NCBI GenBank assembly: GCA_016873395.1
Contig: VGXG01000002.1
Coordinates: 1-64,000, forward strand
Length of the DNA: 64,000 nt
DNA from: Nitrospira sp.
GTDB taxonomy: Bacteria > Nitrospirota > Nitrospiria > Nitrospirales > Nitrospiraceae
Direction: 5' to 3'
A program made the position numbers and the translations under genes. Within the stretch, counting starts at the first letter, position 1, and each line of letters opens with the position of its first letter. Below, one piece after another: positions 1-64,000 of this stretch. The notes under the pieces were generated by a model. That model did no database searches. It saw only the letters and a program-made list of their open reading frames with translations, and was not told where the DNA came from.

Positions 1-119
1 GGCAGTGTCGCGCCAGCCATACCAACCGGCAATGATGGTCCTCAGCCATGAAAAGGTGTCGCGTCCCGCGACCTCACATGTGACTCGGCACGGGCAGTGC
101 AGAATGCCCACCCCCTCCG
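1..119. other. No gene seen; possible tRNA 3' remnant at its end
   Basis: No convincing reading frame is seen here. Positions 103-122 (ending CCCCCTCCGCCA) resemble the T-arm and acceptor end of a serine tRNA, but the matching 5' half is absent. The structured repeat described next starts at this CCA, just as its second copy starts at the CCA of the intact tRNA-Ser at 2491-2583. The remnant call is weak. Confidence 0.3.
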
Positions 120-253
120 CCATACCACACTTCGTGTGAACCGCCCGCTTCGATCATATGCGGGCGGATAGTTACTTTGCCTCCAGTAGGCTTAGATTCT
201 TCGGTTGAACCGCCGCCTAGTTTATCGCCTTATCGAGACTGAGGCGCCGGATA
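120..253 (+). repeat. Structured dispersed repeat, copy 1
   Basis: This is the fullest copy of a repeat also found at 2581-2770 and, inverted and shortened, at 9195-9262. It contains three hairpins: CACAC/GTGTG (126-138), CCGCCCGC/GCGGGCGG (141-167) and CCGCCGCCT/AGGCGCCGG (210-250, one mismatch). Between hairpins 2 and 3 runs a conserved single-stranded stretch (GATAGTTACTTTGCC). Stem sequences differ between copies but stay paired, so structure seems to be under selection. No gene overlaps it. Confidence 0.75.
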
Positions 254-416
254 AGCACCTTCAGTGCTTCTCGGCAGGCATTAAGTGTATAGATCGCACT
301 TGCTTGAACCGCCTGCTAACCATCCCAGCCTCCTTGAGCCGCCTGAGCCGTTGCTGTATCATAGTGCTTCTCAATCAGCAAGAAGACAGCCGTTGCATGA
401 CAGTCAGGAGTGACCC

Positions 417-1073
417 ATGTTCAGGCAACGTCTTTACAGAAGCCTCACGACATTGTTAGTTGGCAGCCTGCCTCTCGCTTTCTCCGGGTGCTTTCTCGGT
501 ATGTACTTCCCTTCCTCCGTATCGGTGGAGCTGACGACCCCCTCTCCCCTTCAGGGACCGGCGCCTTCCATGCGAACCCTCGCCGTGACTTATCCCCTGA
601 CTTCCGAGTCCTTCGCCGGATTGACTGATTCCAGCAGAGGCAAGCTCGACCTGATGGCCATTGAATTGGCGGAGCACCTGCAGCAGAGCGGCCGGTTCAC
701 CATGATCACGCCAGCCCAGTATCAAGCGGCCTTGGCCGGCCAGCCGGGAGGGCCCCGCCCTGACCTGGTGCCGACTGACGCGGAAAGGAAAGCGGCGCTC
801 GTCGCGGGCGCCAGATCGGTCAAGGCCGATGGCCTCATCCTGCTGCAGGGCAAGTGGGAAAGCCCCGTCGCCACCGGCGAAGAGTTCTTCGGCAGGCCGG
901 AATATCGGAGGCGCGTCGTGGTATCCCTGATCGCCACGGCGACCGGCGAAACGGTCTGGTCCCAGGAAGCCGTCGCCGTGGCCCACGAAGGTATTGCGCT
1001 GCTGACGGAAGAAGAATTACGAAAGCCGGTGGTCGCCCGGGTAGCCAAAAATTTTCTTGAAACAATCCAATAA
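417..1073 (+). CDS. Putative exported lipoprotein, unknown function
   Basis: A 218-residue protein with an N-terminal signal peptide that ends in a lipobox-like stretch (LAFSGC, Cys near residue 25), so it is probably an outer-membrane-linked lipoprotein. The body alternates helices and strands, with no motif that I can assign. The ATG at 417 follows a good ribosome site (CAGGAG, 404-409). The last 17 bases overlap the next gene, whose TTG start lies inside it, which suggests coupled translation with the phosphoesterase. Function is not recognised. Confidence 0.7.
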   Translation: MFRQRLYRSLTTLLVGSLPLAFSGCFLGMYFPSSVSVELTTPSPLQGPAPSMRTLAVTYPLTSESFAGLTDSSRGKLDLMAIELAEHLQQSGRFTMITPAQYQAALAGQPGGPRPDLVPTDAERKAALVAGARSVKADGLILLQGKWESPVATGEEFFGRPEYRRRVVVSLIATATGETVWSQEAVAVAHEGIALLTEEELRKPVVARVAKNFLETIQ

Positions 1074-2316
1074 GAAGCTTGTCAACTGGCGCAACTGGCT
1101 TGCTCTTGCCTCTTGCACCGTTGGTTTTTACACCCCTGTTCACGGCAGTGAGGCTCAGACCTTCCCGATCTCCTGGGTCGAGATGGGCCCCTCCGGACTC
1201 GTTACGGTCCGAGCCGTAACGACCCAGCCGGATTGTCCTTCTGTCACGCTCGACGGGCAATCAAAGCTGATGCAGGTCCGTGCCCTTCCTCAGCCGGACT
1301 TCCCAATCCGCATCTGCGAAACCACGATTCCCTCCCGGATCAAGGACGCGAAAGTCGAAGGTCAACCACTCCCCTTGCCGAAGGCCGATCCACAGCGGGT
1401 CGTCGTCATCGGCGACACGGGTTGCCGCATAAAAGCACCTGGCTCGTTCCAAGCCTGTAACGATCCTAACGCCTGGCCCTTTGCGACCATCGCGGCAAGT
1501 GCGGCGGCCTGGCAGCCTGATCTGGTCATTCACATCGGTGACTACCTCTACCGGGAAACCCCCTGCCCGGATGGGAACGCCGGTTGCGCCGGCAGCCCCT
1601 GGGGTGACACCTGGGCGACCTGGAAGGACGACTTCTTCACGCCGGCCCTGCCGCTCTTGAAAACGTCGCCTTGGGTGATGGTCCGCGGCAACCACGAACA
1701 CTGTGCGAGGGCTGGACGCGGCTGGTTTCTCCTCCTTGACCCGCGCCCGGCGCCCGAGCCTTGTCCGGACATCACGGAGCCATACTCCGTTGAAGCGGGA
1801 TCGCAACAGCTCCTTGTTCTGGATTCCGCCGCCGCTGAAGAAGCGGCCCCGACGGCTGAGTTGGTCGCAGCCTACGAGAAGCAGTTTGCCGTGCTGAAGA
1901 CCCTGGCTTCATCCCGCGCCTGGCTCCTCACCCACCGCCCGCCAGGGTCCGGCGGCGATGGCAACAAAACGCTCCAGGCAGCTCTGCGCAACGGCCTGCC
2001 AGTCGGCATCCAGGTTGTCCTGAGCGGCCATGCCCATCTCTTCGGCTTGGTCAGCGACCTGAACACCGGCCTGACACAGGTGATTGTCGGCAACAGCGGC
2101 GCAGCCCTCCATCGTGAACTTGTCCGTGAGCTCACTCGCGCCTCGAAGGACAACGCTTCACGCGGCATAACAGGAGCAAACGCAAAGGCCATCGCCTCAT
2201 TCGGCTTTGTGACGATCGAACGGGCGGCCGACTCATGGACCTGGACCGCCCGCGACGTGAACGGCGCCCCCCTCATCACCTGCCGCCTCGACAGAACCGC
2301 CGGTTGCTCGCCCTGA
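1057..2316 (+). CDS. Exported calcineurin-like metallophosphoesterase
   Basis: A 419-residue protein with the ordered metal-binding blocks of the calcineurin-like phosphoesterase fold: GDTG near residue 111, GDYLY, GNHEH and GHAHLF. These supply Asp, Asn and His ligands for a two-metal centre that hydrolyses phosphate esters. A signal peptide (KKLVNWRNW followed by a hydrophobic run to HGSEA) places it in the periplasm or envelope. The start is a TTG at 1057, which overlaps the preceding lipoprotein gene by 17 bases; no later start preserves the signal peptide. Substrate cannot be read from the sequence. Confidence 0.85.
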   Translation: MKQSNKKLVNWRNWLALASCTVGFYTPVHGSEAQTFPISWVEMGPSGLVTVRAVTTQPDCPSVTLDGQSKLMQVRALPQPDFPIRICETTIPSRIKDAKVEGQPLPLPKADPQRVVVIGDTGCRIKAPGSFQACNDPNAWPFATIAASAAAWQPDLVIHIGDYLYRETPCPDGNAGCAGSPWGDTWATWKDDFFTPALPLLKTSPWVMVRGNHEHCARAGRGWFLLLDPRPAPEPCPDITEPYSVEAGSQQLLVLDSAAAEEAAPTAELVAAYEKQFAVLKTLASSRAWLLTHRPPGSGGDGNKTLQAALRNGLPVGIQVVLSGHAHLFGLVSDLNTGLTQVIVGNSGAALHRELVRELTRASKDNASRGITGANAKAIASFGFVTIERAADSWTWTARDVNGAPLITCRLDRTAGCSP

Positions 2317-2490
2317 TCCGCCCGCCCACATCCAATCCACGGACCGCTGACCACCTACCCCCACCACCAACCCCTGACCACCGGCCGCTGCTCCCTCACC
2401 CTCATGCCCCTAGACTTACAAGAGAACTTGTCATACACTGCACAAGCATCCGCCAACGGAGCAAATCCCAGGCGAACAACGCGAAGGGTT

Positions 2491-2583
2491 GGAGAGGTGG
2501 CCGAGTGGCCGAAGGCAACGGTTTGCTAAACCGTCACAGGGCCAAAAGCCTTGTCGCGGGTTCAAATCCCGCCCTCTCCGCCA
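2491..2583 (+). tRNA. tRNA-Ser (anticodon GCT)
   Basis: The 93-base cloverleaf has acceptor stem GGAGAGG/CCTCTCC, discriminator G and an encoded CCA (2581-2583). The anticodon loop TTGCTAA is closed by ACGGT/ACCGT, with GCT at 2525-2527. A long variable arm is typical of serine tRNAs, and the T-loop is TTCAAAT. The structured repeat copy 2 begins at its CCA. Confidence 0.97.
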
Positions 2584-2770
2584 TACCAAGCTTCGCTTGA
2601 AAGTAGTCAGTCTTCAGTCGTCAGTCTTGAAACTGAGAACTGAACACTGAGGACTGACAACTTCTCCTTTGCTGTGGGCGGATAGTTACTTTGCCTCCAG
2701 TAGACTTGGATTCTTTGGTTGAACCGCCGGCGGCTCTTTTGAGTTTTATCGCAATTGACGCCGCCGGATA
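2581..2770 (+). repeat. Structured dispersed repeat, copy 2 (interrupted)
   Basis: It starts at the CCA of tRNA-Ser with hairpin CAAGC/GCTTG (2587-2599). The second hairpin's left arm is missing: a heptad-periodic array (about 2602-2665) occupies that place. It resumes at the GGGCGGATAGTTACTTTGCC stretch (about 2676) and ends with hairpin CCGGCGGC/GCCGCCGG (2727-2767). Compared with copy 1, hairpins 1 and 3 carry compensatory changes on both arms. Confidence 0.75.
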
Positions 2771-2875
2771 AAACCCTCCCGTGTTCCGGGTATTGGAGAT
2801 AGTAGAATGCGCGCGCACCGGGGGTTTGGGGGCAGCGAGTAGTGGGTGTTAAGTTCGACACCGGTTGCGTCTGGG

Positions 2876-2951
2876 GCTGGCGTAGCTCAATCGGCAGAGC
2901 AGCGGTTTTGTAAACCGCCGGTTGGAGGTTCGATTCCTCTCGCCAGCTCCA
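2876..2951 (+). tRNA. tRNA-Thr (anticodon TGT)
   Basis: The 76-base cloverleaf has acceptor GCTGGCG/CGCCAGC, discriminator T, an encoded CCA, D-arm GCTC..GAGC, anticodon loop TTTGTAA with TGT at 2909-2911, and T-loop TTCGATT. Its 3' 37 bases are duplicated 154 bases downstream and part is present inverted directly after it. Confidence 0.97.
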
Positions 2952-3107
2952 CAATGATCGAACCTCCAACCGAGGGGTTCCGAAGGGGATAAGTCCCCTT
3001 CGTGGGGAGCGTGCGAGGGGGCTGGCCCCCTCCGCAGGAGCCGGGAGGCAGGCTTAAGGGCCGACCCGGCGCCGGTTGGAGGGTTCGATTCCTCTCGCCA
3101 GCTCCAC
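2916..3107 (+). repeat. Direct and inverted fragments of the tRNA-Thr 3' half
   Basis: The last 37 bases of tRNA-Thr plus one (2916-2952) recur as 3070-3107 with one extra G in the T stem. A 16-base inverted copy of the T-arm region (2919-2934) lies at 2957-2972, right behind the tRNA. The spacer has no gene. Duplicated tRNA 3' ends are what integration at a tRNA attachment site leaves, but no integrase is present, so this could also be recombination debris. Confidence 0.75.
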
Positions 3108-3157
3108 CAGTTCCGCTGACGTTTCAAAGCAACCCAGGTGGCTTGTGATTGGGAGGG

Positions 3158-3386
3158 TGCTGTGCCCCACTTGAGATTTGGACAGGTACACGAGGTGATG
3201 GAACCCCCTGAAAAACCTGTCAAGAACGATCATAATGAGAGCCGGCAGTGGACTTCCTCTCAGTAGCAGGCGGTTGCTGTTCAGCTGTACCGTGGGAGGC
3301 GGACCCTCGAACATAGGCGAATTCTCTGCAGCATTGACAGGCAACAAAGAGAAACGACCTGTCCAAGAATTGAGTGCGGCAGTACA
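3158..3386. mobile_element. MITE-like element with ends of the local IS3-type element
   Basis: About 229 bases bounded by imperfect inverted repeats. The left end (CCCCACTTGAG..TGGACAGG) and right end (CCTGTCC..GCGGCAGTACA) match the right end of the IS remnant at 19719-19747 and the left end at 31227-31255. No transposase fragment lies inside, so it looks like a non-autonomous derivative mobilised by that IS family. No target duplication is obvious. Confidence 0.6.
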
Positions 3387-3676
3387 ATTTGCAACAACAG
3401 AAGATGGGCGCGATTGCCCGAGGCCGGGTCAGCGTTGACCTGGGAAGCCGAATCTCCAAGACCTGCGGGGGTGACTGACGTGGAGTTGGGCGATGTATAG
3501 TCCATTCTTTGTTGTCTCTCCAGGGAAACCCTCGGTCAGGCCTAGCGGTTCTGTTTGGTGTCTCTCCAGCGGCACGTTACGCGACTGGCGCACCCCGCAC
3601 GACCCCAGAGTTTCGCCTAAAAGCCTCGACCGTTTCAAGCAACATTTTCGCTTCCCCCGTCGACCGCGTCACTCCC
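3387..3676. other. Gene-free stretch upstream of a lipoprotein gene
   Basis: Short open frames here lack ribosome sites and overlap each other in several frames. I see no gene, RNA or repeat in it; a candidate promoter for the downstream gene starts at 3677. Confidence 0.5.
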
Positions 3677-3705
3677 TTGGCCGGCCCGTTCCAATTCAGT
3701 ATGAT
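3677..3705 (+). promoter_or_regulatory. Candidate sigma70 promoter
   Basis: TTGGCC (3677-3682), a 17-base spacer and TATGAT (3700-3705). It would start a leader of about 20 bases before the ATG at 3732. The -35 box is weak. Confidence 0.45.
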
Positions 3706-3731
3706 TGGGACACCTAAAGCAGACGGTGGCC

Positions 3732-4166
3732 ATGTCGCTTAACAACGGCAGCAATGCATCCATCACACTTCTTGTGTTCGGCACGACCCTCTTGGCCGCG
3801 TGCGCCCCGTCTCAGCCCTACCGGCTGGGGCAGGGTTTCTATTCCGAAGACTTTTCTCACGCCCAGGTCCGGGCCGCCATGAAAGCCGGCAAGGTGACTC
3901 CTATCAAGACATTTTCCTTCGACGCATCAAGTTGCGGGAACTATACGACCGGCCTCGCGGATGAGCATCTGGTGTACGACACGCTCGGGCACGAGCTTCC
4001 GAAGATGGGGGCCAATGCGGCGGAGCAGGTCACAGCGACCGAACCGCTGGGGAATCTGTTTATGAGCTTCATCACCATTCCGATGGGCTGTTCTGACTGG
4101 ACGATCAGCGGCCAAGCTCTCCTCGTGGACCTTCCGACGCCCATCCGACCCTCTCAGCCCCGCTGA
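3732..4166 (+). CDS. Putative lipoprotein, unknown function
   Basis: A 144-residue protein beginning with a lipoprotein signal peptide whose lipobox is LLAAC (Cys near residue 24). The mature part has three further Cys residues and no motif that I recognise. The ATG at 3732 has a GGTGG ribosome site and fits the signal peptide better than the upstream start at 3705, which would add an unlikely polar tail. It stands alone between the MITE region and a convergent membrane-protein gene; a heptad array fills the gap between their stops. Confidence 0.6.
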   Translation: MSLNNGSNASITLLVFGTTLLAACAPSQPYRLGQGFYSEDFSHAQVRAAMKAGKVTPIKTFSFDASSCGNYTTGLADEHLVYDTLGHELPKMGANAAEQVTATEPLGNLFMSFITIPMGCSDWTISGQALLVDLPTPIRPSQPR

Positions 4167-4172
4167 CTCCGG

Positions 4173-4233
4173 AGTCCTCAGTTTTCAGTTCTCAGTCTTC
4201 ACGATTCACTTTTCACATTTCACCTTTCACGCC
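4173..4233. repeat. Heptad-periodic array
   Basis: Degenerate 7-base units: CCTCAGT, TTTCAGT, TCTCAGT, then the TTCACNN type (TTTCACA, TTTCACC, TTTCACG). It sits between two convergent stop codons. Confidence 0.7.
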
Positions 4234-5049
4234 TCACTCCCCTCCCATTGTCCTCCCTTGGAAGAGTCGCTGACGGCGCGATGTCCCGTGCAGCGCCGCA
4301 AAGAGGTGGCCTCGGAAGATGAACATGGCCACCGCCAGCGGCGGGGTCAGGAGGATGACCAGTCCGGAGCTGGCCAGCTCCGGCAACCCCAGATATCCCA
4401 GCCAGGCTGTGAGCAACGTGAAGGGCAAGATCAGCACTTGGAAAAAATCCAAGCCGGCCCCGCGACCCAGACGCCCGGACATCGCGAAAAAAAACGAGAG
4501 GCCGAAGGGCGCCACCGCGACCGCCAGGGGAAGAAACCACTCGATCCAGTTGTCGATCACGAACTCATAGCTCTCCCGAATCACGTCCAAGGGCGAATCG
4601 TGGCGCACTTGGTAGATAACCTCCGGGGCCGGATTAAGAAGGATGAAAAGCAACAGGAACATCGCCGCCGCGAACACCGCTCCGTTGGGATTGGCTTCCA
4701 GCCCCTTGTCCAGCAGCAGCATCGGCACCCAGAGCACGAAGCCCAGGCTGATCACGTCCCAGAAATACCGTCCGACACTGTCCCGGATGTCCTGAACGCC
4801 CACACGCCTGCGGCTGCACACAGCCTGTTCGACCAGGCTGAGCGTGGCGCCGACCAGGAGCGCGTTGACGGCTCCCAGAACAAACCCGCCCAAGAACCCC
4901 AGCGGAGCCGACAGGGAGGTCGCCAGCACCATTGCGGCGGCAAAGAGCACGACGGCCAGGACGATGATCCAGCTTCGGATGAAGGACTGGACCGTGGCGC
5001 GCAACGCCCCTTGGTAGAGGGACCAGATGGCTCGGAGCAGGTCGGTCAT
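4234..5049 (-). CDS. Multi-pass inner-membrane protein, unknown function
   Basis: A 271-residue hydrophobic protein with about six predicted membrane segments (the first at residues 20-45, the last near 225-250). It is rich in Leu, Val and Phe and has a short basic C-terminal tail. I recognise no domain; the layout resembles DUF-type glycerophosphoryl-diester-associated membrane proteins, but that is a guess. The ATG at 5049 follows the SDR stop by 10 bases, so the two are probably cotranscribed, SDR first. Confidence 0.7.
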   Translation of the reverse strand: MTDLLRAIWSLYQGALRATVQSFIRSWIIVLAVVLFAAAMVLATSLSAPLGFLGGFVLGAVNALLVGATLSLVEQAVCSRRRVGVQDIRDSVGRYFWDVISLGFVLWVPMLLLDKGLEANPNGAVFAAAMFLLLFILLNPAPEVIYQVRHDSPLDVIRESYEFVIDNWIEWFLPLAVAVAPFGLSFFFAMSGRLGRGAGLDFFQVLILPFTLLTAWLGYLGLPELASSGLVILLTPPLAVAMFIFRGHLFAALHGTSRRQRLFQGRTMGGE

Positions 5050-5059
5050 GACGACGGCG

Positions 5060-5839
5060 TCACCGTGGCGGCTTGATCCACGCGGCAGCCGAGCGCGCCA
5101 GCAGGCCTCGCGGGACCCAACGCCCCAGCCGGTCCATGAGCGTGCCGCTCCAGTGGGTGGCGACGACGGTCGGCCCCCGTTCGATGGCGCGCAGGGAGGC
5201 GGCCACGACATCCGGCGAGGATTGCGACCCGAACGGACTTCTCGGATGGGTCCCGGCGGTCTGGTGAAAATCCGTCTCCGTCGAGCCGGGGCAACAGGCC
5301 TGCACCCGCACGTCCGACGCGCGGACCTCCTCGGCCAAGGCCTGCGAGAAGGCGATCAGAAACGCCTTGGTCGCCGCATACTCCGTCATATAGGCGAGGG
5401 GGATGAACCCCGCGACCGACGCTACGTTGATGATCGCCCCGGACCGACGCTCGATCATGTCCGGGAGAAAGAGCCGGACGCTTTCCACGATCGTGTTGAC
5501 GTGCAACCGGAGCATCTCCTGAATGCGCAGCATGGGCTGTTCCGCAAAGGGTCCGTAAAGTCCGAAGCCGGCGTTGTTGATCAGCAGATCGGCTGCCGGC
5601 CTGAGGGTGCGCGCGGAGACGAAGAGTTGATGGGCGGCCTCCGGCTGGGACAAGTCGTGCACTGCCACGTCCACGGAAACCGAGGCAGCGCCCCTGATCT
5701 CGCCGGCAAGACGGTCCAGCCGGCTCCGGTCGCGGGCGACCAGGAGCAGATCGTACCCTTTGGCGGCCAGGGCTCGCGCATAGTCGGCGCCGATCCCTCG
5801 GGACGCGCCGGTTACGACCGCAAAGGGGCGAGTGCCCAT
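5060..5839 (-). CDS. Short-chain dehydrogenase/reductase
   Basis: A 259-residue classical SDR. It has the glycine-rich NAD(P) motif TGASRGIG near residue 10, the NNAG structural motif, a catalytic Ser in the INVAS strand, and the YAATK sequence (Tyr-x-x-x-Lys). Arg residues after the first strand suggest NADPH preference. The substrate is unknown; close relatives are often annotated DltE-like or ketoacyl-reductase-like. The ATG at 5839 is preferred over the TTG at 5863 because the fold starts there, although the best GGAGG lies 13 bases upstream. It precedes the membrane-protein gene in one unit. Confidence 0.9.
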   Translation of the reverse strand: MGTRPFAVVTGASRGIGADYARALAAKGYDLLLVARDRSRLDRLAGEIRGAASVSVDVAVHDLSQPEAAHQLFVSARTLRPAADLLINNAGFGLYGPFAEQPMLRIQEMLRLHVNTIVESVRLFLPDMIERRSGAIINVASVAGFIPLAYMTEYAATKAFLIAFSQALAEEVRASDVRVQACCPGSTETDFHQTAGTHPRSPFGSQSSPDVVAASLRAIERGPTVVATHWSGTLMDRLGRWVPRGLLARSAAAWIKPPR

Positions 5840-5885
5840 CAGCTTCAGGATACCTCCAAGCAAGCCTGAACGCGGAACGATGAAT

Positions 5886-6030
5886 CGTTAACAGTTTTCA
5901 GAGTCGTCAGTTGACAGTTTTTAGTTCCTGAGAATTCGGAAACTGATAACTGTAGACTGAGCACTGACAACTAACTGATGACTGACGACCAAAATTCACC
6001 GTTCAGCATTCATCATTCTGAGTTCAGCGT
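5886..6030. repeat. Heptad-periodic inverted array
   Basis: The left arm has units such as GTCAGTT and GACAGTT, the right arm AACTGAT, AACTGTA, GACTGAG and CACTGAC, so the RNA could fold back on itself. It continues into a second flavour (TTCAGCA, TTCATCA) at 6000-6030. Confidence 0.7.
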
Positions 6031-6151
6031 TGTTCCATAACGCAGGGACAATAGTCCGGAGCAGCCGTGCAGGTCAAGCTGCCGCTGCTTGACCCGCGCC
6101 TTCTGCTCCTCTATAAACAGGAAGCGATAGTTGCGGAATGCAGGTGTTCTG

Positions 6152-6370
6152 ATGGTGCCAGCCTATGCCGGTCATGCGGGTGAAATGGGCGGTCAAGCGA
6201 TGATGCCCCATGAACTCGCAGGTCTCGTAGCAGTCCTCTTTTTATTGGTCATCTCCCTGGCCATCCTGACGGTTTTTATCATCCGGCGACTCCGGCGTCT
6301 CGAGCGACGCCTGCGCGCGCTGGAGGAGGAATCGGCCGCTGGGCGGCTGGATGCAGTCTCCCCCCACTAG
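6152..6370 (+). CDS. Small single-pass membrane protein
   Basis: A 72-residue protein with a Met-, Gly- and His-containing N-terminus and one strong transmembrane helix (about residues 22-46). It ends in a charged helix of alternating Arg, Leu and Glu, likely a cytoplasmic coiled coil. Function is unknown. The start is uncertain: ATGs at 6152, 6188 and 6200 are all possible and none has a strong ribosome site. A hairpin (GGTCAAGC/GCTTGACC, about 6070-6093) lies upstream. Confidence 0.5.
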   Translation: MVPAYAGHAGEMGGQAMMPHELAGLVAVLFLLVISLAILTVFIIRRLRRLERRLRALEEESAAGRLDAVSPH

Positions 6371-6478
6371 CAACCCTCACCTACGTTTACCGTTTATTAG
6401 ATGAGTAGTCTATTGACTTGGCCAAGGGCATGATTATTGCTGAGCTTTACGCGGAGGTAGTTCGAGGGAGGATTTCCA

Positions 6479-9082
6479 ATGGATATGAACCGGATGACGC
6501 TGAAACTCCAGGAGGCGCTCCAAGCTGCATCTGCCCATGCTCTGCGGCGCAGCCATCAGGGTATCGACGTCGAGCATCTACTCCTGGCGCTGTTGGAGCA
6601 GGACGGCGGACTGACCAAGCCCCTGCTGGAGCAGGCGGGGCTCTCGGTGGCGGCCGTGCAGAGCGCAACGGAGCAGGCCTTGGCGAAGCTGCCGCAGGTG
6701 CAGGGGAGTGGTGCGGCGCCCGGTCAGCTCCATGTCACCTCCCGTCTGTCCCAGGTCCTTACCAGCGCGGAACAGGAGATGCAGGGTCTGCGGGACGAGT
6801 ATCTGAGCGTGGAGCATGTCCTGCTGGCCATGGTGAACGAGGGGGGTCTCTTTCGCCGCTTGGGCCTGACCCGCGATCGGCTGCTTGCCTCGCTCCAGCA
6901 GGTCCGCGGCCATCAGCGCGTCACCAGCCAGGACCCGGAAAGCACCTATCAATCGCTGGAGAAATACGGCCGCGACCTGACAAAGTTGGCGGGACAAGGC
7001 AAGCTGGACCCGGTCATCGGGCGGGATGAAGAAATCCGTCGCGTGATCCAGATCCTCTCCCGGCGCACGAAAAACAACCCCGTGTTAATCGGCGAGCCGG
7101 GCGTCGGGAAGACTGCGATCGTCGAGGGGCTGGCGCAGCGCATCATCAAGGGCGACGTGCCGGAAGGGCTCAAGCAGAAGCGGCTGATCGTGCTGGACAT
7201 GGGCGCCCTGGTGGCTGGGGCCAAGCACAGGGGGGAATTCGAGGAGCGGCTCAAGGCGGTCCTCAAGGAGATCCAGGCGGCCCAAGGGCAGATCCTCCTG
7301 TTCATCGACGAGCTGCATACGGTGGTGGGCGCGGGGGCGGCGGAAGGGGCCATGGATGCAGCGAATCTCTTGAAGCCGATGCTGGCGCGAGGCGAGCTGC
7401 ATTTGATCGGCGCCACCACGCTGGACGAATATCGCAAGCACATCGAAAAGGACGCCGCGCTGGAGCGGCGTTTCCAGCCCGTCATGGTGGACCAGCCCTC
7501 GGTCGAAGACACGATCTCAATTCTCAGAGGCCTGAAGGAGCGGTACGCGGTCCACCACGGGGTGCGGATCAAGGACGCGGCGCTGGTGGCGGCGGCCAAG
7601 TTGTCCCACCGCTATATCGCCGACCGGTTTCTCCCCGACAAAGCGATCGACTTGATCGACGAAGCGGCGGCCCGGCTGCGGACCGAGATCGACAGTTTGC
7701 CGGCCGAGATGGACGAGGTCTCGCGCAAAGTCATGCAGCTCGAAATCGAGCGGGAGGCGCTGCGCAAAGAAACGGACCCGGCCAGCCGCGCGCGCCTGGA
7801 GACGTTGGAGCAGGAACTGGCGGAAAAGAAGCGTGATTTGGATGCGCTGAAGGCGAGATGGGAGGCCGAGAAGGCCTCCGTCGGCCGGCTGCGCAAGCTG
7901 CGCCAGGAGATCGAGGAGGTCAAACATCAGATCGAGCGGGCCGAGCGGGCCTACGACCTCAACCGGGTGGCCGAGCTGCGGTACGGCGAGCTGCCCAGGT
8001 TGGAGCGTGAGCTGACCATTGAAGAACAGTCTCTGGTCAAGAAGCAGGGAGAGAGCCGGCTCCTGAAAGAGGAAGTGGACGAAGAAGACATCGCGCTGGT
8101 CGTCAGCCGCTGGACCGGCATCCCCGTCACCCGCCTGGTGGAAGGCGAAATGGAAAAGCTCCTGCGGCTCGAAGAGCTGCTCCACCGCCGGGTGATCGGC
8201 CAGGACGAAGCGGTGCAGGCGGTGGCGGACGCCGTGCTTCGGGCCAGATCCGGGATCAAAGACCCGAACCGCCCGATCGGCTCCTTTCTCTTTCTGGGCC
8301 CGACGGGCGTCGGCAAGACCGAGTTGGCGCGCTCGCTTGCAGCGACTCTCTTTGACGACGAGGCCAACCTGATCCGGATCGACATGTCCGAATATATGGA
8401 GAAGCACACGGTGGCCCGGCTGATCGGCGCGCCTCCCGGCTATGTCGGCTACGAGGAGGGCGGGCAGCTCACGGAAGCGGTCCGGCGCCGTCCTTTTTCA
8501 GTCATCCTCTTCGATGAGATCGAAAAGGCGCACCACGATGTATTCAACGTGCTCTTGCAAGTATTGGATGACGGCCGGCTGACGGATTCCCAGGGCCGGA
8601 CCGTGGATTTCAAGAACACGGTCCTGATCATGACGTCCAACATCGGCAGCCAGGACATTCTGGAGGCCCAGCAGCGGCGGGTCCCCTACGACGAGCTGCG
8701 GAAGCTGGTGATGGCCGAGCTGCGGCGACATTTCCGCCCCGAGTTCCTGAACCGGGTGGACGAGACCGTCGTGTTCCATCCGCTGGCAGTCGAACAACTG
8801 AAAAAAATCGTGGACATTCAACTGGGCCGGCTGCGAGAGCGTCTGGCGGAACGGCGGATCCCGCTGGCGCTGACGCCGGCCGCCCTCGCCGACCTGGCCG
8901 CGCGCGGGCACGACCCGGTTTACGGAGCCCGTCCGCTCAAGCGGCTGATCCAACAGGACATTGAGACGCCGATCGCGCGGCTGCTGGTCAAGGGCGAGCT
9001 GAGGGATGGGGACACGGCCACGGTCGATGTCAAGGACGGGCGGATCCTTGTCGTACCCACGGTGGAAGCTCAGACGACGTGA
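6479..9082 (+). CDS. clpB: ATP-dependent disaggregase ClpB
   Basis: An 867-residue Hsp100 chaperone of usual family length. Order: an N-terminal Clp_N double repeat (residues 1-145); first AAA+ module with Walker A GEPGVGKT at 205-212; a Leu/Glu/Arg-rich coiled-coil middle domain (about 410-525) that distinguishes ClpB from ClpA and ClpC; second AAA+ module with Walker A GPTGVGKT at 607-614; and a C-terminal small domain. It acts in the cytosol with DnaK to pull proteins out of aggregates. The ATG at 6479 has the ribosome site GGGAGGA. The neighbouring hsp20 gene fits a heat-stress locus. I found no CIRCE or sigma32 site. Confidence 0.98.
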
Positions 9083-9194
9083 TGAGCTCACAAGGATGGA
9101 CAGCAGGGCCTTGACTCCTGCCGGGCAAGGATTAACTTCAAAGCATGTTGACCTGCTAGCACAGGGTTTACTCACGCGAAGCTTGATTGATATT

Positions 9195-9262
9195 TACTGG
9201 AGGCAAAGTAACTATCCGCCCCCATTCGATCGAAGGGGGCGGTTCAAGCGAAGCTTGGTATG
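9195..9262 (-). repeat. Structured dispersed repeat, copy 3 (short form)
   Basis: An inverted copy with only the first two hairpins: CAAGC/GCTTG (9245-9257) and CCGCCCCC/GGGGGCGG (9216-9242), plus the TAGTTACTTTGCCTCCAGTA tail. The second stem has one base pair swapped relative to copy 1. It lies in the clpB-hsp20 gap and touches the ribosome site of hsp20, so its hairpins would sit in the hsp20 leader. Confidence 0.75.
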
Positions 9263-9274
9263 GAGGGAAGCACC

Positions 9275-9697
9275 ATGACGCTGACGACTTCTTCTTATAG
9301 TCCGCTGGACGTTCAAATCGACAAGTTCTTCAACGATGCTCTTCGCGCAGTGGGCGGAGGGGTGAGGGTCTGGACACCGGCCTGCAACACCTTTGAAGAT
9401 GAACAGGGTTTCTGGGTGCACGCGGCTCTACCAGGGATGGACCGGAAGAGCATCCAGATCGTGGTGGAAGACGGGGTCCTGATCCTGAAGGGCGAGCGAA
9501 AAGAAGAGGCCTCGGACGAGACCAGGACCTACTTTGCGAGGGAGATCGGTGGGGGAGCCTTTTCACGGTCGTTCAGGCTGCCTGCCAACGTGGATACGAC
9601 CAAGGTGGAGGCCACGTACAAAGACGGCATCCTGAGCATCGCGCTCCCGAAGCGGGAGGAAAGCAAGCCCCGCCGGATTACCATCGAGACGAAGTGA
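9275..9697 (+). CDS. Small heat-shock protein, Hsp20 family
   Basis: A 140-residue holdase chaperone with a short N-terminal arm and an alpha-crystallin domain (about residues 45-135) ending in the family's A-x-x-x-x-G-x-L motif (ATYKDGILSIALPK). Such proteins bind unfolding proteins as oligomers and hand them to DnaK/ClpB. The start at 9275 has GGAGGG at 9262-9267; the upstream ATG at 9260 overlaps that site and is rejected. The C-terminal I-x-I motif (ITIETK region) is present in a modified form. Confidence 0.93.
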   Translation: MTLTTSSYSPLDVQIDKFFNDALRAVGGGVRVWTPACNTFEDEQGFWVHAALPGMDRKSIQIVVEDGVLILKGERKEEASDETRTYFAREIGGGAFSRSFRLPANVDTTKVEATYKDGILSIALPKREESKPRRITIETK

Positions 9698-9769
9698 AGA
9701 TCAAGAGCCGATGGCTGATAGCGTATGGCGTAGGACCTCTTACCATTCGCTGTCAGCCGTTTGCCTGGC

Positions 9770-10195
9770 CTAGCCGATTGAGACAGACTTGCCCTGCAGA
9801 TCGCTCTCCTGTCCGCTCAGCCGATGTTTTTCGATGCGCCACTCGGTCGGCGAGATCTCCAGGAGATGACCTTTGACGGTCAGGATGTTCCCTTGCCGAA
9901 AGGACACGCGGCCCCCTTCCTTGAGCTCCACGTGCAGCACGACCTTGCCCGACTCCAGATTCTTGAGCAAAACGCCGGTCGGCGAGGTCGAAAGCTCATG
10001 CGCTCGACGCTCGTTGAAGGCCATCGAACTATGCACTACCTTGGCGGTTATCCGCCCCACCTGATCGAACTGAACGAAGTTGACCAAGAGGGGACCGGCC
10101 GCCCCCTTCAAGGTCAGCGCGATCTGCGGTACTCCTTCGATCTCCACCGTTCCGTCCGCATTGCGATAGAGATTCGATCCGATCTCGATGTCCAT
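9770..10195 (-). CDS. Conserved-looking hypothetical protein
   Basis: A 141-residue soluble protein, beta-rich by inspection (EIEGVPQIALTLKG, LLEISPTEWRIEKHRL), without signal peptide or membrane segment. I do not recognise the family. The ATG at 10195 has the ribosome site GGAG at good spacing. It is the last gene of a minus-strand group that also holds a small membrane protein and the comM remnant. Confidence 0.6.
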   Translation of the reverse strand: MDIEIGSNLYRNADGTVEIEGVPQIALTLKGAAGPLLVNFVQFDQVGRITAKVVHSSMAFNERRAHELSTSPTGVLLKNLESGKVVLHVELKEGGRVSFRQGNILTVKGHLLEISPTEWRIEKHRLSGQESDLQGKSVSIG

Positions 10196-10202
10196 CAGTT
10201 TC

Positions 10203-10308
10203 TCCTCAGCAAAGAAGCTATCAGCTTTCAGCCATCAGCCTTCAACTCTCAGCCTCAGAATCTCTTCTTTGCGTCCGGTGCTGACGGCTGAAGGCTGACA
10301 GCCTCCCG
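10203..10308. repeat. Heptad-periodic inverted array
   Basis: Units GCTATCA, GCTTTCA, GCCATCA and GCCTTCA on the left, with GGCTGAA and GGCTGAC on the right as an inverted arm. It lies between two minus-strand genes. Confidence 0.7.
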
Positions 10309-10309
10309 G

Positions 10310-10537
10310 CTATGGTTTTTTAATGCGATCCAGAATCAGTGCGACGCAGCCTCCCAGGAGTCCCCCGCCCAGAATCGCCGTGCCGACTTCCACCAACTCG
10401 GCTTCCCAGAGGGGCCCGGGCACGTGCAACGCCTCGCGGAATCCCCCTTGGAGCAGAATGACCGCCAAAGCCAGGGTGGCTCCCACGACAAACCACCAGG
10501 CGAACACTCTGAGGGGATGCGCCGATCCATCCTTCAT
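10310..10537 (-). CDS. Small two-helix membrane protein
   Basis: A 75-residue protein with two hydrophobic helices (about residues 10-30 and 48-68) and a basic end (RIKKP). Function is unknown. The ribosome site GGGGAG precedes the ATG at 10537. Its start codon overlaps the stop of the truncated comM frame (TCATGA on the minus strand), so it may be translated by coupling to that remnant or may have been brought here by the same deletion. Confidence 0.55.
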
Positions 10538-10692
10538 GACAACTCCCCGCGGCGGTCGCGGCTCTCACGCACCGTCGCATCCGGGAGCCCGACGACCGAA
10601 AACTGGGGCAGTCCCCCGCCGATATCCACCTCCACCTCGACTGGATAGGCCTCCAGCCCGACCAGCGCCGCGCTCAAAACCTTCGCCAACAT
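10534..10692 (-). pseudogene. comM: 5' remnant of comM (YifB, Mg-chelatase-like ATPase)
   Basis: A 52-residue frame starting [20 protein letters not shown]. It matches the highly conserved N-terminus of ComM/YifB, including [17 protein letters not shown] and ATVRESRDR. ComM is about 500 residues, an AAA+ ATPase that drives branch migration during natural transformation. Here the frame leaves the family after ESRDR and stops six codons later, so more than 90% of the gene is gone. The ATG at 10692 is retained. Confidence 0.8.
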
Positions 10693-10708
10693 GGAGAACT
10701 CGCAACGA

Positions 10709-10806
10709 GTGATCAGTTCAAAGTTATCGGTTGTCAGTTATCAGTTCCAGTATTCAGCGATCAGGCGTCAGTTTTCGACTGAGCACTGATCACTGATAAC
10801 TGAGGG
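10709..10806. repeat. Heptad-periodic inverted array
   Basis: Units AGTTATC, GGTTGTC, AGTTATC and AGGCGTC form the left arm; GACTGAG, CACTGAT, CACTGAT and AACTGAG form the right arm. It fills the gap between the comM remnant and the kelch gene. Confidence 0.7.
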
Positions 10807-10856
10807 CTTTTCTGAAGCGTGGCGGATTATAGGCGCCGCCTGACCGCTTTTCAACA

Positions 10857-10884
10857 TTGCTCCGGGTCCGGCCGCATGTATAAT
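10857..10884 (+). promoter_or_regulatory. Candidate sigma70 promoter, leaderless arrangement
   Basis: TTGCTC (10857-10862), a 16-base spacer and a perfect TATAAT (10879-10884). The -10 box ends 6 bases before the ATG at 10891, so transcription would begin at or next to the start codon. Confidence 0.5.
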
Positions 10885-10890
10885 GGAGCC

Positions 10891-12441
10891 ATGCATCGTC
10901 CGCCTACACCTATGCAGAGGCATCGCACGAGGGCGTTTCTTCTGTCCTTTCTTGGACCGGCCTGCGCCCTGCTGCTGTGGCTGCAGCCGGCCTGGGGGCA
11001 GGAGGGCCCCGGTCTTGGGGAATGGACCAGGCTGGCGCCGGCCCCCACCAAGCGCACGGAGGTCGTGGCGGCAGTGGTGGGCGGAAAGATCTACCTGCTC
11101 GGAGGCTTTGCGGAGCCGGCACTGGGCAACCTGACGAGCTTGACGGTCAGCAATCTTGTGGAGGAGTATGACCCGGCCACCGATCGCTGGAACCACAGGA
11201 CTCCGCTCCCGATCGGCCTGCACCACGCCGGCGCCGCGACGGTCGGAGGCAAACTCTATGTGATCGGCGGCTTCACGACTTCCTTCTTCTCGGTCTGGCA
11301 GCCGGTGGCCAGCATGTTCATCTACGACCCGGTCGCCGACCGCTGGACGGAGGGAGCTCCGATGCCCACCCAGCGAGGCGCGCTCGCAGTAGCTGAGTTA
11401 GACGGCAAGCTCGTTGCGATCGGCGGGTACGACGGAACCGACAACTCGGCATTCGTGGAGGCCTATGATCCGGCGACCGACCGGTGGAGCAAGCGCGCGC
11501 CCCTGCCCACCCCAAGAGACCACCTGGCAGCCGTCTCGGTCGGCGGAAAGCTCTACACCTTCGGCGGCCGCCTCCAACGTGACTACGGACGTAACCTGGC
11601 CGTCACCGAGGTCTATGATCCTTCCGCCGATCGCTGGACGAAAGCGGCGGATCTCCCGACCCCGCGAAGCGGGATCACAGCCGGAGCGCTCAAGGGAATC
11701 ATCTACGTCCTCGGAGGCGAGGCCCCGGAGGGTACGTTCCGGACCAACGAGGCCTACGACCCGGCCACCGACCGGTGGCGGACGATGGCGCCGATGCCGA
11801 CCGGGCGGCACGGGCTCGGCTCAGCCGTGGTTAGCGGGCGGCTCTATGTTCTCAGCGGCGGGCCGACCCCGGGCGGATCGTTCAGCAACGTCACCGAAGC
11901 CTTCCTGCCTCCGGCGAGCCAAACAAGCCACCCGCCAAGCAGGGTTCCGAGCGCGTTCCGCAGCAGCCGTGCGACGGCGAACCAGGTGGGCACCGTCATG
12001 GCCCTGCTGGCGACCTTTCAGGATGCCGAGGCGCTCCCGCCTGAATCCAGCCCGGAGGCCAATCAGTTGATCAAGGCTCTGATCCAGTTCCAGGCCGCCT
12101 TCATGAAGAGCGACAGCCAGGCTGTCCGGCAGTTTTTCAGTCAAGCCTTGACGGCCGGATTCGGGGACCAAGCGCCGGCCGCCGCCGCGTCGTTTCGGGC
12201 CGACGGGTGGACTTCACGGTCGCTGGAAGCGGTCATCGACTATGGAGCCGGCCGTTCCCTGCGAGATCAGGCAGAGCTGCAGACCGCCCTGGGCTCTTTC
12301 AACGTCGGCGCGAGCGACTTCGATCTCCTGAGCCGGACCTTCACAACGGCGCGCCGTCACCTGACTTCCCAGGGACAGGATCTGCACCAGGTCTACGAAG
12401 CCCGGCGGCGCGAGATGCCGGGGTCCCCCGCACAGCGATGA
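10891..12441 (+). CDS. Exported kelch-repeat beta-propeller protein
   Basis: A 516-residue protein. A signal peptide (hydrophobic run to PAWGQ, about residue 35) is followed by six kelch repeats (about residues 38-345). Each repeat has a GGKLY/LGG strand pair followed by a Y-DP-x-TDRW motif, giving a six-bladed propeller. The C-terminal 160 residues are helical and unassigned. Kelch propellers mostly bind other proteins or sugars; no enzyme motif is visible. The ATG at 10891 lies just behind the TATAAT box. A second ATG at 10912 would also keep the signal peptide. Confidence 0.85.
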   Translation: MHRPPTPMQRHRTRAFLLSFLGPACALLLWLQPAWGQEGPGLGEWTRLAPAPTKRTEVVAAVVGGKIYLLGGFAEPALGNLTSLTVSNLVEEYDPATDRWNHRTPLPIGLHHAGAATVGGKLYVIGGFTTSFFSVWQPVASMFIYDPVADRWTEGAPMPTQRGALAVAELDGKLVAIGGYDGTDNSAFVEAYDPATDRWSKRAPLPTPRDHLAAVSVGGKLYTFGGRLQRDYGRNLAVTEVYDPSADRWTKAADLPTPRSGITAGALKGIIYVLGGEAPEGTFRTNEAYDPATDRWRTMAPMPTGRHGLGSAVVSGRLYVLSGGPTPGGSFSNVTEAFLPPASQTSHPPSRVPSAFRSSRATANQVGTVMALLATFQDAEALPPESSPEANQLIKALIQFQAAFMKSDSQAVRQFFSQALTAGFGDQAPAAAASFRADGWTSRSLEAVIDYGAGRSLRDQAELQTALGSFNVGASDFDLLSRTFTTARRHLTSQGQDLHQVYEARRREMPGSPAQR

Positions 12442-12508
12442 ATGATGAATGCGGAACGATGAATGTGTATAATTCTTCCCGTTCAGCATTCAGCATTCAT
12501 CATGCAGC
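12440..12508. repeat. Heptad-periodic array
   Basis: Units of the GAATGAT/GAACGAT and TTCAGCA/TTCATCA flavours, arranged as opposite arms, between the kelch gene and the Lrp-type gene. Confidence 0.65.
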
Positions 12509-12529
12509 AATGAAGAAAGGAAGACCGTC

Positions 12530-12766
12530 ATGGCGACCAAAGCCTACATTCTCATCAAGGTCAAAGCCGGCAAGACGAAGGATGTCATCAAGTCGCTGAA
12601 GAAGCTCCCGGGCGTGGAGCAGGCCCATCCCTGTTTCGGCCAGCCTGACATCTTCAGCTTCGTGAACGTGGCGGATGAGAAGGCGCTGTCGGACGTGGTG
12701 ATCACAAAGATCCACACCATCGACGGGGTCGAGGAAACCGACACGCATATCGTGGCAGAAACGTAA
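12530..12766 (+). CDS. Stand-alone Lrp/AsnC RAM (ligand-binding) domain protein
   Basis: A 78-residue protein consisting only of the alpha-beta ligand-binding half of Lrp/AsnC regulators (AYILIKVKAG..., GVEQAHPCFGQPDIFSFVNV...), with no DNA-binding helix-turn-helix. Such single-domain proteins form dimers or decamers that bind amino acids and may modulate full-length regulators; here no partner lies nearby. The ATG at 12530 follows GGAAGA. Length and fold are typical of the family. Confidence 0.85.
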   Translation: MATKAYILIKVKAGKTKDVIKSLKKLPGVEQAHPCFGQPDIFSFVNVADEKALSDVVITKIHTIDGVEETDTHIVAET

Positions 12767-12771
12767 GCAAG

Positions 12772-12812
12772 AACGTCATTGGTCATTTGTCACTCGTCAT
12801 TCGTATCGGATA
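12772..12812. repeat. Short heptad-periodic array
   Basis: Units GTCATTG, GTCATTT, GTCACTC and GTCATTC. It lies between convergent genes; the flavour matches the GTGACGA units found inside addA. Confidence 0.6.
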
Positions 12813-12853
12813 GAGGAGAGGACTCTTTTGCGAATGATGCGTGACGCCTTTGC

Positions 12854-13822
12854 TTACAACTGCACAGCCCGTCCCTCCTCGGCCGACCGGTAGCAGGCTT
12901 CGGCGATCTCCACCGCCCTGAGTCCATCCAGACCCGTAACCGGCATCGGACCGTTGCCCGCAAGTGCTTGAAGAAACCTCTGCAAGACTTCCACGAGGGT
13001 CGGCCGGTCCTCGACGGTCCATTCGTCCACCTCGGTGCGTGACCGAACCAGTGAGAGACGGTGGCCGTACCAGTCGGCGACGATCTGCCCCTTGCCTCCC
13101 ACCCACTCAGCCCTGCCGACCCGCCCCTCACTCACCCGCGACACGTCGATGAGACCAGACAGGCCTCCGACCGTCTGAAGCCTGACAAGGGCCCTGGATT
13201 CGGGTTTCCCCGGCGCTTCTCGCCACAGGTCACAGGAGACCTCGCGCACTTCGTCGCCGGTGAGAAAACGGACTAGGTCCAAGTGATGGATGCCGATCTC
13301 CAGCAGCACTCCGCGCCCCCCATAGTCAGCAGGATTCTGAAAGACCTCCGGGCGAGGGTCCACCCGGTTCGTCAACACCAAATAACGGCGCGGCTCGACC
13401 TTCGCCGATTCCTTTTTCAAGGCCTGCACGGCCGCATCGAACCGGAGGGTTTGGGCGGTCATGAGGGGGACGCCGGCCTTATCGGCAGCCTCGACCATGA
13501 CACGCGCATCGGACGCACTGGCTGCCAGAGGCTTCTCGATCAAGAGAGGTTTGCCCGCACGGACCGCTGTAAGGCAGACCGCCTTGGTAAGAGAAGGCGG
13601 CGTCACGACGACCACCGCCTGCACCGCCTGATCCGCGATCAAGCCTTGGTAGTCCTGGTGAAATCGGAGCCCGTGGTCGGCGGCAAAGGCACGCCCCTTG
13701 GCTGCATCCCGACGGCAGACCGCCACCAGTCTTGCCTCAGGCAGAGGCTCCAGAAGATGCTTGGCGTACCTCGTGCCATGACGCCCCAGCCCAATCAGCC
13801 CGACCCCGATCGACGCCGCCAT
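12854..13822 (-). CDS. Gfo/Idh/MocA-family oxidoreductase
   Basis: A 322-residue NAD(P)-dependent dehydrogenase. An N-terminal Rossmann domain has GLIGLGRHG near residue 8, then the family's E-K-P-L-A motif (LIEKPLAAS, around residue 97), where Lys is catalytic. The C-terminal alpha/beta domain contains GIHHLDLVRFL with the paired His. Members oxidise or reduce sugars, inositols and related polyols; the substrate cannot be told here. It stands alone on the minus strand, convergent with the RAM-domain gene. Confidence 0.9.
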   Translation of the reverse strand: MAASIGVGLIGLGRHGTRYAKHLLEPLPEARLVAVCRRDAAKGRAFAADHGLRFHQDYQGLIADQAVQAVVVVTPPSLTKAVCLTAVRAGKPLLIEKPLAASASDARVMVEAADKAGVPLMTAQTLRFDAAVQALKKESAKVEPRRYLVLTNRVDPRPEVFQNPADYGGRGVLLEIGIHHLDLVRFLTGDEVREVSCDLWREAPGKPESRALVRLQTVGGLSGLIDVSRVSEGRVGRAEWVGGKGQIVADWYGHRLSLVRSRTEVDEWTVEDRPTLVEVLQRFLQALAGNGPMPVTGLDGLRAVEIAEACYRSAEEGRAVQL

Positions 13823-14193
13823 GTTCTCTTTCCTTCCCGCCCGATCTGGCTTTCACGAGCCGCAACCGGTGAGATTGTATCGGCGCATGACCATCCGGTC
13901 AACCGGCAGGGCCTCATCAACAGTCTGAAAGTCCGACGGTCTGAAAGTCTTTCAAGTCGGAGGACCTTACAACTTTCAGACTTTGAGACTTTACGACGAG
14001 CCAGGCTCATTGACAAGCCGGCGCAGCCATCGCTATAGTGCCCTACAGTCAACGCTGAATGCTGAACGGTGAACGGCAAGTGACCGGTTTCCGACGTTCA
14101 TAATTCATCATTCAACATTCATCATCGCCTTGGACGCCTGCCAGAGAACAGCAGCGCCCTCCCCGCGAAATTCCAACCAAGCGAAGGAGCATC
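13823..14193. repeat. Intergenic stretch with two heptad-periodic arrays
   Basis: No gene is seen. About 13918-13996 has GTCTGAA/AGTCCGA-type units facing ACTTTCAGACTTT units as an inverted array. About 14048-14130 has GAATGCT, GAACGGT and GAACGGC units facing TTCATCA and TTCAACA. Both could form long imperfect hairpins between the divergent genes. Confidence 0.6.
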
Positions 14194-14982
14194 ATGTCTC
14201 AGAGGATTCCACCATTCACCAAAGAGCAGATCGGGACCGGTGCGGTACGCTTCCCGAGCGGGGCCCCGATCCCCTCTATCACAGATGCGTCGGTCGACCC
14301 CTACGCCAAAACGCGCGTCCCCAAGGAAACGCAGGTGGAGGGCCTCATGTTCTGGCCCCAAGTGAAGGGCGTCTATCCGGGTCTGGTGGTGCTGCACGAG
14401 GCCTGGGGACTGAACGCCCAGATCAAGGATCTGGCCTCCAGGCTGGCTCGCGAAGGGTTCGTGACGCTCGCGCCCAACCTGTATACCAGACAGGGCGGGA
14501 TGGTGACCGCCAACGCGGAGGTGGCGACGGCCCTTGCAGAGCGCATCAAGGAAATCGACCTGCTGCAAGACATCAACTCGTGCTGCGAGTTTCTGAACAC
14601 CCGCGACCATGTCAAGCGCAACATCCACGGCGTCATCGGATTCGGGATGAGCGGTCTCCTGGCCATGAAGTTCGCCTGTCAGCGAAAACGGTTGCGGGCG
14701 GCCGTCGTGTTTTACAGCACCCAGCTCGTCCTTCCGAGCATCCTCAAGGACCTCTCCTGCCCACTGCTCTACCATCGGGCCGGAACAGACGGACCCGTAA
14801 CCGCCCAGCAGACTGAGGGACTCCTACAGACCGCCAAGGACTTTGGGAAACGGATCGAGGTTCTGAACTACCAGGACGCGCCTTCCGGCTTTTGCAATGA
14901 AACCCAAGCCACCTACCGGCCGGATGCGGCGGAGAAGGCCTTTGAATCGACGATATTATTCCTCACTGATTGCTTCAAATAA
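14194..14982 (+). CDS. Dienelactone-hydrolase-like protein lacking catalytic residues
   Basis: A 262-residue alpha/beta-hydrolase of the dienelactone hydrolase family: VVLHEAWGLN near residue 64, the nucleophile-elbow region VIGFGMSG, FYSTQ, and an acid-loop region PLLYHRAGTDGPV. In active members the elbow is G-x-C-x-G-G; here the Cys position is Gly. The catalytic His of the C-terminal H-x-F loop appears replaced (DAPSGFCNE). The Asp is kept. It is therefore probably a pseudoenzyme or has an altered mechanism. The ATG at 14194 has an AAGGAG site. Confidence 0.8.
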   Translation: MSQRIPPFTKEQIGTGAVRFPSGAPIPSITDASVDPYAKTRVPKETQVEGLMFWPQVKGVYPGLVVLHEAWGLNAQIKDLASRLAREGFVTLAPNLYTRQGGMVTANAEVATALAERIKEIDLLQDINSCCEFLNTRDHVKRNIHGVIGFGMSGLLAMKFACQRKRLRAAVVFYSTQLVLPSILKDLSCPLLYHRAGTDGPVTAQQTEGLLQTAKDFGKRIEVLNYQDAPSGFCNETQATYRPDAAEKAFESTILFLTDCFK

Positions 14983-15006
14983 TTCCGGTAACTTATTGTT
15001 TTTAAA

Positions 15007-16248
15007 ATGGCTGTCAGCTTTCATCCATCAGCATCAGCGCCCACGCCTTCCCCTTCAATGGGGCGGGCCCAGGAGGGGCCACTCGGTGTCGCCGTCACGA
15101 TGGTCATGATGGCGGCCCTTCTGCCATCCCCTTCATTTGCCTCGCCGGAACCCGAGCAGCCGGACTTCGCGGCGGTTATCCGCACGCAGGCACAGGTTCT
15201 CGACGCCGTCGCTTCCGATGCGGACGCAGCCGCTCTCTTCCTGTCTCACCTTGGTCCGGCGCTGGACCTCAAAGACAGCGCGACCATCCTCTCGCCCTCA
15301 CTCTCGACAAAACCCCCTGCTCCTCCATTCATGCCCTTCGACAAGGCTATGCGCTCGGAGCTATCTGCGACGGCGACTCAGCTCACGACCGAGCTGGCCG
15401 CCTGGCGGCTTGCCGCGACTCTCAAGGAGGCAACCGACACGGGCGATGTCGTGGGACTCAAGACGGCTCTGGGGCGGGCAGCCCGGCAGAGGACATGGCT
15501 TTTCGCCGGAGATACACGTCAGTCGCTCCGGCGGTCCATCGACTTAAGTGCGGTGCTGAGTGACGTTGCCCCTGCAGGCGGGCTTCAACCGATCAGCCCG
15601 TCCGGGTACGCGGACTACGCGGCCTATCTGGACAGGACCTACCCGCTACTTACCCAGGCCAACGGTTCCTGGGTGGCGGTAGCGGAACAGGAAGGCGTAT
15701 CCGGCATCCGCCGACGCCTGGCGGAATTCTGGACCGAGGGCCGCGAAGCAGCTGACAAGGACCTGTTTGCGAACCGCTACTTCCAGACCGTTCTGCGTCC
15801 GGTCCTCGCTGCTCACGCGATCGCCCTGGCTGTCCGGGCGGAAGCGGAGGCTGAGCGGGGGGCGCGCGAGGCATGGACGCGCTTGCATATCTGGCGAGAA
15901 CGTCTGCGGGAAATGAAGGGGATCGAGCGGCTCTGCGGCACTTGGCACTGGACGGTGCACAACCATAAGAATCATCAGGAGCACAAACTGATCATGTCTT
16001 TCCCGCCTCCTGCCACAGAGGCTGCTTTGCCCGACCCTCAGGCATCAGCCGGCCCGCCCGGTCCCCGCCCCGCGAAAACCGTCGTGCTGGGAGATGGAGT
16101 GTACTTGCGTTGGGAGTTCCCGGGCGGGTATCAGGAGGACAGTCTCCTCTTCGCAGCCGAAGGCCAGCGCCTCGAGGGAACCTTCGTCAATTCAGCCGGC
16201 GCCTGGGGATCCATCACAGGGAAACGCGTGGCTCCCTGCCCTCGTTAA
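15007..16248 (+). CDS. Exported protein of unknown function
   Basis: About 413 residues as drawn. A hydrophobic segment (VAVTMVMMAALL) ending PSFAS looks like a signal peptide, preceded by a Pro/Ser-rich stretch that may not be translated. The middle is helical. The C-terminal ~100 residues (LCGTWHWTVHN onward, then GVYLRWEFPGG) look like a small beta-barrel. Starts at 15007, 15058 and 15100 are possible, none with a well-placed ribosome site, so the N-terminus is unsure. Function is not recognised. Confidence 0.6.
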   Translation: MAVSFHPSASAPTPSPSMGRAQEGPLGVAVTMVMMAALLPSPSFASPEPEQPDFAAVIRTQAQVLDAVASDADAAALFLSHLGPALDLKDSATILSPSLSTKPPAPPFMPFDKAMRSELSATATQLTTELAAWRLAATLKEATDTGDVVGLKTALGRAARQRTWLFAGDTRQSLRRSIDLSAVLSDVAPAGGLQPISPSGYADYAAYLDRTYPLLTQANGSWVAVAEQEGVSGIRRRLAEFWTEGREAADKDLFANRYFQTVLRPVLAAHAIALAVRAEAEAERGAREAWTRLHIWRERLREMKGIERLCGTWHWTVHNHKNHQEHKLIMSFPPPATEAALPDPQASAGPPGPRPAKTVVLGDGVYLRWEFPGGYQEDSLLFAAEGQRLEGTFVNSAGAWGSITGKRVAPCPR

Positions 16249-16345
16249 CGCTGAACGTAGAATGTGAATGCTGAACGATGAATTGCAGAAGTTCAGATTC
16301 TGCTTCTTCCATTCATCACTCATCATTCATCGTTCATCATTGCCG
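16249..16345. repeat. Heptad-periodic inverted array
   Basis: Left arm of AACGCTG, AACGTAG, AATGCTG and AACGATG; right arm of TTCATCA, CTCATCA, TTCATCG and TTCATCA. It lies between two convergent stop codons. Confidence 0.7.
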
Positions 16346-16351
16346 GTCGGG

Positions 16352-17071
16352 TCACCAGGTAAAGACGTTCAGCTCGACGCGGCGGTTCTTGGCACGGCTC
16401 TCCGGCGTGAGGTTGTCGGCCACCGGCTTGAATTCCCCGTAGCCGACGGCGACTGTCTTCTGGGGCGGAACCTTGTGCAGCTCCGTCAGCACGCGCACCA
16501 CCGTGACCGCCCGCAGCGAAGACAGTTCCCAGTTGGAGGAGAACTGCGCGTTGCGCAGCGGGACATTGTCGCTGTGTCCTTCGACGCGGATCTCCTTCAC
16601 GTCGTCGCCCGCGTCGGCCAGCACTTCGGCCAGCGCTTCCAGAATCGGCAGCGACTCAGGCTTGACATCAGCCCGGCCACCTTCGAACAGCAGGCTGTCC
16701 TCGATCGTGATGAGGATCCCCCCCTCGGTGGCGGTGAGCTTGAGCTTTTCTTTGAGGTCGAGGTCCAGCACGGCCTTCTTGACCACGGACTGGGCGCGGG
16801 TCATGAAGTAAACCTTCTTATGGATGGCCGGAATGATGGCCGACTTTCCTTCCCCGACATCGTAGCGCTGATTGGAAGAGACCTCGACCCTAATCTGGGG
16901 CACGAAGGCCTCCTGCAAAGCCTTGCTGAAGACCTTGAACTTGCCCTCGTTGATCATCGAGGTGGAATACATCACGACGAAGAAGGCAAAAAGGAGCGTG
17001 ATGAAGTCGGCGTAGGACACCAGCCAGCGCTCGTGGTTTTCGTGCTCTTCATGCTTGGGCTTTTTGGCCAT
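16352..17071 (-). CDS. motB: Flagellar motor stator protein MotB
   Basis: A 239-residue inner-membrane protein. It has a cytoplasmic basic N-terminus, one transmembrane helix (residues 18-38) carrying the proton-binding Asp22 in the SYADF motif, a linker, and an OmpA-like peptidoglycan-binding domain (about 115-235; EGHSDNVP and NRRVEL motifs). With MotA it forms the proton channel that drives the flagellum. It follows motA on the same strand, separated by a heptad array. Confidence 0.95.
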   Translation of the reverse strand: MAKKPKHEEHENHERWLVSYADFITLLFAFFVVMYSTSMINEGKFKVFSKALQEAFVPQIRVEVSSNQRYDVGEGKSAIIPAIHKKVYFMTRAQSVVKKAVLDLDLKEKLKLTATEGGILITIEDSLLFEGGRADVKPESLPILEALAEVLADAGDDVKEIRVEGHSDNVPLRNAQFSSNWELSSLRAVTVVRVLTELHKVPPQKTVAVGYGEFKPVADNLTPESRAKNRRVELNVFTW

Positions 17072-17083
17072 AATCCTTCGTGA

Positions 17084-17216
17084 AGCGTCGTTCGTGAAGC
17101 GTCTCTCGTCGTGACTGAAGTGGTCAGTGTTCAGTTCACAGTAGTCGGTTCTCAGCGAACTGAAAACTGTTTACTGATAACTGACAACTTCCTCATTCAC
17201 GTTTCACGCTTCACGT
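17084..17216. repeat. Heptad-periodic arrays between motA and motB
   Basis: Two flavours: GTGAAGC/GTCGTTC facing TTCACGT/TTCACGC, and TCAGTGT/TCAGTTC facing AACTGAA/AACTGTT/AACTGAC. The array interrupts what would otherwise be a tight motAB pair. Confidence 0.7.
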
Positions 17217-17993
17217 CTATTTGCCCTTCGGTTTCGCCTGTTCCCTCTCGCTGGCCGAGAGGTACCCTTCCAGTTTTTCCTGAAGCAGCCGCGGGTTCTC
17301 GCCCTGCGCCAGCCCCGCCAGGCCCGTGATGATCATGGTCCGATTGGCAGCCTGGTACTTGAGCTTGAGCTTGAGTTTGTTGGCGATCGGCAGAAAGAGG
17401 AGGTTCGCCGCGCCGACCCCGTACACGGTCGCCACGAAGGCCACCGCAATCCCGCCCCCCAGCTTCGACGGGTCGGCCAGATTTTCCATCACGTGGATCA
17501 GGCCCAGAACCGCCCCCAGGATACCGACGGTCGGGGCATAGCCGCCGGCCGCTTCATAGACCTTGGCAGCGGTGACGCCCTCCTCCTCATGGTGCTCGAC
17601 CTCAACTTCCAGGATCTCGCTGACCAGCTTGGCGTCGGTGCCGTCCACGATCAACTGGATGCCTTTGCGCAAGAACGGATCCTTGATATCCTTCAGCTTG
17701 GACTCAAGCGCCAGCAGTCCCTGCTTGCGGGAAAGGTTGGCCAAATCGATGATGCGGGCAATGTCCCCCTTCAGATCCTGTTTGGGATTCAACAGGGCCA
17801 AAGAGAGCATCGAGATGCTTTTGATCACAACCGACAGGGGATTTTGGACACAGATGGCGCCGATCGTCCCGCCCATGACGATCACGAAGGCGGTCAACTG
17901 CATGATGGAACCGGCGTGCCCGCCTTCCAGGGCCTGGCCGCCCAAGATCGACGCGAACGCGAGCACCACCCCCAGGATGGTCATGATATCCAT
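17217..17993 (-). CDS. motA: Flagellar motor stator protein MotA
   Basis: A 258-residue inner-membrane protein with four transmembrane helices: residues 2-20, 30-48, and the pair around 150-172 and 185-205. The large cytoplasmic loop carries charged residues for contact with FliG. The PTVGILGAVLGLIHVMENL segment is typical. It forms the stator with MotB. The gene lies upstream of motB and is probably the first gene of the pair. Confidence 0.95.
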   Translation of the reverse strand: MDIMTILGVVLAFASILGGQALEGGHAGSIMQLTAFVIVMGGTIGAICVQNPLSVVIKSISMLSLALLNPKQDLKGDIARIIDLANLSRKQGLLALESKLKDIKDPFLRKGIQLIVDGTDAKLVSEILEVEVEHHEEEGVTAAKVYEAAGGYAPTVGILGAVLGLIHVMENLADPSKLGGGIAVAFVATVYGVGAANLLFLPIANKLKLKLKYQAANRTMIITGLAGLAQGENPRLLQEKLEGYLSASEREQAKPKGK

Positions 17994-18121
17994 GAAGCAA
18001 CACCTCTAACAGACAGCAACCGACAGCAACGAATCACCAACCGACAGGTCGCCGCTTGAGCCTGCAGGAGCGGCTTGCAGAACGCGGCAAACCCTGCTAG
18101 GGTGCTTCCGCAAAGAAGAAG

Positions 18122-18187
18122 TTGTCAGTCCTCAGTTTTCGGTTCTCAGTTTCATGCCTGAAGACTGATGACTGAAAACTGACTACT
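18122..18187. repeat. Heptad-periodic inverted array
   Basis: GTCAGTC, CTCAGTT and TTCGGTT units facing GACTGAT, GACTGAA and AACTGAC. It lies in the gap upstream of motA and of the next plus-strand gene. Confidence 0.7.
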
Positions 18188-18215
18188 CCTTCGCAAGCAC
18201 GGTATGGAGGCTCCC

Positions 18216-18494
18216 ATGACGCCGGCAGAAAGCCTGATCCTCGACGCCAAACAGGCCATTCTTGAAGAGCAGCACCGTCGATTCCAGGTCCTGCAGGAAG
18301 AGGGTCACTGGCAAGAGGCCTTACAGCAGTTCCAGGTCACGCTGAGCTGCGCCTCGGATCTCCTGAACCATTCGCTCGCGGTGCTGGAGCAAGTGCTCTC
18401 CGACCGCCGAAAAGCCGCACAGACAACCACCCTCTCCGTGGACCACGCCGCCGACCATCGGCAGCCGCCCCCTCCCGGTTCTGGCGACCGCTGA
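18216..18494 (+). CDS. Small helical protein, unknown
   Basis: A 92-residue protein, mostly one long amphipathic helix rich in Gln, Glu and Leu (about residues 8-65), with a polar Pro-rich tail. There is no signal peptide. GGAGG at 18206-18210 fits the ATG at 18216. It is convergent with the cheW remnant and next to motA, so a flagellar or chemotaxis role is possible, but nothing in the sequence shows it. Confidence 0.5.
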   Translation: MTPAESLILDAKQAILEEQHRRFQVLQEEGHWQEALQQFQVTLSCASDLLNHSLAVLEQVLSDRRKAAQTTTLSVDHAADHRQPPPPGSGDR

Positions 18495-18499
18495 GCGGT

Positions 18500-18999
18500 T
18501 TACGCCGTTTGCAGCGCCGCCTGTTCACCGGGCGAGAACAGGCGATTCAAGTCCAACACGATCAAGAGCCGGTCGGCGATTCTCCCCACGCCGCGAATGA
18601 ACTCCGCTCCTACCGTGCTGCCCAACGCCGGCGGCGCTTCGATCGTCGAGCAGGGAATCCGCAGGACTTCCGACACCGAGTCCACGATCAGCCCCACGAT
18701 CAGATTGCGCACGCTCACGACGACGATGCGGGATTGCTCGGTGCGCTCCGCATCCGCCATGCCCAAGCGCCGCCGCAGATCCAGCACCGGAATGATGCGC
18801 CCGCGCAGGTTGATGACGCCCTCCATGAAGGCCTGCGCCTTGGGCACGCGGGTCACCTCCACCATCCGGATAATCTCTTGCACGCTGAGGATGTCGATCG
18901 CGAACTCCTCGCGGGCCAGGCAGCACGTGACAAGCTGCCAGAACTCTTCTCCGCCTCCGCTGTCAGCGTTGTTTTCCTCGGCCAGCGCGGCGTCCCGAC
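18500..18999 (-). pseudogene. cheW: cheW-like adaptor, 5' end lost
   Basis: The frame reads EEFWQLVTCCLAREEFAIDI, then the CheW core: SVQEIIRM, VPKAQAFMEGVINLRGRIIPV and LDLRRRLGM, to a C-terminal LLIVLDLNRLFS. CheW couples chemoreceptors to CheA. The longest frame with a normal start (GTG at 18883) begins in the middle of the core. The true frame continues upstream to about 19000 and into IS sequence without ATG, GTG or TTG. So the 5' end and promoter were removed at the junction with the IS half. The exact junction (18975-19005) is hard to place. Confidence 0.8.
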
Positions 19000-19747
19000 G
19001 TCGAGGCGGCGCTGAGTCAGATCCTGCAAGGGAGCCCCGCGTCTTATGGGTATCGGCTCCTGCACGCCCTGCTCAAGCGCCATGGAATCAGGTGCAATCC
19101 CAAGACGGTCTGGCGGATCGTGCAGCGACGGGGCTGGCTCGCGACCGGTCGGTCTCGCATCCGGCGCAGCGGCCGCCGGCACGAGGGCCAGGTGCGAGTG
19201 CCCGAGTCGAATCGACGCTGGGCCTCCGACATCACCGGCATTCGCGCCTGGAACGGCCAGAAGGGACGCCTAGCGATCCTGATCGACTGTGCCGATCGGA
19301 TGATCCTGGCCTGGCGGTTTGCGCGCCGGATCACGGCCGAGGACCTGGCCGAGATGTTGCGAGAAGCGGTCTTCCGTCGCTTCGGCGAGCACCGCGCCGG
19401 CGCCACGGGCATCGAGTTCCTGAGCGACAATGGCCCGGAGTACACATCGCATCGGTTCCGGCCCTTCGTGGAGAAAATGGGCTTGGTGCCTTGTCATACG
19501 CCGAGGCGGAGTCCAGAGTCGAATGGCTTGGCGGAGGCCTTCTTCGGGAGCTTCAAGCGGGATTATGTCTATCAGGCGTGTCTCGAGACCTTGGAGGAGG
19601 TGGGGCGCCAGATCCCGATCTGGATCCAGCATTACAACGAGCAGGCACCCCACAGTGCCTTACAGATGCGCGCACCCGCGGAGTTCTATGCGGAATGGAT
19701 CGTCAGAAACCTACAACGGCCTGTCCAAAACTAAGTGGGGCAGTACA
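18990..19747 (+). mobile_element. Right half of an IS3-type element
   Basis: It contains the transposase C-terminal part (orfB) and the right inverted repeat (19719-19747), which reads inward as TGTACTGCCCCACTTA..TGGACAGG. The left end and orfA are missing here. A left half of a closely similar element lies at 31227-31530 in the same orientation, and a miniature copy of both ends lies at 3158-3386. Confidence 0.8.
19000..19734 (+). pseudogene. IS3-type transposase OrfB, N-terminus missing
   Basis: The frame runs from about PDVEAALSQIL through YGYRLLHALLKRHGI to a retroviral-type integrase core. Visible DDE residues are D in RWASDITGI, D in FLSDNGPEY and E in SNGLAEAFFGSF. The catalytic domain is whole; roughly 40-50 N-terminal residues that IS3 OrfB proteins usually have are missing, cut at the cheW junction. 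The nearest internal start is the ATG at 19046 in another frame, so it is unlikely to be active alone. Confidence 0.85.
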
Positions 19748-19785
19748 GAGAGTGTCAAATAGGCCGCGCGGCCCGTCATCTCTGC

Positions 19786-20697
19786 TCAGAGCGGCCGGCC
19801 GGCTAATGCATCAAGGCAGCGGTCCAGGGCGACGAAGTCCTCCAGGGTTTGGATGCCTCTCTCCGCCAGATGCGGCTGGAACTGCGGCACCACGCGGCCA
19901 CCAGCGGCGATCGGACAGTGGCTCCCGACCGACGAGGACAGTTCCTGCAAGAAGGCGGCCGCCTCGGGCTCCGAAGACGGCGTCGTCAAGGACAGCAGCA
20001 GCAGGCTGGGTCGGATCTGCGTGCAGAAACTCGCGAGCGAATCCAGGGGAACGAGGGCTCCGAGATAATAGACGCGACAGCCCCTGGCGCGGCAATGATA
20101 GGCCACGGTCTGCGCGCCGATCTCGTGGGCCTCCGTGGGCGGACAAGCCACCACGATCTCGGGCCCCCCTTCATTCACCGGCAAGTGGTTCATCGCGGAA
20201 AAGAGCTTCTGCTGCACCTGTCTGGTCACATAATGCTCCACCGCTACGTTGAGCCGGCCGTCATACCACAGTTGACCGACTCGCTCCTGCAGCGGCAGAA
20301 GAATGCCGTGGAGTGCCTCCTCAAAAGGGATCACCGCCACCGCCCCGTTGAGCTTCCGCTCGAAGACCGCCCGGTCGAGCGGCTCGAGGGCCGCGATCAA
20401 CTCGCCCAGCACGCGGTCGTAGAGAGTGGCGGCTCGCGCCGCCGCCTGCACGGGCACCGCTTTCATCCGCGCCAGCAATTCATCATGCCCGAGCGCAGCG
20501 AGGTCCCCGATCGAGTGACCCTTGTCCATTTCGGACTTGACGTAGCGGAGCAGGGAGACGTCTTCGTCCGTGTAAATGCGATACCGATTGGATCCCCGGC
20601 TCGGCTGCACCAAGCCATAACGCCTCTCCCAGACGCGAATCACGTCTTTCGATAAGCCGGTGAGTTTCGCAACTCTATGAATTCTATGTGTATTCAT
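19786..20697 (-). CDS. CarH/LitR-type B12-dependent photoreceptor, MerR family repressor
   Basis: A 303-residue regulator. Residues 4-70 are a MerR-type winged helix (HRVAKLTGLSKDVIRVWERR). Residues 95-165 are a helical light-sensing cap with the CarH signature W-x9-E-H (Trp144, Glu154, His155). Residues 178-300 are a cobalamin-binding Rossmann domain with E-x-H-x-x-G (Glu189, His191, Gly194), where His191 would be the lower cobalt ligand. In known CarH proteins adenosylcobalamin gives a DNA-binding tetramer in the dark, and light breaks it apart. The ATG at 20697 is fixed by the HTH and lies only about 15 bases past its -10 box. It is divergent from the zinc-ribbon/SUMF1/photolyase genes it probably represses. 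Confidence 0.92.
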   Translation of the reverse strand: MNTHRIHRVAKLTGLSKDVIRVWERRYGLVQPSRGSNRYRIYTDEDVSLLRYVKSEMDKGHSIGDLAALGHDELLARMKAVPVQAAARAATLYDRVLGELIAALEPLDRAVFERKLNGAVAVIPFEEALHGILLPLQERVGQLWYDGRLNVAVEHYVTRQVQQKLFSAMNHLPVNEGGPEIVVACPPTEAHEIGAQTVAYHCRARGCRVYYLGALVPLDSLASFCTQIRPSLLLLSLTTPSSEPEAAAFLQELSSSVGSHCPIAAGGRVVPQFQPHLAERGIQTLEDFVALDRCLDALAGRPL

Positions 20698-20712
20698 ATT
20701 TTTGAGGCCACA

Positions 20713-20741
20713 TTACTACCATTATGTCTAATGTATGTCAA
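20713..20741 (-). promoter_or_regulatory. carH promoter
   Basis: On the minus strand: TTGACA (20741-20736), a 17-base spacer and TAGTAA (20718-20713). Predicted start is about 20706, leaving fewer than ten leader bases before the ATG. No ribosome site is present. Confidence 0.65.
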
Positions 20742-20775
20742 ATATTTTTTACAAATACTCTTGACACATTTGACA
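20720..20775. promoter_or_regulatory. Putative CarH operator repeats
   Basis: On the carH side two adjacent 11-base direct repeats, TTGACATACAT and TAGACATAATG (20741-20720, minus strand), overlap the -35 box. On the other side TTGACA occurs twice, 9 bases apart (20761-20766 and 20770-20775), again over the -35 box. Characterised CarH operators are direct repeats of about 11 bases covering the -35 element; the match is by pattern, not by experiment. Confidence 0.6.
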
Positions 20776-20789
20776 AAATGCCTTATACA
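20761..20789 (+). promoter_or_regulatory. Promoter of the photolyase/SUMF1 gene run
   Basis: TTGACA (20761-20766), exactly 17 bases, then TATACA (20784-20789): close to a consensus sigma70 promoter in an AT-rich island. Transcription would start near 20796. The first gene begins at 20854. Confidence 0.75.
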
Positions 20790-20853
20790 TTCGACGCAAC
20801 ATTGGACGCAACGGCCGAGATCGCTCGCATGAAAGGGAGGATGGAGGGAAGCC

Positions 20854-21222
20854 ATGGCATCAGCCATCGCGAAACTCAACGCTAGGGCGGATCAAACCAG
20901 GACCGGCCAGGTCGCCGACAAGGCCGCCTGCGAAAGATGCGGCGGCTTGATGGTGCGGGAATGCTACGAGGACTTGTGGGTTGATCAGGAACCGAGCTGC
21001 TTCGACGCGTGGCGGTGTGTCCAATGCGGAAACGTCCTCGATGCGGTGATCGAGAGAAACAGGCTCCATCCCGAGCAGGCGGTCAGCCTGCACAACACAT
21101 GGGCTTCGGACCTCTCGGCCCCTATTCTCACGCAGGAAGGAGGGCATATCTCCGGTCAGTCGGCAGCGCAGTCAAACCAGGGCGCGCCTAACGGCGCCCC
21201 ATTAGGAGGAGAAAGGATATGA
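20854..21222 (+). CDS. Zinc-ribbon protein, first of two paralogues
   Basis: A 122-residue protein with two CxxC knuckles (CERCGGLMV near residue 26 and CVQCGNVLD near 55), flanking a WVDQE segment. The Gly/Ala/Gln-rich C-terminal tail looks disordered. The same arrangement (C-x-x-C-x-G-L-M-V .. C-x-x-C-G-x-V-L-D-x-x-I-x-x-N-R) recurs in the protein at 24634. It is a likely metal-binding cytosolic protein; its role is unknown. The ribosome site GGAGGG precedes the ATG at 20854. Its TGA overlaps the next ATG (ATGA), so translation is coupled to the first SUMF1 gene. Confidence 0.75.
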   Translation: MASAIAKLNARADQTRTGQVADKAACERCGGLMVRECYEDLWVDQEPSCFDAWRCVQCGNVLDAVIERNRLHPEQAVSLHNTWASDLSAPILTQEGGHISGQSAAQSNQGAPNGAPLGGERI

Positions 21223-22199
21223 GACACCACACAGCCATCACCGTGTCGGCCATAGCGGTAGTCCTGACAGCGCAACTGACGGGACCGGCCGTCGGCGCGC
21301 CCACCCAGGTGCCCACGAAAGCTCCCACGAACATGGTCCTGGTCCCCCGCGGCGAGTTCAAGATGGGCAGCGCCATGCATAGCGACGAATCCCTGCACAA
21401 CGTCGTGCTGGACGCCTACTACCTTGACAAGTACGAGGTCTCCAACCAGCGCTACGGCGAATTCATGAAGGCCACCGGCCACGCCGCCCCAGCCTACTGG
21501 GACGACAAGCGCCTCAACAAGCCCGAGCAGCCGGTCGTCGGTGTCAACTGGCTCGATGCCAAGGCCTTCTGCGAATTCGACGGCAAGCGCCTCCCCACCG
21601 AGGCGGAGTGGGAAAAGGCCGCCAAGGGGCCTGCGGGGGACAACCATTATCCCTGGGGACACAGGCGGGTCGACACCAAGCACGCGAACTACGGCCAGAA
21701 CGTCGGCTTCACGACAGCGGTGGATTCCTATCCCGAGGGCGTCAGCGGCTACGGCGCCTACAACATGGCCGGCAACGTCTTCGAATGGGTCGCGGACTGG
21801 TACGACCCCAAGTATTACAACCAGAGCCCAGCCTTGAATCCGCAAGGCCCCGAGAAGGCCTACAAGATGGGCCACATGGGAGAGATGAAAGTGCTGCGCG
21901 GCGGCTCCTGGCTGGCCCCCGAGCAGTCCCTGCATACCTCCCATCGCTTCTGGAATCGGCCCGAGAACAATTCCTACGGGGTCGGCCTGGGCTTCCGTTG
22001 CGCCATGAATGCGCCCGAGGATTTCCTCGAGGCCAGCCGCGAAGCCTACATCCAGGCCTTGATCAGCATGGGGGCCGAGAAGCCCGGCGACGCCCTGGCG
22101 TCCATTGGAGAGGCCCTCAAGGGCGATCCGGGAAATCGCGAATACCGGCAGCTGCTGACCGATATCAAGAAGCAGATGAAGACCATCAAGAAAAAGTAA
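21219..22199 (+). CDS. Secreted SUMF1/FGE-fold protein, paralogue A
   Basis: A 326-residue protein with signal peptide (cleavage near PAVGA) and an FGE-sulfatase (SUMF1) domain at about 38-265. Family landmarks: MVLVPRGEFKMGS, YYLDKYEVSN, GKRLPTEAEWEKAAKG, NVFEWVADWYD, RGGSW and GFRC. True formylglycine-generating enzymes carry two Cys before GFRC; here that stretch reads HRFWNRPENN, so the catalytic pair is missing and an oxidase role is unlikely. A helical 55-residue tail follows. It may be a binding protein; function is unknown. RBS GGAGGAG lies upstream. Confidence 0.85.
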   Translation: MRHHTAITVSAIAVVLTAQLTGPAVGAPTQVPTKAPTNMVLVPRGEFKMGSAMHSDESLHNVVLDAYYLDKYEVSNQRYGEFMKATGHAAPAYWDDKRLNKPEQPVVGVNWLDAKAFCEFDGKRLPTEAEWEKAAKGPAGDNHYPWGHRRVDTKHANYGQNVGFTTAVDSYPEGVSGYGAYNMAGNVFEWVADWYDPKYYNQSPALNPQGPEKAYKMGHMGEMKVLRGGSWLAPEQSLHTSHRFWNRPENNSYGVGLGFRCAMNAPEDFLEASREAYIQALISMGAEKPGDALASIGEALKGDPGNREYRQLLTDIKKQMKTIKKK

Positions 22200-22265
22200 C
22201 CGGGCCGCGAGGGGCTGGCAGAGGCCCGCCCCTCGCCCCCCACCCGCGACAGAGGAGGCTCGCAC

Positions 22266-23360
22266 ATGAACTCGACATGGACCCGACCGTTCCTTCCCCT
22301 TCTCATCCTGGCCGGAGCCGTCATCATCGTGCCGATGACGACTGCGGCAGCCGATGAGAAGACCGCAGCCATCAAGGATATGGCCTACATTCCCTTCGGC
22401 GAATTTTTGATGGGCAGCACCACCCAGGCCAATGCGCCGAGTCAGCCTGCGGGCAAGGCCCGGACGGCCAAGGAGAGGCTGAAAGACAGTCCCCAGTCGT
22501 GGGCGAACTTTCATGACGAAGCCCCGGCTCACCCCGTTGTCCTGGACGCCTATTACCTCGACAAGTACGAAGTCTCCAACCGGCGCTACGGCGAATTCAT
22601 GACGGCCACCGGCCACGCCGCCCCTGCCTACTGGGACGACAAGCGCCTCAACAAGCCCGAGCAGCCGGTCGTCGGGATCACCTGGTACGACGCCAAGGCC
22701 TTCTGCGAATTCGACGGCAAGCGCCTCCCCACCGAGGCGGAGTGGGAAAAAGCCGCCAAAGGGCCCCAGGGATTCCGCTATCCATGGGGCAACGAGCTGG
22801 ACCCCGCGCGGGCGAATTATGGCGGACACGACCAGCAAGCAGGCACCAAGCCGGTCGGTTCCTACCCCAACGGCGTCAGCGGCTACGGGGTCCACGATAT
22901 GGCGGGCAACGTCTTTGAATGGGTCCAGGACTGGTACGACCCGAAGTTGTACCGCCCCGACCTCTCCATCAATCCCACCGGTCCGGTCAAGCCGGTCTGG
23001 ATGGGCGGCACCGGGACCTATGTAGATCGCCTCACAGTGGGCGAGAAACGCGTCCTGCGAGGCGGCTCCTGGATCGCGGCGCCCCAGTCCATCACGACGA
23101 CTCATCGGTTTTGGAACCATCCCATGAACAACAGTTACGGAGTCGGGCTGGGATTTCGCTGCGCCCTCACCGCCCCGGCGACGGTCCCCGACCACCTGCG
23201 GGAGGCTTACATCAATACCTATTCGAGCATGGGCAAGGAGCAATGGGTGGAAGCCAGGGGGCATCTGGACCGGGCCCTGAGTTTCGACCCGGCCAATCCC
23301 GAACTGCGGGAGCTCGACGCCCTTCTGAACGCCAAAATGAAGACCGGGAAACGGTTCTGA
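22266..23360 (+). CDS. Secreted SUMF1/FGE-fold protein, paralogue B
   Basis: A 364-residue protein with signal peptide (to TTAAA) and a SUMF1 domain carrying the same landmarks as paralogue A (IPFGEFLMGS, KYEVSNRRYG, LPTEAEWEKAAKG, FEWVQDWYD, RGGSW, GFRC). It has an insert of about 35 residues after GSTTQ. The region before GFRC (HRFWNHPMNN) lacks the catalytic Cys pair. A stretch of about 170 bases (22591-22765) is nearly identical to 21457-21631 of paralogue A, while flanking parts have diverged. RBS AGAGGAGG precedes the ATG. Confidence 0.85.
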   Translation: MNSTWTRPFLPLLILAGAVIIVPMTTAAADEKTAAIKDMAYIPFGEFLMGSTTQANAPSQPAGKARTAKERLKDSPQSWANFHDEAPAHPVVLDAYYLDKYEVSNRRYGEFMTATGHAAPAYWDDKRLNKPEQPVVGITWYDAKAFCEFDGKRLPTEAEWEKAAKGPQGFRYPWGNELDPARANYGGHDQQAGTKPVGSYPNGVSGYGVHDMAGNVFEWVQDWYDPKLYRPDLSINPTGPVKPVWMGGTGTYVDRLTVGEKRVLRGGSWIAAPQSITTTHRFWNHPMNNSYGVGLGFRCALTAPATVPDHLREAYINTYSSMGKEQWVEARGHLDRALSFDPANPELRELDALLNAKMKTGKRF

Positions 23361-23382
23361 CCCATTGCAAGGAGCCGTGCCT

Positions 23383-23730
23383 ATGAACGGACGACACATC
23401 ATACGGTGGGCCCGGCCGGCGGTCTGGCTGGTCCTGGCCCTGGCGTTAGCGGCCCCGGGCCGGGCCGAGTCATCCGGCACGATCCAGGCCGCGAGGCTGG
23501 CCGTCGATGAGGCCTGGGACACCTTTCATGCGGCCGCCATCGGCGGCACCTTGAGGTCCCCGGAAGTCCAGACCCAGGTGGAGCGGGACCTGCATCTGGC
23601 TCGCGCCCGGCTACTGGAGGCGCAGCGCGCGATGGATCGCGGCGACCCCGGCACGGCCCGGCGGCTGATCGACCACGTGACGGACCTGACGGCCCGCATC
23701 ATCGCGGCGAGCCGTGAGCCCAAGCCATGA
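23383..23730 (+). CDS. Small exported helical protein
   Basis: A 115-residue protein with a signal peptide (hydrophobic run to PGRAES) and a mature part that is almost wholly helical with regular Ala, Arg, Glu and Asp (about residues 35-110). This is compatible with a periplasmic helical hairpin. Family unknown. AAGGAG sits 8 bases before the ATG at 23383; the earlier TTG at 23365 is less likely. It lies between two SUMF1 genes, 22 and 28 bases away, so it is part of the same operon. Confidence 0.65.
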   Translation: MNGRHIIRWARPAVWLVLALALAAPGRAESSGTIQAARLAVDEAWDTFHAAAIGGTLRSPEVQTQVERDLHLARARLLEAQRAMDRGDPGTARRLIDHVTDLTARIIAASREPKP

Positions 23731-23758
23731 CCTTGAAGGAATTTCAGAAGGAGTGACG

Positions 23759-24574
23759 ATGCGGAGACAACGACGGTGGAACCCCCTGCTCCTGGTGACG
23801 GCCGCGTGGCTGGCCCTGGCCTGCCCCCAGGCCATGGCGCAAAGCCTCCCGACGGACCCCCGCGACCCGGTTCGCATGATCACGATTCCCGCAGGACCGT
23901 TTCTGATGGGCAGCCGGGATGGCACGGGACAGGAGGATGAGCGGCCGATGCGCAGCGTCTTCGTGGACGCCTTCAGTCTGGACGAAGTGGAGGTGACCAA
24001 CGACCGCTATCTCCGCTTCGTGCAGGCCACGGGGCACAAGCTCCCTCCGAATCCCTATGGCGAGGGACCCCTGTCCGCCCTGCGTGGGATCGGAAATCTG
24101 CCGGTGGTGCAGGTCACCTGGCACGATGCCCAGGATTACTGCGAGTGGGCGGGAAAGCGACTGCCGACCGAGGCCGAGTGGGAGAAGGCCGCCAGAGGGA
24201 CCGATGGCCGGATCTACCCCTGGGGCAATGAGTCTCCGACGCCCCAGCGAGCCAACTTCGACAGGGAGTGGGACGGCGTCAAGACGCTGCTGCCGGTCGG
24301 CTCGCTTCCCGAAGGACCCTCCCCCTATGGCGTGGCGGATCTGGCGGGCAATGCCCGCGAATGGGTGGCCGACTGGTACGACCCCGCCTACTACCGGACG
24401 GGGCGGAGCCGAAACCCGGCCGGCCCGGACGAGGGGATTCTGAAAGGCATCCGGGGCGGGTCCTGGCGGCACAACGCCAACGACATCCGGGCCGCCATGC
24501 GCGGCAAGGGCGGGTTTGCTTTGAGGACGGACGGGACCGGCTTCCGCTGCGCGCGCGGCGCCGATGGAAACTAG
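23759..24574 (+). CDS. Secreted SUMF1/FGE-fold protein, paralogue C
   Basis: A 271-residue protein with signal peptide (to AMAQ) and a compact SUMF1 domain: ITIPAGPFLMGS, VEVTNDRYLRF, GKRLPTEAEWEKAARG, AREWVADWYD, IRGGSW and a terminal GFRCARG. Before GFRC it reads IRAAMRGKGGFALRTDG with no Cys, so again no catalytic pair. It is more distant from A and B than they are from each other. The ATG at 23759 has AAGGAG at 23748-23753; the upstream GTG at 23714 would overlap the preceding gene and spoil the signal peptide. Confidence 0.85.
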   Translation: MRRQRRWNPLLLVTAAWLALACPQAMAQSLPTDPRDPVRMITIPAGPFLMGSRDGTGQEDERPMRSVFVDAFSLDEVEVTNDRYLRFVQATGHKLPPNPYGEGPLSALRGIGNLPVVQVTWHDAQDYCEWAGKRLPTEAEWEKAARGTDGRIYPWGNESPTPQRANFDREWDGVKTLLPVGSLPEGPSPYGVADLAGNAREWVADWYDPAYYRTGRSRNPAGPDEGILKGIRGGSWRHNANDIRAAMRGKGGFALRTDGTGFRCARGADGN

Positions 24575-24633
24575 CAAGATGACGCGTGAACGGCAGGACC
24601 CTGCCCTGGACAGGGGAAAGGTGGCATGCGGCC

Positions 24634-24993
24634 GTGACCAAGACACCGCACCAGTCGGACGGCGCCAGCGAACAGCCGATCCACTGTCCCCGCTGTCGGG
24701 GACTGATGGTCGTGGCGACTTACATGGACCTGCAAGACGACACCGGCCAGATCGAATTCATGGCCCATCGCTGCATGCTCTGCGGCGAGGTGCTCGACCC
24801 GATGATCCTGCGCAACCGTTTGGCCGAACGGCCGAGTCTCTTGCGCGGCACCAAGCAGCGTCGTTTCCCCCAGGCCGTGACAACCTCCCCGCCGACCGGC
24901 CAGGGGGGCCCAGCGGGCCCCGCGCCGGAAGCGGAGGAGCCTGGCCAGCGCGGCGACGATCAACCTAATCGTGAGGCCCCGGACGAGGCGTAA
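24634..24993 (+). CDS. Zinc-ribbon protein, second of two paralogues
   Basis: About 119 residues with two CxxC knuckles (CPRCRGLMVV and CMLCGEVLDPMILRNR), in the same spacing and context as the protein at 20854. This is followed by a polar Pro/Glu-rich tail. The GTG at 24634 has a GGGGAAAGG site, at slightly long spacing; an in-frame GTG at 24586 is possible but has no ribosome site. Having one paralogue on each side of the SUMF1 genes suggests the pair works with them. Confidence 0.7.
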   Translation: MTKTPHQSDGASEQPIHCPRCRGLMVVATYMDLQDDTGQIEFMAHRCMLCGEVLDPMILRNRLAERPSLLRGTKQRRFPQAVTTSPPTGQGGPAGPAPEAEEPGQRGDDQPNREAPDEA

Positions 24994-25021
24994 GACGCCA
25001 GCCGGACAAGGAGTGCCGACC

Positions 25022-26008
25022 ATGCGCGACCATGAAGAAGGCAGCAAGCGAATCGTCATCGCCGGAGGCACCGGTTTTGTCGGTCGGCCGCTGGCCCTCC
25101 AATCGACGCGCGAAGGCCACCGCGTCACCGTGCTGACGCGCGATTTCGGCCGCGCCACCCTTCTCCTGGGCCCGTCCTTGCACATCGCAGAATGGGACGG
25201 CCGCAGCGACGGGCCATGGATGGCGGCCTTGGAGGGGGCGGATGCCGTGATCAACCTGGCCGGCGAGCCCATTGCCGAGGCCCGATGGACCCCGGCTCGC
25301 AAGCGGCTCTTGTGGGACAGCCGTGTGGAAGCCACGGCGTCCTTGGTGCGGGCCCTGTCGCGGACAGCCTCCCGCCCCCAGGTCCTGATCAACGCCTCCG
25401 GCATCGGGATTTACGGTGCCAGCGCCGGCCTCCCGCTGACCGAAAACGCGCCGGCGGGCTCGGGCTATCTGGCAGCGCTGTCGCAAGCCTGGGAAGCGGA
25501 GGCCGCTAAGGCCGAATATTTGGGTCTCCGTGTGGTCCGCATGCGGTTCGGCATGGTGCTCGGGCCGGATGGAGGGGCCCTGCCCCGGATGCTGCTCCCC
25601 TTCCGGTCGTTCCTCGGGGGGCCGGTCATGCCCGGCGACCAGTGGGTGTCGTGGATCCATCGGCAAGACCTCCTCGACCTCATTCGCTGGGCCGTCATGA
25701 CCCCCCAGGTTAGCGGCCCGATCAACGGCGTGGCCCCAGGCGCCGTCACCATGACGGAGTTCTGTCGGACGTTGGGCCGGGTACTGGGGCGACCTTCCTG
25801 GATGCCGGTCCCGGCCTTCGCCTTGCGGGTCGCCCTAGGCGAGCTCTCCACCGCGATGACCACGGGACAGCGGGTGGCGCCGGCCGTGGCTCTCCACGGC
25901 GGTTTCCGCTTCCGTTATCCGGAGCTGACGGCGGCCCTGGAGCAGATTGTCGGAGCGGATCGTTGGACGGCCGGGTCGAGACCGGCCTCCGGCCGACAGG
26001 AACCCTGA
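25022..26008 (+). CDS. TIGR01777/SDR39U1-type NAD(P)-dependent epimerase
   Basis: A 328-residue extended SDR. It has the Rossmann motif GGTGFVGRPL near residue 14, the INLAGEPI strand typical of the TIGR01777 (YfcH/SDR39U1) family, and a conserved ASGIGIYG segment (family Tyr). The C-terminal part has WVSWIHRQDLLDLI and the VGVAPGAVTM-like region. The physiological substrate of the family is unknown. Members are frequently linked to LitR/CarH light-response loci together with photolyase, which matches this context. AAGGAG precedes the ATG at 25022. Confidence 0.88.
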   Translation: MRDHEEGSKRIVIAGGTGFVGRPLALQSTREGHRVTVLTRDFGRATLLLGPSLHIAEWDGRSDGPWMAALEGADAVINLAGEPIAEARWTPARKRLLWDSRVEATASLVRALSRTASRPQVLINASGIGIYGASAGLPLTENAPAGSGYLAALSQAWEAEAAKAEYLGLRVVRMRFGMVLGPDGGALPRMLLPFRSFLGGPVMPGDQWVSWIHRQDLLDLIRWAVMTPQVSGPINGVAPGAVTMTEFCRTLGRVLGRPSWMPVPAFALRVALGELSTAMTTGQRVAPAVALHGGFRFRYPELTAALEQIVGADRWTAGSRPASGRQEP

Positions 26009-26040
26009 CGTGCGCAACCGCAGGGAAAGGAGGAAAGACC

Positions 26041-26385
26041 ATGACTTACACAGGCCTAATCATAGGCGGTGCTCTGATGCTCGCGCTGTCCGGAGCGGTC
26101 GGATGTGCGGGCCCGCCATCGCCCGAACCGCGGGCATCGCAGGTGCCGATGTCGCAGGACGCCGGCGACCTGGCCTTTCAGTATAAACGCCAGGCCACGA
26201 CTCTCCACGAGCTGGCGCAACGCTACGACCTGGAAGCCCGGCTGCTGTGGAGCCTGAAGGGAGGCCAGCATCCCGAGACGCTGGGCAAGCTCGATCTGGC
26301 CCGATCCCTCTGGGCCCAGGCCGAGGAGGCCGACGACTTGGCGCGGGCCTATCGCCGGCAGATACCCCATAACCGGACCTACTGA
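26041..26385 (+). CDS. Small putative lipoprotein
   Basis: A 114-residue protein whose N-terminus is hydrophobic and ends in AVGC (possible lipobox, Cys near residue 22). The mature part is helical and charged, with repeated Ala/Glu/Arg and the pattern LARSLWAQAEEADDLARAYRR. The ribosome site GGAGG is well placed. Family not recognised. It sits inside the gene run, 32 bases after the epimerase. Confidence 0.65.
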   Translation: MTYTGLIIGGALMLALSGAVGCAGPPSPEPRASQVPMSQDAGDLAFQYKRQATTLHELAQRYDLEARLLWSLKGGQHPETLGKLDLARSLWAQAEEADDLARAYRRQIPHNRTY

Positions 26386-26402
26386 CCCATAAGGAGCGGA
26401 CA

Positions 26403-26651
26403 ATGGGACATGGGGCGATACATCCAGACGGTGGCGGCCGGGCTGCTGATCGGAAAAGTCCTGCTGCTGTCGCTGGTCGTCGCCCCGGTGCTCGCCAAAC
26501 AGCTGGAGCCCGACTGCGCCTTTGGTCGCGCGGTGGGGGCGCCGTTCCCCGCCTATTACGCGCTGGGGATGGGAGCGGCCTGCATCGGCGGGCGGTGCAG
26601 ATCAATGGAGCGGTGCTCCTGGCCGGATTCGTGATTCTCGGCATCGCCTAG
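26403..26651 (+). pseudogene. Truncated, frameshifted DUF4149 (TMEM205-like) membrane protein
   Basis: From 26410 the frame reads like the N-terminus of DUF4149 proteins (LLIGKVLLLSLVVAPVL, then FPAYYALGMG), a small family of multi-helix membrane proteins of about 140 residues. Near 26590 the matching sequence moves to the other frame (AVQINGAVLLAGFVIL) and stops at 26651, after only about 80 codons. This is either a decayed gene or a sequencing indel combined with a natural short form. Confidence 0.55.
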
Positions 26652-26685
26652 CGAGCGTTGTACGTACTCAACACGGAGGAAGACC

Positions 26686-27178
26686 ATGCGCAAGCCATCA
26701 TATGCAGCCACCCTGCCCAGTCCCTCACGCCGCGACCTGCTGATCCGAGGCGCCTGGGTCGCCCTGGGCCTGCTCGCCCTGGGACGGACAAATCGGGCGC
26801 TGGCCGCAGAGGCCCGGCCCGGTACGAAAGACGGCCACGGCGAGGGAGGCTACCGGCGGGATCCCAACCTTCCCGCGGGCGTCGTTGGCATCGCCTTGCA
26901 GCTCTCGGCCGGACGGGTGGGAGACCCGGCGGCGCTTTACGTTGCCACCGTTCACCCGGAGGGCCAGCGAGCAGAGCGGGCCTGACGCACGGTGACGAGT
27001 TGGTCTCCGTGGACGGCACCACCCTGGCAGGAAAGACTTACGAGCAGGTCGTCGCCATGGTGCGGGGCGAAGTCGGGACCTCCGTGAAGCTGGGCGTGAA
27101 GTGGGATGCCACCGTGCACGAACTGACCCTCATCCGCGTGGCCGAGGAGATCTCTACCGCAAGAAGAAGACGACGTGA
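26686..27178 (+). pseudogene. Tat-exported PDZ-domain protein, frameshifted
   Basis: The N-terminus has a twin-arginine signal (SRRDLL followed by a hydrophobic stretch to RALAAE). From GVVGIALQL a PDZ domain begins and continues in the other frame as GLTHGDELVSVDGTTLAGKT to LTLIRVAEE. One base seems to be missing near 26958-26962 (after VATVHP). A second shift near 27150 would give a natural end YRKKKTT with the TGA at 27176-27178. PDZ domains bind protein C-termini in the periplasm. Two shifts suggest decay, or homopolymer errors in the assembly. Confidence 0.6.
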
Positions 27179-27425
27179 CGGAGGGGACGCCGTGCCTCGT
27201 CCAAGCCCTGACCCGACGGACCCTGATTGGTGGTGGCTGCGGCCCGACCGGGATCAATGCGAGGGGCGGCGAAGGCGTCGGGCCGGGACGGCGGGCGCCG
27301 TACCCTCCTGCGGTGCTCCGCCGCCGCGCAGGATGGTCCCGGCTTCCGGCCGGGATCATCCTGCGCCCGGCCCGGGGCGGATGACTGACGCGATGCACAG
27401 AATTACGAGCAGACGAGGTCCCATC
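27179..27425. other. Gene-free GC-rich gap
   Basis: A very GC-rich stretch between the PDZ remnant and the next gene. One frame stays open through it and joins the neighbours, but its composition (runs of Arg, Pro, Gly) does not look like protein. I see no promoter or repeat. Confidence 0.45.
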
Positions 27426-27974
27426 ATGATGCCCACGCTCAAACTGCGTATCACCCTCCGCCCTCTCCTCGGGCTGATCCTGGCGCTGGTGCTCACGCTC
27501 CTGATCCCCGCCCAGAGCAGGGCCGAGGATGGCGGGCCCGCGGCCCGCCATACCGGACAGGCCAAGATCTTTCTGGCCGCCGGGGATTATCGCCATGCGC
27601 TCGAAGCCTGCGAGCAGTTGATCCGGGAGAGGCCGTCGGCCGCCGGTTACGTCTATCTGACTTACGTCTACCAGGCCATCGACGGGTACCTGGAGCATCT
27701 GTCACGGACCGAACAGTGGGGCCTCGTGGATCAACTGTACTTCAACCTGGCTTACCGGGACCCGCAGGACCTGGTGGATCCTCCGGGCGGCATGGCGCGC
27801 ATGGCCAAGGAAATGATCCAGACCAGCGTCCGCCAGCAGTCCGATGTGAGCGCCGGCATGGCCATGCGGCTCGACCGGCAGCAGACGGAAACGCTTTGGA
27901 AGCAACAGACCGCCTGGCGCGGGGCCAAGCCGGACGCGTGGTGGACCGCCGCGCCCCCGGCCTGGCAGTGGTGA
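27426..27974 (+). CDS. Exported TPR-like protein
   Basis: A 182-residue protein with a signal peptide (to QSRAED), followed by two helix-turn-helix units resembling TPRs (ARHTGQAKIFLAAGDYRHAL, then ACEQLIRERPSAAGYVYLTY). The tail is Trp- and Gln-rich and ends PPAWQW. Function unknown. The ATG at 27426 was chosen because the signal peptide starts there, although the open frame extends far upstream. It belongs to the same plus-strand gene run. Confidence 0.6.
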   Translation: MMPTLKLRITLRPLLGLILALVLTLLIPAQSRAEDGGPAARHTGQAKIFLAAGDYRHALEACEQLIRERPSAAGYVYLTYVYQAIDGYLEHLSRTEQWGLVDQLYFNLAYRDPQDLVDPPGGMARMAKEMIQTSVRQQSDVSAGMAMRLDRQQTETLWKQQTAWRGAKPDAWWTAAPPAWQW

Positions 27975-28012
27975 CGGCCCGGCGCCTGCGCCTGGAGCGA
28001 AGGAGCGCGCGC

Positions 28013-28453
28013 ATGGAAACGGCAATGCATCGGACACCACCCGGACGGGACATCCAGCTGCTCGGCGGCCTATTCTTGATCGTGGGGCTCCTCGACCTGA
28101 TCCTCATCGCCGTGTATCCGGACTACGCCCTCAGGATCTTCGGCACCAGGCTCGAGGGAGTCCTGGGGTTCATGGTCAAGCTGCAATCTCCGGCCCTGCA
28201 CCTGGCCATCGGCTACGGGTTCCTTTTCTTGCGCCCCTGGGCGTGGGGGCTCAGCCTCGCCTACGCCGGCTTCGGGATTGCCAGCGAAGCCATGAACCAG
28301 ACAGCCTGGGGACTCCATCCGCTCCGCGCGGCCTTCATGGCGGCGACCGTCGTCTTCGCCTGCTATCTGGTATGGCGCCGCGAGGTTTTCGCCGGGCCGG
28401 AGGCCGCGCCGTCCCCCCACGGCCGCGCCCGGCGGGAGGTCCCGCGGCCATGA
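28013..28453 (+). CDS. Four-helix membrane protein, unknown
   Basis: A 146-residue protein with four hydrophobic segments (about residues 15-35, 50-70, 75-92 and 100-122) and a basic, Pro-rich C-terminus. No domain recognised. AAGGAG precedes the ATG at 28013. Its stop overlaps the photolyase start (ATGA), which ties its expression to photolyase. Confidence 0.65.
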   Translation: METAMHRTPPGRDIQLLGGLFLIVGLLDLILIAVYPDYALRIFGTRLEGVLGFMVKLQSPALHLAIGYGFLFLRPWAWGLSLAYAGFGIASEAMNQTAWGLHPLRAAFMAATVVFACYLVWRREVFAGPEAAPSPHGRARREVPRP

Positions 28454-29874
28454 GAGGGCTCGTCTGGTTCAGGCGCGACCTGCGGGTGCACGACCAGCCG
28501 GCCTTGTCGGCGGCCTGTGCCGAGTGCGACGAGATGATCCCCCTCTTCATCTTCGACGAGCCTCTGCTGCGGTCGAAGGAATACGGCTCGGCCGGAGTGC
28601 AGTTCATGCTCGACTGCCTCGACGACCTGGCGCAGTCGCTCGCGGGCCGGGGGCTGTCTCTCAGGTGGCGGCGCGGCGAGCCGGTGGAGGAATTGCTGCG
28701 GGCGGCCCGGGAGTGGCGCATCGATACGGTCTATTGGAATCGGGACTACGAGCCGGCCGCCACGCAGCGGGATGCGGCCGCCGCGCAGGCACTCCTCCGG
28801 CGGGGGATCCGGGTCATGAGCTTCAAGGACCATGTGGCCTTCGAAACCGGGGAGATTTCCTCTTCGACGGGAACGCCGCTGCAACGCTTTAGCGCCTACC
28901 GGGCTCGGTGGTGGGCGCAGTGGCGCGTCTCCGCGCCCCCGGTCCTGGCCCCGCCGCCCCCCGGGGGCGGGAAGGCCTCCCCGGTCGAGTGTCCCTCGGC
29001 CAGCGACCTCGGGTACGAACCGATTCGTCGCAGCATGCCCGGCGGCGAGTCGGAGGCGCGGCGCCGCCTGCGCTGGTTTCTGAACGAGCCGATCCGGGAT
29101 TATGCCGCCGCGCGCAACTGTCCGGCGGCGGACGGCACGTCGCGCCTGTCGGCGCATTTCCGCTACGGGACGGTCTCCTCGCGCAGCGCCGTCCATGTCG
29201 CCCTCGCCACCCTGGGACGGCAGGGCCAGACGTGGAAGACCGGGGTGCAGACCTGGATCGACGAGTTGATCTGGCGCGATTTCTTCCAGCACATCCTGGC
29301 GGCCTTTCCGCGGGTGGCGACGGGCCCCTTCAGGCCCGCCCCGCCCGCGCCGTACCGGACGGACGACAGGCTATTGACGGCCTGGAGCCAGGGACGCACC
29401 GGCTTTCCGCTGGTGGACGCCGGAATGCGCCAGCTCCGGCAGACCGGCTGGATGCCCAACCGGGTGCGCATGGTGGCGGCCTCCTTCCTCGTCAAGGACC
29501 TGGGTCTCGACTGGCGGGCGGGCGAGCGCTATTTCATGGAGCAGTTACTCGACGCCGACCTGGCTGCCAACAACGGGAACTGGCAATGGTGTGCCTCGAC
29601 CGGCACGGATGCCATGCCGGGCTATCGGATCTTCAACCCGTCCCTCCAGGCCAGGAAATTCGATCCCGACGGAACCTATATCCGCCGCTTCCTGCCGGAA
29701 CTCGCTTCTGTGCCCGCCCGATTCGTTCACGCCCCGGAGCGGATGGGCGTGGAAGAACAGGACCGCTATGGCTGCCGCATCGGACGGGATTACCCCTATC
29801 CGGTCGTGGATCACGAAGACGCCAAACGCCAATACCTCGCGGGCCAGCGGCGGCGGGAGGATCCGCATGTCTGA
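28450..29874 (+). CDS. phrB: Deoxyribodipyrimidine photolyase (class I CPD type)
   Basis: A 474-residue flavoprotein that uses blue light to split pyrimidine dimers. The N-terminal antenna domain starts LVWFRRDLRVHD. The C-terminal FAD domain carries the usual blocks: TSRLSAHFRYG, WRDFFQH, GRTGFPLVDAGMRQL, GWMPNRVRM, then DWRAGERYF and NNGNWQW with the electron-transfer Trp. Length is normal. A 6-4 type or cryptochrome is less likely, as the CPD-type blocks are intact, but this was judged by eye. It overlaps its neighbours on both sides (4 and 8 bases), so translation is coupled. The CarH operator upstream gives a reason for light control. Confidence 0.95.
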   Translation: MRGLVWFRRDLRVHDQPALSAACAECDEMIPLFIFDEPLLRSKEYGSAGVQFMLDCLDDLAQSLAGRGLSLRWRRGEPVEELLRAAREWRIDTVYWNRDYEPAATQRDAAAAQALLRRGIRVMSFKDHVAFETGEISSSTGTPLQRFSAYRARWWAQWRVSAPPVLAPPPPGGGKASPVECPSASDLGYEPIRRSMPGGESEARRRLRWFLNEPIRDYAAARNCPAADGTSRLSAHFRYGTVSSRSAVHVALATLGRQGQTWKTGVQTWIDELIWRDFFQHILAAFPRVATGPFRPAPPAPYRTDDRLLTAWSQGRTGFPLVDAGMRQLRQTGWMPNRVRMVAASFLVKDLGLDWRAGERYFMEQLLDADLAANNGNWQWCASTGTDAMPGYRIFNPSLQARKFDPDGTYIRRFLPELASVPARFVHAPERMGVEEQDRYGCRIGRDYPYPVVDHEDAKRQYLAGQRRREDPHV

Positions 29875-30823
29875 CACGCATCCCATTCGCATCGGCATCA
29901 GCCACTGCCTTCTCGGAGCCGAAGTCCGGTTTGACGGCGGGCACAAACGCGACAGCTTCCTGGCCGACACGCTCAGCCAGCATGTCCAATGGGTCCCCGT
30001 CTGCCCCGAGGTCGAGGCCGGGTTCGGCACTCCGCGGGAAGCCATGCGGTTGGTCGGCCCGTCCGATGAGCCCGGGCTCGTCACCATCCGGACGGGCCGC
30101 GACTTGACGCCGGAGATGCACCGTTTCTCCCACCGGCGCCTGCGCGAGCTCTCGGCCCAGAATCTGTCCGGCTTCGTGTTCAAGAAGGACTCGCCGAGTT
30201 GCGGGATCGAACGGGTACGGCTGTACTCCTCCCACGGCATACCCGGCAGACAGGGGATTGGGCTCTTCGCCCGCAGCTTCATGCAACGCTTCCCTCTGAT
30301 CCCGGTCGAGGAGGAGGGCCGCCTGAACGACCCGGTGCTGCGCGAGAACTTCCTCGAGCGCGTGTTTTGCTATCACCGCTGGCAGGACGCCACCCGGAAA
30401 GGCTTCGCCCGCCGGACGATCGTGCAATTCCACACCGAACACAAGTATCTGCTCCTGGCCCACAGCCAGCCCCACTTCCAGGAGCTCGGCCGGATGGTGG
30501 GCCAGGCCAGCCGCTACAGCCCGACCCAGTTGGCCCAGCAATACGGGGCGCGGTTCATGGAGGCGCTGAAAGTCAAGGCCACCGTCCGCAAACACGTCAA
30601 CGTGCTCGAGCATATTCTGGGTCACTTCACCGAACGGCTCACCGGCGCCGAACGCGGGGAGCTTCACGGCACGATCCGCGACTACCACCGGGGACTGACG
30701 CCCCTGGTGGTCCCGCTGACCCTGGTGAAGCATTACGTGCGCCGCTTCGACATCGCCTATATGAGGAGTCAGGTGTATCTGAATCCGCACCCCAAGGAAC
30801 TGATGCTGCGCAACCACGTGTGA
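29867..30823 (+). CDS. YbgA-like protein (DUF523-DUF1722 fusion)
   Basis: A 318-residue cytosolic protein. DUF523 (about residues 6-150) has GISHCLLGAEVRFDGGHKR, CPEVEAGFG, and KKDSPSCG with conserved Cys. DUF1722 (about 190-310) contains FHTEHKYLLLAHSQ and the LVPLTL-KHYV region. The function of either domain is not established. The pair is recurrently encoded next to photolyases and in CarH/LitR regulons, as here. It starts 8 bases inside the photolyase gene and ends the gene run. Confidence 0.9.
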   Translation: MSDTHPIRIGISHCLLGAEVRFDGGHKRDSFLADTLSQHVQWVPVCPEVEAGFGTPREAMRLVGPSDEPGLVTIRTGRDLTPEMHRFSHRRLRELSAQNLSGFVFKKDSPSCGIERVRLYSSHGIPGRQGIGLFARSFMQRFPLIPVEEEGRLNDPVLRENFLERVFCYHRWQDATRKGFARRTIVQFHTEHKYLLLAHSQPHFQELGRMVGQASRYSPTQLAQQYGARFMEALKVKATVRKHVNVLEHILGHFTERLTGAERGELHGTIRDYHRGLTPLVVPLTLVKHYVRRFDIAYMRSQVYLNPHPKELMLRNHV

Positions 30824-30869
30824 GCATGGGAAGCGGAAGAATCCAAAACGGGTCGGAGGCCGTAAGAGG

Positions 30870-31214
30870 TCAAGCAATGAGGAACCGGACGGATCCCGGA
30901 CCGCGCGTCTGGCTGCGGCGCGTCCCCGGGCGAGTCGTGCCCGCGGCCCTGCTGATCGCCGGATGCTGGCTCGGAGGGACCGGCGGAGCGGGGGGAGCAG
31001 TCTGGACGGCGTTCGTCGTGGCTTGAGGCGTCACGGCCGCGGGAGCCGTCCGGACCGGCTCGAGTGTCTTCGGGTCCAAGGCCTGCGCGCGGGCGCGATG
31101 CCGCTCCGGGATCAAGTCCCAGACCTCGGTATAGCTGGGGACGCCGTTGTCGTCGATGTATTTGTAGATCACGTCGGCGGAGGAGGCGGGCGAAACGACC
31201 AGCCAGAGGAACAT
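30870..31214 (-). CDS. DUF4124-type exported protein
   Basis: A 114-residue protein with a short signal-like start (MFLWLVVSPASSA) and the DUF4124 motif DVIYKYIDDNGVPSYTEVWD. The rest is Ala/Pro/Thr-rich and probably disordered. The IS left end begins only 13 bases upstream of the ATG at 31214, so the original start region or promoter may have been lost; the signal peptide is short. It is convergent with the YbgA gene. Confidence 0.6.
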   Translation of the reverse strand: MFLWLVVSPASSADVIYKYIDDNGVPSYTEVWDLIPERHRARAQALDPKTLEPVRTAPAAVTPQATTNAVQTAPPAPPVPPSQHPAISRAAGTTRPGTRRSQTRGPGSVRFLIA

Positions 31215-31226
31215 GAGCAGAAGCGG

Positions 31227-31530
31227 TGTCGTGCTCCACTTAACCTCTGGACAGGTATAATCGCGGAGGAAGGCTGATGGAAACCGTGGCAAAGACGGGG
31301 CCGACACGAGGGCGCAAGGGACGCTGGCCAGCCGACCAGAAGCTGGCCGTGTTGCAGGAGTGGAAGAACGGCGTGCCCTTAGAAGAGGTCTGTCGTAAGT
31401 ACGGCGTCAATGCGGCTCAGATGTACCGGTGGAAGCGGAGCCTCGATCAAGGACTCAAGGATGCCGGCGAGATGGTCCCTAAGGGCCAGGTCCTGATGCT
31501 GCAGAAGCGCGTGGACGAGTTGGAGCGCGC
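31227..31530 (+). mobile_element. Left half of an IS3-type element
   Basis: The left inverted repeat (31227-31255, TGTCGTGC..CCACTTAACC..TGGACAGG) is followed by a TATAAT box at 31255-31260, a ribosome site (GGAGGAAGG) and orfA. The element breaks off near 31530, where the sequence becomes the minus-strand chemoreceptor gene. The matching right half is at 18990-19747. Confidence 0.8.
31277..31530 (+). pseudogene. IS3-type transposase OrfA, C-terminus missing
   Basis: About 85 codons: a basic start, then a helix-turn-helix (KLAVLQEWKNG, LEEVCRKYGVN, QMYRWKRSL) and the start of the leucine-zipper (LMLQKRVDELERALG). IS3 OrfA proteins continue with an R-K-x-x-E-x-E-I-L segment and the frameshift window; both are gone. 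Beyond 31530 the open frame only translates the antisense of the chemoreceptor gene. Confidence 0.8.
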
Positions 31531-32380
31531 CCTTGGCCATCTGCTCGGCCGTGGCCGAGAGCTGCACCGAGGCGGACACCACCTTATCCGTCACGTGCGC
31601 GACCTTGCCGACCATCTCGCGCAGCTTCGGCACCACGTCGTTGAAATGCCGGGCGAGGCGGCCCAATTCATCGTCGCTCGTGACCGGCACCTGGATCGTG
31701 AGATCACCATGGGCCAGATGGTCCATGCCCTCCATGATCCGCCGGACCGGTATCAGGAGGCGCCAAGCCAGGACCAATGAGAAGACAATCGTGCTCGCCA
31801 GCACGAGGACCAAGGCCAGCGTCGCGGTGATTCCCATCATGTTCAATCGCTGCTGCGCCTCTTTGACGAATTGCCCTTCCAGGGCCGACATGGCTGCCAC
31901 GAGAGCTTCATCACGTTTGAGGAACTCTTCAACGAAGGTGTTGCCCACGACGCGATCAAACTGGATGTACGCGTCGGCCATCTTCTGTCCGTGGTCGGAA
32001 AACGCTGCCAGCGCGGCGTCCAGCTTCACAAGCATGGCTTTGACTTCAGGAACGTCCTCGTAGGCTTTGGCAAGCTTGCCGGACTGTTCCTGGTACCGCG
32101 TCTGATGCGTCTTGAACGCCTCCAGCGCCGCCGGCTGTTGGACCAGACTATATTCCCGCAGCCCCAGCCTGATCAGGTTCACCTCGAGCCGCAGCGCAGC
32201 CACGTCCTGGGCGTCCCGAGTGGCCCTGGTCACTTCATGGGCTGAATTGGAATTGAAGACCAAGATTCCCACAATATGGCAGAGGGTCAAGCCCAGGCCG
32301 AGCAGAATTTTCATCCGCAACCCAGCCCTTTTGAGAATCCCCGTGCTCGGCTCTATTGCTTGCATGTGTTCCATGGCCAT
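31531..32380 (-). pseudogene. Methyl-accepting chemotaxis protein, signalling domain lost
   Basis: About 283 codons. A cytoplasmic start is followed by TM1 (residues 22-42), a periplasmic four-helix-bundle sensor (about 45-185), TM2 (about 188-210), a HAMP domain (LIPVRRIMEGMDHLAHGDL) and the first helix of the signalling domain (VQLSATAEQMAKGA). Then the sequence runs into IS orfA. The ~250-residue hairpin that binds CheW and CheA is absent, so it cannot signal normally. GGAGGGGG precedes the ATGs at 32380 and 32374. The upstream haem-protein gene is likely in the same transcript. Confidence 0.85.
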
Positions 32381-32468
32381 TCCCCCTCCCGTTCGAAGAC
32401 GAGAAGCCCGGGGCAATGGAAAAGCTGCTGCGTCCCCTCGCATTGCCCCGCGCCCCCTGTGTTGCCTG

Positions 32469-33185
32469 TTACTTGACCGGCACCACCACGCTGATGGCTC
32501 CGGCAAGCCCTCCTTCCTTGTAGCCTTCCTTCTTCATCCCGGTAATGTCCTTTTCGCCCTTGGGTTCTCCGTGACAGGCCAGGCAGGACTTTGCGGCGTA
32601 TTCAGGCGCCATGTACCGCACGACCTGCGCCCCTCCCATCGAGACGGTCTTGACGACCTCTTTCCCCTTGGGGTATCCCGGGTCTGCAAACTGTTTCAGC
32701 ACCTCGGCTTCAAATTCATCCGGCTTGTTGCCGGCAAACCGGTACTGCTCAGCGGTTTGCTTCAGTCGTATTCCGGTCTTCTGGGTAAACTTTTCTCCCG
32801 CCTTTCTTCCCCACAGAGCGGGGAGGAATCCCTTGAATCCCATTCCCTGCTTATTGATCAACGGTTGAGCCTCCCCGACAACCGTCTTGCCCAATTCTAC
32901 CAGCGTGGCAACGGGCTCTGACTTGGGCAGGTCGCTCTTGGTTGCCTCTTTGTATTTCTCCGCCCATTTCTTCTCGAAATAATCGGGAGTGAAGCCCTTA
33001 TCGCCTTTGCCGGCGTCGTTAATGAGCTCCTGATGCTCCGACACCACCGCGCGGCCGGCTTTCAGCACCTTGACCAGCGTCTCGGCGGTTTTTTCCTCAT
33101 CTCCCGCAAACGCAGGTGCGGCAAAAGCCAGAAGCCCTGCCGCGACCAGACTGACCGCGCTTTGAAACAGTCGCACGCTTTTCAT
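32469..33185 (-). CDS. Periplasmic DUF3365 (Tll0287-like) haem protein
   Basis: A 238-residue protein with a clear signal peptide (to PAFAG) and a Tll0287-like domain ending in a c-type haem motif CLACH (Cys201, Cys204, His205), followed by a GGLAGAISVVVPVK strand. Related domains occur as periplasmic sensor parts of kinases and receptors and are thought to respond to redox state or gas. It lies just upstream of the chemoreceptor gene on the same strand, suggesting that it supplied the ligand signal for that receptor. Confidence 0.85.
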   Translation of the reverse strand: MKSVRLFQSAVSLVAAGLLAFAAPAFAGDEEKTAETLVKVLKAGRAVVSEHQELINDAGKGDKGFTPDYFEKKWAEKYKEATKSDLPKSEPVATLVELGKTVVGEAQPLINKQGMGFKGFLPALWGRKAGEKFTQKTGIRLKQTAEQYRFAGNKPDEFEAEVLKQFADPGYPKGKEVVKTVSMGGAQVVRYMAPEYAAKSCLACHGEPKGEKDITGMKKEGYKEGGLAGAISVVVPVK

Positions 33186-33475
33186 ACCACCCTCCCTGGT
33201 AGGGGAACCGTTTCCGGTTCCCGGTTGTCAAACAGCGGACCAGCGTGCCTGCGATTATAGTCTTTTGCTTCGATCATTTCACCGGCTCGCCCATCCGCGT
33301 CGCTCGTATCTCGTCGTTCGACCCAGAGGCTCTCGACGGGTGAAGCGTCGTTCGCAATGAGCCGTCAGATGGTTTTCAGTCATCAGTTCTCAGTCGTCAG
33401 TTCCGGAAACTGAAAACTGAATACTGACAACTGACGACTTAATGTGACTGAAAACCATTTTTTCACGCTTCACGC
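33186..33475. repeat. Intergenic stretch with heptad-periodic arrays
   Basis: No gene seen. From about 33340: GTGAAGC/GTCGTTC units, then CATCAGT, TCTCAGT and CGTCAGT units facing AACTGAA, AACTGAA, TACTGAC and AACTGAC, then TTCACGC units. It lies upstream of the haem-protein gene. Confidence 0.65.
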
Positions 33476-33821
33476 TTATGCTCCGCGCCGCTTGTCGCCC
33501 GCCGCGATCTTGAAGCCGCCCACAATGCCTTGCAACTCGGTCGCCAGCAGGCTGACCAGACTCAAGCCCCGGACCGTCCGGGCACGCAGATCCTCGCCTC
33601 GGAGCAGGTCCGGATCGGCCACGGCGGCGGCGCGGTTCAAGCGGGCCGGCGAGCGAGTTGGCGCGAAGGGGGATTCCCTTCACCAGGATCGTCAGCCTGC
33701 CCGGGTCTTGGACTTCCAGGACCAAGGCTTGGACCGATTCGCCCGGCACGAGCAGCGCCGGTCCCGGACTTCCTCCGGCCGGCCGAAGAGACTCGGTGAT
33801 GTCGAGGAGGATCGGCAGCAT
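33476..33821 (-). pseudogene. Frameshifted small protein, unknown
   Basis: From the ATG at 33821 the frame begins MLPILLDITESLRPAGG and continues through LVPGESVQALVLEVQDPGRLTI to about GIPLRANS. Then plausible protein continues in another frame (RLNRAAAVADPDLL, LLATELQGIVGGFKI) to a TAA at 33476-33478. The first half faintly recalls flagellar hook-length-control-like proteins. One indel near 33650 would restore a protein of about 114 residues. It may be a real decayed gene or a sequencing error. Confidence 0.4.
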
Positions 33822-33884
33822 AGGCCTTCAGATGAGGAGGCGCCATAGTCTTATCGGCTCGAAGGCCTGAAAACTTAACACCCA

Positions 33885-34415
33885 TCAGGGAGGCGCGCCG
33901 CGGTGGAAGAGCTCACAAAAGGTGCAGGACTCCGCTTTCCTTCGCTCTTCCCGTTCATACCCCAGCTTCCTGGCTTCCGCGAGCTGCCCGGCGGTCATCT
34001 TCTCGCTCAGGTAGTCTCTGGCATCCAGCGCATGTTTGTTTCCCTGTGTCGCAGATCGGTTAATCCAGTAGTAGGCTTCAAGGTAGTTCTGCTGCACCCC
34101 CTGGCCGCTGGCATACATGAGCCCCAGGTTGTACTGGGCTCTGTCATCATTCTGCTCCGCGGCCCGGTGGTACCAGTGGAAAGCTTGCTTGTCGCTCTGC
34201 GGCACACCCTGTCCCTTGTCATATAAGAAACCAAGGTCATACTGAGCCCTGGCCTCGCCGCGCTCGGCTAAGTCCCGCAGTTCCTCGACAGCTTTTTGGT
34301 AGTCCCGATGGGTATAGGCCTTGTCCGCTCGATAGTCTTCACAAGAGATTGTGGCCGCACAGAGGATCGGAATTCCGAGGAGGATGAAGGGGCGTGTCAT
34401 GTTCTCAGTCGTCAT
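33885..34415 (-). CDS. Sel1-repeat lipoprotein
   Basis: A 176-residue protein with a lipoprotein-like signal (LCAATISC, Cys near residue 23) and three Sel1-type repeats (A-x-x-G-D/E-A-x-A-Q-Y-x-L-G-x-L/M-Y pattern, about residues 45-130). A Cys pair CTFC lies near the C-terminus. Sel1 solenoids bind other proteins. The ATG at 34415 has AGAGGA just upstream. It follows the TPR protein gene on the same strand with a 20-base gap. Confidence 0.75.
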   Translation of the reverse strand: MTTENMTRPFILLGIPILCAATISCEDYRADKAYTHRDYQKAVEELRDLAERGEARAQYDLGFLYDKGQGVPQSDKQAFHWYHRAAEQNDDRAQYNLGLMYASGQGVQQNYLEAYYWINRSATQGNKHALDARDYLSEKMTAGQLAEARKLGYEREERRKAESCTFCELFHRGAPP

Positions 34416-34435
34416 AGATTCCTCTTGAGATCCCT

Positions 34436-35908
34436 TCACCTGGCCACATCCCTCGTCCAGTAATAGTAACCATTGTCCTCGGCCTTCACTCCGCATGAAC
34501 TGGCTGCCCCCTGCCCTCGGCTAGAGAGGTAATGGCGTGGAGGGACGGAGACCATCTCGAGACCATCATCGGACAGCACCAATTCCGCCCTCACCCTGAC
34601 CGTCTCTTTGGCGCAGGGTCCCCGTTCACCATAGAGGGTCAGAACCCCGGCCAGCCGCTGCTCCCTTCTGGTCCCTTCAAACTGCATGTTCCCGGCCTTG
34701 ACTCCAGGGTAATTGGCATTGTCGTTTTTCTCGAAGACGATGGTGACCTCGGACCCTTGCTGGGAAACCTGGACCGGCCCATACGGAAAGGGTCCGGCCG
34801 ACAGATCCCACCTCCCGGAGAGGTTCAGAACCTCGCGATGAATCTCCACCGCCGTGGCCGATGCGGCGGGGCCATAGGTCGTCTCCAGGAACTTCTTGAA
34901 ATTTTCACGGCCCGCCAAGCGACGCAGCCGCGGTTCCTTGAGAATCTCCTCCGCTTTGAGCCCGGCCTCCCTGGCCCCCCGCTCAAGCAAAGCCACGGCC
35001 TCGTCCTCTTTTTTCTCCCGAGCAAGGATGGCCGCAGCCGACGCGGCGTAGCCGGGGTTCTGGAGCGCATCAAACGCAAGGGTGAGAGCGCTGACGGCCC
35101 GTCGGGCCAAGTCATCGCTCTCCTCCTCGCTGGGACCCTGACCATGATAAAACTGATACCGGTCCGCCTCGTCCCACCGTCCGTACAATTCATACCCTTC
35201 CCGCCACTTCTCCCAGCCAAGCTTCTCCAACGGCCCTTTCCAGGCTGCCAGCAACCGTTGAGCCTCCTTGACCACGGCTGGCTCTTTGGCTTGTTTCGCC
35301 ACCGCACGGAGGATCTTCGCCCCTTCCGCGTATTCCTGTATCTGCTCCCAGAGCCTCGCGGCTTTCAGTCCGACTTCAGCCCGCACCGGCATCGCCCGCC
35401 AGGCTTCGGTATATTCCGCCGCCGCCTTGGTGACGTAGCCTTTTGTGACAGCCTGGTCACCGGCCCTTACTCGTTCCCAGTAGGTCCGTTTCTTCCCAAT
35501 GGCATCAATGAGCCGCTCGACCATGGCCCGCTGGTCTTCGGGAGCCCGCGTCATGGCCGCCTGCGCATACCTGGTCGCCGGATCGACCGATTCCTGGTAA
35601 TAGAGTGCGAGGGCGGCACTGTGGTACCCCTCGAATCGTTGCTCGTCCAGCTTGATAGCCTCCTGGGCCACCGACAGGGCCTCCACGAATTCCCCCCGCT
35701 TCATGTGGACGTCGGCCTTGCGCAAGGCCGACTCATAGGGGCCGGTCTCAGCCGTGGCGGCTCGCAGGATTGAATATGGGAGGAGGATGACCAGGCAGCC
35801 GAATGCCACCCACAGGCCGACCCGCCATACCCTCAACCTCAGGTGAAGCGGACCACTGATGGCTGAGAGCCGGCCCTGAGCCGGGAACCCGTTGCTCGGG
35901 GTGCCCAT
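34436..35908 (-). CDS. Membrane-anchored TPR protein
   Basis: A 490-residue protein: one N-terminal membrane helix (about residues 25-48, VGLWVAFGCLVILLPYSIL), then helical TPR-like repeats (about 55-215), an all-helical middle, and a C-terminal beta-rich region of about 150 residues (LSGRWDLSAGPFPYG onward). The function is unknown. The start at 35908 is a judgement: the open frame extends to 36061 but overlaps the upstream SUMF1 gene. It probably belongs to an operon with that gene and the Sel1 protein. Confidence 0.65.
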   Translation of the reverse strand: MGTPSNGFPAQGRLSAISGPLHLRLRVWRVGLWVAFGCLVILLPYSILRAATAETGPYESALRKADVHMKRGEFVEALSVAQEAIKLDEQRFEGYHSAALALYYQESVDPATRYAQAAMTRAPEDQRAMVERLIDAIGKKRTYWERVRAGDQAVTKGYVTKAAAEYTEAWRAMPVRAEVGLKAARLWEQIQEYAEGAKILRAVAKQAKEPAVVKEAQRLLAAWKGPLEKLGWEKWREGYELYGRWDEADRYQFYHGQGPSEEESDDLARRAVSALTLAFDALQNPGYAASAAAILAREKKEDEAVALLERGAREAGLKAEEILKEPRLRRLAGRENFKKFLETTYGPAASATAVEIHREVLNLSGRWDLSAGPFPYGPVQVSQQGSEVTIVFEKNDNANYPGVKAGNMQFEGTRREQRLAGVLTLYGERGPCAKETVRVRAELVLSDDGLEMVSVPPRHYLSSRGQGAASSCGVKAEDNGYYYWTRDVAR

Positions 35909-35960
35909 TGCTCTGTGGAATGCAATGGGCCGACGCAACAGGTGATGAAGAAGCTGACGG

Positions 35961-37010
35961 CTATTTCGTAACATCCTGCGCACAGCGAAACCCGATACTG
36001 TCGTAGCGATAGGTGGGGGTATCCCAGTCCCGGTTGGCCGACCGGATCCGTAACCGCCCATTGGCCCAAGACCCGCCTCTGATCACCTTGAACTGGCCGC
36101 TCTGAGGTCCTTTCGGATTGCGCTCCGGGACCCTCGCGTATCCCCCTCCGTACCAATCGTCAGCCCACTCTCCCACATTCCCCATCATGTCGTAGAGGCC
36201 CCAGGGATTCCGTTCAAAGGAACCCACCGGCGCGGTTCGGGTAAACCCGTCGTCATACCCGGCGATGATCCCTCCGACGAGGCGGCGGGCAGACTCATCC
36301 GCGAAGTTGCCGACGCGTCTGGCACCGGGGCTTCCATTTCCCCACCAGGAGCGGGTCTGCGTTCCGGCCCTGGCCGCATATTCCCACTCCGCCTCGGTCG
36401 GCAGTCGCTTGCCGGCCCACCGGCAGTAGGCCTCCGCGTCCTTCCAGGAGACCGACACGACGGGATGATCCATCTGATTGGGAACCGTGCTCGTCTGGTC
36501 TCCCTCCGGCTGGCGCCAGTTGGCCCCCTTGACGACCTGCAATCCTTCTCCCTCCACCCAGGCCTTTGCCTTGCCTTCCGTCTCGGCCGTCGTCTGATAG
36601 CCGGTCGCCTTGACGAATTTATCGAAGAGCTTGTTCGTCACCTCATAGACATCAAGGTAAAACGCATTCAGGGCGACCCGATGGCGGGGCGACTCGTTCT
36701 GATACCATTCCTGGCAGGTGGCCTCGTCGCTGCCGAAGATTGCTTGGCACTCCTTGACGGTGCGCTCCATTTGATCCGGCGTACTGCCCATCCAGAACTC
36801 TCCCGCCGGAATCAGCACCATGGCTGCCCCGTCCTTGCCGGCGGCTTTAAGCGGAAGGTCGGGGCGGGTTTCGCTGGAGGGCCCCGGCAGCTTCCCCACC
36901 CCATGCCTCTGCGGATCACGCTTGGCGGTTTCGGCAGACGCCGGCGAGGGACCAGGTCCGACGGCCAGCCAGGAGAGAATGATGAAGGCGATCAACAGGC
37001 GCTGCATCAC
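35961..37010 (-). CDS. Secreted SUMF1/FGE-fold protein, paralogue D
   Basis: A 349-residue protein with signal peptide (to PASAE) and a SUMF1 domain: VLIPAGEFWMGS, YLDVYEVTN, GKRLPTEAEWEYAARAG, GNVGEWADDWYGGGY, IRGGSW and GFRCAQD. Before GFRC it reads RSANRDWDTPTYRYDS without Cys, so it too lacks the catalytic pair. It has two extra Cys in an insert (ECQAIFGSDEATCQE), perhaps a disulfide. It lies outside the CarH block and is clearly more distant from paralogues A and B. First gene of the minus-strand group ending at 33885. Confidence 0.85.
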   Translation of the reverse strand: MMQRLLIAFIILSWLAVGPGPSPASAETAKRDPQRHGVGKLPGPSSETRPDLPLKAAGKDGAAMVLIPAGEFWMGSTPDQMERTVKECQAIFGSDEATCQEWYQNESPRHRVALNAFYLDVYEVTNKLFDKFVKATGYQTTAETEGKAKAWVEGEGLQVVKGANWRQPEGDQTSTVPNQMDHPVVSVSWKDAEAYCRWAGKRLPTEAEWEYAARAGTQTRSWWGNGSPGARRVGNFADESARRLVGGIIAGYDDGFTRTAPVGSFERNPWGLYDMMGNVGEWADDWYGGGYARVPERNPKGPQSGQFKVIRGGSWANGRLRIRSANRDWDTPTYRYDSIGFRCAQDVTK

Positions 37011-37139
37011 GCGCCACTATAGGTAGGACTGCTCGTCAAATCAAGAGCGGAAGGGATCGCTCATCGCCGGATGCGGGAGAGGGATGAATAGCGGGCTGGG
37101 TGAGGAGTTGGTCAATCCGCTGCGTCTGATTGAGTGTTT

Positions 37140-37227
37140 TGGTGCCGGAGGCCGGACTCGAACCGGCACGGGCCTTTCAGCCCAAGGGATTTTAAGTCCC
37201 TGGCGTCTGCCATTCCGCCACTCCGGC
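37140..37227 (-). tRNA. tRNA-Leu (anticodon TAA)
   Basis: The 88-base cloverleaf on the minus strand has acceptor GCCGGAG/CTCCGGC, discriminator A, an encoded CCA (37142-37140), anticodon loop CTTAAAA closed by AGGGA/TCCCT with TAA at 37194-37192, a long variable arm, and T-loop TTCGAGT. Confidence 0.97.
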
Positions 37228-37399
37228 TGTTCTAGCTCGTTGAACGGCAACCTTAGTTCCGCGACCGGCTCTCGCTAACCCGTAGTTTGGGTTTCTATAG
37301 CTCCAGGCCGGATAAGGTTGCAGCCCTATATTTGTAATGTTGCTTACGCTGTGCGGAGGATACAGGAGCGGGTTGGGCCTTTCAAGGAAAGACGATCGC

Positions 37400-37870
37400 T
37401 TAGTGGACCACATCGAGGTCGGAGGGCCAAGATTGCTCCACCCCCAAGGAGGCGAGAACGGGGTTTTCGGTCCCCCTGGCGCTGAAGAGATACTCGCGAG
37501 CCCGCATCTGCCACCCTTCACTGGAAGAGAATCCCAGCACAACATGGATCAGCCACCAATGCAGATCCTGGTCATCCGGATCGTTCCAGCTCTGCATCCC
37601 CTCAATCCCGAAGAGGGGGCAGTCACAGGAGGCAAAGAGCGGTTCCAGGTATCCTTGGTAGATCGAGCGTAGCGGCCTGTCCCAGTCTTGTGGCGTCTGC
37701 AGCATCATAACCGTCTCCTTCGGAGCTGCTCCTTTCTGGCAGGAAGGATCGATGGCTCGACAGGCAGCCTCGGCCGGACTGCCGGCAGGAACAAGCCAGC
37801 CCAGGAGCAGCGCCGTCATCATGGCTGTCCGGCAAGGACATCCGAGGGTCTTCACTGGTTCCCCTCTCAT
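37400..37870 (-). CDS. Small exported protein, unknown
   Basis: A 156-residue protein. A hydrophobic segment (AMMTALLLGWLVPAG) ends near SPAEA, so it is probably secreted. The mature part has four Cys and several Trp (DWDRPL, DLHWWLIHVVLGF). Family unknown. The ATG at 37870 has AGGA at short spacing. It stands alone between tRNA-Leu and the YtxH gene; the ~170 bases after tRNA-Leu hold nothing else I can see. Confidence 0.55.
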   Translation of the reverse strand: MRGEPVKTLGCPCRTAMMTALLLGWLVPAGSPAEAACRAIDPSCQKGAAPKETVMMLQTPQDWDRPLRSIYQGYLEPLFASCDCPLFGIEGMQSWNDPDDQDLHWWLIHVVLGFSSSEGWQMRAREYLFSARGTENPVLASLGVEQSWPSDLDVVH

Positions 37871-37938
37871 TCATTCCTAGCCTCCTTATCGGTCCCGGCC
37901 AACTTGAGACTTGAGGGTAAACCGGGGGAATCAGGCAG

Positions 37939-37971
37939 GAACGGCCTGGGCGGAGACAGCCCAGGCCGTTC
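37939..37971. terminator. Strong stem-loop without U-tract
   Basis: A perfect 13-base-pair stem GAACGGCCTGGGC/GCCCAGGCCGTTC with a 7-base loop, about 70 bases past the stop of the YtxH gene. A second stem (CGGTCGGG/CCCGACCG, about 37974-38010) lies between. No T run follows on either strand, so it may stabilise the mRNA end rather than terminate. Confidence 0.5.
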
Positions 37972-38039
37972 TCTCGGTCGGGAGGTGGGGGAAAGCGTTT
38001 ACCCCGACCGGTGAAAAAACATGATCCGATCAGGCGCGA

Positions 38040-38300
38040 TCAGGCTGCTTCGACCACCCGCTGATTGTCCTTCTTCGCCATCAGCGATTTGCCGTTCTCG
38101 ATCGCCCGCTCGACACCGGCTTTGACGTTGCGGCTGAATTTGGTCGCTTCCACCCGCGCCTTCTTGGCATAGTGTCTGATCTGCCGGCGAGTCTCCGCGC
38201 CGGACTGTGGCGCAAACAACAGCCCCAACCCCGCACCGAGCGCGGCCCCACCGAGGATCAGAGCTGCCGCCTTCGTTACTTGCTGTTTTTCTTGGGTCAT
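38040..38300 (-). CDS. YtxH-domain protein
   Basis: An 86-residue protein of the YtxH type. A glycine/alanine-rich membrane-like helix (AAALILGGAALGAGLGLLFAPQSG) carries the family's L-F-A-P-x-S-G-x-E-T-R-R motif, followed by a charged amphipathic helix. YtxH proteins are small stress-associated envelope proteins of unknown action. GGGAGGA supports the ATG at 38300. Confidence 0.85.
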   Translation of the reverse strand: MTQEKQQVTKAAALILGGAALGAGLGLLFAPQSGAETRRQIRHYAKKARVEATKFSRNVKAGVERAIENGKSLMAKKDNQRVVEAA

Positions 38301-38571
38301 GTTCATTCCTCCCTGTGTGAGTGAATTGATGTGATTGATTCCCTGTTGCTTCTCTTTGCGTTTCACCATCCTGATACGCAGCATCCGTGCCATCTAAAAT
38401 GTCTTTTTCAATTCCAATGAAAACAATGATTTAAAAATCTCGCTGCGAAACCAACATGAAGCACGGGCGTGGCTTTTTCGCAACAAGCTGCAAATTGCCG
38501 TTTCAAAAAAAAGACAGACCCTTGAACAGATGCCTGTGCGGGGGAGGAACCGTCGAACGGAAGGTTTTTGT
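38301..38571. other. AT-rich gap upstream of the YtxH gene
   Basis: No gene seen. It is markedly more AT-rich than the rest (runs of A and T at 38398-38440 and 38505-38515), and probably holds the YtxH promoter. I could not pick out convincing -35 and -10 boxes. Confidence 0.4.
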
Positions 38572-38812
38572 TAGCCCGCATTATTCATGAACGCTTCTGC
38601 TACAAACGCGGATACGCTGCTGCGCACCCGTTGCATTCCTGGAGCAACGGGTCCCCGGCGTGCTCGCCACTCAGTCCCTCAACGTCCTGTTCAAGGACGC
38701 CTCGGTCCCTCGCGGCTGTGCTTACCCGTCTCACGACGCGCCTGCCGGGTACCCAGTGCTCTTCAGAATGCACTGGGTGGACACGACGAACCGTCATGAA
38801 TAATGCGGGCTA
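38572..38812 (+). repeat. Inverted-repeat element, copy A
   Basis: About 241 bases bounded by a perfect 18-base inverted repeat (AGCCCGCATTATTCATGA). The inside is palindrome-rich and includes a CCTCAACGT..GGACGCCTCGG core. A copy in the opposite orientation is at 40044-40260. Its right end contains the TAG stop of the TPR gene at 38810-38812. Confidence 0.8.
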
Positions 38813-39943
38813 GGGGCGAGGTTGAAGGAGACGAACGGCTTGCTGTTTGGTGTCGAGCGCTTGCTGCTGGAGCCCTTGAGCCTCGTACACGGCTGCCAGG
38901 TTGGCCAGGCTGGCTGCTTCCCGCGCCTGGTCACGCAACGCACGATAGAGCGCGAGCGCCCGTTCATGATATTCCACGGCCAAGGGGAAGTTCCCCTCTT
39001 CCTGATGCAAGTTGCCGAGCAGCGACCAGGTGTCTGCCTCCAAGGGTCGGTCTTTCAGCGATTGATACAGCGCCAGCGCTCGCCAGGCGAACGTCGCTCC
39101 TTCCGCCGAACGATCATCCGCCTCATAGAACCGAGCCAGGCGGACCCTGAGCCCTGCCTCGGCCCGGACATCTCGTCGCACTTCAGCCAGCCTGAGCCCC
39201 TCCTGGTAGAGGGCCAGCGCCGCTCCTCGATCATCGCCTTTCATGTGGCTATCGCCCATCGCTGTCAGGATCGTCACTTCTTGTGCATAGTCCTCGCGCT
39301 CCCGCGCATCCTTCAGCGCCTTCTGCATGGCCGCCAGTCCATCCGCCGCCCGGCCTTGTGCGATGAACAGGCCGCCCAAGCGGATCAAGCTCTCGTTGTA
39401 GCCGGACCGGTCTTGCGCCCGCAGGAACCGAGCGCCGGCCTCCTGATACGTCCTTTCGGCCTCCGCCACCTGCCCCAAGGCTTCTGAAACACGCCCCAGA
39501 CTCAGGAGGGCCTGGGCCTGAGCCCCATCCTCCGCCGCCAACAGAAGCACCGCCTCATGCAGCGATGAATAGGCTTCCGCATACCGGCCCTGCCGTTCCT
39601 GCACCCGGCCAATTTTGACCAGAGCGGTCGCCTGCCCCTTCCGATCCTTCCTCGCACGGAATGTGGCCAAGGCCCGTCTGTAATAGGGAAGCGCTTCGAG
39701 GAAGTGGTTCTGCACTTCATGGAGATCGCCGATCTTGAGCAGCTCCGCTCCGTCCAGCGCGCGCGTGGATGCGACGCGCTCGACGAACGACCGGTCCGCT
39801 CCCGCGCCGGCCGGGCCGGCGAGATCGCCCGGCAGAGAGAGCGTGCGGGCATCGGCATGGGGAACCGGCATCGCCGCCGCACAGAGGGCCATGAAGACAA
39901 TCATCGCCGTACGCACAGGCTTATCATACATCCGGCGCATCAT
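38810..39943 (-). CDS. Exported TPR-repeat protein
   Basis: A 377-residue protein with a signal peptide (to PHADAR) and about seven consecutive TPR units of the 36-40 residue type (ALPYYRRALATFRARKD, AYSSLHEAVLL, ALALYQEGLRLAEVRRD, AVEYHERALALYRALRD). TPR solenoids mediate protein contacts; no partner is obvious. The TAG stop lies in the terminal repeat of element A. The start is uncertain (ATGs at 39943, 39940 and 39927); an even longer frame reaches 40039. Inverted elements flank the gene on both sides. Confidence 0.75.
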   Translation of the reverse strand: MMRRMYDKPVRTAMIVFMALCAAAMPVPHADARTLSLPGDLAGPAGAGADRSFVERVASTRALDGAELLKIGDLHEVQNHFLEALPYYRRALATFRARKDRKGQATALVKIGRVQERQGRYAEAYSSLHEAVLLLAAEDGAQAQALLSLGRVSEALGQVAEAERTYQEAGARFLRAQDRSGYNESLIRLGGLFIAQGRAADGLAAMQKALKDAREREDYAQEVTILTAMGDSHMKGDDRGAALALYQEGLRLAEVRRDVRAEAGLRVRLARFYEADDRSAEGATFAWRALALYQSLKDRPLEADTWSLLGNLHQEEGNFPLAVEYHERALALYRALRDQAREAASLANLAAVYEAQGLQQQALDTKQQAVRLLQPRP

Positions 39944-40043
39944 CCGCGCCACAGAATCCACGACTTGCAAATGGACCGAAGCCTGCTTACTATGACCGCA
40001 CCGATGGCACCATCCCTTTCTTCCGATCGCCAAGACCATCTCT

Positions 40044-40260
40044 TAACCCACATTATTCATGAGGGTTCGTGACGAAACCGCTGAGACGCCAAGCGAGACG
40101 GGCGTGCGGAGGCGCGAGAGAGGGAGGCGTACTTGAAACAGTACGTTGACCGACAGAGCGGCGAGAGCCCGCCCGCCTGCGTGCCCAAACTCCACACGCA
40201 GGCTTGTCGCAGCGGCGTGTCGGCGGTTGCAGTAGAAGCCTTCATGAATAATGCGGGCTA
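40044..40260 (-). repeat. Inverted-repeat element, copy B
   Basis: About 217 bases with the same ends as copy A (one mismatch in the left end, CCCAC for CCCGC). Read on the minus strand the inside aligns with copy A (GCTTCTACTGCAACCGCC near one end, GTCAACGTACTG and AGTACGCCTCC in the centre). It lies between the TPR gene and lgt. Confidence 0.8.
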
Positions 40261-40288
40261 AACAAGGACTGCTGAGGACGCATCGCCG

Positions 40289-41071
40289 ATGATCCCCTAC
40301 CCCAACATTGATCCGGTCTTTCTCCGGCTCGGTCCCTTGCAACTGCGGTGGTACGGGCTGATGTACCTGCTCGGCTTGGCGGCGGCTTACTTCGTGATCA
40401 AGGCCCGCGCCGCCGCCCAGAAGCTCGCCCTCTCCACCGAGCAGATCTACGACATGCTCGTCTATGCAGCGGTGGGGGTCTTCCTCGGCGGGCGGCTGGG
40501 CTATACCCTGTTCTATAACTTGCGTTATTACCTCGAACATCCGACCAAGATCATCGCGGTCTGGGAAGGGGGAATGTCGTTTCACGGCGGGTTGCTGGGC
40601 GTGATCGTCGCGCTGCTGCTCTTCAGCCATCGCCGCGGGATTCCCGCCTATACCGTCGCGGACTTGGCCGCCGCCGCGACTCCGATCGGGCTGGGGCTGG
40701 GGCGTCTCGGCAATTTCATCAATGGGGAACTCTACGGCCGCCCCACCGACGTGGAGTGGTGCATGGTCTTTCCCGGAGCCGGGCCGGAATGCCGCCACCC
40801 TTCGCAGCTCTACGAAGCGGGCCTGGAAGGAGGGTTGTTGTTCCTGGTGCTCTGGCTCGTCGGCCGTCGCCCGACACCGCCCGGCACGCTCTTCTGGAGC
40901 TTCATCACCGGCTACGGGCTCTGCCGGCTGGTGGTGGAGTTCTTCCGCGAACCGGATTTCCATCTAGGCTTCATCCTGGGCCCCTTCTCGATGGGCCAGG
41001 TGCTCAGCGCCCCGATGGTTCTGGTGGGAGCCTTCATGCTGGCGTGGGGCTTCCAGCAAAAGAAAGTATGA
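40289..41071 (+). CDS. lgt: Phosphatidylglycerol-prolipoprotein diacylglyceryl transferase
   Basis: A 260-residue inner-membrane enzyme with about seven transmembrane helices that attaches diacylglycerol to the lipobox Cys of lipoprotein precursors, the first step of lipoprotein maturation. Conserved pieces: LRWYGLMYLLG near residue 19, GGRLGYTLFYN, WEGGMSFHGGLLG (catalytic His region), GRLGNFINGELYGR and HPSQLYEAGLE. Length is typical. The many lipoproteins in this window and the lnt gene at 51554 are its pathway partners. The ATG at 40289 lies 28 bases past element B. Confidence 0.96.
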   Translation: MIPYPNIDPVFLRLGPLQLRWYGLMYLLGLAAAYFVIKARAAAQKLALSTEQIYDMLVYAAVGVFLGGRLGYTLFYNLRYYLEHPTKIIAVWEGGMSFHGGLLGVIVALLLFSHRRGIPAYTVADLAAAATPIGLGLGRLGNFINGELYGRPTDVEWCMVFPGAGPECRHPSQLYEAGLEGGLLFLVLWLVGRRPTPPGTLFWSFITGYGLCRLVVEFFREPDFHLGFILGPFSMGQVLSAPMVLVGAFMLAWGFQQKKV

Positions 41072-41075
41072 TTTG

Positions 41076-41144
41076 GTGATTTACGATCTGGTGATTTGAA
41101 AGACAACTTCACCAGATCACCAACTCACTCAATCACCAGATTCT
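41076..41144. repeat. Heptad-like inverted array
   Basis: TGATTTG and GGTGATT units facing CACCAGATCACC and AATCACC units. It fills the gap between two convergent stop codons. Confidence 0.55.
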
Positions 41145-41537
41145 TCAATAGGGCATTTCGTCGTCATCGAGCCCGAAGTGATGGCCGATCTCGTGGACGA
41201 CCGTGTCCCGCACTTCTTGGACGACCTCCTCGGAAGTTCGACAGAGCCGCAGGATCGGGCCCCGATAGATCGAGATGCGGGCCGGAAGGTTCCCGCCCGG
41301 GCTGAAAAACGACTCCTCATCCCTTGCGGTTCCTGAGTAGAGCCCCAGCAGGTCGTCCTCCGATTCCAGCTCCAATTCATCCAGCACCTCGCGCGGGGGC
41401 TCTTCTTCGACGACGACCGCCACGTTCTTCACGATCCGGGCATAGTCGTCGGGCAACCCATCCAGCGCCCGCTGGATCAGACCAGCAAATTCATCTGTCG
41501 TCACGGTCAAGGCGGCACGACGGCGCACTCGACTCAT
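41145..41537 (-). CDS. Minimal zinc metallopeptidase (zincin-like)
   Basis: A 130-residue protein ending in H-E-I-G-H-H-F-G-L-D-D (His115, Glu116, His119, third ligand Asp in the G-x-x-D element). This marks the small 'metallopeptidase family' (MMP-type zincin fold) of bacteria. There is no signal peptide, so it is cytosolic. The substrate is unknown. Length matches the family. It stands alone, convergent with lgt. Confidence 0.88.
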   Translation of the reverse strand: MSRVRRRAALTVTTDEFAGLIQRALDGLPDDYARIVKNVAVVVEEEPPREVLDELELESEDDLLGLYSGTARDEESFFSPGGNLPARISIYRGPILRLCRTSEEVVQEVRDTVVHEIGHHFGLDDDEMPY

Positions 41538-41564
41538 GCTGATCTCTCCATCGGCTGAAGAACT

Positions 41565-41987
41565 CTAGTGAGGCTTAGGATCCATGAAGTTTTTATCCTT
41601 GGACGTGAGACCATAGACGTCCCCCATATGTTTCCGGAGGGGGGGCGAATCCCAAATGACCTTGTGTCCGGGCGCCAGGTTGGCGGCCTCGATATAATGT
41701 TTCTTCGCCCCTGCCTGATCTTTCAACATTTCCAGAGCCAACGCCAGGTTGTAATGGGCCTCGGCCAGGGACGGTTGAGCCTTGATCGCTGTTTCGTACT
41801 GGGCTTTGGCCGACTCCCATTGCTTGGCCGCAAAAAGGCGATTGCCTTCTTCCGTAGCCGTGACAGCCGCGGGAGCCGATCCGGCCGGAGGCCGGAGGGT
41901 TCGCTCCGGCTCAGCTTTCGGCTTGCTTTCCGACACACAGCCTCCGAGGACCAAGGCCACCAACAGAACAATCAAACTTGCTTTCAT
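41565..41987 (-). CDS. TPR lipoprotein
   Basis: A 140-residue lipoprotein with lipobox LGGC (Cys17), a Pro-rich linker and two TPR units (EEGNRLFAAKQWESAKAQYE, then AEAHYNLALALEMLKDQAGA). It is probably anchored in the outer or inner membrane facing the periplasm. Its role is not known. It ends 27 bases before the metallopeptidase gene on the same strand. Confidence 0.8.
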   Translation of the reverse strand: MKASLIVLLVALVLGGCVSESKPKAEPERTLRPPAGSAPAAVTATEEGNRLFAAKQWESAKAQYETAIKAQPSLAEAHYNLALALEMLKDQAGAKKHYIEAANLAPGHKVIWDSPPLRKHMGDVYGLTSKDKNFMDPKPH

Positions 41988-42011
41988 GGTTTTCTTCCTC
42001 CATACGAGCTT

Positions 42012-42092
42012 GCTAGAAAGCAGTCAGTTTTCAGTCATCAGTCTTCAGTCATGAAACCGAGAACCAAAAACTGAGGACTGACAACTTGTTTC
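42012..42092. repeat. Heptad-periodic inverted array
   Basis: AGTCAGT, TTTCAGT, CATCAGT and CTTCAGT units facing GAACCAA, AAACTGA, GGACTGA and CAACTTG. It lies between addA and the TPR lipoprotein gene. Confidence 0.7.
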
Positions 42093-42112
42093 TCCTCATA
42101 GGCTTCCGTCTA

Positions 42113-45100
42113 TTACACTTCTACAGCCGATCCATTCCGCAAGAAGATAAACTTAAAGCCCACCTGTTTCAGGCCGAGACAACGCGTGACCGCCGCCCGA
42201 TAGATGTCGGCTTGAGCCCGATAGCCAGCGGCACGGACGGCAAGCCCATCGTCCCCTACCCGATCGGTCTTATAGTCCGCAATCCAGACCCTCCCGTCAA
42301 GCCGGTAGATCAGATCGATCACACCTTCCATGACGCAGTGACGAGTGACGAGTGACGAGTGACGAGTTTCAGAAGCGGGCCACGGGATGGCGAAGGGAAC
42401 CTCGCGCCCCAGAATCGTGGCCCGCCGAAGCTCCGCATAAGGTTGAGACACGGCAAAGGTTTTGAACAGATCATACAGCTCTGTCTCAATCTGTCCCACA
42501 TCCATCTTTGCCATCAACTGTGGCGGAATCCCCTCCCGGCAGATCGTGGTTACACACGCTCTCAGTTTTTCCGGATCGTCGGCAAAGTCCCAGCCCTCCA
42601 GCACCAGGTGAGCCAGGGTGCCGACCAGGCGAGCCTGCTCAGGATCTGTTATCGTACGCGATGGGCCTGCGAAGCGCGCCTCTCCATCACCCGCTCCTTG
42701 AAGCGCGGTCGGGCTCGTAAAGAGTCGGGTTTGCCGTGCCGCTTGCCGCCGAGCCGTTCGCTCACTCCAGCGAGGCAAGAGTCCTGCCAACTCACCGTCG
42801 GTTTCCCGCCAGAGTGGTTCCGCCACGCCCAACCGAGGCGCCACGTCTCGACCTGGAATGACCCGGATCGGGACTGCGGTCTCCCCCAGCCGGATCGTCG
42901 CCGTCTCAATCGAGGAAAGATCAAGGTCCATCGCGTCGGCGATGTGAGACAGAAAACTGTCACCGCCCTTGCTTGTTGTCGGTAGGCCGGCCGATAGGAC
43001 CAGCCGCCGCTTGGCGCGCGTCATCGCCACGTAGAGCACCCTCGCCTGCTCGGCCCGCTGGCGCTGCGCCAGCTTGTGACCGACGTAGACCCCGCCGATC
43101 GTCTGCAGGTCCCCCGCCCGCACCCCCACGATCCCCGTGGACCAGTCGTGTTGAATCAGGATGCGAGATTCCCTTCGATCCGCCCCCCGATGCAGCCCGG
43201 CAAGAATCACCATCGGAAACTCCAGCCCCTTGGCCTTGTGGATGCTGAGGAGCCGCACCGCCCCCTGCTGCTCGCGATCCTCCAGGCCTTCCTCCGCCAA
43301 GGGGCTCTCGGCTTCGTCCGGCGGCTCGAAGACGCGGCTGGTCAGCTCGGCGATCAGCCCCTGCAAGGTCAAGTCCGGACGTTGCGCGAGCTGGGCCGTA
43401 ATGTCACGGAGCTTCAGCAGATTCGCCACCGCCTGCTCATGGTCCATCGAGGCTGCTGCAAGCTCCAAGAGAGGAACCTTGCTCAACACGAGATCCATGA
43501 CGTCGGGAAGCGGGACTCGAGGAAGTTCCCGCTGCACCTCTCCGAGGAGGGCATAGACCGGCGCGATCGCCGCCGTGTCTCGGACGTCCGCGCTCAACGG
43601 CCGACGGTAGTCCAGCAACCCCTTTTGGGCCAGCTCCTCGATCATCGCATCCGAAAGCCCTCCCAGGCACGAACGGAGCACCCCGACCAAGGCCAGGGCA
43701 TCGTGAGGGTTGGCGGCGGCGCGAAGAACGTTGACGGCATCAATGATCTCCTGCCGCTCGTAAAAATGCTTCTCGCCCTCCGTGAGGCACGGAATGTCGT
43801 AGCGTCGGAACGCCTCCAAGTAGTCGCGGGCCTTCGTGAGTGTGCGCAACAGGACCGCCACGTGCCTGGGTTTGATCGTCACCGGGACCTCGTGCTCCCT
43901 GATTGGCTCCACGTCGAGCACCTCTTCGCGCAGCCACCTCGCCAGCTCCTCCGCTTCCGCCCGGCTGGCGGTATCCGCATCCGCGTCGGGCTCCTGCGGC
44001 CGGACCAGTCGCATCTCGAGCCGTTCGGTTTGGAGCGGCTGGGCGTCGGTCTGCACGGCCAGGAGCGGATCATTCTTCGGCTGCAGGCCCTTGATCGGCA
44101 CGAGGGGGAACACCCGCGCAAACACCTCGTTGATCGGCGACAGGAGGGCGGAATGGCTGCGGAAGTTGCTGTGCAGCGTATGCCGCTCGCCGCGCGGGGT
44201 TTGCGCCAGCACGTAATCCTCCACCACGGCATCGTACGCCTCCATGTCCGCACGCCGGAAGGCATAGATCGACTGCTTGGGATCCCCCACGATGAAGAGC
44301 TTGCCCGGCTCGAGCCGGACCCTTCGCCACTCCTGTTCCTCCCGTCCGGCGGCCTCGGCCAGGTAGAGGATCATCTCGTACTGGACCGGATCGGTATCTT
44401 GAAATTCGTCCACCAGGATGGCCTTGAATTGCTTCTTGAGTTCCCGGCGGATCGCTGGATGGTCACGCAAGAGGTCGCGCGCGCGCGCCAGGAGCCCATC
44501 GAACGACACGTAGCCGCTTTGCACGAACCGGCGGCGGCATTCTCCGGCAAAGGGGATCAGCAGTCGAAGCAACGGCATGAGCGGGCCCGCCTCGACGCGG
44601 GCCAAGGCCTGAGCGACCCGGATGATACCCTTGGCCTGTTCGTGCTCATCCTTGGACCAGGCGGCGGTCCTAGCCGGCACGGGTCGATCCAACGGTTCGA
44701 AGGCTGCCCGGACATCAGGTCCCTCCAGCCCCTGCTCCACCGCTCGTTGCAGGTAGAAAACAGTCGCCTCCAGCATCCGCTCCAATGTATTGGCCTTGGA
44801 GCGAGCCTCTCGCAGAGCCTGGGCCCGTTCGGCCAGCCCGCTCATCCAAGTCCGGATCGGCGGCGGAAGATCGTCGTTCTCACTCGAAACCCCATCTCCC
44901 CTTACCAACCCATCAAGCGGAACCAGTTCTCCGGCCAAGCCGGCGGCAAGCTCCCTCACATCCTCCAGCGTCACCCTCCGCAAGGCTTCCTTCCAGGCCG
45001 CGCGATGGGCTCCGGTCTGACCCAACTCTTCGTCCAGCCAAAGCGCCCATTCTTGATTAAAGTGATGCTTAAACTGTTCTGCTTCATCTTCATGAAAAAC

Positions 45101-45556
45101 TGGATCGACACGGGTTTCGATTGGATAGAGGCGGAGAAGGTGGGCGGCGAAGCTGTGGATCGTCCCGATCTGGCTTTTCTCCAGCTCTTCAAGGGCCTCA
45201 GCGGCGAGTTCATCCATGCGGGTTTTGCTGAGCCCGTAGCGAGCCAAGAGATCGGCCATCAGGTCCCAGTCCCGTCGTCGCGCTGCCGACACAGGCGGCG
45301 TCCCGGCTTCCAATTCGAGGAACAGGGCCAACCGGTCACGGAGACGGAGCTTCATCTCATTCGCCGCTTTGTTCGTGAAGGTCAGAGCCACGATCTCGCC
45401 GACCGCCAATGGATCAGGCTGACGCAGGAGCAAGTGCATCAACCGGTCCACCAGCAGCGTCGTCTTTCCGGTCCCCGCTCCAGCGGTGACGACGAGGTTG
45501 CACTCGGTGGCTGTCGCTGCACGCTCGCGTGCATCCCTATCCGGCAATATGGCCAT
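42113..45556 (-). CDS. addA: AddA-type helicase-nuclease (UvrD/RecB family)
   Basis: A 1147-residue protein. Walker A AGAGTGKTT lies at residues 25-33. UvrD motifs follow: ALTFTNKAANEM, a QIGTIHSFAAHLL block, a VDEFQDTDPVQ box (DExx), GDPKQSIYAFRRAD, and RLLSIHKAKGLEFPMV. The C-terminal RecB-type nuclease has GVIDLIYRLDGRVWIADYKTD. With AddB it resects double-strand ends for RecA repair. Its ATG overlaps the addB stop by one base (TGATG). Just before the nuclease motif the gene contains four tandem GTGACGA heptads (42338-42365), coding for RHSSLVTRH, absent from what the family normally has there. Confidence 0.92.
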   Translation of the reverse strand: MAILPDRDARERAATATECNLVVTAGAGTGKTTLLVDRLMHLLLRQPDPLAVGEIVALTFTNKAANEMKLRLRDRLALFLELEAGTPPVSAARRRDWDLMADLLARYGLSKTRMDELAAEALEELEKSQIGTIHSFAAHLLRLYPIETRVDPVFHEDEAEQFKHHFNQEWALWLDEELGQTGAHRAAWKEALRRVTLEDVRELAAGLAGELVPLDGLVRGDGVSSENDDLPPPIRTWMSGLAERAQALREARSKANTLERMLEATVFYLQRAVEQGLEGPDVRAAFEPLDRPVPARTAAWSKDEHEQAKGIIRVAQALARVEAGPLMPLLRLLIPFAGECRRRFVQSGYVSFDGLLARARDLLRDHPAIRRELKKQFKAILVDEFQDTDPVQYEMILYLAEAAGREEQEWRRVRLEPGKLFIVGDPKQSIYAFRRADMEAYDAVVEDYVLAQTPRGERHTLHSNFRSHSALLSPINEVFARVFPLVPIKGLQPKNDPLLAVQTDAQPLQTERLEMRLVRPQEPDADADTASRAEAEELARWLREEVLDVEPIREHEVPVTIKPRHVAVLLRTLTKARDYLEAFRRYDIPCLTEGEKHFYERQEIIDAVNVLRAAANPHDALALVGVLRSCLGGLSDAMIEELAQKGLLDYRRPLSADVRDTAAIAPVYALLGEVQRELPRVPLPDVMDLVLSKVPLLELAAASMDHEQAVANLLKLRDITAQLAQRPDLTLQGLIAELTSRVFEPPDEAESPLAEEGLEDREQQGAVRLLSIHKAKGLEFPMVILAGLHRGADRRESRILIQHDWSTGIVGVRAGDLQTIGGVYVGHKLAQRQRAEQARVLYVAMTRAKRRLVLSAGLPTTSKGGDSFLSHIADAMDLDLSSIETATIRLGETAVPIRVIPGRDVAPRLGVAEPLWRETDGELAGLLPRWSERTARRQAARQTRLFTSPTALQGAGDGEARFAGPSRTITDPEQARLVGTLAHLVLEGWDFADDPEKLRACVTTICREGIPPQLMAKMDVGQIETELYDLFKTFAVSQPYAELRRATILGREVPFAIPWPASETRHSSLVTRHCVMEGVIDLIYRLDGRVWIADYKTDRVGDDGLAVRAAGYRAQADIYRAAVTRCLGLKQVGFKFIFLRNGSAVEV

Positions 45557-48500
45557 CAACCTTTTTCTCCAGCCGCCCCGGACGGCCGTCTCCGGCGACG
45601 CTTCCGGGCGGTCGCAGGCACCTCGGCTTCGCGGCTGCCTGAGTCTTTGGGCTGGCCGGCGCTCGCGTCGGCCTTCGACTCGGCACGCGAATCAGGCAGC
45701 CTCGCCCGTCGCATTTCCCGATGGGGCTTCACGAGAGCATGGTCGCTTCGGATCCGCCAAAGAGTCGGCTGGTGAGTTTTTCGACAGATGAGGCGGTACT
45801 CGCAGCGGTCGCAATACCCGTCAGGATAGATGAAGAAGCGTCCCGACTTGATGCCGCCGAGAACGTGGCTGACCACTCGTCCCAGTGGAACGCGCAGATC
45901 CGAGGACCAGGCGTCACCGGGAAACGACACGCGCGTCAGCGGTTGATCATCACGATGCTCCCATTTGGAAGCCAGATAGTAGAACCAAACTTCCGCGCAG
46001 GTTGATGCCGCCCCGGCTCCCTCTTGCTCCAAGCGCGCCGGCACCCCCGCGCGGGAGATGGCGAGATACAGAGGAGGCTGGAACCGCAGACCACGCACGG
46101 CACCGAGCGCCAAGTTCTTATCCAGGGTCTCCGGCTCCCGGCTGACCTTGAACTTGTAATCAATGATGCGATAGACGTTGCGGGAAGCCGACCAATCCAC
46201 GCGATCCAGGCGGCCGGCAACCGGGAATGATTCGGAGCCGCCCTCCCCGGCGGCCCAGGCCACCTCCACCGTTCCGCTCATCGACTCTTCAAACAAGACC
46301 GGCTCCCAGCCTGCCGCGGAGAGCTCGGCCAGATCGTCGCGCAGCACGTCGCGCAGGAACCCGACCAGATTTTCCCGCTGCAGCTCCCAGACCAGAGGGA
46401 ACCCCACCGGATGAGCGCCGGCAAACCGGTCGAAGACCTGGCGAGCCGCTTCCTCCAGCACGACGGAGGGCTCCACCGTGGACCGGGAAGGCTGCGCAAA
46501 ATATCCCTGCTCCCGGAGCCGCTGCAAGCAGAGGCGTAGGATCCCATGCGCCAGGACTCCCAGCTCGATCGGGCCGATCTGTTCCTCGATGTCCGGAATG
46601 ACCAGCGGATTCAGCCGCAAGGCTTGCTTGGCAAAGTAGCGAAAGGGACAGGTCGCATAGTCCTGCAGAGCGGTTGGGGACACTCCGCGACCCTTCAGCC
46701 CGGCCCAGAAGGGCTCCAGCGGACCGGTGATCCCGTCGTATGCTCCGAGCCTGGACTCTCCCCTCTCCTGCGCGCGGAGGACTTGCAGACCTCGCAACAC
46801 GAGACGCCCCGCCGGATGCATCGCATTGAGTAGACGGTGCGGGACGGTGCGATCTAAGAGGAACTTGATCCCTGCTTCAACCGGCGTCAGCCGATCGATC
46901 CGATAGTGGATTCCTTCTTCGAATTTCCTCGTCAGCCGCCGCGGCACCGTCAACTCCGCGCAGCTTCCGGCCTGCGATCTGATTTCACCCAGGTAGCTGG
47001 AGGGAACCAGCATGCGGCCCGCGTCGTCGGTCCGCTGGTAGAGCAGCATGAGGTGGTGACGGGCCGCATTGCAGAGGAGGCGGAACAGCAGCTTTTCCTC
47101 GTCATACCCGGCCAGCTTCTCCTGGATCTTAAATCCCAAGTCCGCCTCGAGGAACCGGCGCGGGCCGTCCCGCAAAAAGGCGTCTTCCCGGATGTGCCGC
47201 GGAAAGACCTTTTCATTGAGCCCCAGGATATACAGGGCGCGAAAGGAGATTCCCCGGGCCGCCATGGCATCCAGCACCTGCACCCCCGCTCCATGCGGCG
47301 CCTCGCTCGGCCCGATGGGAACGACTGTCTCCTCCATCAGCCGGCGGAAGGCTGCCACAAAGTCCGGCAGCGAAACCTCCGACCCCATGCCCGTCAGTTC
47401 TTTGAGCTCCTCCAGACTGTCCCGGAACGTCTCGTACAGTTGGTCCGGCTGGTCTGAGACGGCTGGGGTCGCGTCATGTGATGGCGGGTCCAAGAAGCGA
47501 TCAAAGAGCGCCTGTGCGCGGGCGACATAGTCGGACCAGGAGGACTGTTCAGGAAGCGCGCCGACCGCCTGGGTCAGGATCGTCACCACGTTCCAGGCTG
47601 CGCGGACCTGTTCGGCCGGGATCCGCGGACCGGTCCCCTCCCCTTCCTCATCATCGCGCAGCGGCAGCCCTTCGCCTACAAAGGCGGTCAGCCGCCGCCA
47701 TTCCTCAATGCCCTTGGCGATCCCCAGGCGCCGACTGGCCAGGTCCCAGAGATCGGGACGTGGCGCCGAAACTTCCTGATGGATGCACGAGAGACGAATA
47801 AACGGCGAGCACAGCAGATCCATCATGTGATCACGGCGGTAGCCGGAGACCTGAAGCTGCAGGAGTTGCATGGCCGCCTTGATGAACGGGAACTCCGCGA
47901 GCGCCCGCCCCATCGTGGAGACGAAGGGGACGCCGTGCTGCTCAAACACCCGGGGAAGGACCGTTTCGTAGCCGGAGAAGGTGCGGGCGACCACCCCGAT
48001 GTCCTGAAAAGCATACCCCTGTTCTTCAACCAGCCTTAGGATGTCTTTGGCCACAACCGCAACCTCGTCCTCTCGTCCCGACACATTGACCACGTGGCAG
48101 AGACGTGCCTCGGACCGGTCAGGCCGGCGGCTGTCCGATGACAGGTCCAGCCGGTCCCCTTCCTTGGAAACCAATCCATGGATGTACCGTTCGAAGAAGC
48201 GTTGCGCAAACAGGAAGGACGGATGGTCCCTGACCAGCGGGAAAAACAGCGTCGCAGGAGAGGCCCGCGCGACAGCTTGAAAAAAGTCAAGCTGCACCTG
48301 AGTCAGATCGTAGAAGCCGTAATAGAGGACACGGCGCTGGCGCCGGAGAAAGTCCGAAGTCGGGACGCAGACCTCCGCCCATGACGCGAGATCATCCTGA
48401 TCGAACGCCTCCATCGATTTCTTCTGTGCCAGAAACGCATCGTAGAAGTTAAGGAGGGACCGGAGCGCAGCCTGGGAGATGGGACCATGCCGGCTCACCG

Positions 48501-48951
48501 CATCGACGAGATCGCTCTGGGACAAGGCGTCGAGGACCCGGTCGGCTTCAACCTTGGCGTCCTTCAGATCCCTCAGGGTCGTCCAGAGCGCCGCCCAGGC
48601 GCCGGGCATCTCGATGAGGCCGGACCAGGCAGGAAAATCAGCGGCCAACCGGCGCAGGAGGAGGTGAATCAACTCCTTAAAAAAAAACTCCGGACGAACC
48701 CGTTGAGGAGCCCCAATCCCGGCTTCTTCCAACAGCCGAACGGCGAGCTGATGAAAAGTCAGGACATGGACATTGAGCAGCGCCAAGCGATGCTCGATGC
48801 AGAGGAGCCATTTGAGGCGGCGGCCCAGGGGGCCGGAAGGAACGACGATGGCAAGAGGCGCCAGTGGATCGGCTGCCCTGAGCTGCTGAACTTCACCGAC
48901 GAGAGCCTGTTCGAGGTGGGGATGGAAGGGACCGGTGACGATCCGAAGCAT
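45556..48951 (-). CDS. addB: AddB-type helicase-nuclease subunit
   Basis: An 1131-residue protein. The N-terminus (LRIVTGPFHPHLEQAL, then LAIVVPSGPLGRRLKWLL) is the degenerate UvrD-like fold of AddB. The C-terminal nuclease has the Y-ATCPFRYFA segment, an RIIDYKFK motif, and CDRCEYRLIC. That gives one upstream Cys plus C-x2-C-x5-C, the four ligands of the AddB 4Fe-4S staple. The tail after about residue 1075 is a basic, low-complexity extension (RKRRRRRPSG). It precedes addA on the strand and is coupled to it. No ribosome site is obvious at 48951. Confidence 0.9.
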   Translation of the reverse strand: MLRIVTGPFHPHLEQALVGEVQQLRAADPLAPLAIVVPSGPLGRRLKWLLCIEHRLALLNVHVLTFHQLAVRLLEEAGIGAPQRVRPEFFFKELIHLLLRRLAADFPAWSGLIEMPGAWAALWTTLRDLKDAKVEADRVLDALSQSDLVDAVSRHGPISQAALRSLLNFYDAFLAQKKSMEAFDQDDLASWAEVCVPTSDFLRRQRRVLYYGFYDLTQVQLDFFQAVARASPATLFFPLVRDHPSFLFAQRFFERYIHGLVSKEGDRLDLSSDSRRPDRSEARLCHVVNVSGREDEVAVVAKDILRLVEEQGYAFQDIGVVARTFSGYETVLPRVFEQHGVPFVSTMGRALAEFPFIKAAMQLLQLQVSGYRRDHMMDLLCSPFIRLSCIHQEVSAPRPDLWDLASRRLGIAKGIEEWRRLTAFVGEGLPLRDDEEGEGTGPRIPAEQVRAAWNVVTILTQAVGALPEQSSWSDYVARAQALFDRFLDPPSHDATPAVSDQPDQLYETFRDSLEELKELTGMGSEVSLPDFVAAFRRLMEETVVPIGPSEAPHGAGVQVLDAMAARGISFRALYILGLNEKVFPRHIREDAFLRDGPRRFLEADLGFKIQEKLAGYDEEKLLFRLLCNAARHHLMLLYQRTDDAGRMLVPSSYLGEIRSQAGSCAELTVPRRLTRKFEEGIHYRIDRLTPVEAGIKFLLDRTVPHRLLNAMHPAGRLVLRGLQVLRAQERGESRLGAYDGITGPLEPFWAGLKGRGVSPTALQDYATCPFRYFAKQALRLNPLVIPDIEEQIGPIELGVLAHGILRLCLQRLREQGYFAQPSRSTVEPSVVLEEAARQVFDRFAGAHPVGFPLVWELQRENLVGFLRDVLRDDLAELSAAGWEPVLFEESMSGTVEVAWAAGEGGSESFPVAGRLDRVDWSASRNVYRIIDYKFKVSREPETLDKNLALGAVRGLRFQPPLYLAISRAGVPARLEQEGAGAASTCAEVWFYYLASKWEHRDDQPLTRVSFPGDAWSSDLRVPLGRVVSHVLGGIKSGRFFIYPDGYCDRCEYRLICRKTHQPTLWRIRSDHALVKPHREMRRARLPDSRAESKADASAGQPKDSGSREAEVPATARKRRRRRPSGAAGEKG

Positions 48952-48959
48952 AGGGGATT

Positions 48960-49038
48960 AACGATGAATACTGAATGATGAATGATGAATGTCAGAGTCT
49001 TTACCATTCAGCATTCCGCGTTCATCGTTCATCATTTG
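48960..49038. repeat. Heptad-periodic inverted array
   Basis: GAATACT, GAATGAT and GAATGAT units facing TTCAGCA, TTCCGCG, TTCATCG and TTCATCA. It is directly upstream of addB. Confidence 0.7.
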
Positions 49039-49039
49039 T

Positions 49040-49207
49040 TTACCCCGTCTCCGGGCCCATCGTCTCTCCGTTGCAGTCCTGACAGGCCCAATCCCCGTCT
49101 ACGAAGGTCATGGGATCGCCGCAGAGGGGACAGTCCGGCGGAGGCCCCTTGTCGATCACGGGCAAGGGCGGCAGCTCGATATCGAGTTCGTCCTCATCGC
49201 GCGGCAT
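49040..49207 (-). CDS. Small zinc-ribbon protein
   Basis: A 55-residue protein, acidic at the N-terminus (PRDEDELDIELPP), with two CxxC knuckles, CPLCG (residues 26-30) and CQDCN (42-46), separated by a short WAC strand: a compact zinc ribbon. GAGGT precedes the ATG at 49207. Function unknown. It lies between the thioredoxin-like gene and addB on the same strand, with heptad arrays on both sides. Too short for most gene callers. Confidence 0.7.
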   Translation of the reverse strand: MPRDEDELDIELPPLPVIDKGPPPDCPLCGDPMTFVDGDWACQDCNGETMGPETG

Positions 49208-49210
49208 CGT

Positions 49211-49252
49211 GGACCTCATTCATCACTCAGCATTCAGCACTCAGCATTGGCT
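49211..49252. repeat. Short heptad-periodic array
   Basis: TTCATCA, CTCAGCA, TTCAGCA and CTCAGCA units between two minus-strand genes. Confidence 0.6.
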
Positions 49253-49255
49253 CGG

Positions 49256-49510
49256 TCAGGTCGGTCTCGGCGCCAGGGCCTTTTCCACACTCTGCCGGCT
49301 GGGCACGCCGATGAAGGTGAGGCGTCCGTTGATGATTGTCGCTGGCACGGCCCGGACCGAATGGCGGTCGGCCAGCTCCTGCCCGTCCGGCGTGGTGATA
49401 TCCACTTCCCGGTAGCTGAAACTGTACTTCACCCGCAATTCCTTGAAGAGGCGCTTGGCCGACGGACAAGCGCTGCAACTGGGCGAGTACAAAAGAACCA
49501 CATTCGCCAT
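49256..49510 (-). CDS. Thioredoxin/glutaredoxin-like protein
   Basis: An 84-residue single-domain thioredoxin fold with the redox motif CSAC (residues 12-15) after the first strand (VVLLYSPS), the cis-Pro region VRAVPATIINGRL, and a C-terminal helix. There is no signal peptide, so it is cytosolic. It probably reduces a specific partner. The ATG at 49510 has GGAG nine bases upstream; the longer open frame to 49723 is not used. Confidence 0.85.
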   Translation of the reverse strand: MANVVLLYSPSCSACPSAKRLFKELRVKYSFSYREVDITTPDGQELADRHSVRAVPATIINGRLTFIGVPSRQSVEKALAPRPT

Positions 49511-49695
49511 ACATACACTCCTTACCCATTCACTGACGCATCTTAACACCGCGTTGAAAGACCGCGCAAGGTCAAGTGGGACCGGCGGGGCCTGTCGATG
49601 ATTTGGGCTCCCCGTTAGCAGACAACCGTTCACTCTATTGAAAATCCCCAGCCAGTCCCGCATAGTAGTCGTGCCGTTTCGCAAGGAAGGCCTGC

Positions 49696-50244
49696 ATGAA
49701 CCGTTACGCGATGCTGACCGCATTTGGGCAAGACCGACCCGGGATCGTGGCGGCTCTGGCCGAGGGCCTCTTTCAATTGGGCTGCAATATCGAAGATACC
49801 TGCATGACCAGGCTCAGAGGGGAATTCACCATGATGGTGATGGTGCGCCTGCCAGACGGACTTTCTGCCGATCAGCTCGCCTCACGCCTCACACCTCACA
49901 CCTCACCTTTAGGATTGACCGTCCTCTGCCGCGAAGTCCCCGCACAGGCCGCCGAGCGTGGTTCCGAACTGGACATGCCGATCTTCATGCTGTCGGTCTA
50001 TGGGGCCGACCATCCAGGGATCGTGGCGAAAATCGCTCGAGTGGTGGCGGATCATGGCGGCAACATCACGGACATGAATACCCGCGTTATTGGAGCGGAT
50101 GACCGGCCCGTCTATACCATGATCCTGGAAGTCCAGATGCCGGTCGGGTCTAAGCCGGAGGCTTTAGGGCAAGCCCTCGACCGCCTGAAGCCGTCGCTCG
50201 GCGTGGACTTGACCTTCCGGCCCCTGGAACAAGTTCGCCTCTAA
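49696..50244 (+). CDS. Double-ACT-domain protein, GcvR-like
   Basis: A 182-residue protein made of two ACT domains (residues 3-80 and 92-175), each starting with a D-R/H-P-G-I-V motif (GQDRPGIVAALAEGL; GADHPGIVAKIARVV). GcvR-type proteins sense glycine or related ligands and modulate regulators or transport. Four tandem heptads of the CTCAC type (49879-49906) lie in frame in the linker (ASRLTPHTSPL). The TAA at 50242-50244 lies in the end of the inverted-repeat element that follows. Confidence 0.85.
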   Translation: MNRYAMLTAFGQDRPGIVAALAEGLFQLGCNIEDTCMTRLRGEFTMMVMVRLPDGLSADQLASRLTPHTSPLGLTVLCREVPAQAAERGSELDMPIFMLSVYGADHPGIVAKIARVVADHGGNITDMNTRVIGADDRPVYTMILEVQMPVGSKPEALGQALDRLKPSLGVDLTFRPLEQVRL

Positions 50245-50449
50245 CAGGATGTTGAAAAAGTCCTCCAGCTTTGTTCTCGGACGCTCGAACCCCTCAACGT
50301 ACTTCTCCAGTACGCCTCGGGGTCCTCACGCCCTGCGGTCGCGCTGGGCGGCCTTTTTGAACATCCTGAAGAGCATCATGATGTCGTTTCGTCAATCGCC
50401 AATCACTCTCTTGAGCGAGCGTGGTCGGCGTTTTGCAACAGCCTGCTAA
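50241..50449. repeat. Inverted-repeat element, copy C (different ends)
   Basis: About 209 bases with imperfect ends CTAACAGGATGTTGAAAAA and TTTTGCAACAGCCTGCTAA. A further inverted match to the left end lies at 50353-50368. The core (CCTCAACGTACTTCTCCAGT, then ACGCCTCGGGG) resembles the cores of elements A and B. It covers the stop of the ACT gene and ends two bases before the start of def. Confidence 0.7.
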
Positions 50450-50451
50450 CC

Positions 50452-50943
50452 GTGTCGGCTCGATCCATCCTCCTGTATCCTGATCCAGCTCTCAAAGCAA
50501 AAACCGCGCAAGTCTCCCCCACCAACCCGGATGTCGCGGCCATCGTTCAGGACATGCTCGATACCTTGAAGGCATCCCCTGGCGTGGCACTGGCCGCCCC
50601 ACAAATCGGACAGCTCGTTCAGATTATTGTCGTGGACGTGTCGCGCAAGAAAGGAGAACAGGGCCACGGGCTCGTGGTGCTCCTGAATCCCCACATCCTG
50701 CAGCAAGACGGACCACGGATGATCCGAGAAGGCTGCCTCAGCGTGCCCGATTACACCGGAAATGTCCTGCGGTATGAGCGCACCATCGTTCAAGGCATCT
50801 CGCCGGACGGCCTGCCCGTCACTCTGGTCACCTCGGGCTTCGAGGCCCTGGCGTTCCAACATGAGCTAGACCATCTGGATGGGACGCTCTTTTTGGATCG
50901 GATTGCATCGCTGAGCACGGACCTGTTTAGAAGGAAGAGATAG
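50452..50943 (+). CDS. def: Peptide deformylase
   Basis: A 163-residue metalloenzyme that removes the formyl group from nascent proteins. All three family motifs are present: GVALAAPQ (residues 44-51), EGCLS with metal ligand Cys95, and QHELDHLDG with His137, Glu138 and His141. Length is typical. The start is a GTG at 50452, directly after the inverted-repeat element and without a ribosome site; the conserved ILLYPDPALK segment shows that no later start is possible. Transcription must come from within or beyond that element. Confidence 0.94.
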   Translation: MSARSILLYPDPALKAKTAQVSPTNPDVAAIVQDMLDTLKASPGVALAAPQIGQLVQIIVVDVSRKKGEQGHGLVVLLNPHILQQDGPRMIREGCLSVPDYTGNVLRYERTIVQGISPDGLPVTLVTSGFEALAFQHELDHLDGTLFLDRIASLSTDLFRRKR

Positions 50944-50981
50944 CGGAGAATCTCCCCCCCCTCAGGGAAGTGAGATTCCAG

Positions 50982-51452
50982 CTAATTCCGAGAAGACGGC
51001 AAGGTTGGTGATTTAGCCTTACTTTCAGCGGGCAATGACGAGTCGGCAGGAAAGAGACTTGATGTTGGCGAGACCGGTTCAGGCGGCACAGGCTGCCAGA
51101 CATACTCAGGTGTGAACAACGGTTGGTAATGGAACGGAATCGGAAACGGGAAGGTGAGCACTTCGTAGGCGCCCCCGACAGTCCGCGCCACAAACCAGCC
51201 GAGCCCGTCGATCGGCCCGCGGATCGCGCCGGTCAGCCAGCCTTCATTCTGTCCCACCAGATAGATCTGTTTGGGAAATTCAACCCAGCCGGTGGCAAAG
51301 TTGGCCGCCCCGCGCAGGAGCTTCGTGCCGATCTGAGAGACAGTTGATGGCTCTTCAGCCACTTGCCTCACCGGCGAACGTTCGCCGGCCCAGGCCGGCG
51401 CTCCGCTCCACAGCAGGAAGCTGATGATAATCACCGCCGTCTGGTTGCCCAT
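50982..51452 (-). CDS. Exosortase-associated TIGR04073-type exported protein
   Basis: A 156-residue protein with a signal peptide (to PAWAGE) and a conserved body: KLLRGAANFATGWVEFPKQIY, a glycine-rich GAIRGPIDGLGWFVARTVGG and YEVLTFPFPIPFHYQPLFTPEYVW. This is the pattern of the TIGR04073 family, found with exosortase systems in several phyla. The C-terminal ~35 residues are polar Ser/Pro. No exosortase lies in the window. GGGGAAAG precedes the ATG at 51452. It is divergent from lnt. Confidence 0.75.
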   Translation of the reverse strand: MGNQTAVIIISFLLWSGAPAWAGERSPVRQVAEEPSTVSQIGTKLLRGAANFATGWVEFPKQIYLVGQNEGWLTGAIRGPIDGLGWFVARTVGGAYEVLTFPFPIPFHYQPLFTPEYVWQPVPPEPVSPTSSLFPADSSLPAESKAKSPTLPSSRN

Positions 51453-51553
51453 GCGACTTTCCCCGTCCCAATAATCGGCCGCCATCATAGCCTAGTGCTC
51501 GGCAAACTGCCAGCCTTGAAACTGCGCCATCGTTCCGATATGGTACGCCGCCG

Positions 51554-53173
51554 ATGCTACGGGATCGCACGACACTCCAGGCCAGTCTTGCCGCGCTGAC
51601 CGGTTTCCTCTATCCCCTCTGCTTTCCCGATTTTGACCAAGGCTGGCTGGCCTGGGTTGTCCTGCTTCCGCTCCACCTAGCGATCGGAGGGACGGCCACA
51701 AGGCGGGCCTTTTGTCTCGGCTGGCTCGCAGGCCTGCTCGCCTTTGCCGGGGTCATGTTCTGGGTGGTCACAGCCATGCACCTCTACGGCAAGGTGCCTG
51801 TAGCCATCAGTTATGCCCTCATGTTGCTGCTGGCGACCTACCTCGGTCTTTTTGTGGCGCTTTATGCAGCGGGCTTCGCCTGGCTGCGGAAATTCGTTCC
51901 GCCTTACGCCTTCCTCGGAGCCCCATTCCTCTGGGTCACGCTGGAATGGCTCCGCACCTATCTGTTCTCAGGGCTGCCCTGGGACCTCTTGGGCTATTCG
52001 CAATATCAATGGCTGCCGGTAATCCAGGTAGCGGACCACACGGGAGTCTATGGGATCTCGTTCCTGGTCGTGCTTGTCAACGTCGCTCTGGCTGACGTGG
52101 GACAATGGAGCCTTGCGCGCTTTCGACAATCGTCCCACGAAAAGCCAACCGCGCCGTTCCCTTGGCTCACACCCACGACTGCCACGCTGGCCATTGCCGT
52201 GACGCTCTGGTACGGACAGGCTCAGCTCAAGGAGCATCCCTCAACTTCGTCCACCTCCTCCATCACAATCGGCTTGGTGCAGGCCAACATCGACCAGGCA
52301 CACAAGTGGGATGCCGCCTACCGCCGCGAGACGCTGGACCGCTACCAGCGGCTGACCGAGCGGGCGGCTTCTGGCGTCGATCTCCTCATCTGGCCCGAAG
52401 CAGCCACGCCTTTCCTGTTCGAGCGGGAACCGGACTACAGCCGCGAAGTCCTGCGGCTGGTCGAGGCTCATCACGTTCCCCTCCTCTTCGGCAGCCCCGC
52501 GCTCCGCCACTACCCAACCGGCCATCCCTACTTGCTGAACAGCGCCTATCTGCTGGCCCAGGACGGCAAGCTGCACGGCCGTTACGACAAGCAACACCTG
52601 GTTCCGTTCGGCGAGTACATCCCCTTGAAGTCATCCCTGTTATTTTTTCTGGACAAGCTGGTGGAAGGGATCGGCGACTTTGAAGCAGGGACCACCGCGA
52701 CCCTGCTCTCGGTCCCGGAGAAACCGGGTACGCCGACTGCCGCCCCTGCGGGAGGACCAGCGCCCCGCTTCGGGGTCGTCATCTGCTACGAAGTGATCTT
52801 CCCCAACCTGGTGCGCGAGTTCGTGGCCGGCGGCGCGGAGTTCATGGTCACGATCACCAACGACGCCTGGTTCGGCGCCTCGGTCGCCCCCTTTCAGCAC
52901 TTCGGGATGGTGGTCCTCCGGGCCGTGGAAAACCGGCGGGCCTTCGCCCGTGCCGCCAACACCGGCATCTCCGGCTTCATCGACTCGCAGGGTCGTATCT
53001 TGTCGGCCACCCCGATCTTCGAAGAGCGGGCTGTCACCGGGGCCATTCCCATCGAACGAATGGTCACCTTTTACACCAGCTATGGTGATGTCTTTGCGTA
53101 CGCCTGTGTTATAATCACCGGGCTTTTGGCCGTCATTGCGGTCCGACGGCGGAAGCCCAAGTCACGAAGCTAG
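51554..53173 (+). CDS. lnt: Apolipoprotein N-acyltransferase
   Basis: A 539-residue inner-membrane enzyme that adds the third acyl chain to lipoproteins. About six N-terminal membrane helices (to residue ~200) precede a periplasmic nitrilase-fold domain with the triad Glu282 (WPEAATPF), Lys346 (YDKQHLVPFGEY) and Cys411 (VICYEVIFP), and a final membrane helix (about 510-530). Length and motifs are typical. It heads a plus-strand group with prfB, lysS, lolC and lolD; lnt, lgt and lolCD together serve lipoprotein maturation and sorting. Confidence 0.96.
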   Translation: MLRDRTTLQASLAALTGFLYPLCFPDFDQGWLAWVVLLPLHLAIGGTATRRAFCLGWLAGLLAFAGVMFWVVTAMHLYGKVPVAISYALMLLLATYLGLFVALYAAGFAWLRKFVPPYAFLGAPFLWVTLEWLRTYLFSGLPWDLLGYSQYQWLPVIQVADHTGVYGISFLVVLVNVALADVGQWSLARFRQSSHEKPTAPFPWLTPTTATLAIAVTLWYGQAQLKEHPSTSSTSSITIGLVQANIDQAHKWDAAYRRETLDRYQRLTERAASGVDLLIWPEAATPFLFEREPDYSREVLRLVEAHHVPLLFGSPALRHYPTGHPYLLNSAYLLAQDGKLHGRYDKQHLVPFGEYIPLKSSLLFFLDKLVEGIGDFEAGTTATLLSVPEKPGTPTAAPAGGPAPRFGVVICYEVIFPNLVREFVAGGAEFMVTITNDAWFGASVAPFQHFGMVVLRAVENRRAFARAANTGISGFIDSQGRILSATPIFEERAVTGAIPIERMVTFYTSYGDVFAYACVIITGLLAVIAVRRRKPKSRS

Positions 53174-53190
53174 AGGCGAGTGGAGGCATC

Positions 53191-54328
53191 ATGCTGGACG
53201 AACTGAAAGTACGGGTGAAAACGATCAGTGAGCAGGTCAGCGAACTTCGGGGGCATCTTTGACCTTCCCCACCTGACATCCGAACTCCAAGACCTGGAAC
53301 GGGCGACCGGACAACCGGACTTCTGGAAAGACCCCCAGGCTGCCGCCCGCGTCAGCCGCAAGAAAGCCGCTCTTGAGCGGGAGCTCAAGCGCTGGGCCGA
53401 TGTCGAGCGTCAGCAGGAAGACTTGCGCGCCCTGATCGAGCTGGCCGAGGAGGGTCAGGACGCATCCATGGAACGTGAGCTGGCGCAGGAGCTGCCCCGG
53501 TTCGAGGCCGCAGTCCATCAATTGCGGGTCGAGCTGCTTCTGTCCGGAGAGCACGACGGCAGCAACGCCATCCTGGCTATCCATCCGGGAGCCGGCGGGA
53601 CCGAATCGCAGGACTGGGCCCAGATGCTGCTCCGCATGTACGTGCGCTGGGCGGAACGGAAGGGCTATAAGGTGGAGACCTTGGACCTTCAAGCGGGCGA
53701 CGAGGCCGGCATCAAGAGCGCGACCCTGTCCATCGCCGGGCCCTATAGCTACGGCTACCTCAAGGCCGAAGCCGGCGTGCACCGGCTGGTCCGGATCTCC
53801 CCCTTCGACGCGAACAAGCGGCGCCACACATCGTTTGCCTCGGTCTTTGTCTATCCGGAGCTGGAGGACGACGCCGAACTGGCGATCAACGAGAACGATC
53901 TCAAGATCGACACCTTCCGGGCCGGCGGGGCCGGCGGGCAGAACGTCAACAAGGTGGAGACGGCCATCCGCATCACCCATCTGCCGACCGGCATCGTGGT
54001 CCAGTGCCAGAACGAGCGCTCACAACTGCAGAACAAGAACGGCGCGATGAAAATTCTGAAGGCGCGTCTCTACGAGGTGGAGCAGCAGAAGAAGGAAGCC
54101 CAGTTCCAGTCCATAGTCGGCGAAAAAAAGGAGATCGGCTTCGGGAGCCAGATCCGCTCCTACGTCTTCCAGCCCTACCAGATGGTGAAGGACCATCGGA
54201 CGGACCATGAAATAGGCGACATCAACTCGGTCATGGACGGCGAGATCGACGACTTCATCGAAGCGTATTTGAAACAGCAGATGGCGAAAATGTCGGCGAG
54301 AGGCGAGGGGCAAGGGGCGAGGGGGTAA
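53191..54328 (+). CDS. prfB: Peptide chain release factor 2 with programmed +1 frameshift
   Basis: ATG at 53191, 23 codons to CTT (53257-53259), then an in-frame TGA (53260-53262) read by +1 shift at CTT-TGA-C, with a GGGGG Shine-Dalgarno-like run just before it. The downstream frame continues from 53261 to 54328, giving 378 residues. RF2 recognises UGA and UAA: the SPF tripeptide is in VRISPFDAN, and the catalytic GGQ in [11 protein letters not shown]. The shift site is the usual autoregulation by RF2 level. The last 14 codons ([11 protein letters not shown]) derive from four GCGAGGG heptads (54296-54323). Confidence 0.96.
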
Positions 54329-54385
54329 ACCAGAGAACTTGCAGGCCGCTAGCCTCTAGCCACTTGCCTCTTGCCAGTGTGAAGC
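54329..54385. repeat. Right arm of the prfB-end heptad array
   Basis: GCCTCTA, GCCACTT and GCCTCTT units (about 54352-54376) form an inverted partner to the GCGAGGG units at the end of prfB. It lies in the gap before lysS. Confidence 0.65.
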
Positions 54386-55870
54386 ATGGATGACCTGAAC
54401 GACCAGCGCCAGCAGCGGATCAAGAAGCTGGACCTCCTCCGCGACTTGCAGGTCCAGCCCTACGGGACCAGGTTCGAGGCGACGGACCGGGCCGGGCAGT
54501 TGAACCGCCTGCACGGGAACAAGTCCAAGGACGAGCTGGAGCGGGAGCCGATCCGCTGCCGGCTTGCCGGACGGATCGTCGCGCTGCGCCGGTTCGGCAA
54601 GGCCGCCTTCGCCGTGCTCCAGGACGGAGCGGACCGGCTCCAGGTCTACCTGAAAAAAGACCGTTTGGGCGACCGATCCTACGGGGTCTGCGAGCAGTTG
54701 GACCTGGGCGACTGGATCGGCGTGTCCGGACACCTGTTCCGGACCAAGACCAACGAGCTCACGGTTGAGATCGTCGAGCTGACGTTCCTCAGCAAGGCGC
54801 TGCGGCCTCTCCCGGAGAAGTGGCACGGACTCACGGACGTGGAGACCCGCTACCGCCAACGCTACGTGGACCTGATCGCCAACCCCTCCGTGCACGAAAT
54901 CTTCGTCACCCGCAGCCGCATCATCGCCGGCATCCGTTCCTTCCTGATCGAGAAGGGCTTCCTGGAAGTGGAGACGCCGATGATGCAGCCGATCCCCGGC
55001 GGCGCCACGGCCCGCCCCTTCGTCACCCACCACAATGCGCTGGGGACGGACCTCTATCTGCGGGTCGCGCCGGAACTGTACTTAAAGCGGCTGATCGTAG
55101 GCGGGTTTCCCCGCGTCTTCGAGATCAACCGGAATTTCCGGAACGAGGGGATCTCCACCATCCACAATCCCGAGTTCACGATGCTGGAGTTCTACGTGGC
55201 CTATGCGGACTACAACGACCTGATCGCGTTGACCGAGGAACTGTTCAGCAGGCTCGCGCAGGAAGTGCTGGGGAAAACCACGATCGAGTACCAGGGCAAG
55301 CAGATCAACCTGGCTTCCCCCTGGCGCCGCTGGTCCTACCGGCAGGCGATCCTGGAGGTCAACAAGCTTGATGCGTCGGTCGTGCAGGACCGAACGGCGG
55401 CGCTGGAGGCGGCGAAGAAACTGGGCGTGGAAGTGGATCCGAAAGACGGGCTCGTGCTCATCCTCAACGAGATCTTCCAGGAGACCGTCGAGTCCAACCT
55501 GATTCAACCGACCTTCATCACCGACTATCCCATCGAGATCTCGCCGCTGGCCCGCCGGAAGGATGCAGACCCATCCCTCACCGACCGGTTCGAGCTCTAC
55601 ATCGCCGGACGGGAGATCGCCAACGCCTTCTCCGAGTTGAACGACCCGCTGGATCAGCGCCGGCGCTTCGAGACGCAGGCGGCCCAGCGTGAGGCGGGCG
55701 ACGAAGAAGCCCACTATCTGGACGAAGACTTCCTGCGCGCGCTCGAACATGGGATGCCGCCGACCGCCGGCGAAGGCATCGGCATCGACCGGGTCGTGAT
55801 GCTCTTCACCGACCAGGCCTCGATCCGAGACGTGATCTTGTTTCCCCAACTGCGCCCGGAGAAGTCATAG
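54386..55870 (+). CDS. lysS: Lysyl-tRNA synthetase, class II
   Basis: A 494-residue enzyme that charges tRNA-Lys. An OB-fold anticodon-binding domain (about residues 50-150; [19 protein letters not shown]) precedes the class II core: motif 1 ([16 protein letters not shown]), motif 2 ([13 protein letters not shown]) and motif 3 ([12 protein letters not shown]). Length is standard. It sits in the prfB-lolC group, as is common. Confidence 0.97.
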
Positions 55871-55883
55871 AGGACATCGAACG

Positions 55884-57188
55884 GTGCAACTGCCCTACGA
55901 GATCTTCGTCGGCCTGCGGTATCTCCGGGCCAAACGCCGCCACCGGACTATTTCGCTGAACACCTTTGTGTCGGTCGCCGGCATCACCCTGGGCGTGGCC
56001 GCCCTGATCGGGACGTTGGGCATCATGACCGGTTTCAAAGAGGACCTCCAGGCGAAGATTCTGGGCACGACCTCCCACATCGTCGTTCAGGACCGCTCCA
56101 AAGAGGGCATGGCCGGCTACGACGAGCTGACCGCACGCGTCGAGCAGGCGCCCCACGTCCTGGCCGCCACCCCCTTCGTCTTCCGCCAGGTGCTGCTGAC
56201 CTCGGCATCGGCCGTCCAGGGCATCGTGTTGCGCGGGATCGACCAGCAGAGGGAACGTAGGGTCACTGAACTGGCCAGGAACATCCGATCCGGCAATCTG
56301 GAGGACCTTGATCGTTCGGCGATCCAAGCCGGCGCCTCTTCACCCGATCCATCCGTCCCCGGCGCTCCACCCGAGTCGACGGTCCAGCCGACCCATCCCG
56401 GCATCATCCTGGGAAGAGAACTGTCCATGCGCTTGGGTGCCTTTGTCGGCGACTCGGTGAATGTGGTCTCGCCGGTCGGCCCGTCCAACTCCATCGGAGC
56501 CCTGACCATGACCCCGAAAATCCGCACCTTCACGGTCGTCGCGGTGTTCGAGTCCGGGATGTACGAGTATGACTCGTCCCTGGCCTATATCTCGCTCGGC
56601 GAGGCTCAGAAATTTTTTAACATGGGGACCACCGTGACCGGGATCGAAGTGAAGGTGGACAACATCTTCCAGGCAGCCGAGATCGCCCGGACGATCGAGC
56701 AGGCTTTGGGCTTCCCCTATTGGGCCAGAGACTGGATGCAGCTCAACAAGAACCTCTTCTCTGCGCTGAAACTGGAAAAGACCATGATGTTCCTGCTGCT
56801 GGTGCTCATCACGATCGTCGCCTCCTTCAACATCGTCAGCACTCTGACCATGATCGTGAACGAGAAACAACGGGAAATCGCGATCCTCAAGGCCATGGGC
56901 GCCACCAGACAGGCCATCATGCGCATCTTCATGCTGAACGGGCTCATTATCGGATTGACCGGGACCGTGATCGGCATCCCGCTGGGCTATGCCTTTCTCT
57001 GGCTGATCGAGACCTACTGGACCTTCGACCCGACCGTCTATTACATCACCCACATCCCGGTCCACGTGCAGGCCCTGGACGTAATCCTGGTCTCGTTCTC
57101 GGCGATCCTGATTTGCTTCGCCGCCACCCTCTACCCGTCCCGGCAAGCGGCCAAACTGGACCCGGCTGCCGCGCTTCGGTATGAGTGA
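55884..57188 (+). CDS. lolC: Lipoprotein-releasing ABC permease LolC/E
   Basis: A 434-residue inner-membrane permease: TM1 at about residues 25-50 (SLNTFVSVAGITLGVAALIG), a periplasmic MacB-type domain (about 55-285), and three C-terminal helices (about 300-325, 350-372, 395-415). FtsX/LolCE motifs appear at EIAILKAMGATRQAI and PSRQAAKLDPAAALRYE. With LolD it extracts outer-membrane lipoproteins. A Pro/Ser-rich insert sits near residue 155. The start is a GTG at 55884, about 10 bases past GAGG. It overlaps lolD by 8 bases. Confidence 0.94.
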   Translation: MQLPYEIFVGLRYLRAKRRHRTISLNTFVSVAGITLGVAALIGTLGIMTGFKEDLQAKILGTTSHIVVQDRSKEGMAGYDELTARVEQAPHVLAATPFVFRQVLLTSASAVQGIVLRGIDQQRERRVTELARNIRSGNLEDLDRSAIQAGASSPDPSVPGAPPESTVQPTHPGIILGRELSMRLGAFVGDSVNVVSPVGPSNSIGALTMTPKIRTFTVVAVFESGMYEYDSSLAYISLGEAQKFFNMGTTVTGIEVKVDNIFQAAEIARTIEQALGFPYWARDWMQLNKNLFSALKLEKTMMFLLLVLITIVASFNIVSTLTMIVNEKQREIAILKAMGATRQAIMRIFMLNGLIIGLTGTVIGIPLGYAFLWLIETYWTFDPTVYYITHIPVHVQALDVILVSFSAILICFAATLYPSRQAAKLDPAAALRYE

Positions 57189-57879
57189 CAGCAATATGAC
57201 TGACCAGCCTCTGGTCCGGGTGCTGGACCTCCACAAATCCTTCCCCATGGGCGGAAGCGACGTGACGGCCATCCGAGGCGTCCGGTTCGACCTTGCGCGA
57301 GGCGAGTTGCTGGCGATCGTCGGAGCCTCCGGCGCCGGGAAAAGCACGCTGCTACAGATCATCGGGACGCTGGACCGCCCCACCGGCGGCACGGTGCTGT
57401 TCGAGGGCAGCGACCTGTTCAAACTCTCGGAACAGGCCCAAGCCGAGTTCCGCAACAAGCGGGTCGGGTTCGTCTTTCAGTTTCATCACCTGCTCCCCGA
57501 ATTCACCGCGCTGGAGAACGCCTGCCTACCCGCCTTCATCCAGAACCGACCCCGCGACCAGGCTCTGGCGGAGGCCGAAGCGCTGTTGAAGGACGTGGGG
57601 CTGGAGCATCGGCTGAGGCACAAGCCGGGTGAGCTCTCCGGCGGCGAGCAGCAGCGGGTGGCGGTGGCGCGGGCCCTGATGCAGAACCCGGACCTGGTGT
57701 TAGCAGACGAGCCGACCGGCAACCTGGACACCCATACGGGCGAGGCCCTCTTTACCCTCCTGCGGAAGCTGAACCGGGAGCGCGGCATTACCTTCGTGAT
57801 CGTCACCCACAACGACAAACTGTCCGCCCAGGCCGACCGCATCCTCCGCATGGAGGACGGGATGATCGCCAATTCATGA
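57181..57879 (+). CDS. lolD: Lipoprotein-releasing ABC ATPase LolD
   Basis: A 232-residue ABC ATPase with Walker A GASGAGKST, a Q-loop at VFQFHHLLPEFTALEN, the signature LSGGEQQRVAVARAL, Walker B LVLADEPTGNLD and the switch His in VTHND. The FQFHHLLPEF stretch is characteristic of LolD, where it contacts LolC/E. It starts 8 bases inside lolC and is translated with it. Confidence 0.95.
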   Translation: MSDSNMTDQPLVRVLDLHKSFPMGGSDVTAIRGVRFDLARGELLAIVGASGAGKSTLLQIIGTLDRPTGGTVLFEGSDLFKLSEQAQAEFRNKRVGFVFQFHHLLPEFTALENACLPAFIQNRPRDQALAEAEALLKDVGLEHRLRHKPGELSGGEQQRVAVARALMQNPDLVLADEPTGNLDTHTGEALFTLLRKLNRERGITFVIVTHNDKLSAQADRILRMEDGMIANS

Positions 57880-57894
57880 GTCTCGCCACCGCCT

Positions 57895-58069
57895 GATCCT
57901 CTCACTGCAGGGCGGCGCGATCAAAAACGTCGCTGACGCCAAGTTCATCATGACTCCGATCGCCGGGTTCGGCTTGAAATTCGGCGCGTTCACGTTCGAT
58001 CTCGGCGCGGGGTACGACTTCCAGTTGAACCAGGGGCTCGGTTCCTTCTCGCTGGGCTTGACGTTCTGA
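57895..58069 (+). pseudogene. C-terminal remnant of an outer-membrane beta-barrel protein
   Basis: A frame without start that reads ILSLQGGAIKNVADAKFIMT, then alternating strands (GFGLKFGAFTFDLGAGYDF) to a terminal FSLGLTF and stop. Alternating hydrophobic residues and a final Phe are hallmarks of the last strands of an outer-membrane barrel. Only about 55 residues remain, directly after lolD, so the rest was deleted or lies elsewhere. Confidence 0.55.
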
Positions 58070-58098
58070 GGAAGGTCGGCGGGAGGACGGTCGGCTCG

Positions 58099-60588
58099 TC
58101 AGGTGGAAGGGTGCACACGCATATAGACCTTGCTCTCGATGAAGATCTTCAGGAGGTCGTTGTCCACCTTCCCGTGCTTCATCTCGTCCTCCAGGATGGC
58201 CAGAGCCTTGGGGATCGGCACAGCCGCCTTGTAGGGCCGGTCCGCGGCGGTCAAGGCGTCGTAGATGTCGCTGATCGTCATCATCCGCGTCTGGACCGGG
58301 ATGATATCGCCGGGCACCTTCCGCGGATACCCGCTCCCGTCCAGTTTTTCATGGTGGCCGTAGGCGATGGTGGGGATGTTTTTCAGCGACTTGGTCCAGG
58401 GGATCGTGGACAGGAACCGATAGGTATGGGTCACGTGGCTCTCGATCTCCAGCCGCTCGTCCGTGGTCAGGCTTCCTTTGGGAATGGACAGCGTCATCAG
58501 CTCCTGTTGTGTCAGAACGGCCTGCGGACCGCTAAAGTGGTCGAAGTTCAGTTGGGCGATCTCGTGCAAGCGCTCGAACCCACCTGTCGCTAAGACCGCC
58601 GGCTTGTTGCAGGCCAGGATGAACTCCAGAATGCCGTCCGTCTCCGCGATCTGGCGTGCCAGGTCCTCGTCGATTTCCGCAACCAGTTCCGCGGTCGCAG
58701 CCCGGTCTCCGGACATGAGGATCTCCGTTTTCTTGCGGAGCGCCTTGACTTCCAGCGTGCGCTTGATGAAATCGAACCGCGCCTTGAGCTTCGTGAGGTC
58801 TTCCGGAAACAGTTTGTCGGCCTTCACGAGCACGTGCTCGCGCACCCCGACCTTGCCGAAGTCGTGGAGCACGGCCGCGTACCGCATCTCCTTCATCTGG
58901 TCGAAGTCGAACGTGAGGCCGGCGTAGGGCCCGAAATCCACACGGTCCACGATCTCGGCCAAATCGCAGGTCAGGGTGGCCACACGGCCGCTGTGACCGC
59001 TGGTGGTCGGGTCCCGGCTTTCGATCGCGAGCACGCTGGCTGAGATAAACCCCTCGAACAGCCGGTTGATCTCCTCGTAGAGGTTGGCGTTCTCAATCGC
59101 GATGCCGACCTGGTTCCCCAGACTCATGAAATCTTGCAGGTCCTCTTCCATGAACAGGCCTCCGCCCTTTTTATTGATGGCCTGCAACACGCCCAGGAGC
59201 TTGTCCTTCGCTTTGATCGGCACGCAGACCATGTTGCGGGTGCGGAAGCCGCTCTTCTTGTCCGCTTCCGGATTGAACCGCGGATCGCTGTAACAATCAT
59301 TGATGACTTCCGGCTGGCCGGTCTTCGCGACGTAGCCCGCAATCCCCTGCCCCACCTTCAGCCTGATCTGCCGGACCCCCTCGCCCTTCTCCCCCAGCGC
59401 GACTTCGAAGTAAAGCTCTTGGGCCGCTTCATCGAGGAGGAGCATGGACCCGGCTTCCGCCTCCATGATGAAGGTAATGGCCTCGATCGCCCGCTTCCTG
59501 ATCTCGGCTTGGTTCAGACTGGAGTTCAGAACCCTGCTCACCTCCTGGAGCTTTCCCAGCCGCGTGATCTTCTCCTGATGGCTCCGGAACAGACGGACGT
59601 TCTCGAGCGCAATCGCCACCTGGTTGGCCAAGCTGCCGAATTCCACCAGATCCCAGTTGCTGAACAGTTTCCCGCCGCGCTTGTTGACCGCCTCCACTAC
59701 CCCCAGGGTCCTGTTGCGCGCCCGGACCGGGACCGCCAGGATGGTCCGGGTGGTGAATCCCGTATGGCGATCCACCTCGCTGGCCACGCGAGAATCATGT
59801 TGCGCATCGTTCACGATGATCGGCTGGCCGGTCTTGGCCACCAGCCCGGCGATGCCTTCTCCATATTCGATCCGCACCCCCTTCAGCAGCGCGTTTTTTT
59901 CGCCCACCGCGACGTCGAACACGAGAGCGCCGCCGTCCCCGGTCAACAACAAGAGAGCGCCGGCCTCGGCATCCACCAGGTTGGTGGCGGCCTCTATCGC
60001 CCGCTGCAGCGCTTCGTGCTCGTCCAGTGAGGAATTCAGAATTTCGCTGACTTCTTCGAGCTGCTTGATGCGCACGATTTTTTGCGCGTATTTTTGCGCC
60101 AGCCTGGAGTGATCCAACCCCACGGCGAGCCGGGACGCCACAAAATCCATCACCCCCCCGACTCCGTCACCGCCTGCCTTGTCGGCGGGCAAGCCCTCTA
60201 CGAGCAAGACGCCTTCCAGGTGTTTCCCGCGTTTCAGCGAGTAGGCGAGCACGTTCGCGGCTCTGGCTTGGCTACTCTCCCGCACCACCTGCGCGACGAT
60301 TTGCTCCCGCTCCTCGGGGGACAATACGCCACCCGCGCCGTGGGCCGCGACACAGCGCAAGGTCCCGGTCTGCTCATCCTGAAGGTAGATCGAAGCCCCT
60401 TGCGCCTCGGTCATCTCGAGAAACACTTGGAGCGCGGCTTCGGCCAGCCTCTCCGGAGCCAAGACATTGTTGACCGACGACGTGATGGTCTCCAGCAGTT
60501 GCCGCTCGATTTTCTCGGTAATGAAAGGGGGGAGGATCGAGGACGTCTTGTCAGCGGTGGGAATCTTGGGAGCCTTGGCGGAAGACAA
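58099..60588 (-). CDS. GAF-HD-GYP cyclic-di-GMP phosphodiesterase
   Basis: An 829-residue cytosolic signalling protein. Three GAF-type sensor regions (about residues 30-170, 185-335 and 355-510; the second and third are clearly similar, e.g. IAGLVAKTGQP / IAGYVAKTGQP) precede an HD-GYP domain (about 540-810). HD-GYP motifs: SGHSGRVA, HDFGKVGV, and HHEKLDGSGYP. It should degrade c-di-GMP, which fits a motile bacterium. An insert of about 110 residues separates the HD helix and the GYP loop. The start is a TTG at 60588 without a clear ribosome site. Confidence 0.92.
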   Translation of the reverse strand: MSSAKAPKIPTADKTSSILPPFITEKIERQLLETITSSVNNVLAPERLAEAALQVFLEMTEAQGASIYLQDEQTGTLRCVAAHGAGGVLSPEEREQIVAQVVRESSQARAANVLAYSLKRGKHLEGVLLVEGLPADKAGGDGVGGVMDFVASRLAVGLDHSRLAQKYAQKIVRIKQLEEVSEILNSSLDEHEALQRAIEAATNLVDAEAGALLLLTGDGGALVFDVAVGEKNALLKGVRIEYGEGIAGLVAKTGQPIIVNDAQHDSRVASEVDRHTGFTTRTILAVPVRARNRTLGVVEAVNKRGGKLFSNWDLVEFGSLANQVAIALENVRLFRSHQEKITRLGKLQEVSRVLNSSLNQAEIRKRAIEAITFIMEAEAGSMLLLDEAAQELYFEVALGEKGEGVRQIRLKVGQGIAGYVAKTGQPEVINDCYSDPRFNPEADKKSGFRTRNMVCVPIKAKDKLLGVLQAINKKGGGLFMEEDLQDFMSLGNQVGIAIENANLYEEINRLFEGFISASVLAIESRDPTTSGHSGRVATLTCDLAEIVDRVDFGPYAGLTFDFDQMKEMRYAAVLHDFGKVGVREHVLVKADKLFPEDLTKLKARFDFIKRTLEVKALRKKTEILMSGDRAATAELVAEIDEDLARQIAETDGILEFILACNKPAVLATGGFERLHEIAQLNFDHFSGPQAVLTQQELMTLSIPKGSLTTDERLEIESHVTHTYRFLSTIPWTKSLKNIPTIAYGHHEKLDGSGYPRKVPGDIIPVQTRMMTISDIYDALTAADRPYKAAVPIPKALAILEDEMKHGKVDNDLLKIFIESKVYMRVHPST

Positions 60589-60675
60589 ATGGACGAGAAC
60601 CGGACGTTCTGGGCGGGATACGACGGCCTTGCTTCCGACCTTTCTGTCGCCTCGGTGACGCCATGGCTCGTCGCC

Positions 60676-61476
60676 TCACGCGGCCTTCATCGCCGCCTTC
60701 AAGGACTGCACGAATTGCCCGACTCGGTCCGCCAAGCCCGGATGATTCTGGTGCTCGCCGACCTGCCGGACGATGGCGCTGCCCACGATCACCCCATCGG
60801 CGATCCCGGCCACTTGCGCCGCATCCTGCGCGGTGGCGATCCCGAATCCCACCGCTACCGGAACGTCCGCGACCCGACGGATCTTCGCCACGTTGCGTCC
60901 GACGTCCGCCAAGTCGGTCAGCTTCGCGCCGGTAATGCCGGTCAGCGAGACGTAGTAGAGAAAACCCCGCGACCGTCTCGCCACCATGTTTCGCCGCACC
61001 GCTGTGCTGGTGGGCGCGAGTAGAAAAATCAGCCGCAGCCCTGTTTCAGCCGCAGCCGGCTCAAGCGGCCCGGCCTCCTCCGGCGGCATGTCCGGAACGA
61101 TCAGCCCGTCGATCCCTGCCTCCACGGCCTGTTTGCAGAAGGCTCCCTCGCCCAGGGCATGGATGGTGTTGTAGTAGGCCATGAGGACCAAAGGAATCTG
61201 GGTTCTGGTCCGGAGGGTTTTCACGGCCTGAAGAATTTTCCGTAACGACGTGCCGCTCCGGAGGGCCCGCTCGGCGGCCCTCTGGATCACCGGCCCGTCG
61301 GCGATGGGATCGGAAAAGGGCACCCCCAACTCGATCACATCCGCGCCGGCTCTCTCCAGCACCAGTACCAATGTTTCGGTGTCCTGCAACGAAGGATCGC
61401 CGGCCATGATGTAGGCGATGAAAGCCTTCTCGCCCTTGCCTCGCAGCCGCTCGAATGTCGCGTCAATGCGGTTCAT
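60676..61476 (-). CDS. trpA: Tryptophan synthase alpha chain
   Basis: A 266-residue TIM barrel that cleaves indole-glycerol phosphate. Catalytic Glu49 (VIELGVPFSDP) and Asp60 (PIADGP) are in place. The phosphate-binding GFGIAT and GSAIV segments are near the end. It follows trpB on the strand with a heptad array between them, and ends 87 bases before the HD-GYP gene. Confidence 0.96.
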   Translation of the reverse strand: MNRIDATFERLRGKGEKAFIAYIMAGDPSLQDTETLVLVLERAGADVIELGVPFSDPIADGPVIQRAAERALRSGTSLRKILQAVKTLRTRTQIPLVLMAYYNTIHALGEGAFCKQAVEAGIDGLIVPDMPPEEAGPLEPAAAETGLRLIFLLAPTSTAVRRNMVARRSRGFLYYVSLTGITGAKLTDLADVGRNVAKIRRVADVPVAVGFGIATAQDAAQVAGIADGVIVGSAIVRQVGEHQNHPGLADRVGQFVQSLKAAMKAA

Positions 61477-61482
61477 TTTTGA

Positions 61483-61550
61483 GTTATCGGTTCTCAGTTA
61501 GCAGTATTCAGTTCCAAGACTGACGACTGAAAACTGTGAACTGTTTACTA
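61483..61550. repeat. Heptad-periodic inverted array
   Basis: AGTTATC, GGTTCTC, AGTTAGC, AGTATTC and AGTTCCA units facing GACTGAC, GACTGAA, AACTGTG and AACTG. It separates trpB from trpA. Confidence 0.7.
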
Positions 61551-62741
61551 AAGCGTGACCCCTTTGATCCGCGCCACCTGCTGCACATCCTTGTCCCCGC
61601 GCCCGGACAGGTTTACGACGATCACGTGCTTCTTCTTCAGCCTGGGCGCAAGCTTGACGACCTCGGCGACCGCGTGAGCGCTTTCGAGCGCCGGCATGAT
61701 GCCTTCCTCGCACGTCAGCAGATCGAAGGCCGCCAGGGCCTCGTCATCCGTGGCAGAGGTGTACCGGATACGGTCTGCATCATGGTAGAAGCTGTGCTCC
61801 GGCCCCACAGCCGCATAGTCCAGGCCGGCTGAGACCGAATGGGTCAGGTTGATTTGACCGTCATCGTCCTGCAGCAGGTAGGTCATCGTGCCGTGGAGCA
61901 CGCCCGGCCTGCCGCCGGCAAAGCGGGCCGCATGTTTGCCGCTTTCAAGCCCCAGCCCGCCCGCCTCCACCCCGACCATCCTGACGCCACGGTCCTTGAG
62001 GAAGGCATGGAACAGGCCGATGGAGTTGCTCCCGCCGCCGACACAGGCGACCAGATAGTCCGGCAGCCGGCCCTGCTCAGCCAAGACCTGCTTTCTGGCT
62101 TCCCGTCCGATGATGGATTGAAAGTCGCGGATCATCATGGGATAGGGATGCGGCCCCAGCACGGAGCCGAGAATATAGTTCGTCGTCCGCACATTCGTGG
62201 TCCAGTCACGCATCGCCTCGTTGATGGCGTCCTTGAGTGTCCTGCTGCCGGCCTCCACGCCGGTCACGGTCGCGCCGAGCAGCCGCATGCGGAAGACGTT
62301 GAGGGCCTGGCGCTGCATGTCCTCCGTCCCCATGTAGACCTCGCAGGCCATCCCGAACATGGCGGCAGCCGTGGCTGTGGCGACCCCGTGTTGGCCGGCG
62401 CCGGTCTCAGCAATCACCCGCTTCTTCTTCATCCGGCGGGCGAGCAGGACCTGCCCGATTGAGTTGTTGATCTTGTGCGCGCCCGTGTGGCAGAGGTCTT
62501 CCCGCTTGAGGTAGATCTTCGCCCCGCTCAGCCGCTTCGTGAGCCGTTCGGCGAAATAGAGCGGCGTGGGTCGCCCGACATAGAGCGTGAGATAATGGGC
62601 CAGCTCCACTTGAAAAGCGCGATCGCAGCGGGCCTTGAGGTAGGCCTGCTCCAACTCAAGGATGGCCGGCATGAGTGTTTCGGGAACGTACCGCCCTCCA
62701 TACGCCCCGAACCGCCCGTGCTGATCAGGAATAGTTGCCAT
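61548..62741 (-). CDS. trpB: Tryptophan synthase beta chain
   Basis: A 397-residue PLP enzyme joining indole and serine. It is the TrpB1 type, judging by the [17 protein letters not shown] start. The PLP Lys is K90 in HTGAHKINN; the GAGQHG loop and the phosphate-binding GGGSNSIG are present. It works as an alpha2-beta2 complex with the trpA product encoded next to it. Confidence 0.97.
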
Positions 62742-62751
62742 GGTCTTGGTT

Positions 62752-62818
62752 ATCGGTTGTCGGTATTCAGGTATCAGTTCCGTTTAGGCTGAACACGGAT
62801 AACTGACGGCTGATGACT
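62752..62818. repeat. Heptad-periodic inverted array
   Basis: GTTATCG, GTTGTCG, GTATTCA, GGTATCA and GTTCC facing AACACGG, ATAACTG, ACGGCTG and ATGACTC. It separates trpF from trpB. Confidence 0.65.
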
Positions 62819-62825
62819 CCTTTCA

Positions 62826-63488
62826 TCAGCCCTGCTGAGTATATCCCTCGGCTGATTGCGACACAAGTCTTACGGCCCGAACGAACGCTTGGAGCTTCGC
62901 CGGGTCCTTCTTACCCGGACTGGCCTCCACCCCGCTGCTCACATCCACTCCGTAGGGCTGCACCTGCCTGATTGCCTCCCGCACATTCTCGGATGTGAGC
63001 CCCCCGGCCAACAGAACCTTGGCCGCCTGAGCCGCCTCAGCCGCGAGCGTCCAATCAGCCACCAGCCCCGTCCCGCCGTAGGCCCGACCCGAAAAGGCAT
63101 CCACCACAAACCCACGGACCAGCGCCCGGCCCCGGTATTCCGCCAAAGCCAGCAAGGCACCTCGGTCGCGCAGCCTGATCCCTTTGAGGACCGGCCGGCC
63201 CAGTGATTCACAGTAGGCCGCATCTTCTTCCCCGTGGAGTTGGGCCAAAGCCAGGCCGCAGCCATCCATAAGATCGCGGACCTTCTTGATGTCCTCGTTG
63301 ACGAAGACTCCGACTCCCAGCACGAAGGGTGGAAGCGAGGCGACGATCCGGCTCACCACCTGCGGCTGGACATAGCGGGGACTTTCCCGATGAAAAATAA
63401 ACCCCAGGGCATCAGCCCCGGCCTCCACCGCCGCACGCCCGTCCTCGGCGTTCGTGATTCCGCAGATTTTGACTTTGATGCCGCTCAT
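62826..63488 (-). CDS. trpF: Phosphoribosylanthranilate isomerase
   Basis: A 220-residue TIM barrel acting before tryptophan synthase. The N-terminal KICGITNAEDG carries catalytic Cys9, and the conserved acid is in VVDAFSG. The ending VDVSSGVEASPGKKD is the phosphate-binding signature. Its ATG overlaps the stop of the upstream methyltransferase gene by 4 bases, so the two are coupled. trpF, trpB and trpA follow in pathway order; the other trp genes are not in view. Confidence 0.95.
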   Translation of the reverse strand: MSGIKVKICGITNAEDGRAAVEAGADALGFIFHRESPRYVQPQVVSRIVASLPPFVLGVGVFVNEDIKKVRDLMDGCGLALAQLHGEEDAAYCESLGRPVLKGIRLRDRGALLALAEYRGRALVRGFVVDAFSGRAYGGTGLVADWTLAAEAAQAAKVLLAGGLTSENVREAIRQVQPYGVDVSSGVEASPGKKDPAKLQAFVRAVRLVSQSAEGYTQQG

Positions 63489-64000
63489 GGTTCCTTATAG
63501 CCGATCGCCTCAACAAACGCCTGCGCAAACAGGACGGCCGGATGCTTGACCCACCGTCTCAGGGAACGGCACAGTTCCCCGACCTCGGCTCGATCGAGAT
63601 CGGGACTCGTGACCACTTGCTTGCCCGCGCCCTCTTCAATTCTCTCGGCAAGCAATTCAGCGGCCAGCGGCACGTCTTCGTAGCTGTCGTACCTCGCCGT
63701 CAGCCCGATGCGTAAGAATCCGGTTTCCTGCAAGAGCCGTCCGAATTCGCGGCCCACATAGGGATTTCCGCCGTTCCGTTTTTGGATCGCCATGAGGACT
63801 TCGATCGCCCGCTCCGCCTCCGGATCACGCGGCGCCATGAGATTACCGGACCAATCGGGGCTGGAGAGAGCCACCATGCCGCCGGGTCGGAGGACACGAT
63901 GGATTTCGTGAAGGGCAGCCGGCGGCTCAACCAGATGTTCGAACAGCGCGTGCGAGAAGACCACATCGAACGAGCAGTCGGGGAAAGGCAGTTGATACAC
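63485..64000 (-). CDS. SAM-dependent methyltransferase, N-terminus outside the window
   Basis: The 171 residues present include the post-motif part of a class I methyltransferase (type 11): LPFPDCSFDVVFSHALFEHL, then EIHRVLRPGGMVALSSPDW. The SAM-binding glycine motif is expected beyond the window end; the methionine at 63998 is internal to the real protein. The C-terminal half is helical and may choose the substrate, which is unknown. Its stop overlaps trpF. Confidence 0.8.
   Translation of the reverse strand: MYQLPFPDCSFDVVFSHALFEHLVEPPAALHEIHRVLRPGGMVALSSPDWSGNLMAPRDPEAERAIEVLMAIQKRNGGNPYVGREFGRLLQETGFLRIGLTARYDSYEDVPLAAELLAERIEEGAGKQVVTSPDLDRAEVGELCRSLRRWVKHPAVLFAQAFVEAIGYKEP

Follow-up and report, generated by a model that had tools for sequence, protein, structure and literature searches.

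Introduction

The operators of the B12-dependent regulator CarH are composed of 11-bp direct repeats with the pattern nnnnTnnACAn (PMC9304148), and a review gives the consensus as nAnnTnnACAn (PMC8156234). In T. thermophilus and Bacillus megaterium, CarH is an AdoCbl-bound tetramer in the dark, and its operators are described as three or four tandem units in the same orientation, one of which holds the -35 box (PMC9304148, PMC8156234). A CarH site in Sorangium cellulosum lies over two divergent promoters, including that on the carH side (crtI-carH), and is associated with carotenoid genes, while the CarA/CarH operator of Myxococcus xanthus covers about 55 bp, with the -35 box within one of five same-direction repeats or pseudorepeats (PMC9304148). 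The class II LitR of Pseudomonas has the four-helix part only, and governs a photolyase gene, not carotenoid genes alone (PMC9758184).

The DNA analyzed here (the window) is a stretch of 64,000 nucleotides from Nitrospira sp. (contig VGXG01000002.1, positions 1 to 64,000). Most of the named relatives are Nitrospira, which places the window in Nitrospiraceae. Nitrospira are nitrifiers. Literature searches returned no paper on CarH or LitR in Nitrospira, and the only co-mention found concerns Leptospirillum. The window contains a carH gene divergent from a photolyase cluster, and the intergenic region resembles the known systems in several respects. It has tandem 11-bp nnnnTnnACAn units with the -35 box in one of them, as in T. 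thermophilus and B. megaterium; it extends over two divergent promoters, as in S. cellulosum; its core is about 55 bp long, as in M. xanthus; and a LitR/CarH-family regulator would govern a photolyase gene, as in Pseudomonas.

There are also differences. The units form two pairs that face away from each other across a central spacer, in place of a run in one orientation, and no mirrored pairs are described for the S. cellulosum sites in the account of that system (PMC9304148). One of the pairs has a spacing of 9 bp, and the A at consensus position 2 is missing. The divergent genes are a photolyase cluster rather than carotenoid genes, and the regulator has both B12 domains rather than the four-helix part only.

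Overall organization of the intergenic region

The features of the locus are listed in Table 1. We infer, with a probability of roughly 0.75, that this region is a bidirectional operator of the adjacent CarH, bound in a manner dependent on light and B12, through which both sides, including carH itself, would be repressed in the dark. This reading is based on the agreement with the published unit and spacing, the conservation of the repeats, their association with CarH across genomes, an 11-bp divergent pair in deep branches, and a copy of the operator at a sigma-factor gene. Against it, the passages on known CarH operators describe single-orientation sites and no 9-bp pair, consensus position 2 deviates, operators are present in three genomes (G006, G096 and G163) where intact CarH was not found, and the window protein has Tyr145 at a position discussed below.

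Table 1. Features of the carH/photolyase-cluster intergenic region and its flanking genes (window coordinates)
Feature	Position	Strand	Evidence
carH, MerR-type regulator with two B12-binding domains, 303 aa	19786-20697	-	Pfam, PDB by sequence, PDB by fold
Proposed carH -10, TAGTAA, 17-bp spacer, weak match	20713-20718	-	T, A, T at columns 23, 24, 28 conserved in relatives
carH-side repeat 2, ACATTAGACAT, 11 bp from repeat 1	20724-20734	-	TnnACA at +11 in 70/98 regions
carH-side repeat 1, ATATTTGACAT, contains carH -35 TTGACA (20741-20736)	20735-20745	-	TnnACA at index in 92/98 regions
Central AT-rich 11-bp spacer between repeat pairs	20746-20756		19-bp gap between TTGACA boxes
Divergent-side repeat 1, ACTCTTGACAC, contains divergent -35 TTGACA (20761-20766)	20757-20767	+	-35 match 6/6 in 92/98 regions, 5/6 in 6
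Divergent-side repeat 2, ACATTTGACAA, 9 bp from repeat 1	20766-20776	+	Letters; spacing in relatives
Proposed divergent -10, TATACA, 17-bp spacer	20784-20789	+	Sequence; TnnACA at index in 60/81 regions
Decayed start-site repeats, ACATTCGACGC (20787-20797) and ACATTGGACGC (20799-20809), 12 bp apart	20787-20809	+	Letters; TnnACR in relatives
First cluster gene, small Cys-rich protein, zinc-ribbon-like by eye	20854-21222	+	ORF; no Pfam match
Rest of cluster: FGE-sulfatase-like (three), epimerase/DUF1731, PDZ protein, photolyase (28243-29874), desulfurase/DUF1722 (29591-30823)	21219-30823	+	Pfam

The carH-side repeat pair

TTGACATACAT and TAGACATAATG adjoin on the minus (carH) strand, from 20741 to 20720, and are identical at 7 of 11 letters; they are the two adjacent 11-mers that a first-pass annotation of this DNA had placed over the carH -35 box. 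Two tandem nnnnTnnACAn units are found over this box. The review consensus is not reproduced, as each of the four core units has T or C at position 2. A bare TnnACA-N5-TnnACA has one match in the window, which is not above chance (0.48 expected; also found in 42 of 100 shuffles), and with such an expectation the 11-bp pair was not trusted before conservation had been assessed.

A regular expression gave 126 carH starts in 138 loci, of which 99 were distinct and 98 had upstream regions of sufficient length, and it passed over some carH-bearing loci (L065, L067, L084). The carH-side pair is recognizable in all 98 distinct Nitrospirota regions. The pattern TTGACANACATTRGACA is matched at 16 of 16 positions in 40 of them, at 15 in 33, at 14 in 18, and at 13 in 7. 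The 17 columns of the pair have 0.98-2.0 bits, compared to 0.07-0.26 in the last six leader columns shown; these values are partly built in, since each alignment row was positioned by its best match to the carH-side pattern. In the same regions, TnnACA motifs on one strand occur 87 times at a spacing of 11 (shuffle mean 4.1) and 70 times at a spacing of 9 (shuffle mean 3.9). Comparison among relatives had been named as a check in the first-pass annotation, and both repeat pairs are conserved in the 98 carH upstream regions. The reality of both pairs is judged from position and conservation, not from frequency in the window alone, and by its sequence conservation the carH-side pair is a real operator.

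The divergent-side and start-site repeats

On the plus strand, TTGACA begins at 20761 and at 20770, which bears out the earlier observation of two such motifs 9 bp apart over the other -35 box. With one mismatch or fewer, a TTGACA pair at 9 bp is expected 0.09 times and is present in 9 of 100 shuffles, and is rarer than the 11-bp TnnACA pair. The heading under which this arrangement was first reported, 11-base repeats over both -35 boxes, has to be corrected, as the spacing of the divergent pair is 9 bp. The statement that CarH binds repeats of this length over the -35 region fits the carH side, with its 11-bp spacing and the unit given in PMC9304148; over the divergent -35 box the window has no 11-bp pair.

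The divergent spacing is 9 bp in 77 of the 98 regions, 10 bp in 6, 11 bp in 5, and ambiguous in 10. On the CarH tree, the 11-bp pair is found in two deep branches, the 10-bp pair in one clade (support 100/94), and the 9-bp pair elsewhere. With the root placed at the midpoint, the 9-bp spacing looks derived. The second divergent unit is kept in relatives as TGGACA or TAGACA, not as TTGACA.

Further repeats are located over the divergent start site. In the window this array has shrunk to TCGACG and TGGACG, 12 bp apart. Among relatives, TnnACR is present at index 30 in 78 of 98 rows and at index 52 in 64, and a full unit at index 41 in 17. These counts cover all 98 rows; the count for the divergent -10 in Table 1 covers the 81 rows in which a 9-bp pair is clear. 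Runs with 11-bp periodicity are seen in some rows of the deep branches, for example at 42-53-64 (L018) and 41-52-63 (L063). A single 11-bp grid for the start-site repeats and the core was rejected, as the two are about 3 bp out of phase, and for this reason they are treated separately. The start-site repeats, which are pronounced in relatives but have decayed in the window, probably add CarH binding at this position.

Back-to-back geometry

The outermost TTGACA boxes of the two strands are separated by 19 bases in the window, which with nnnnTnnACAn modules leaves the 11-bp central spacer. The gap between the opposing -35 boxes is 19 bp in 68 of the 98 regions and 18-20 bp in 93, with ties in the -35 search resolved towards 19 bp. 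Its length is maintained even though the letters of the spacer are mostly poorly conserved. The two repeat pairs face outward, with about 11 bp between them, and make up a back-to-back unit some 55 bp long (55 bp if both pairs had 11-bp spacing; 53 bp in the window, 20724-20776). As the pairs are 11 bp apart, the repeats lie on roughly the same helix face. In total, the window has two units on the carH side, two on the opposite strand 9 bp apart, and a degenerate pair, 12 bp apart, at the divergent start site. As the published operators are described as same-orientation runs (PMC9304148), mirrored binding of CarH is a prediction. This geometry, together with the start-site repeats and the candidate sigma-factor target described next, goes beyond the first-pass annotation.

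A sigma-70-type factor as a likely second target

A sigma-70-type factor matches in 147 of 175 family genomes, and 30 of its loci were examined. The operator is found upstream of the gene in the 13 closest loci (L190-L202), with 14-16 of 16 positions matching. The best score at the other 17, which are paralogs with unrelated regulation, is 8-11 of 16, so that no operator is assigned there. The copy analyzed with Pfam has sigma regions 1.2, 2, 3 and 4. On the opposite strand, TnnACR is present 18-20 bp away in 12 of the 13 operators, with a second motif at 29-30 bp in 5 and at 8-9 bp in 2. A glutathione peroxidase gene is divergent from this operator, nearly whole in 8 of the 13 loci, as fragments in 3 and absent in 2, and it was found in none of the 17 loci that lack the operator. 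CarH is present in 11 of the 13 genomes. The sigma-70-type factor is likely to be a further target of CarH in some members of the family. The window genome has no such factor at E 1e-120.

The idea that the divergent half of the sigma operator decays upon loss of the peroxidase was dropped. An 11-bp opposite pair is seen by eye in 6 of 8 loci with a near-full-length gene compared to 1 of 5 others, which is not significant. In two of the loci, L198 and L202, the second unit is inside the spacer (4 of 8 compared to 1 of 5 with both set aside).

The sigma-factor loci also bear on a narrower reading, in which CarH uses the carH-side 11-bp pair only, for autoregulation, and the divergent TTGACA motifs are a -35 box and an unused copy with a spacing of 9 bp that is unfit for binding. 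The prevalence of that spacing (77 of 98 regions) is consistent with this, as is the description of known CarH sites as 11-bp tandem repeats (PMC9304148). However, a second unit maintained as TGGACA or TAGACA is not a second -35 box, the divergent pair is 11 bp apart in the deep branches, and the repeats run on beyond the -10. Moreover, the opposite unit of the sigma operator is mostly TAGACA or TGGACA, departing from the -35 consensus, at the same 18-20 bp distance. Use of the carH side alone is consequently considered unlikely.

Association of the repeats with CarH across genomes

The exact 16-mer TTGACAAACATTRGAC is present in 75 of the 175 family genomes, 73 with CarH (E 1e-60 or better) and 2 without; 36 others have CarH without the exact 16-mer, and 64 have neither. 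The Fisher p value for this association is 7e-19, uncorrected for kinship, and as the genomes are related the counts are not independent. A reversed control of the 16-mer gave no matches. The window genome itself has CarH and no exact TTGACAAACATTRGAC, owing to a T for A.

There are 83 exact sites, 70 of which are just upstream of a CarH match, with coordinates compared by eye. Among the other 13, 3 are at contig ends starting in carH, 3 are upstream of broken carH genes, 5 are upstream of the sigma-factor gene, and 2 are upstream of purA. The purA sites (L177 and L179, genomes G088 and G089 of one genus) are probably a single chance site, and purA was rejected as a target; by our own arithmetic, about half a chance site is expected over the family. 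The 17-mer in its window form, TTGACATACATTRGACA, is found at four places, the window and three sigma-factor loci. Beyond the window site, TTGACANACATTRGACA has 7 matches with 3 mismatches in its own genome, compared to 3 in the reversed control, and further CarH sites in this genome were not accepted on that basis. Named loci amounting to 1.18 Mb contain 81 sites that score at least 13 and are located away from the carH starts recognized by the script. By eye, many of these are missed carH starts or additional repeats within the same intergenic regions, and the rest are weak or unexplained.

The first FGE gene of the cluster (E 1e-90) is present in 105 genomes, 101 of which have CarH; the four exceptions are G106, G163, G078 and G006. 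In G106, intact operators are found at a contig end that cuts carH, and the locus of G078 stops at a contig end. Both operators are intact in G163, where carH is degraded alongside them (by eye) and no intact CarH was found. G006 has an exact TTGACACATTGGACA upstream of the FGE gene (L220, at about 2114) and no CarH at E 0.001; this site may be a vestige or the mark of another regulator. G096 has the sigma-factor operator, and intact CarH was not found in it.

BldC, a MerR-like regulator, reportedly reads direct repeats, and a protein of this kind, rather than CarH, could own the sites. The operators that persist in G006, G096 and G163 would be explained by such a regulator. On the other hand, TTGACAAACATTRGAC follows CarH across the family, the unit fits that given for CarH in PMC9304148, and an absent CarH may reflect assembly loss or recent decay, as the degraded gene of G163 illustrates. 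We regard a different owner as quite improbable.

The two proposed promoters

A scan of positions 20600-20900 found no sigma-70-type sites under a rule that accepts only -10 boxes with A as the second letter and T as the last. Both -10 elements in Table 1 were proposed on the basis of 17-bp spacing and conserved columns in relatives. The carH mRNA is predicted from the sequence to be nearly leaderless, with a leader of about 0-9 nt, and no ribosome site was seen by eye upstream of carH in the window. The TTGACA box is 35-42 bp ahead of the start codon in 91 of the 98 carH regions, and 44 bp in the window.

That the repeats are simply overlapping sigma-70 promoter elements, read by no regulator, would suit the perfect -35 boxes in both first units and the conserved -10 positions, but is highly improbable. 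Conservation extends through columns 6-16 within the spacer of the carH promoter and also across the start site on the divergent side, and the exact 16-mer has few sites per genome, mostly at carH.

The CarH protein

The product of carH has the Pfam domains MerR_1, B12-binding_2 and B12-binding. Its best matches in the Protein Data Bank are T. thermophilus CarH/LitR by sequence (about 5e-27), and T. thermophilus CarH by fold (5c8f, 5c8d and 5c8e). The predicted model has a mean pLDDT of 88.0 and a pTM of 0.67. The top 12 fold matches have query TM-scores of 0.51-0.59 with large rmsd, probably due to domain placement in the model. Both the W-x9-EH motif and the cobalamin motif E-x-H-x-x-G are found in the protein. 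Residues W144, E154, H155, E189 and H191 are unchanged across 15 aligned CarH rows, and our pattern for the E-x-H motif fits 94 of 98 rows. The identification as CarH is thus supported.

One residue differs. His132, the upper cobalt ligand of the light state in T. thermophilus CarH, is replaced by Tyr145 (codon 20263-20265, minus strand), so this feature of class I LitR/CarH photoreceptors is absent from the window protein. The equivalent residue in the 98 CarH rows is His in 94, Tyr in 2 and Arg in 1, and the motif is broken in 1. The H132A mutant of CarH is reported to be mostly tetrameric after light in a paper that also cites an earlier report of dissociation, and the strict need for this residue is disputed (PMC10442372). 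By analogy with this mutant, the window protein may respond poorly to light.

Model for regulation

In the proposed bidirectional operator, two tandem repeats cover the carH -35 box, and two facing the opposite way cover the -35 box and the spacer on the divergent side. When it is dark, CarH carrying AdoCbl would be bound to these repeats, either as a tetramer or as a pair of dimers, and would deny RNA polymerase access to the two promoters, keeping carH and the photolyase cluster repressed. The first-pass annotation had suggested that one protein could repress both promoters, its own among them, and this is the most likely reading. In the light, the Co-C bond would be broken and CarH would leave the DNA, allowing expression of both.

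More tentatively, the arrangement may represent a new design, in which mirrored repeat pairs, one 11-bp unit apart, seat two CarH dimers back to back over about 55 bp, on roughly the same side of the helix, and both divergent promoters are shut at once. The same unit might then make CarH a switch for light and oxidative stress in Nitrospira, with carH and the photolyase cluster as targets and, in part of the family, the sigma-70-type factor and the divergent glutathione peroxidase. If so, CarH repeats would be used in mirror orientation, unlike in the CarH operators described in PMC9304148 and PMC8156234, and a B12 light switch would control a sigma-70-type factor. B12-based light sensing in Nitrospira would then have a concrete operator and regulon, and the natural series of 9-, 10- and 11-bp pairs allows one to ask how much error in spacing CarH tolerates.

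The photolyase cluster and neighboring genes

The gene order of the cluster is the same, by eye, in Ca. Nitrospira defluvii (L040), and the plus-strand genes are presumed to form one transcript. Three FGE-sulfatase-like proteins (21219-24574) are encoded within the cluster. On the other side of the operator, a transposase gene with an integrase core (rve) is located just downstream of carH, at 19120-19734.
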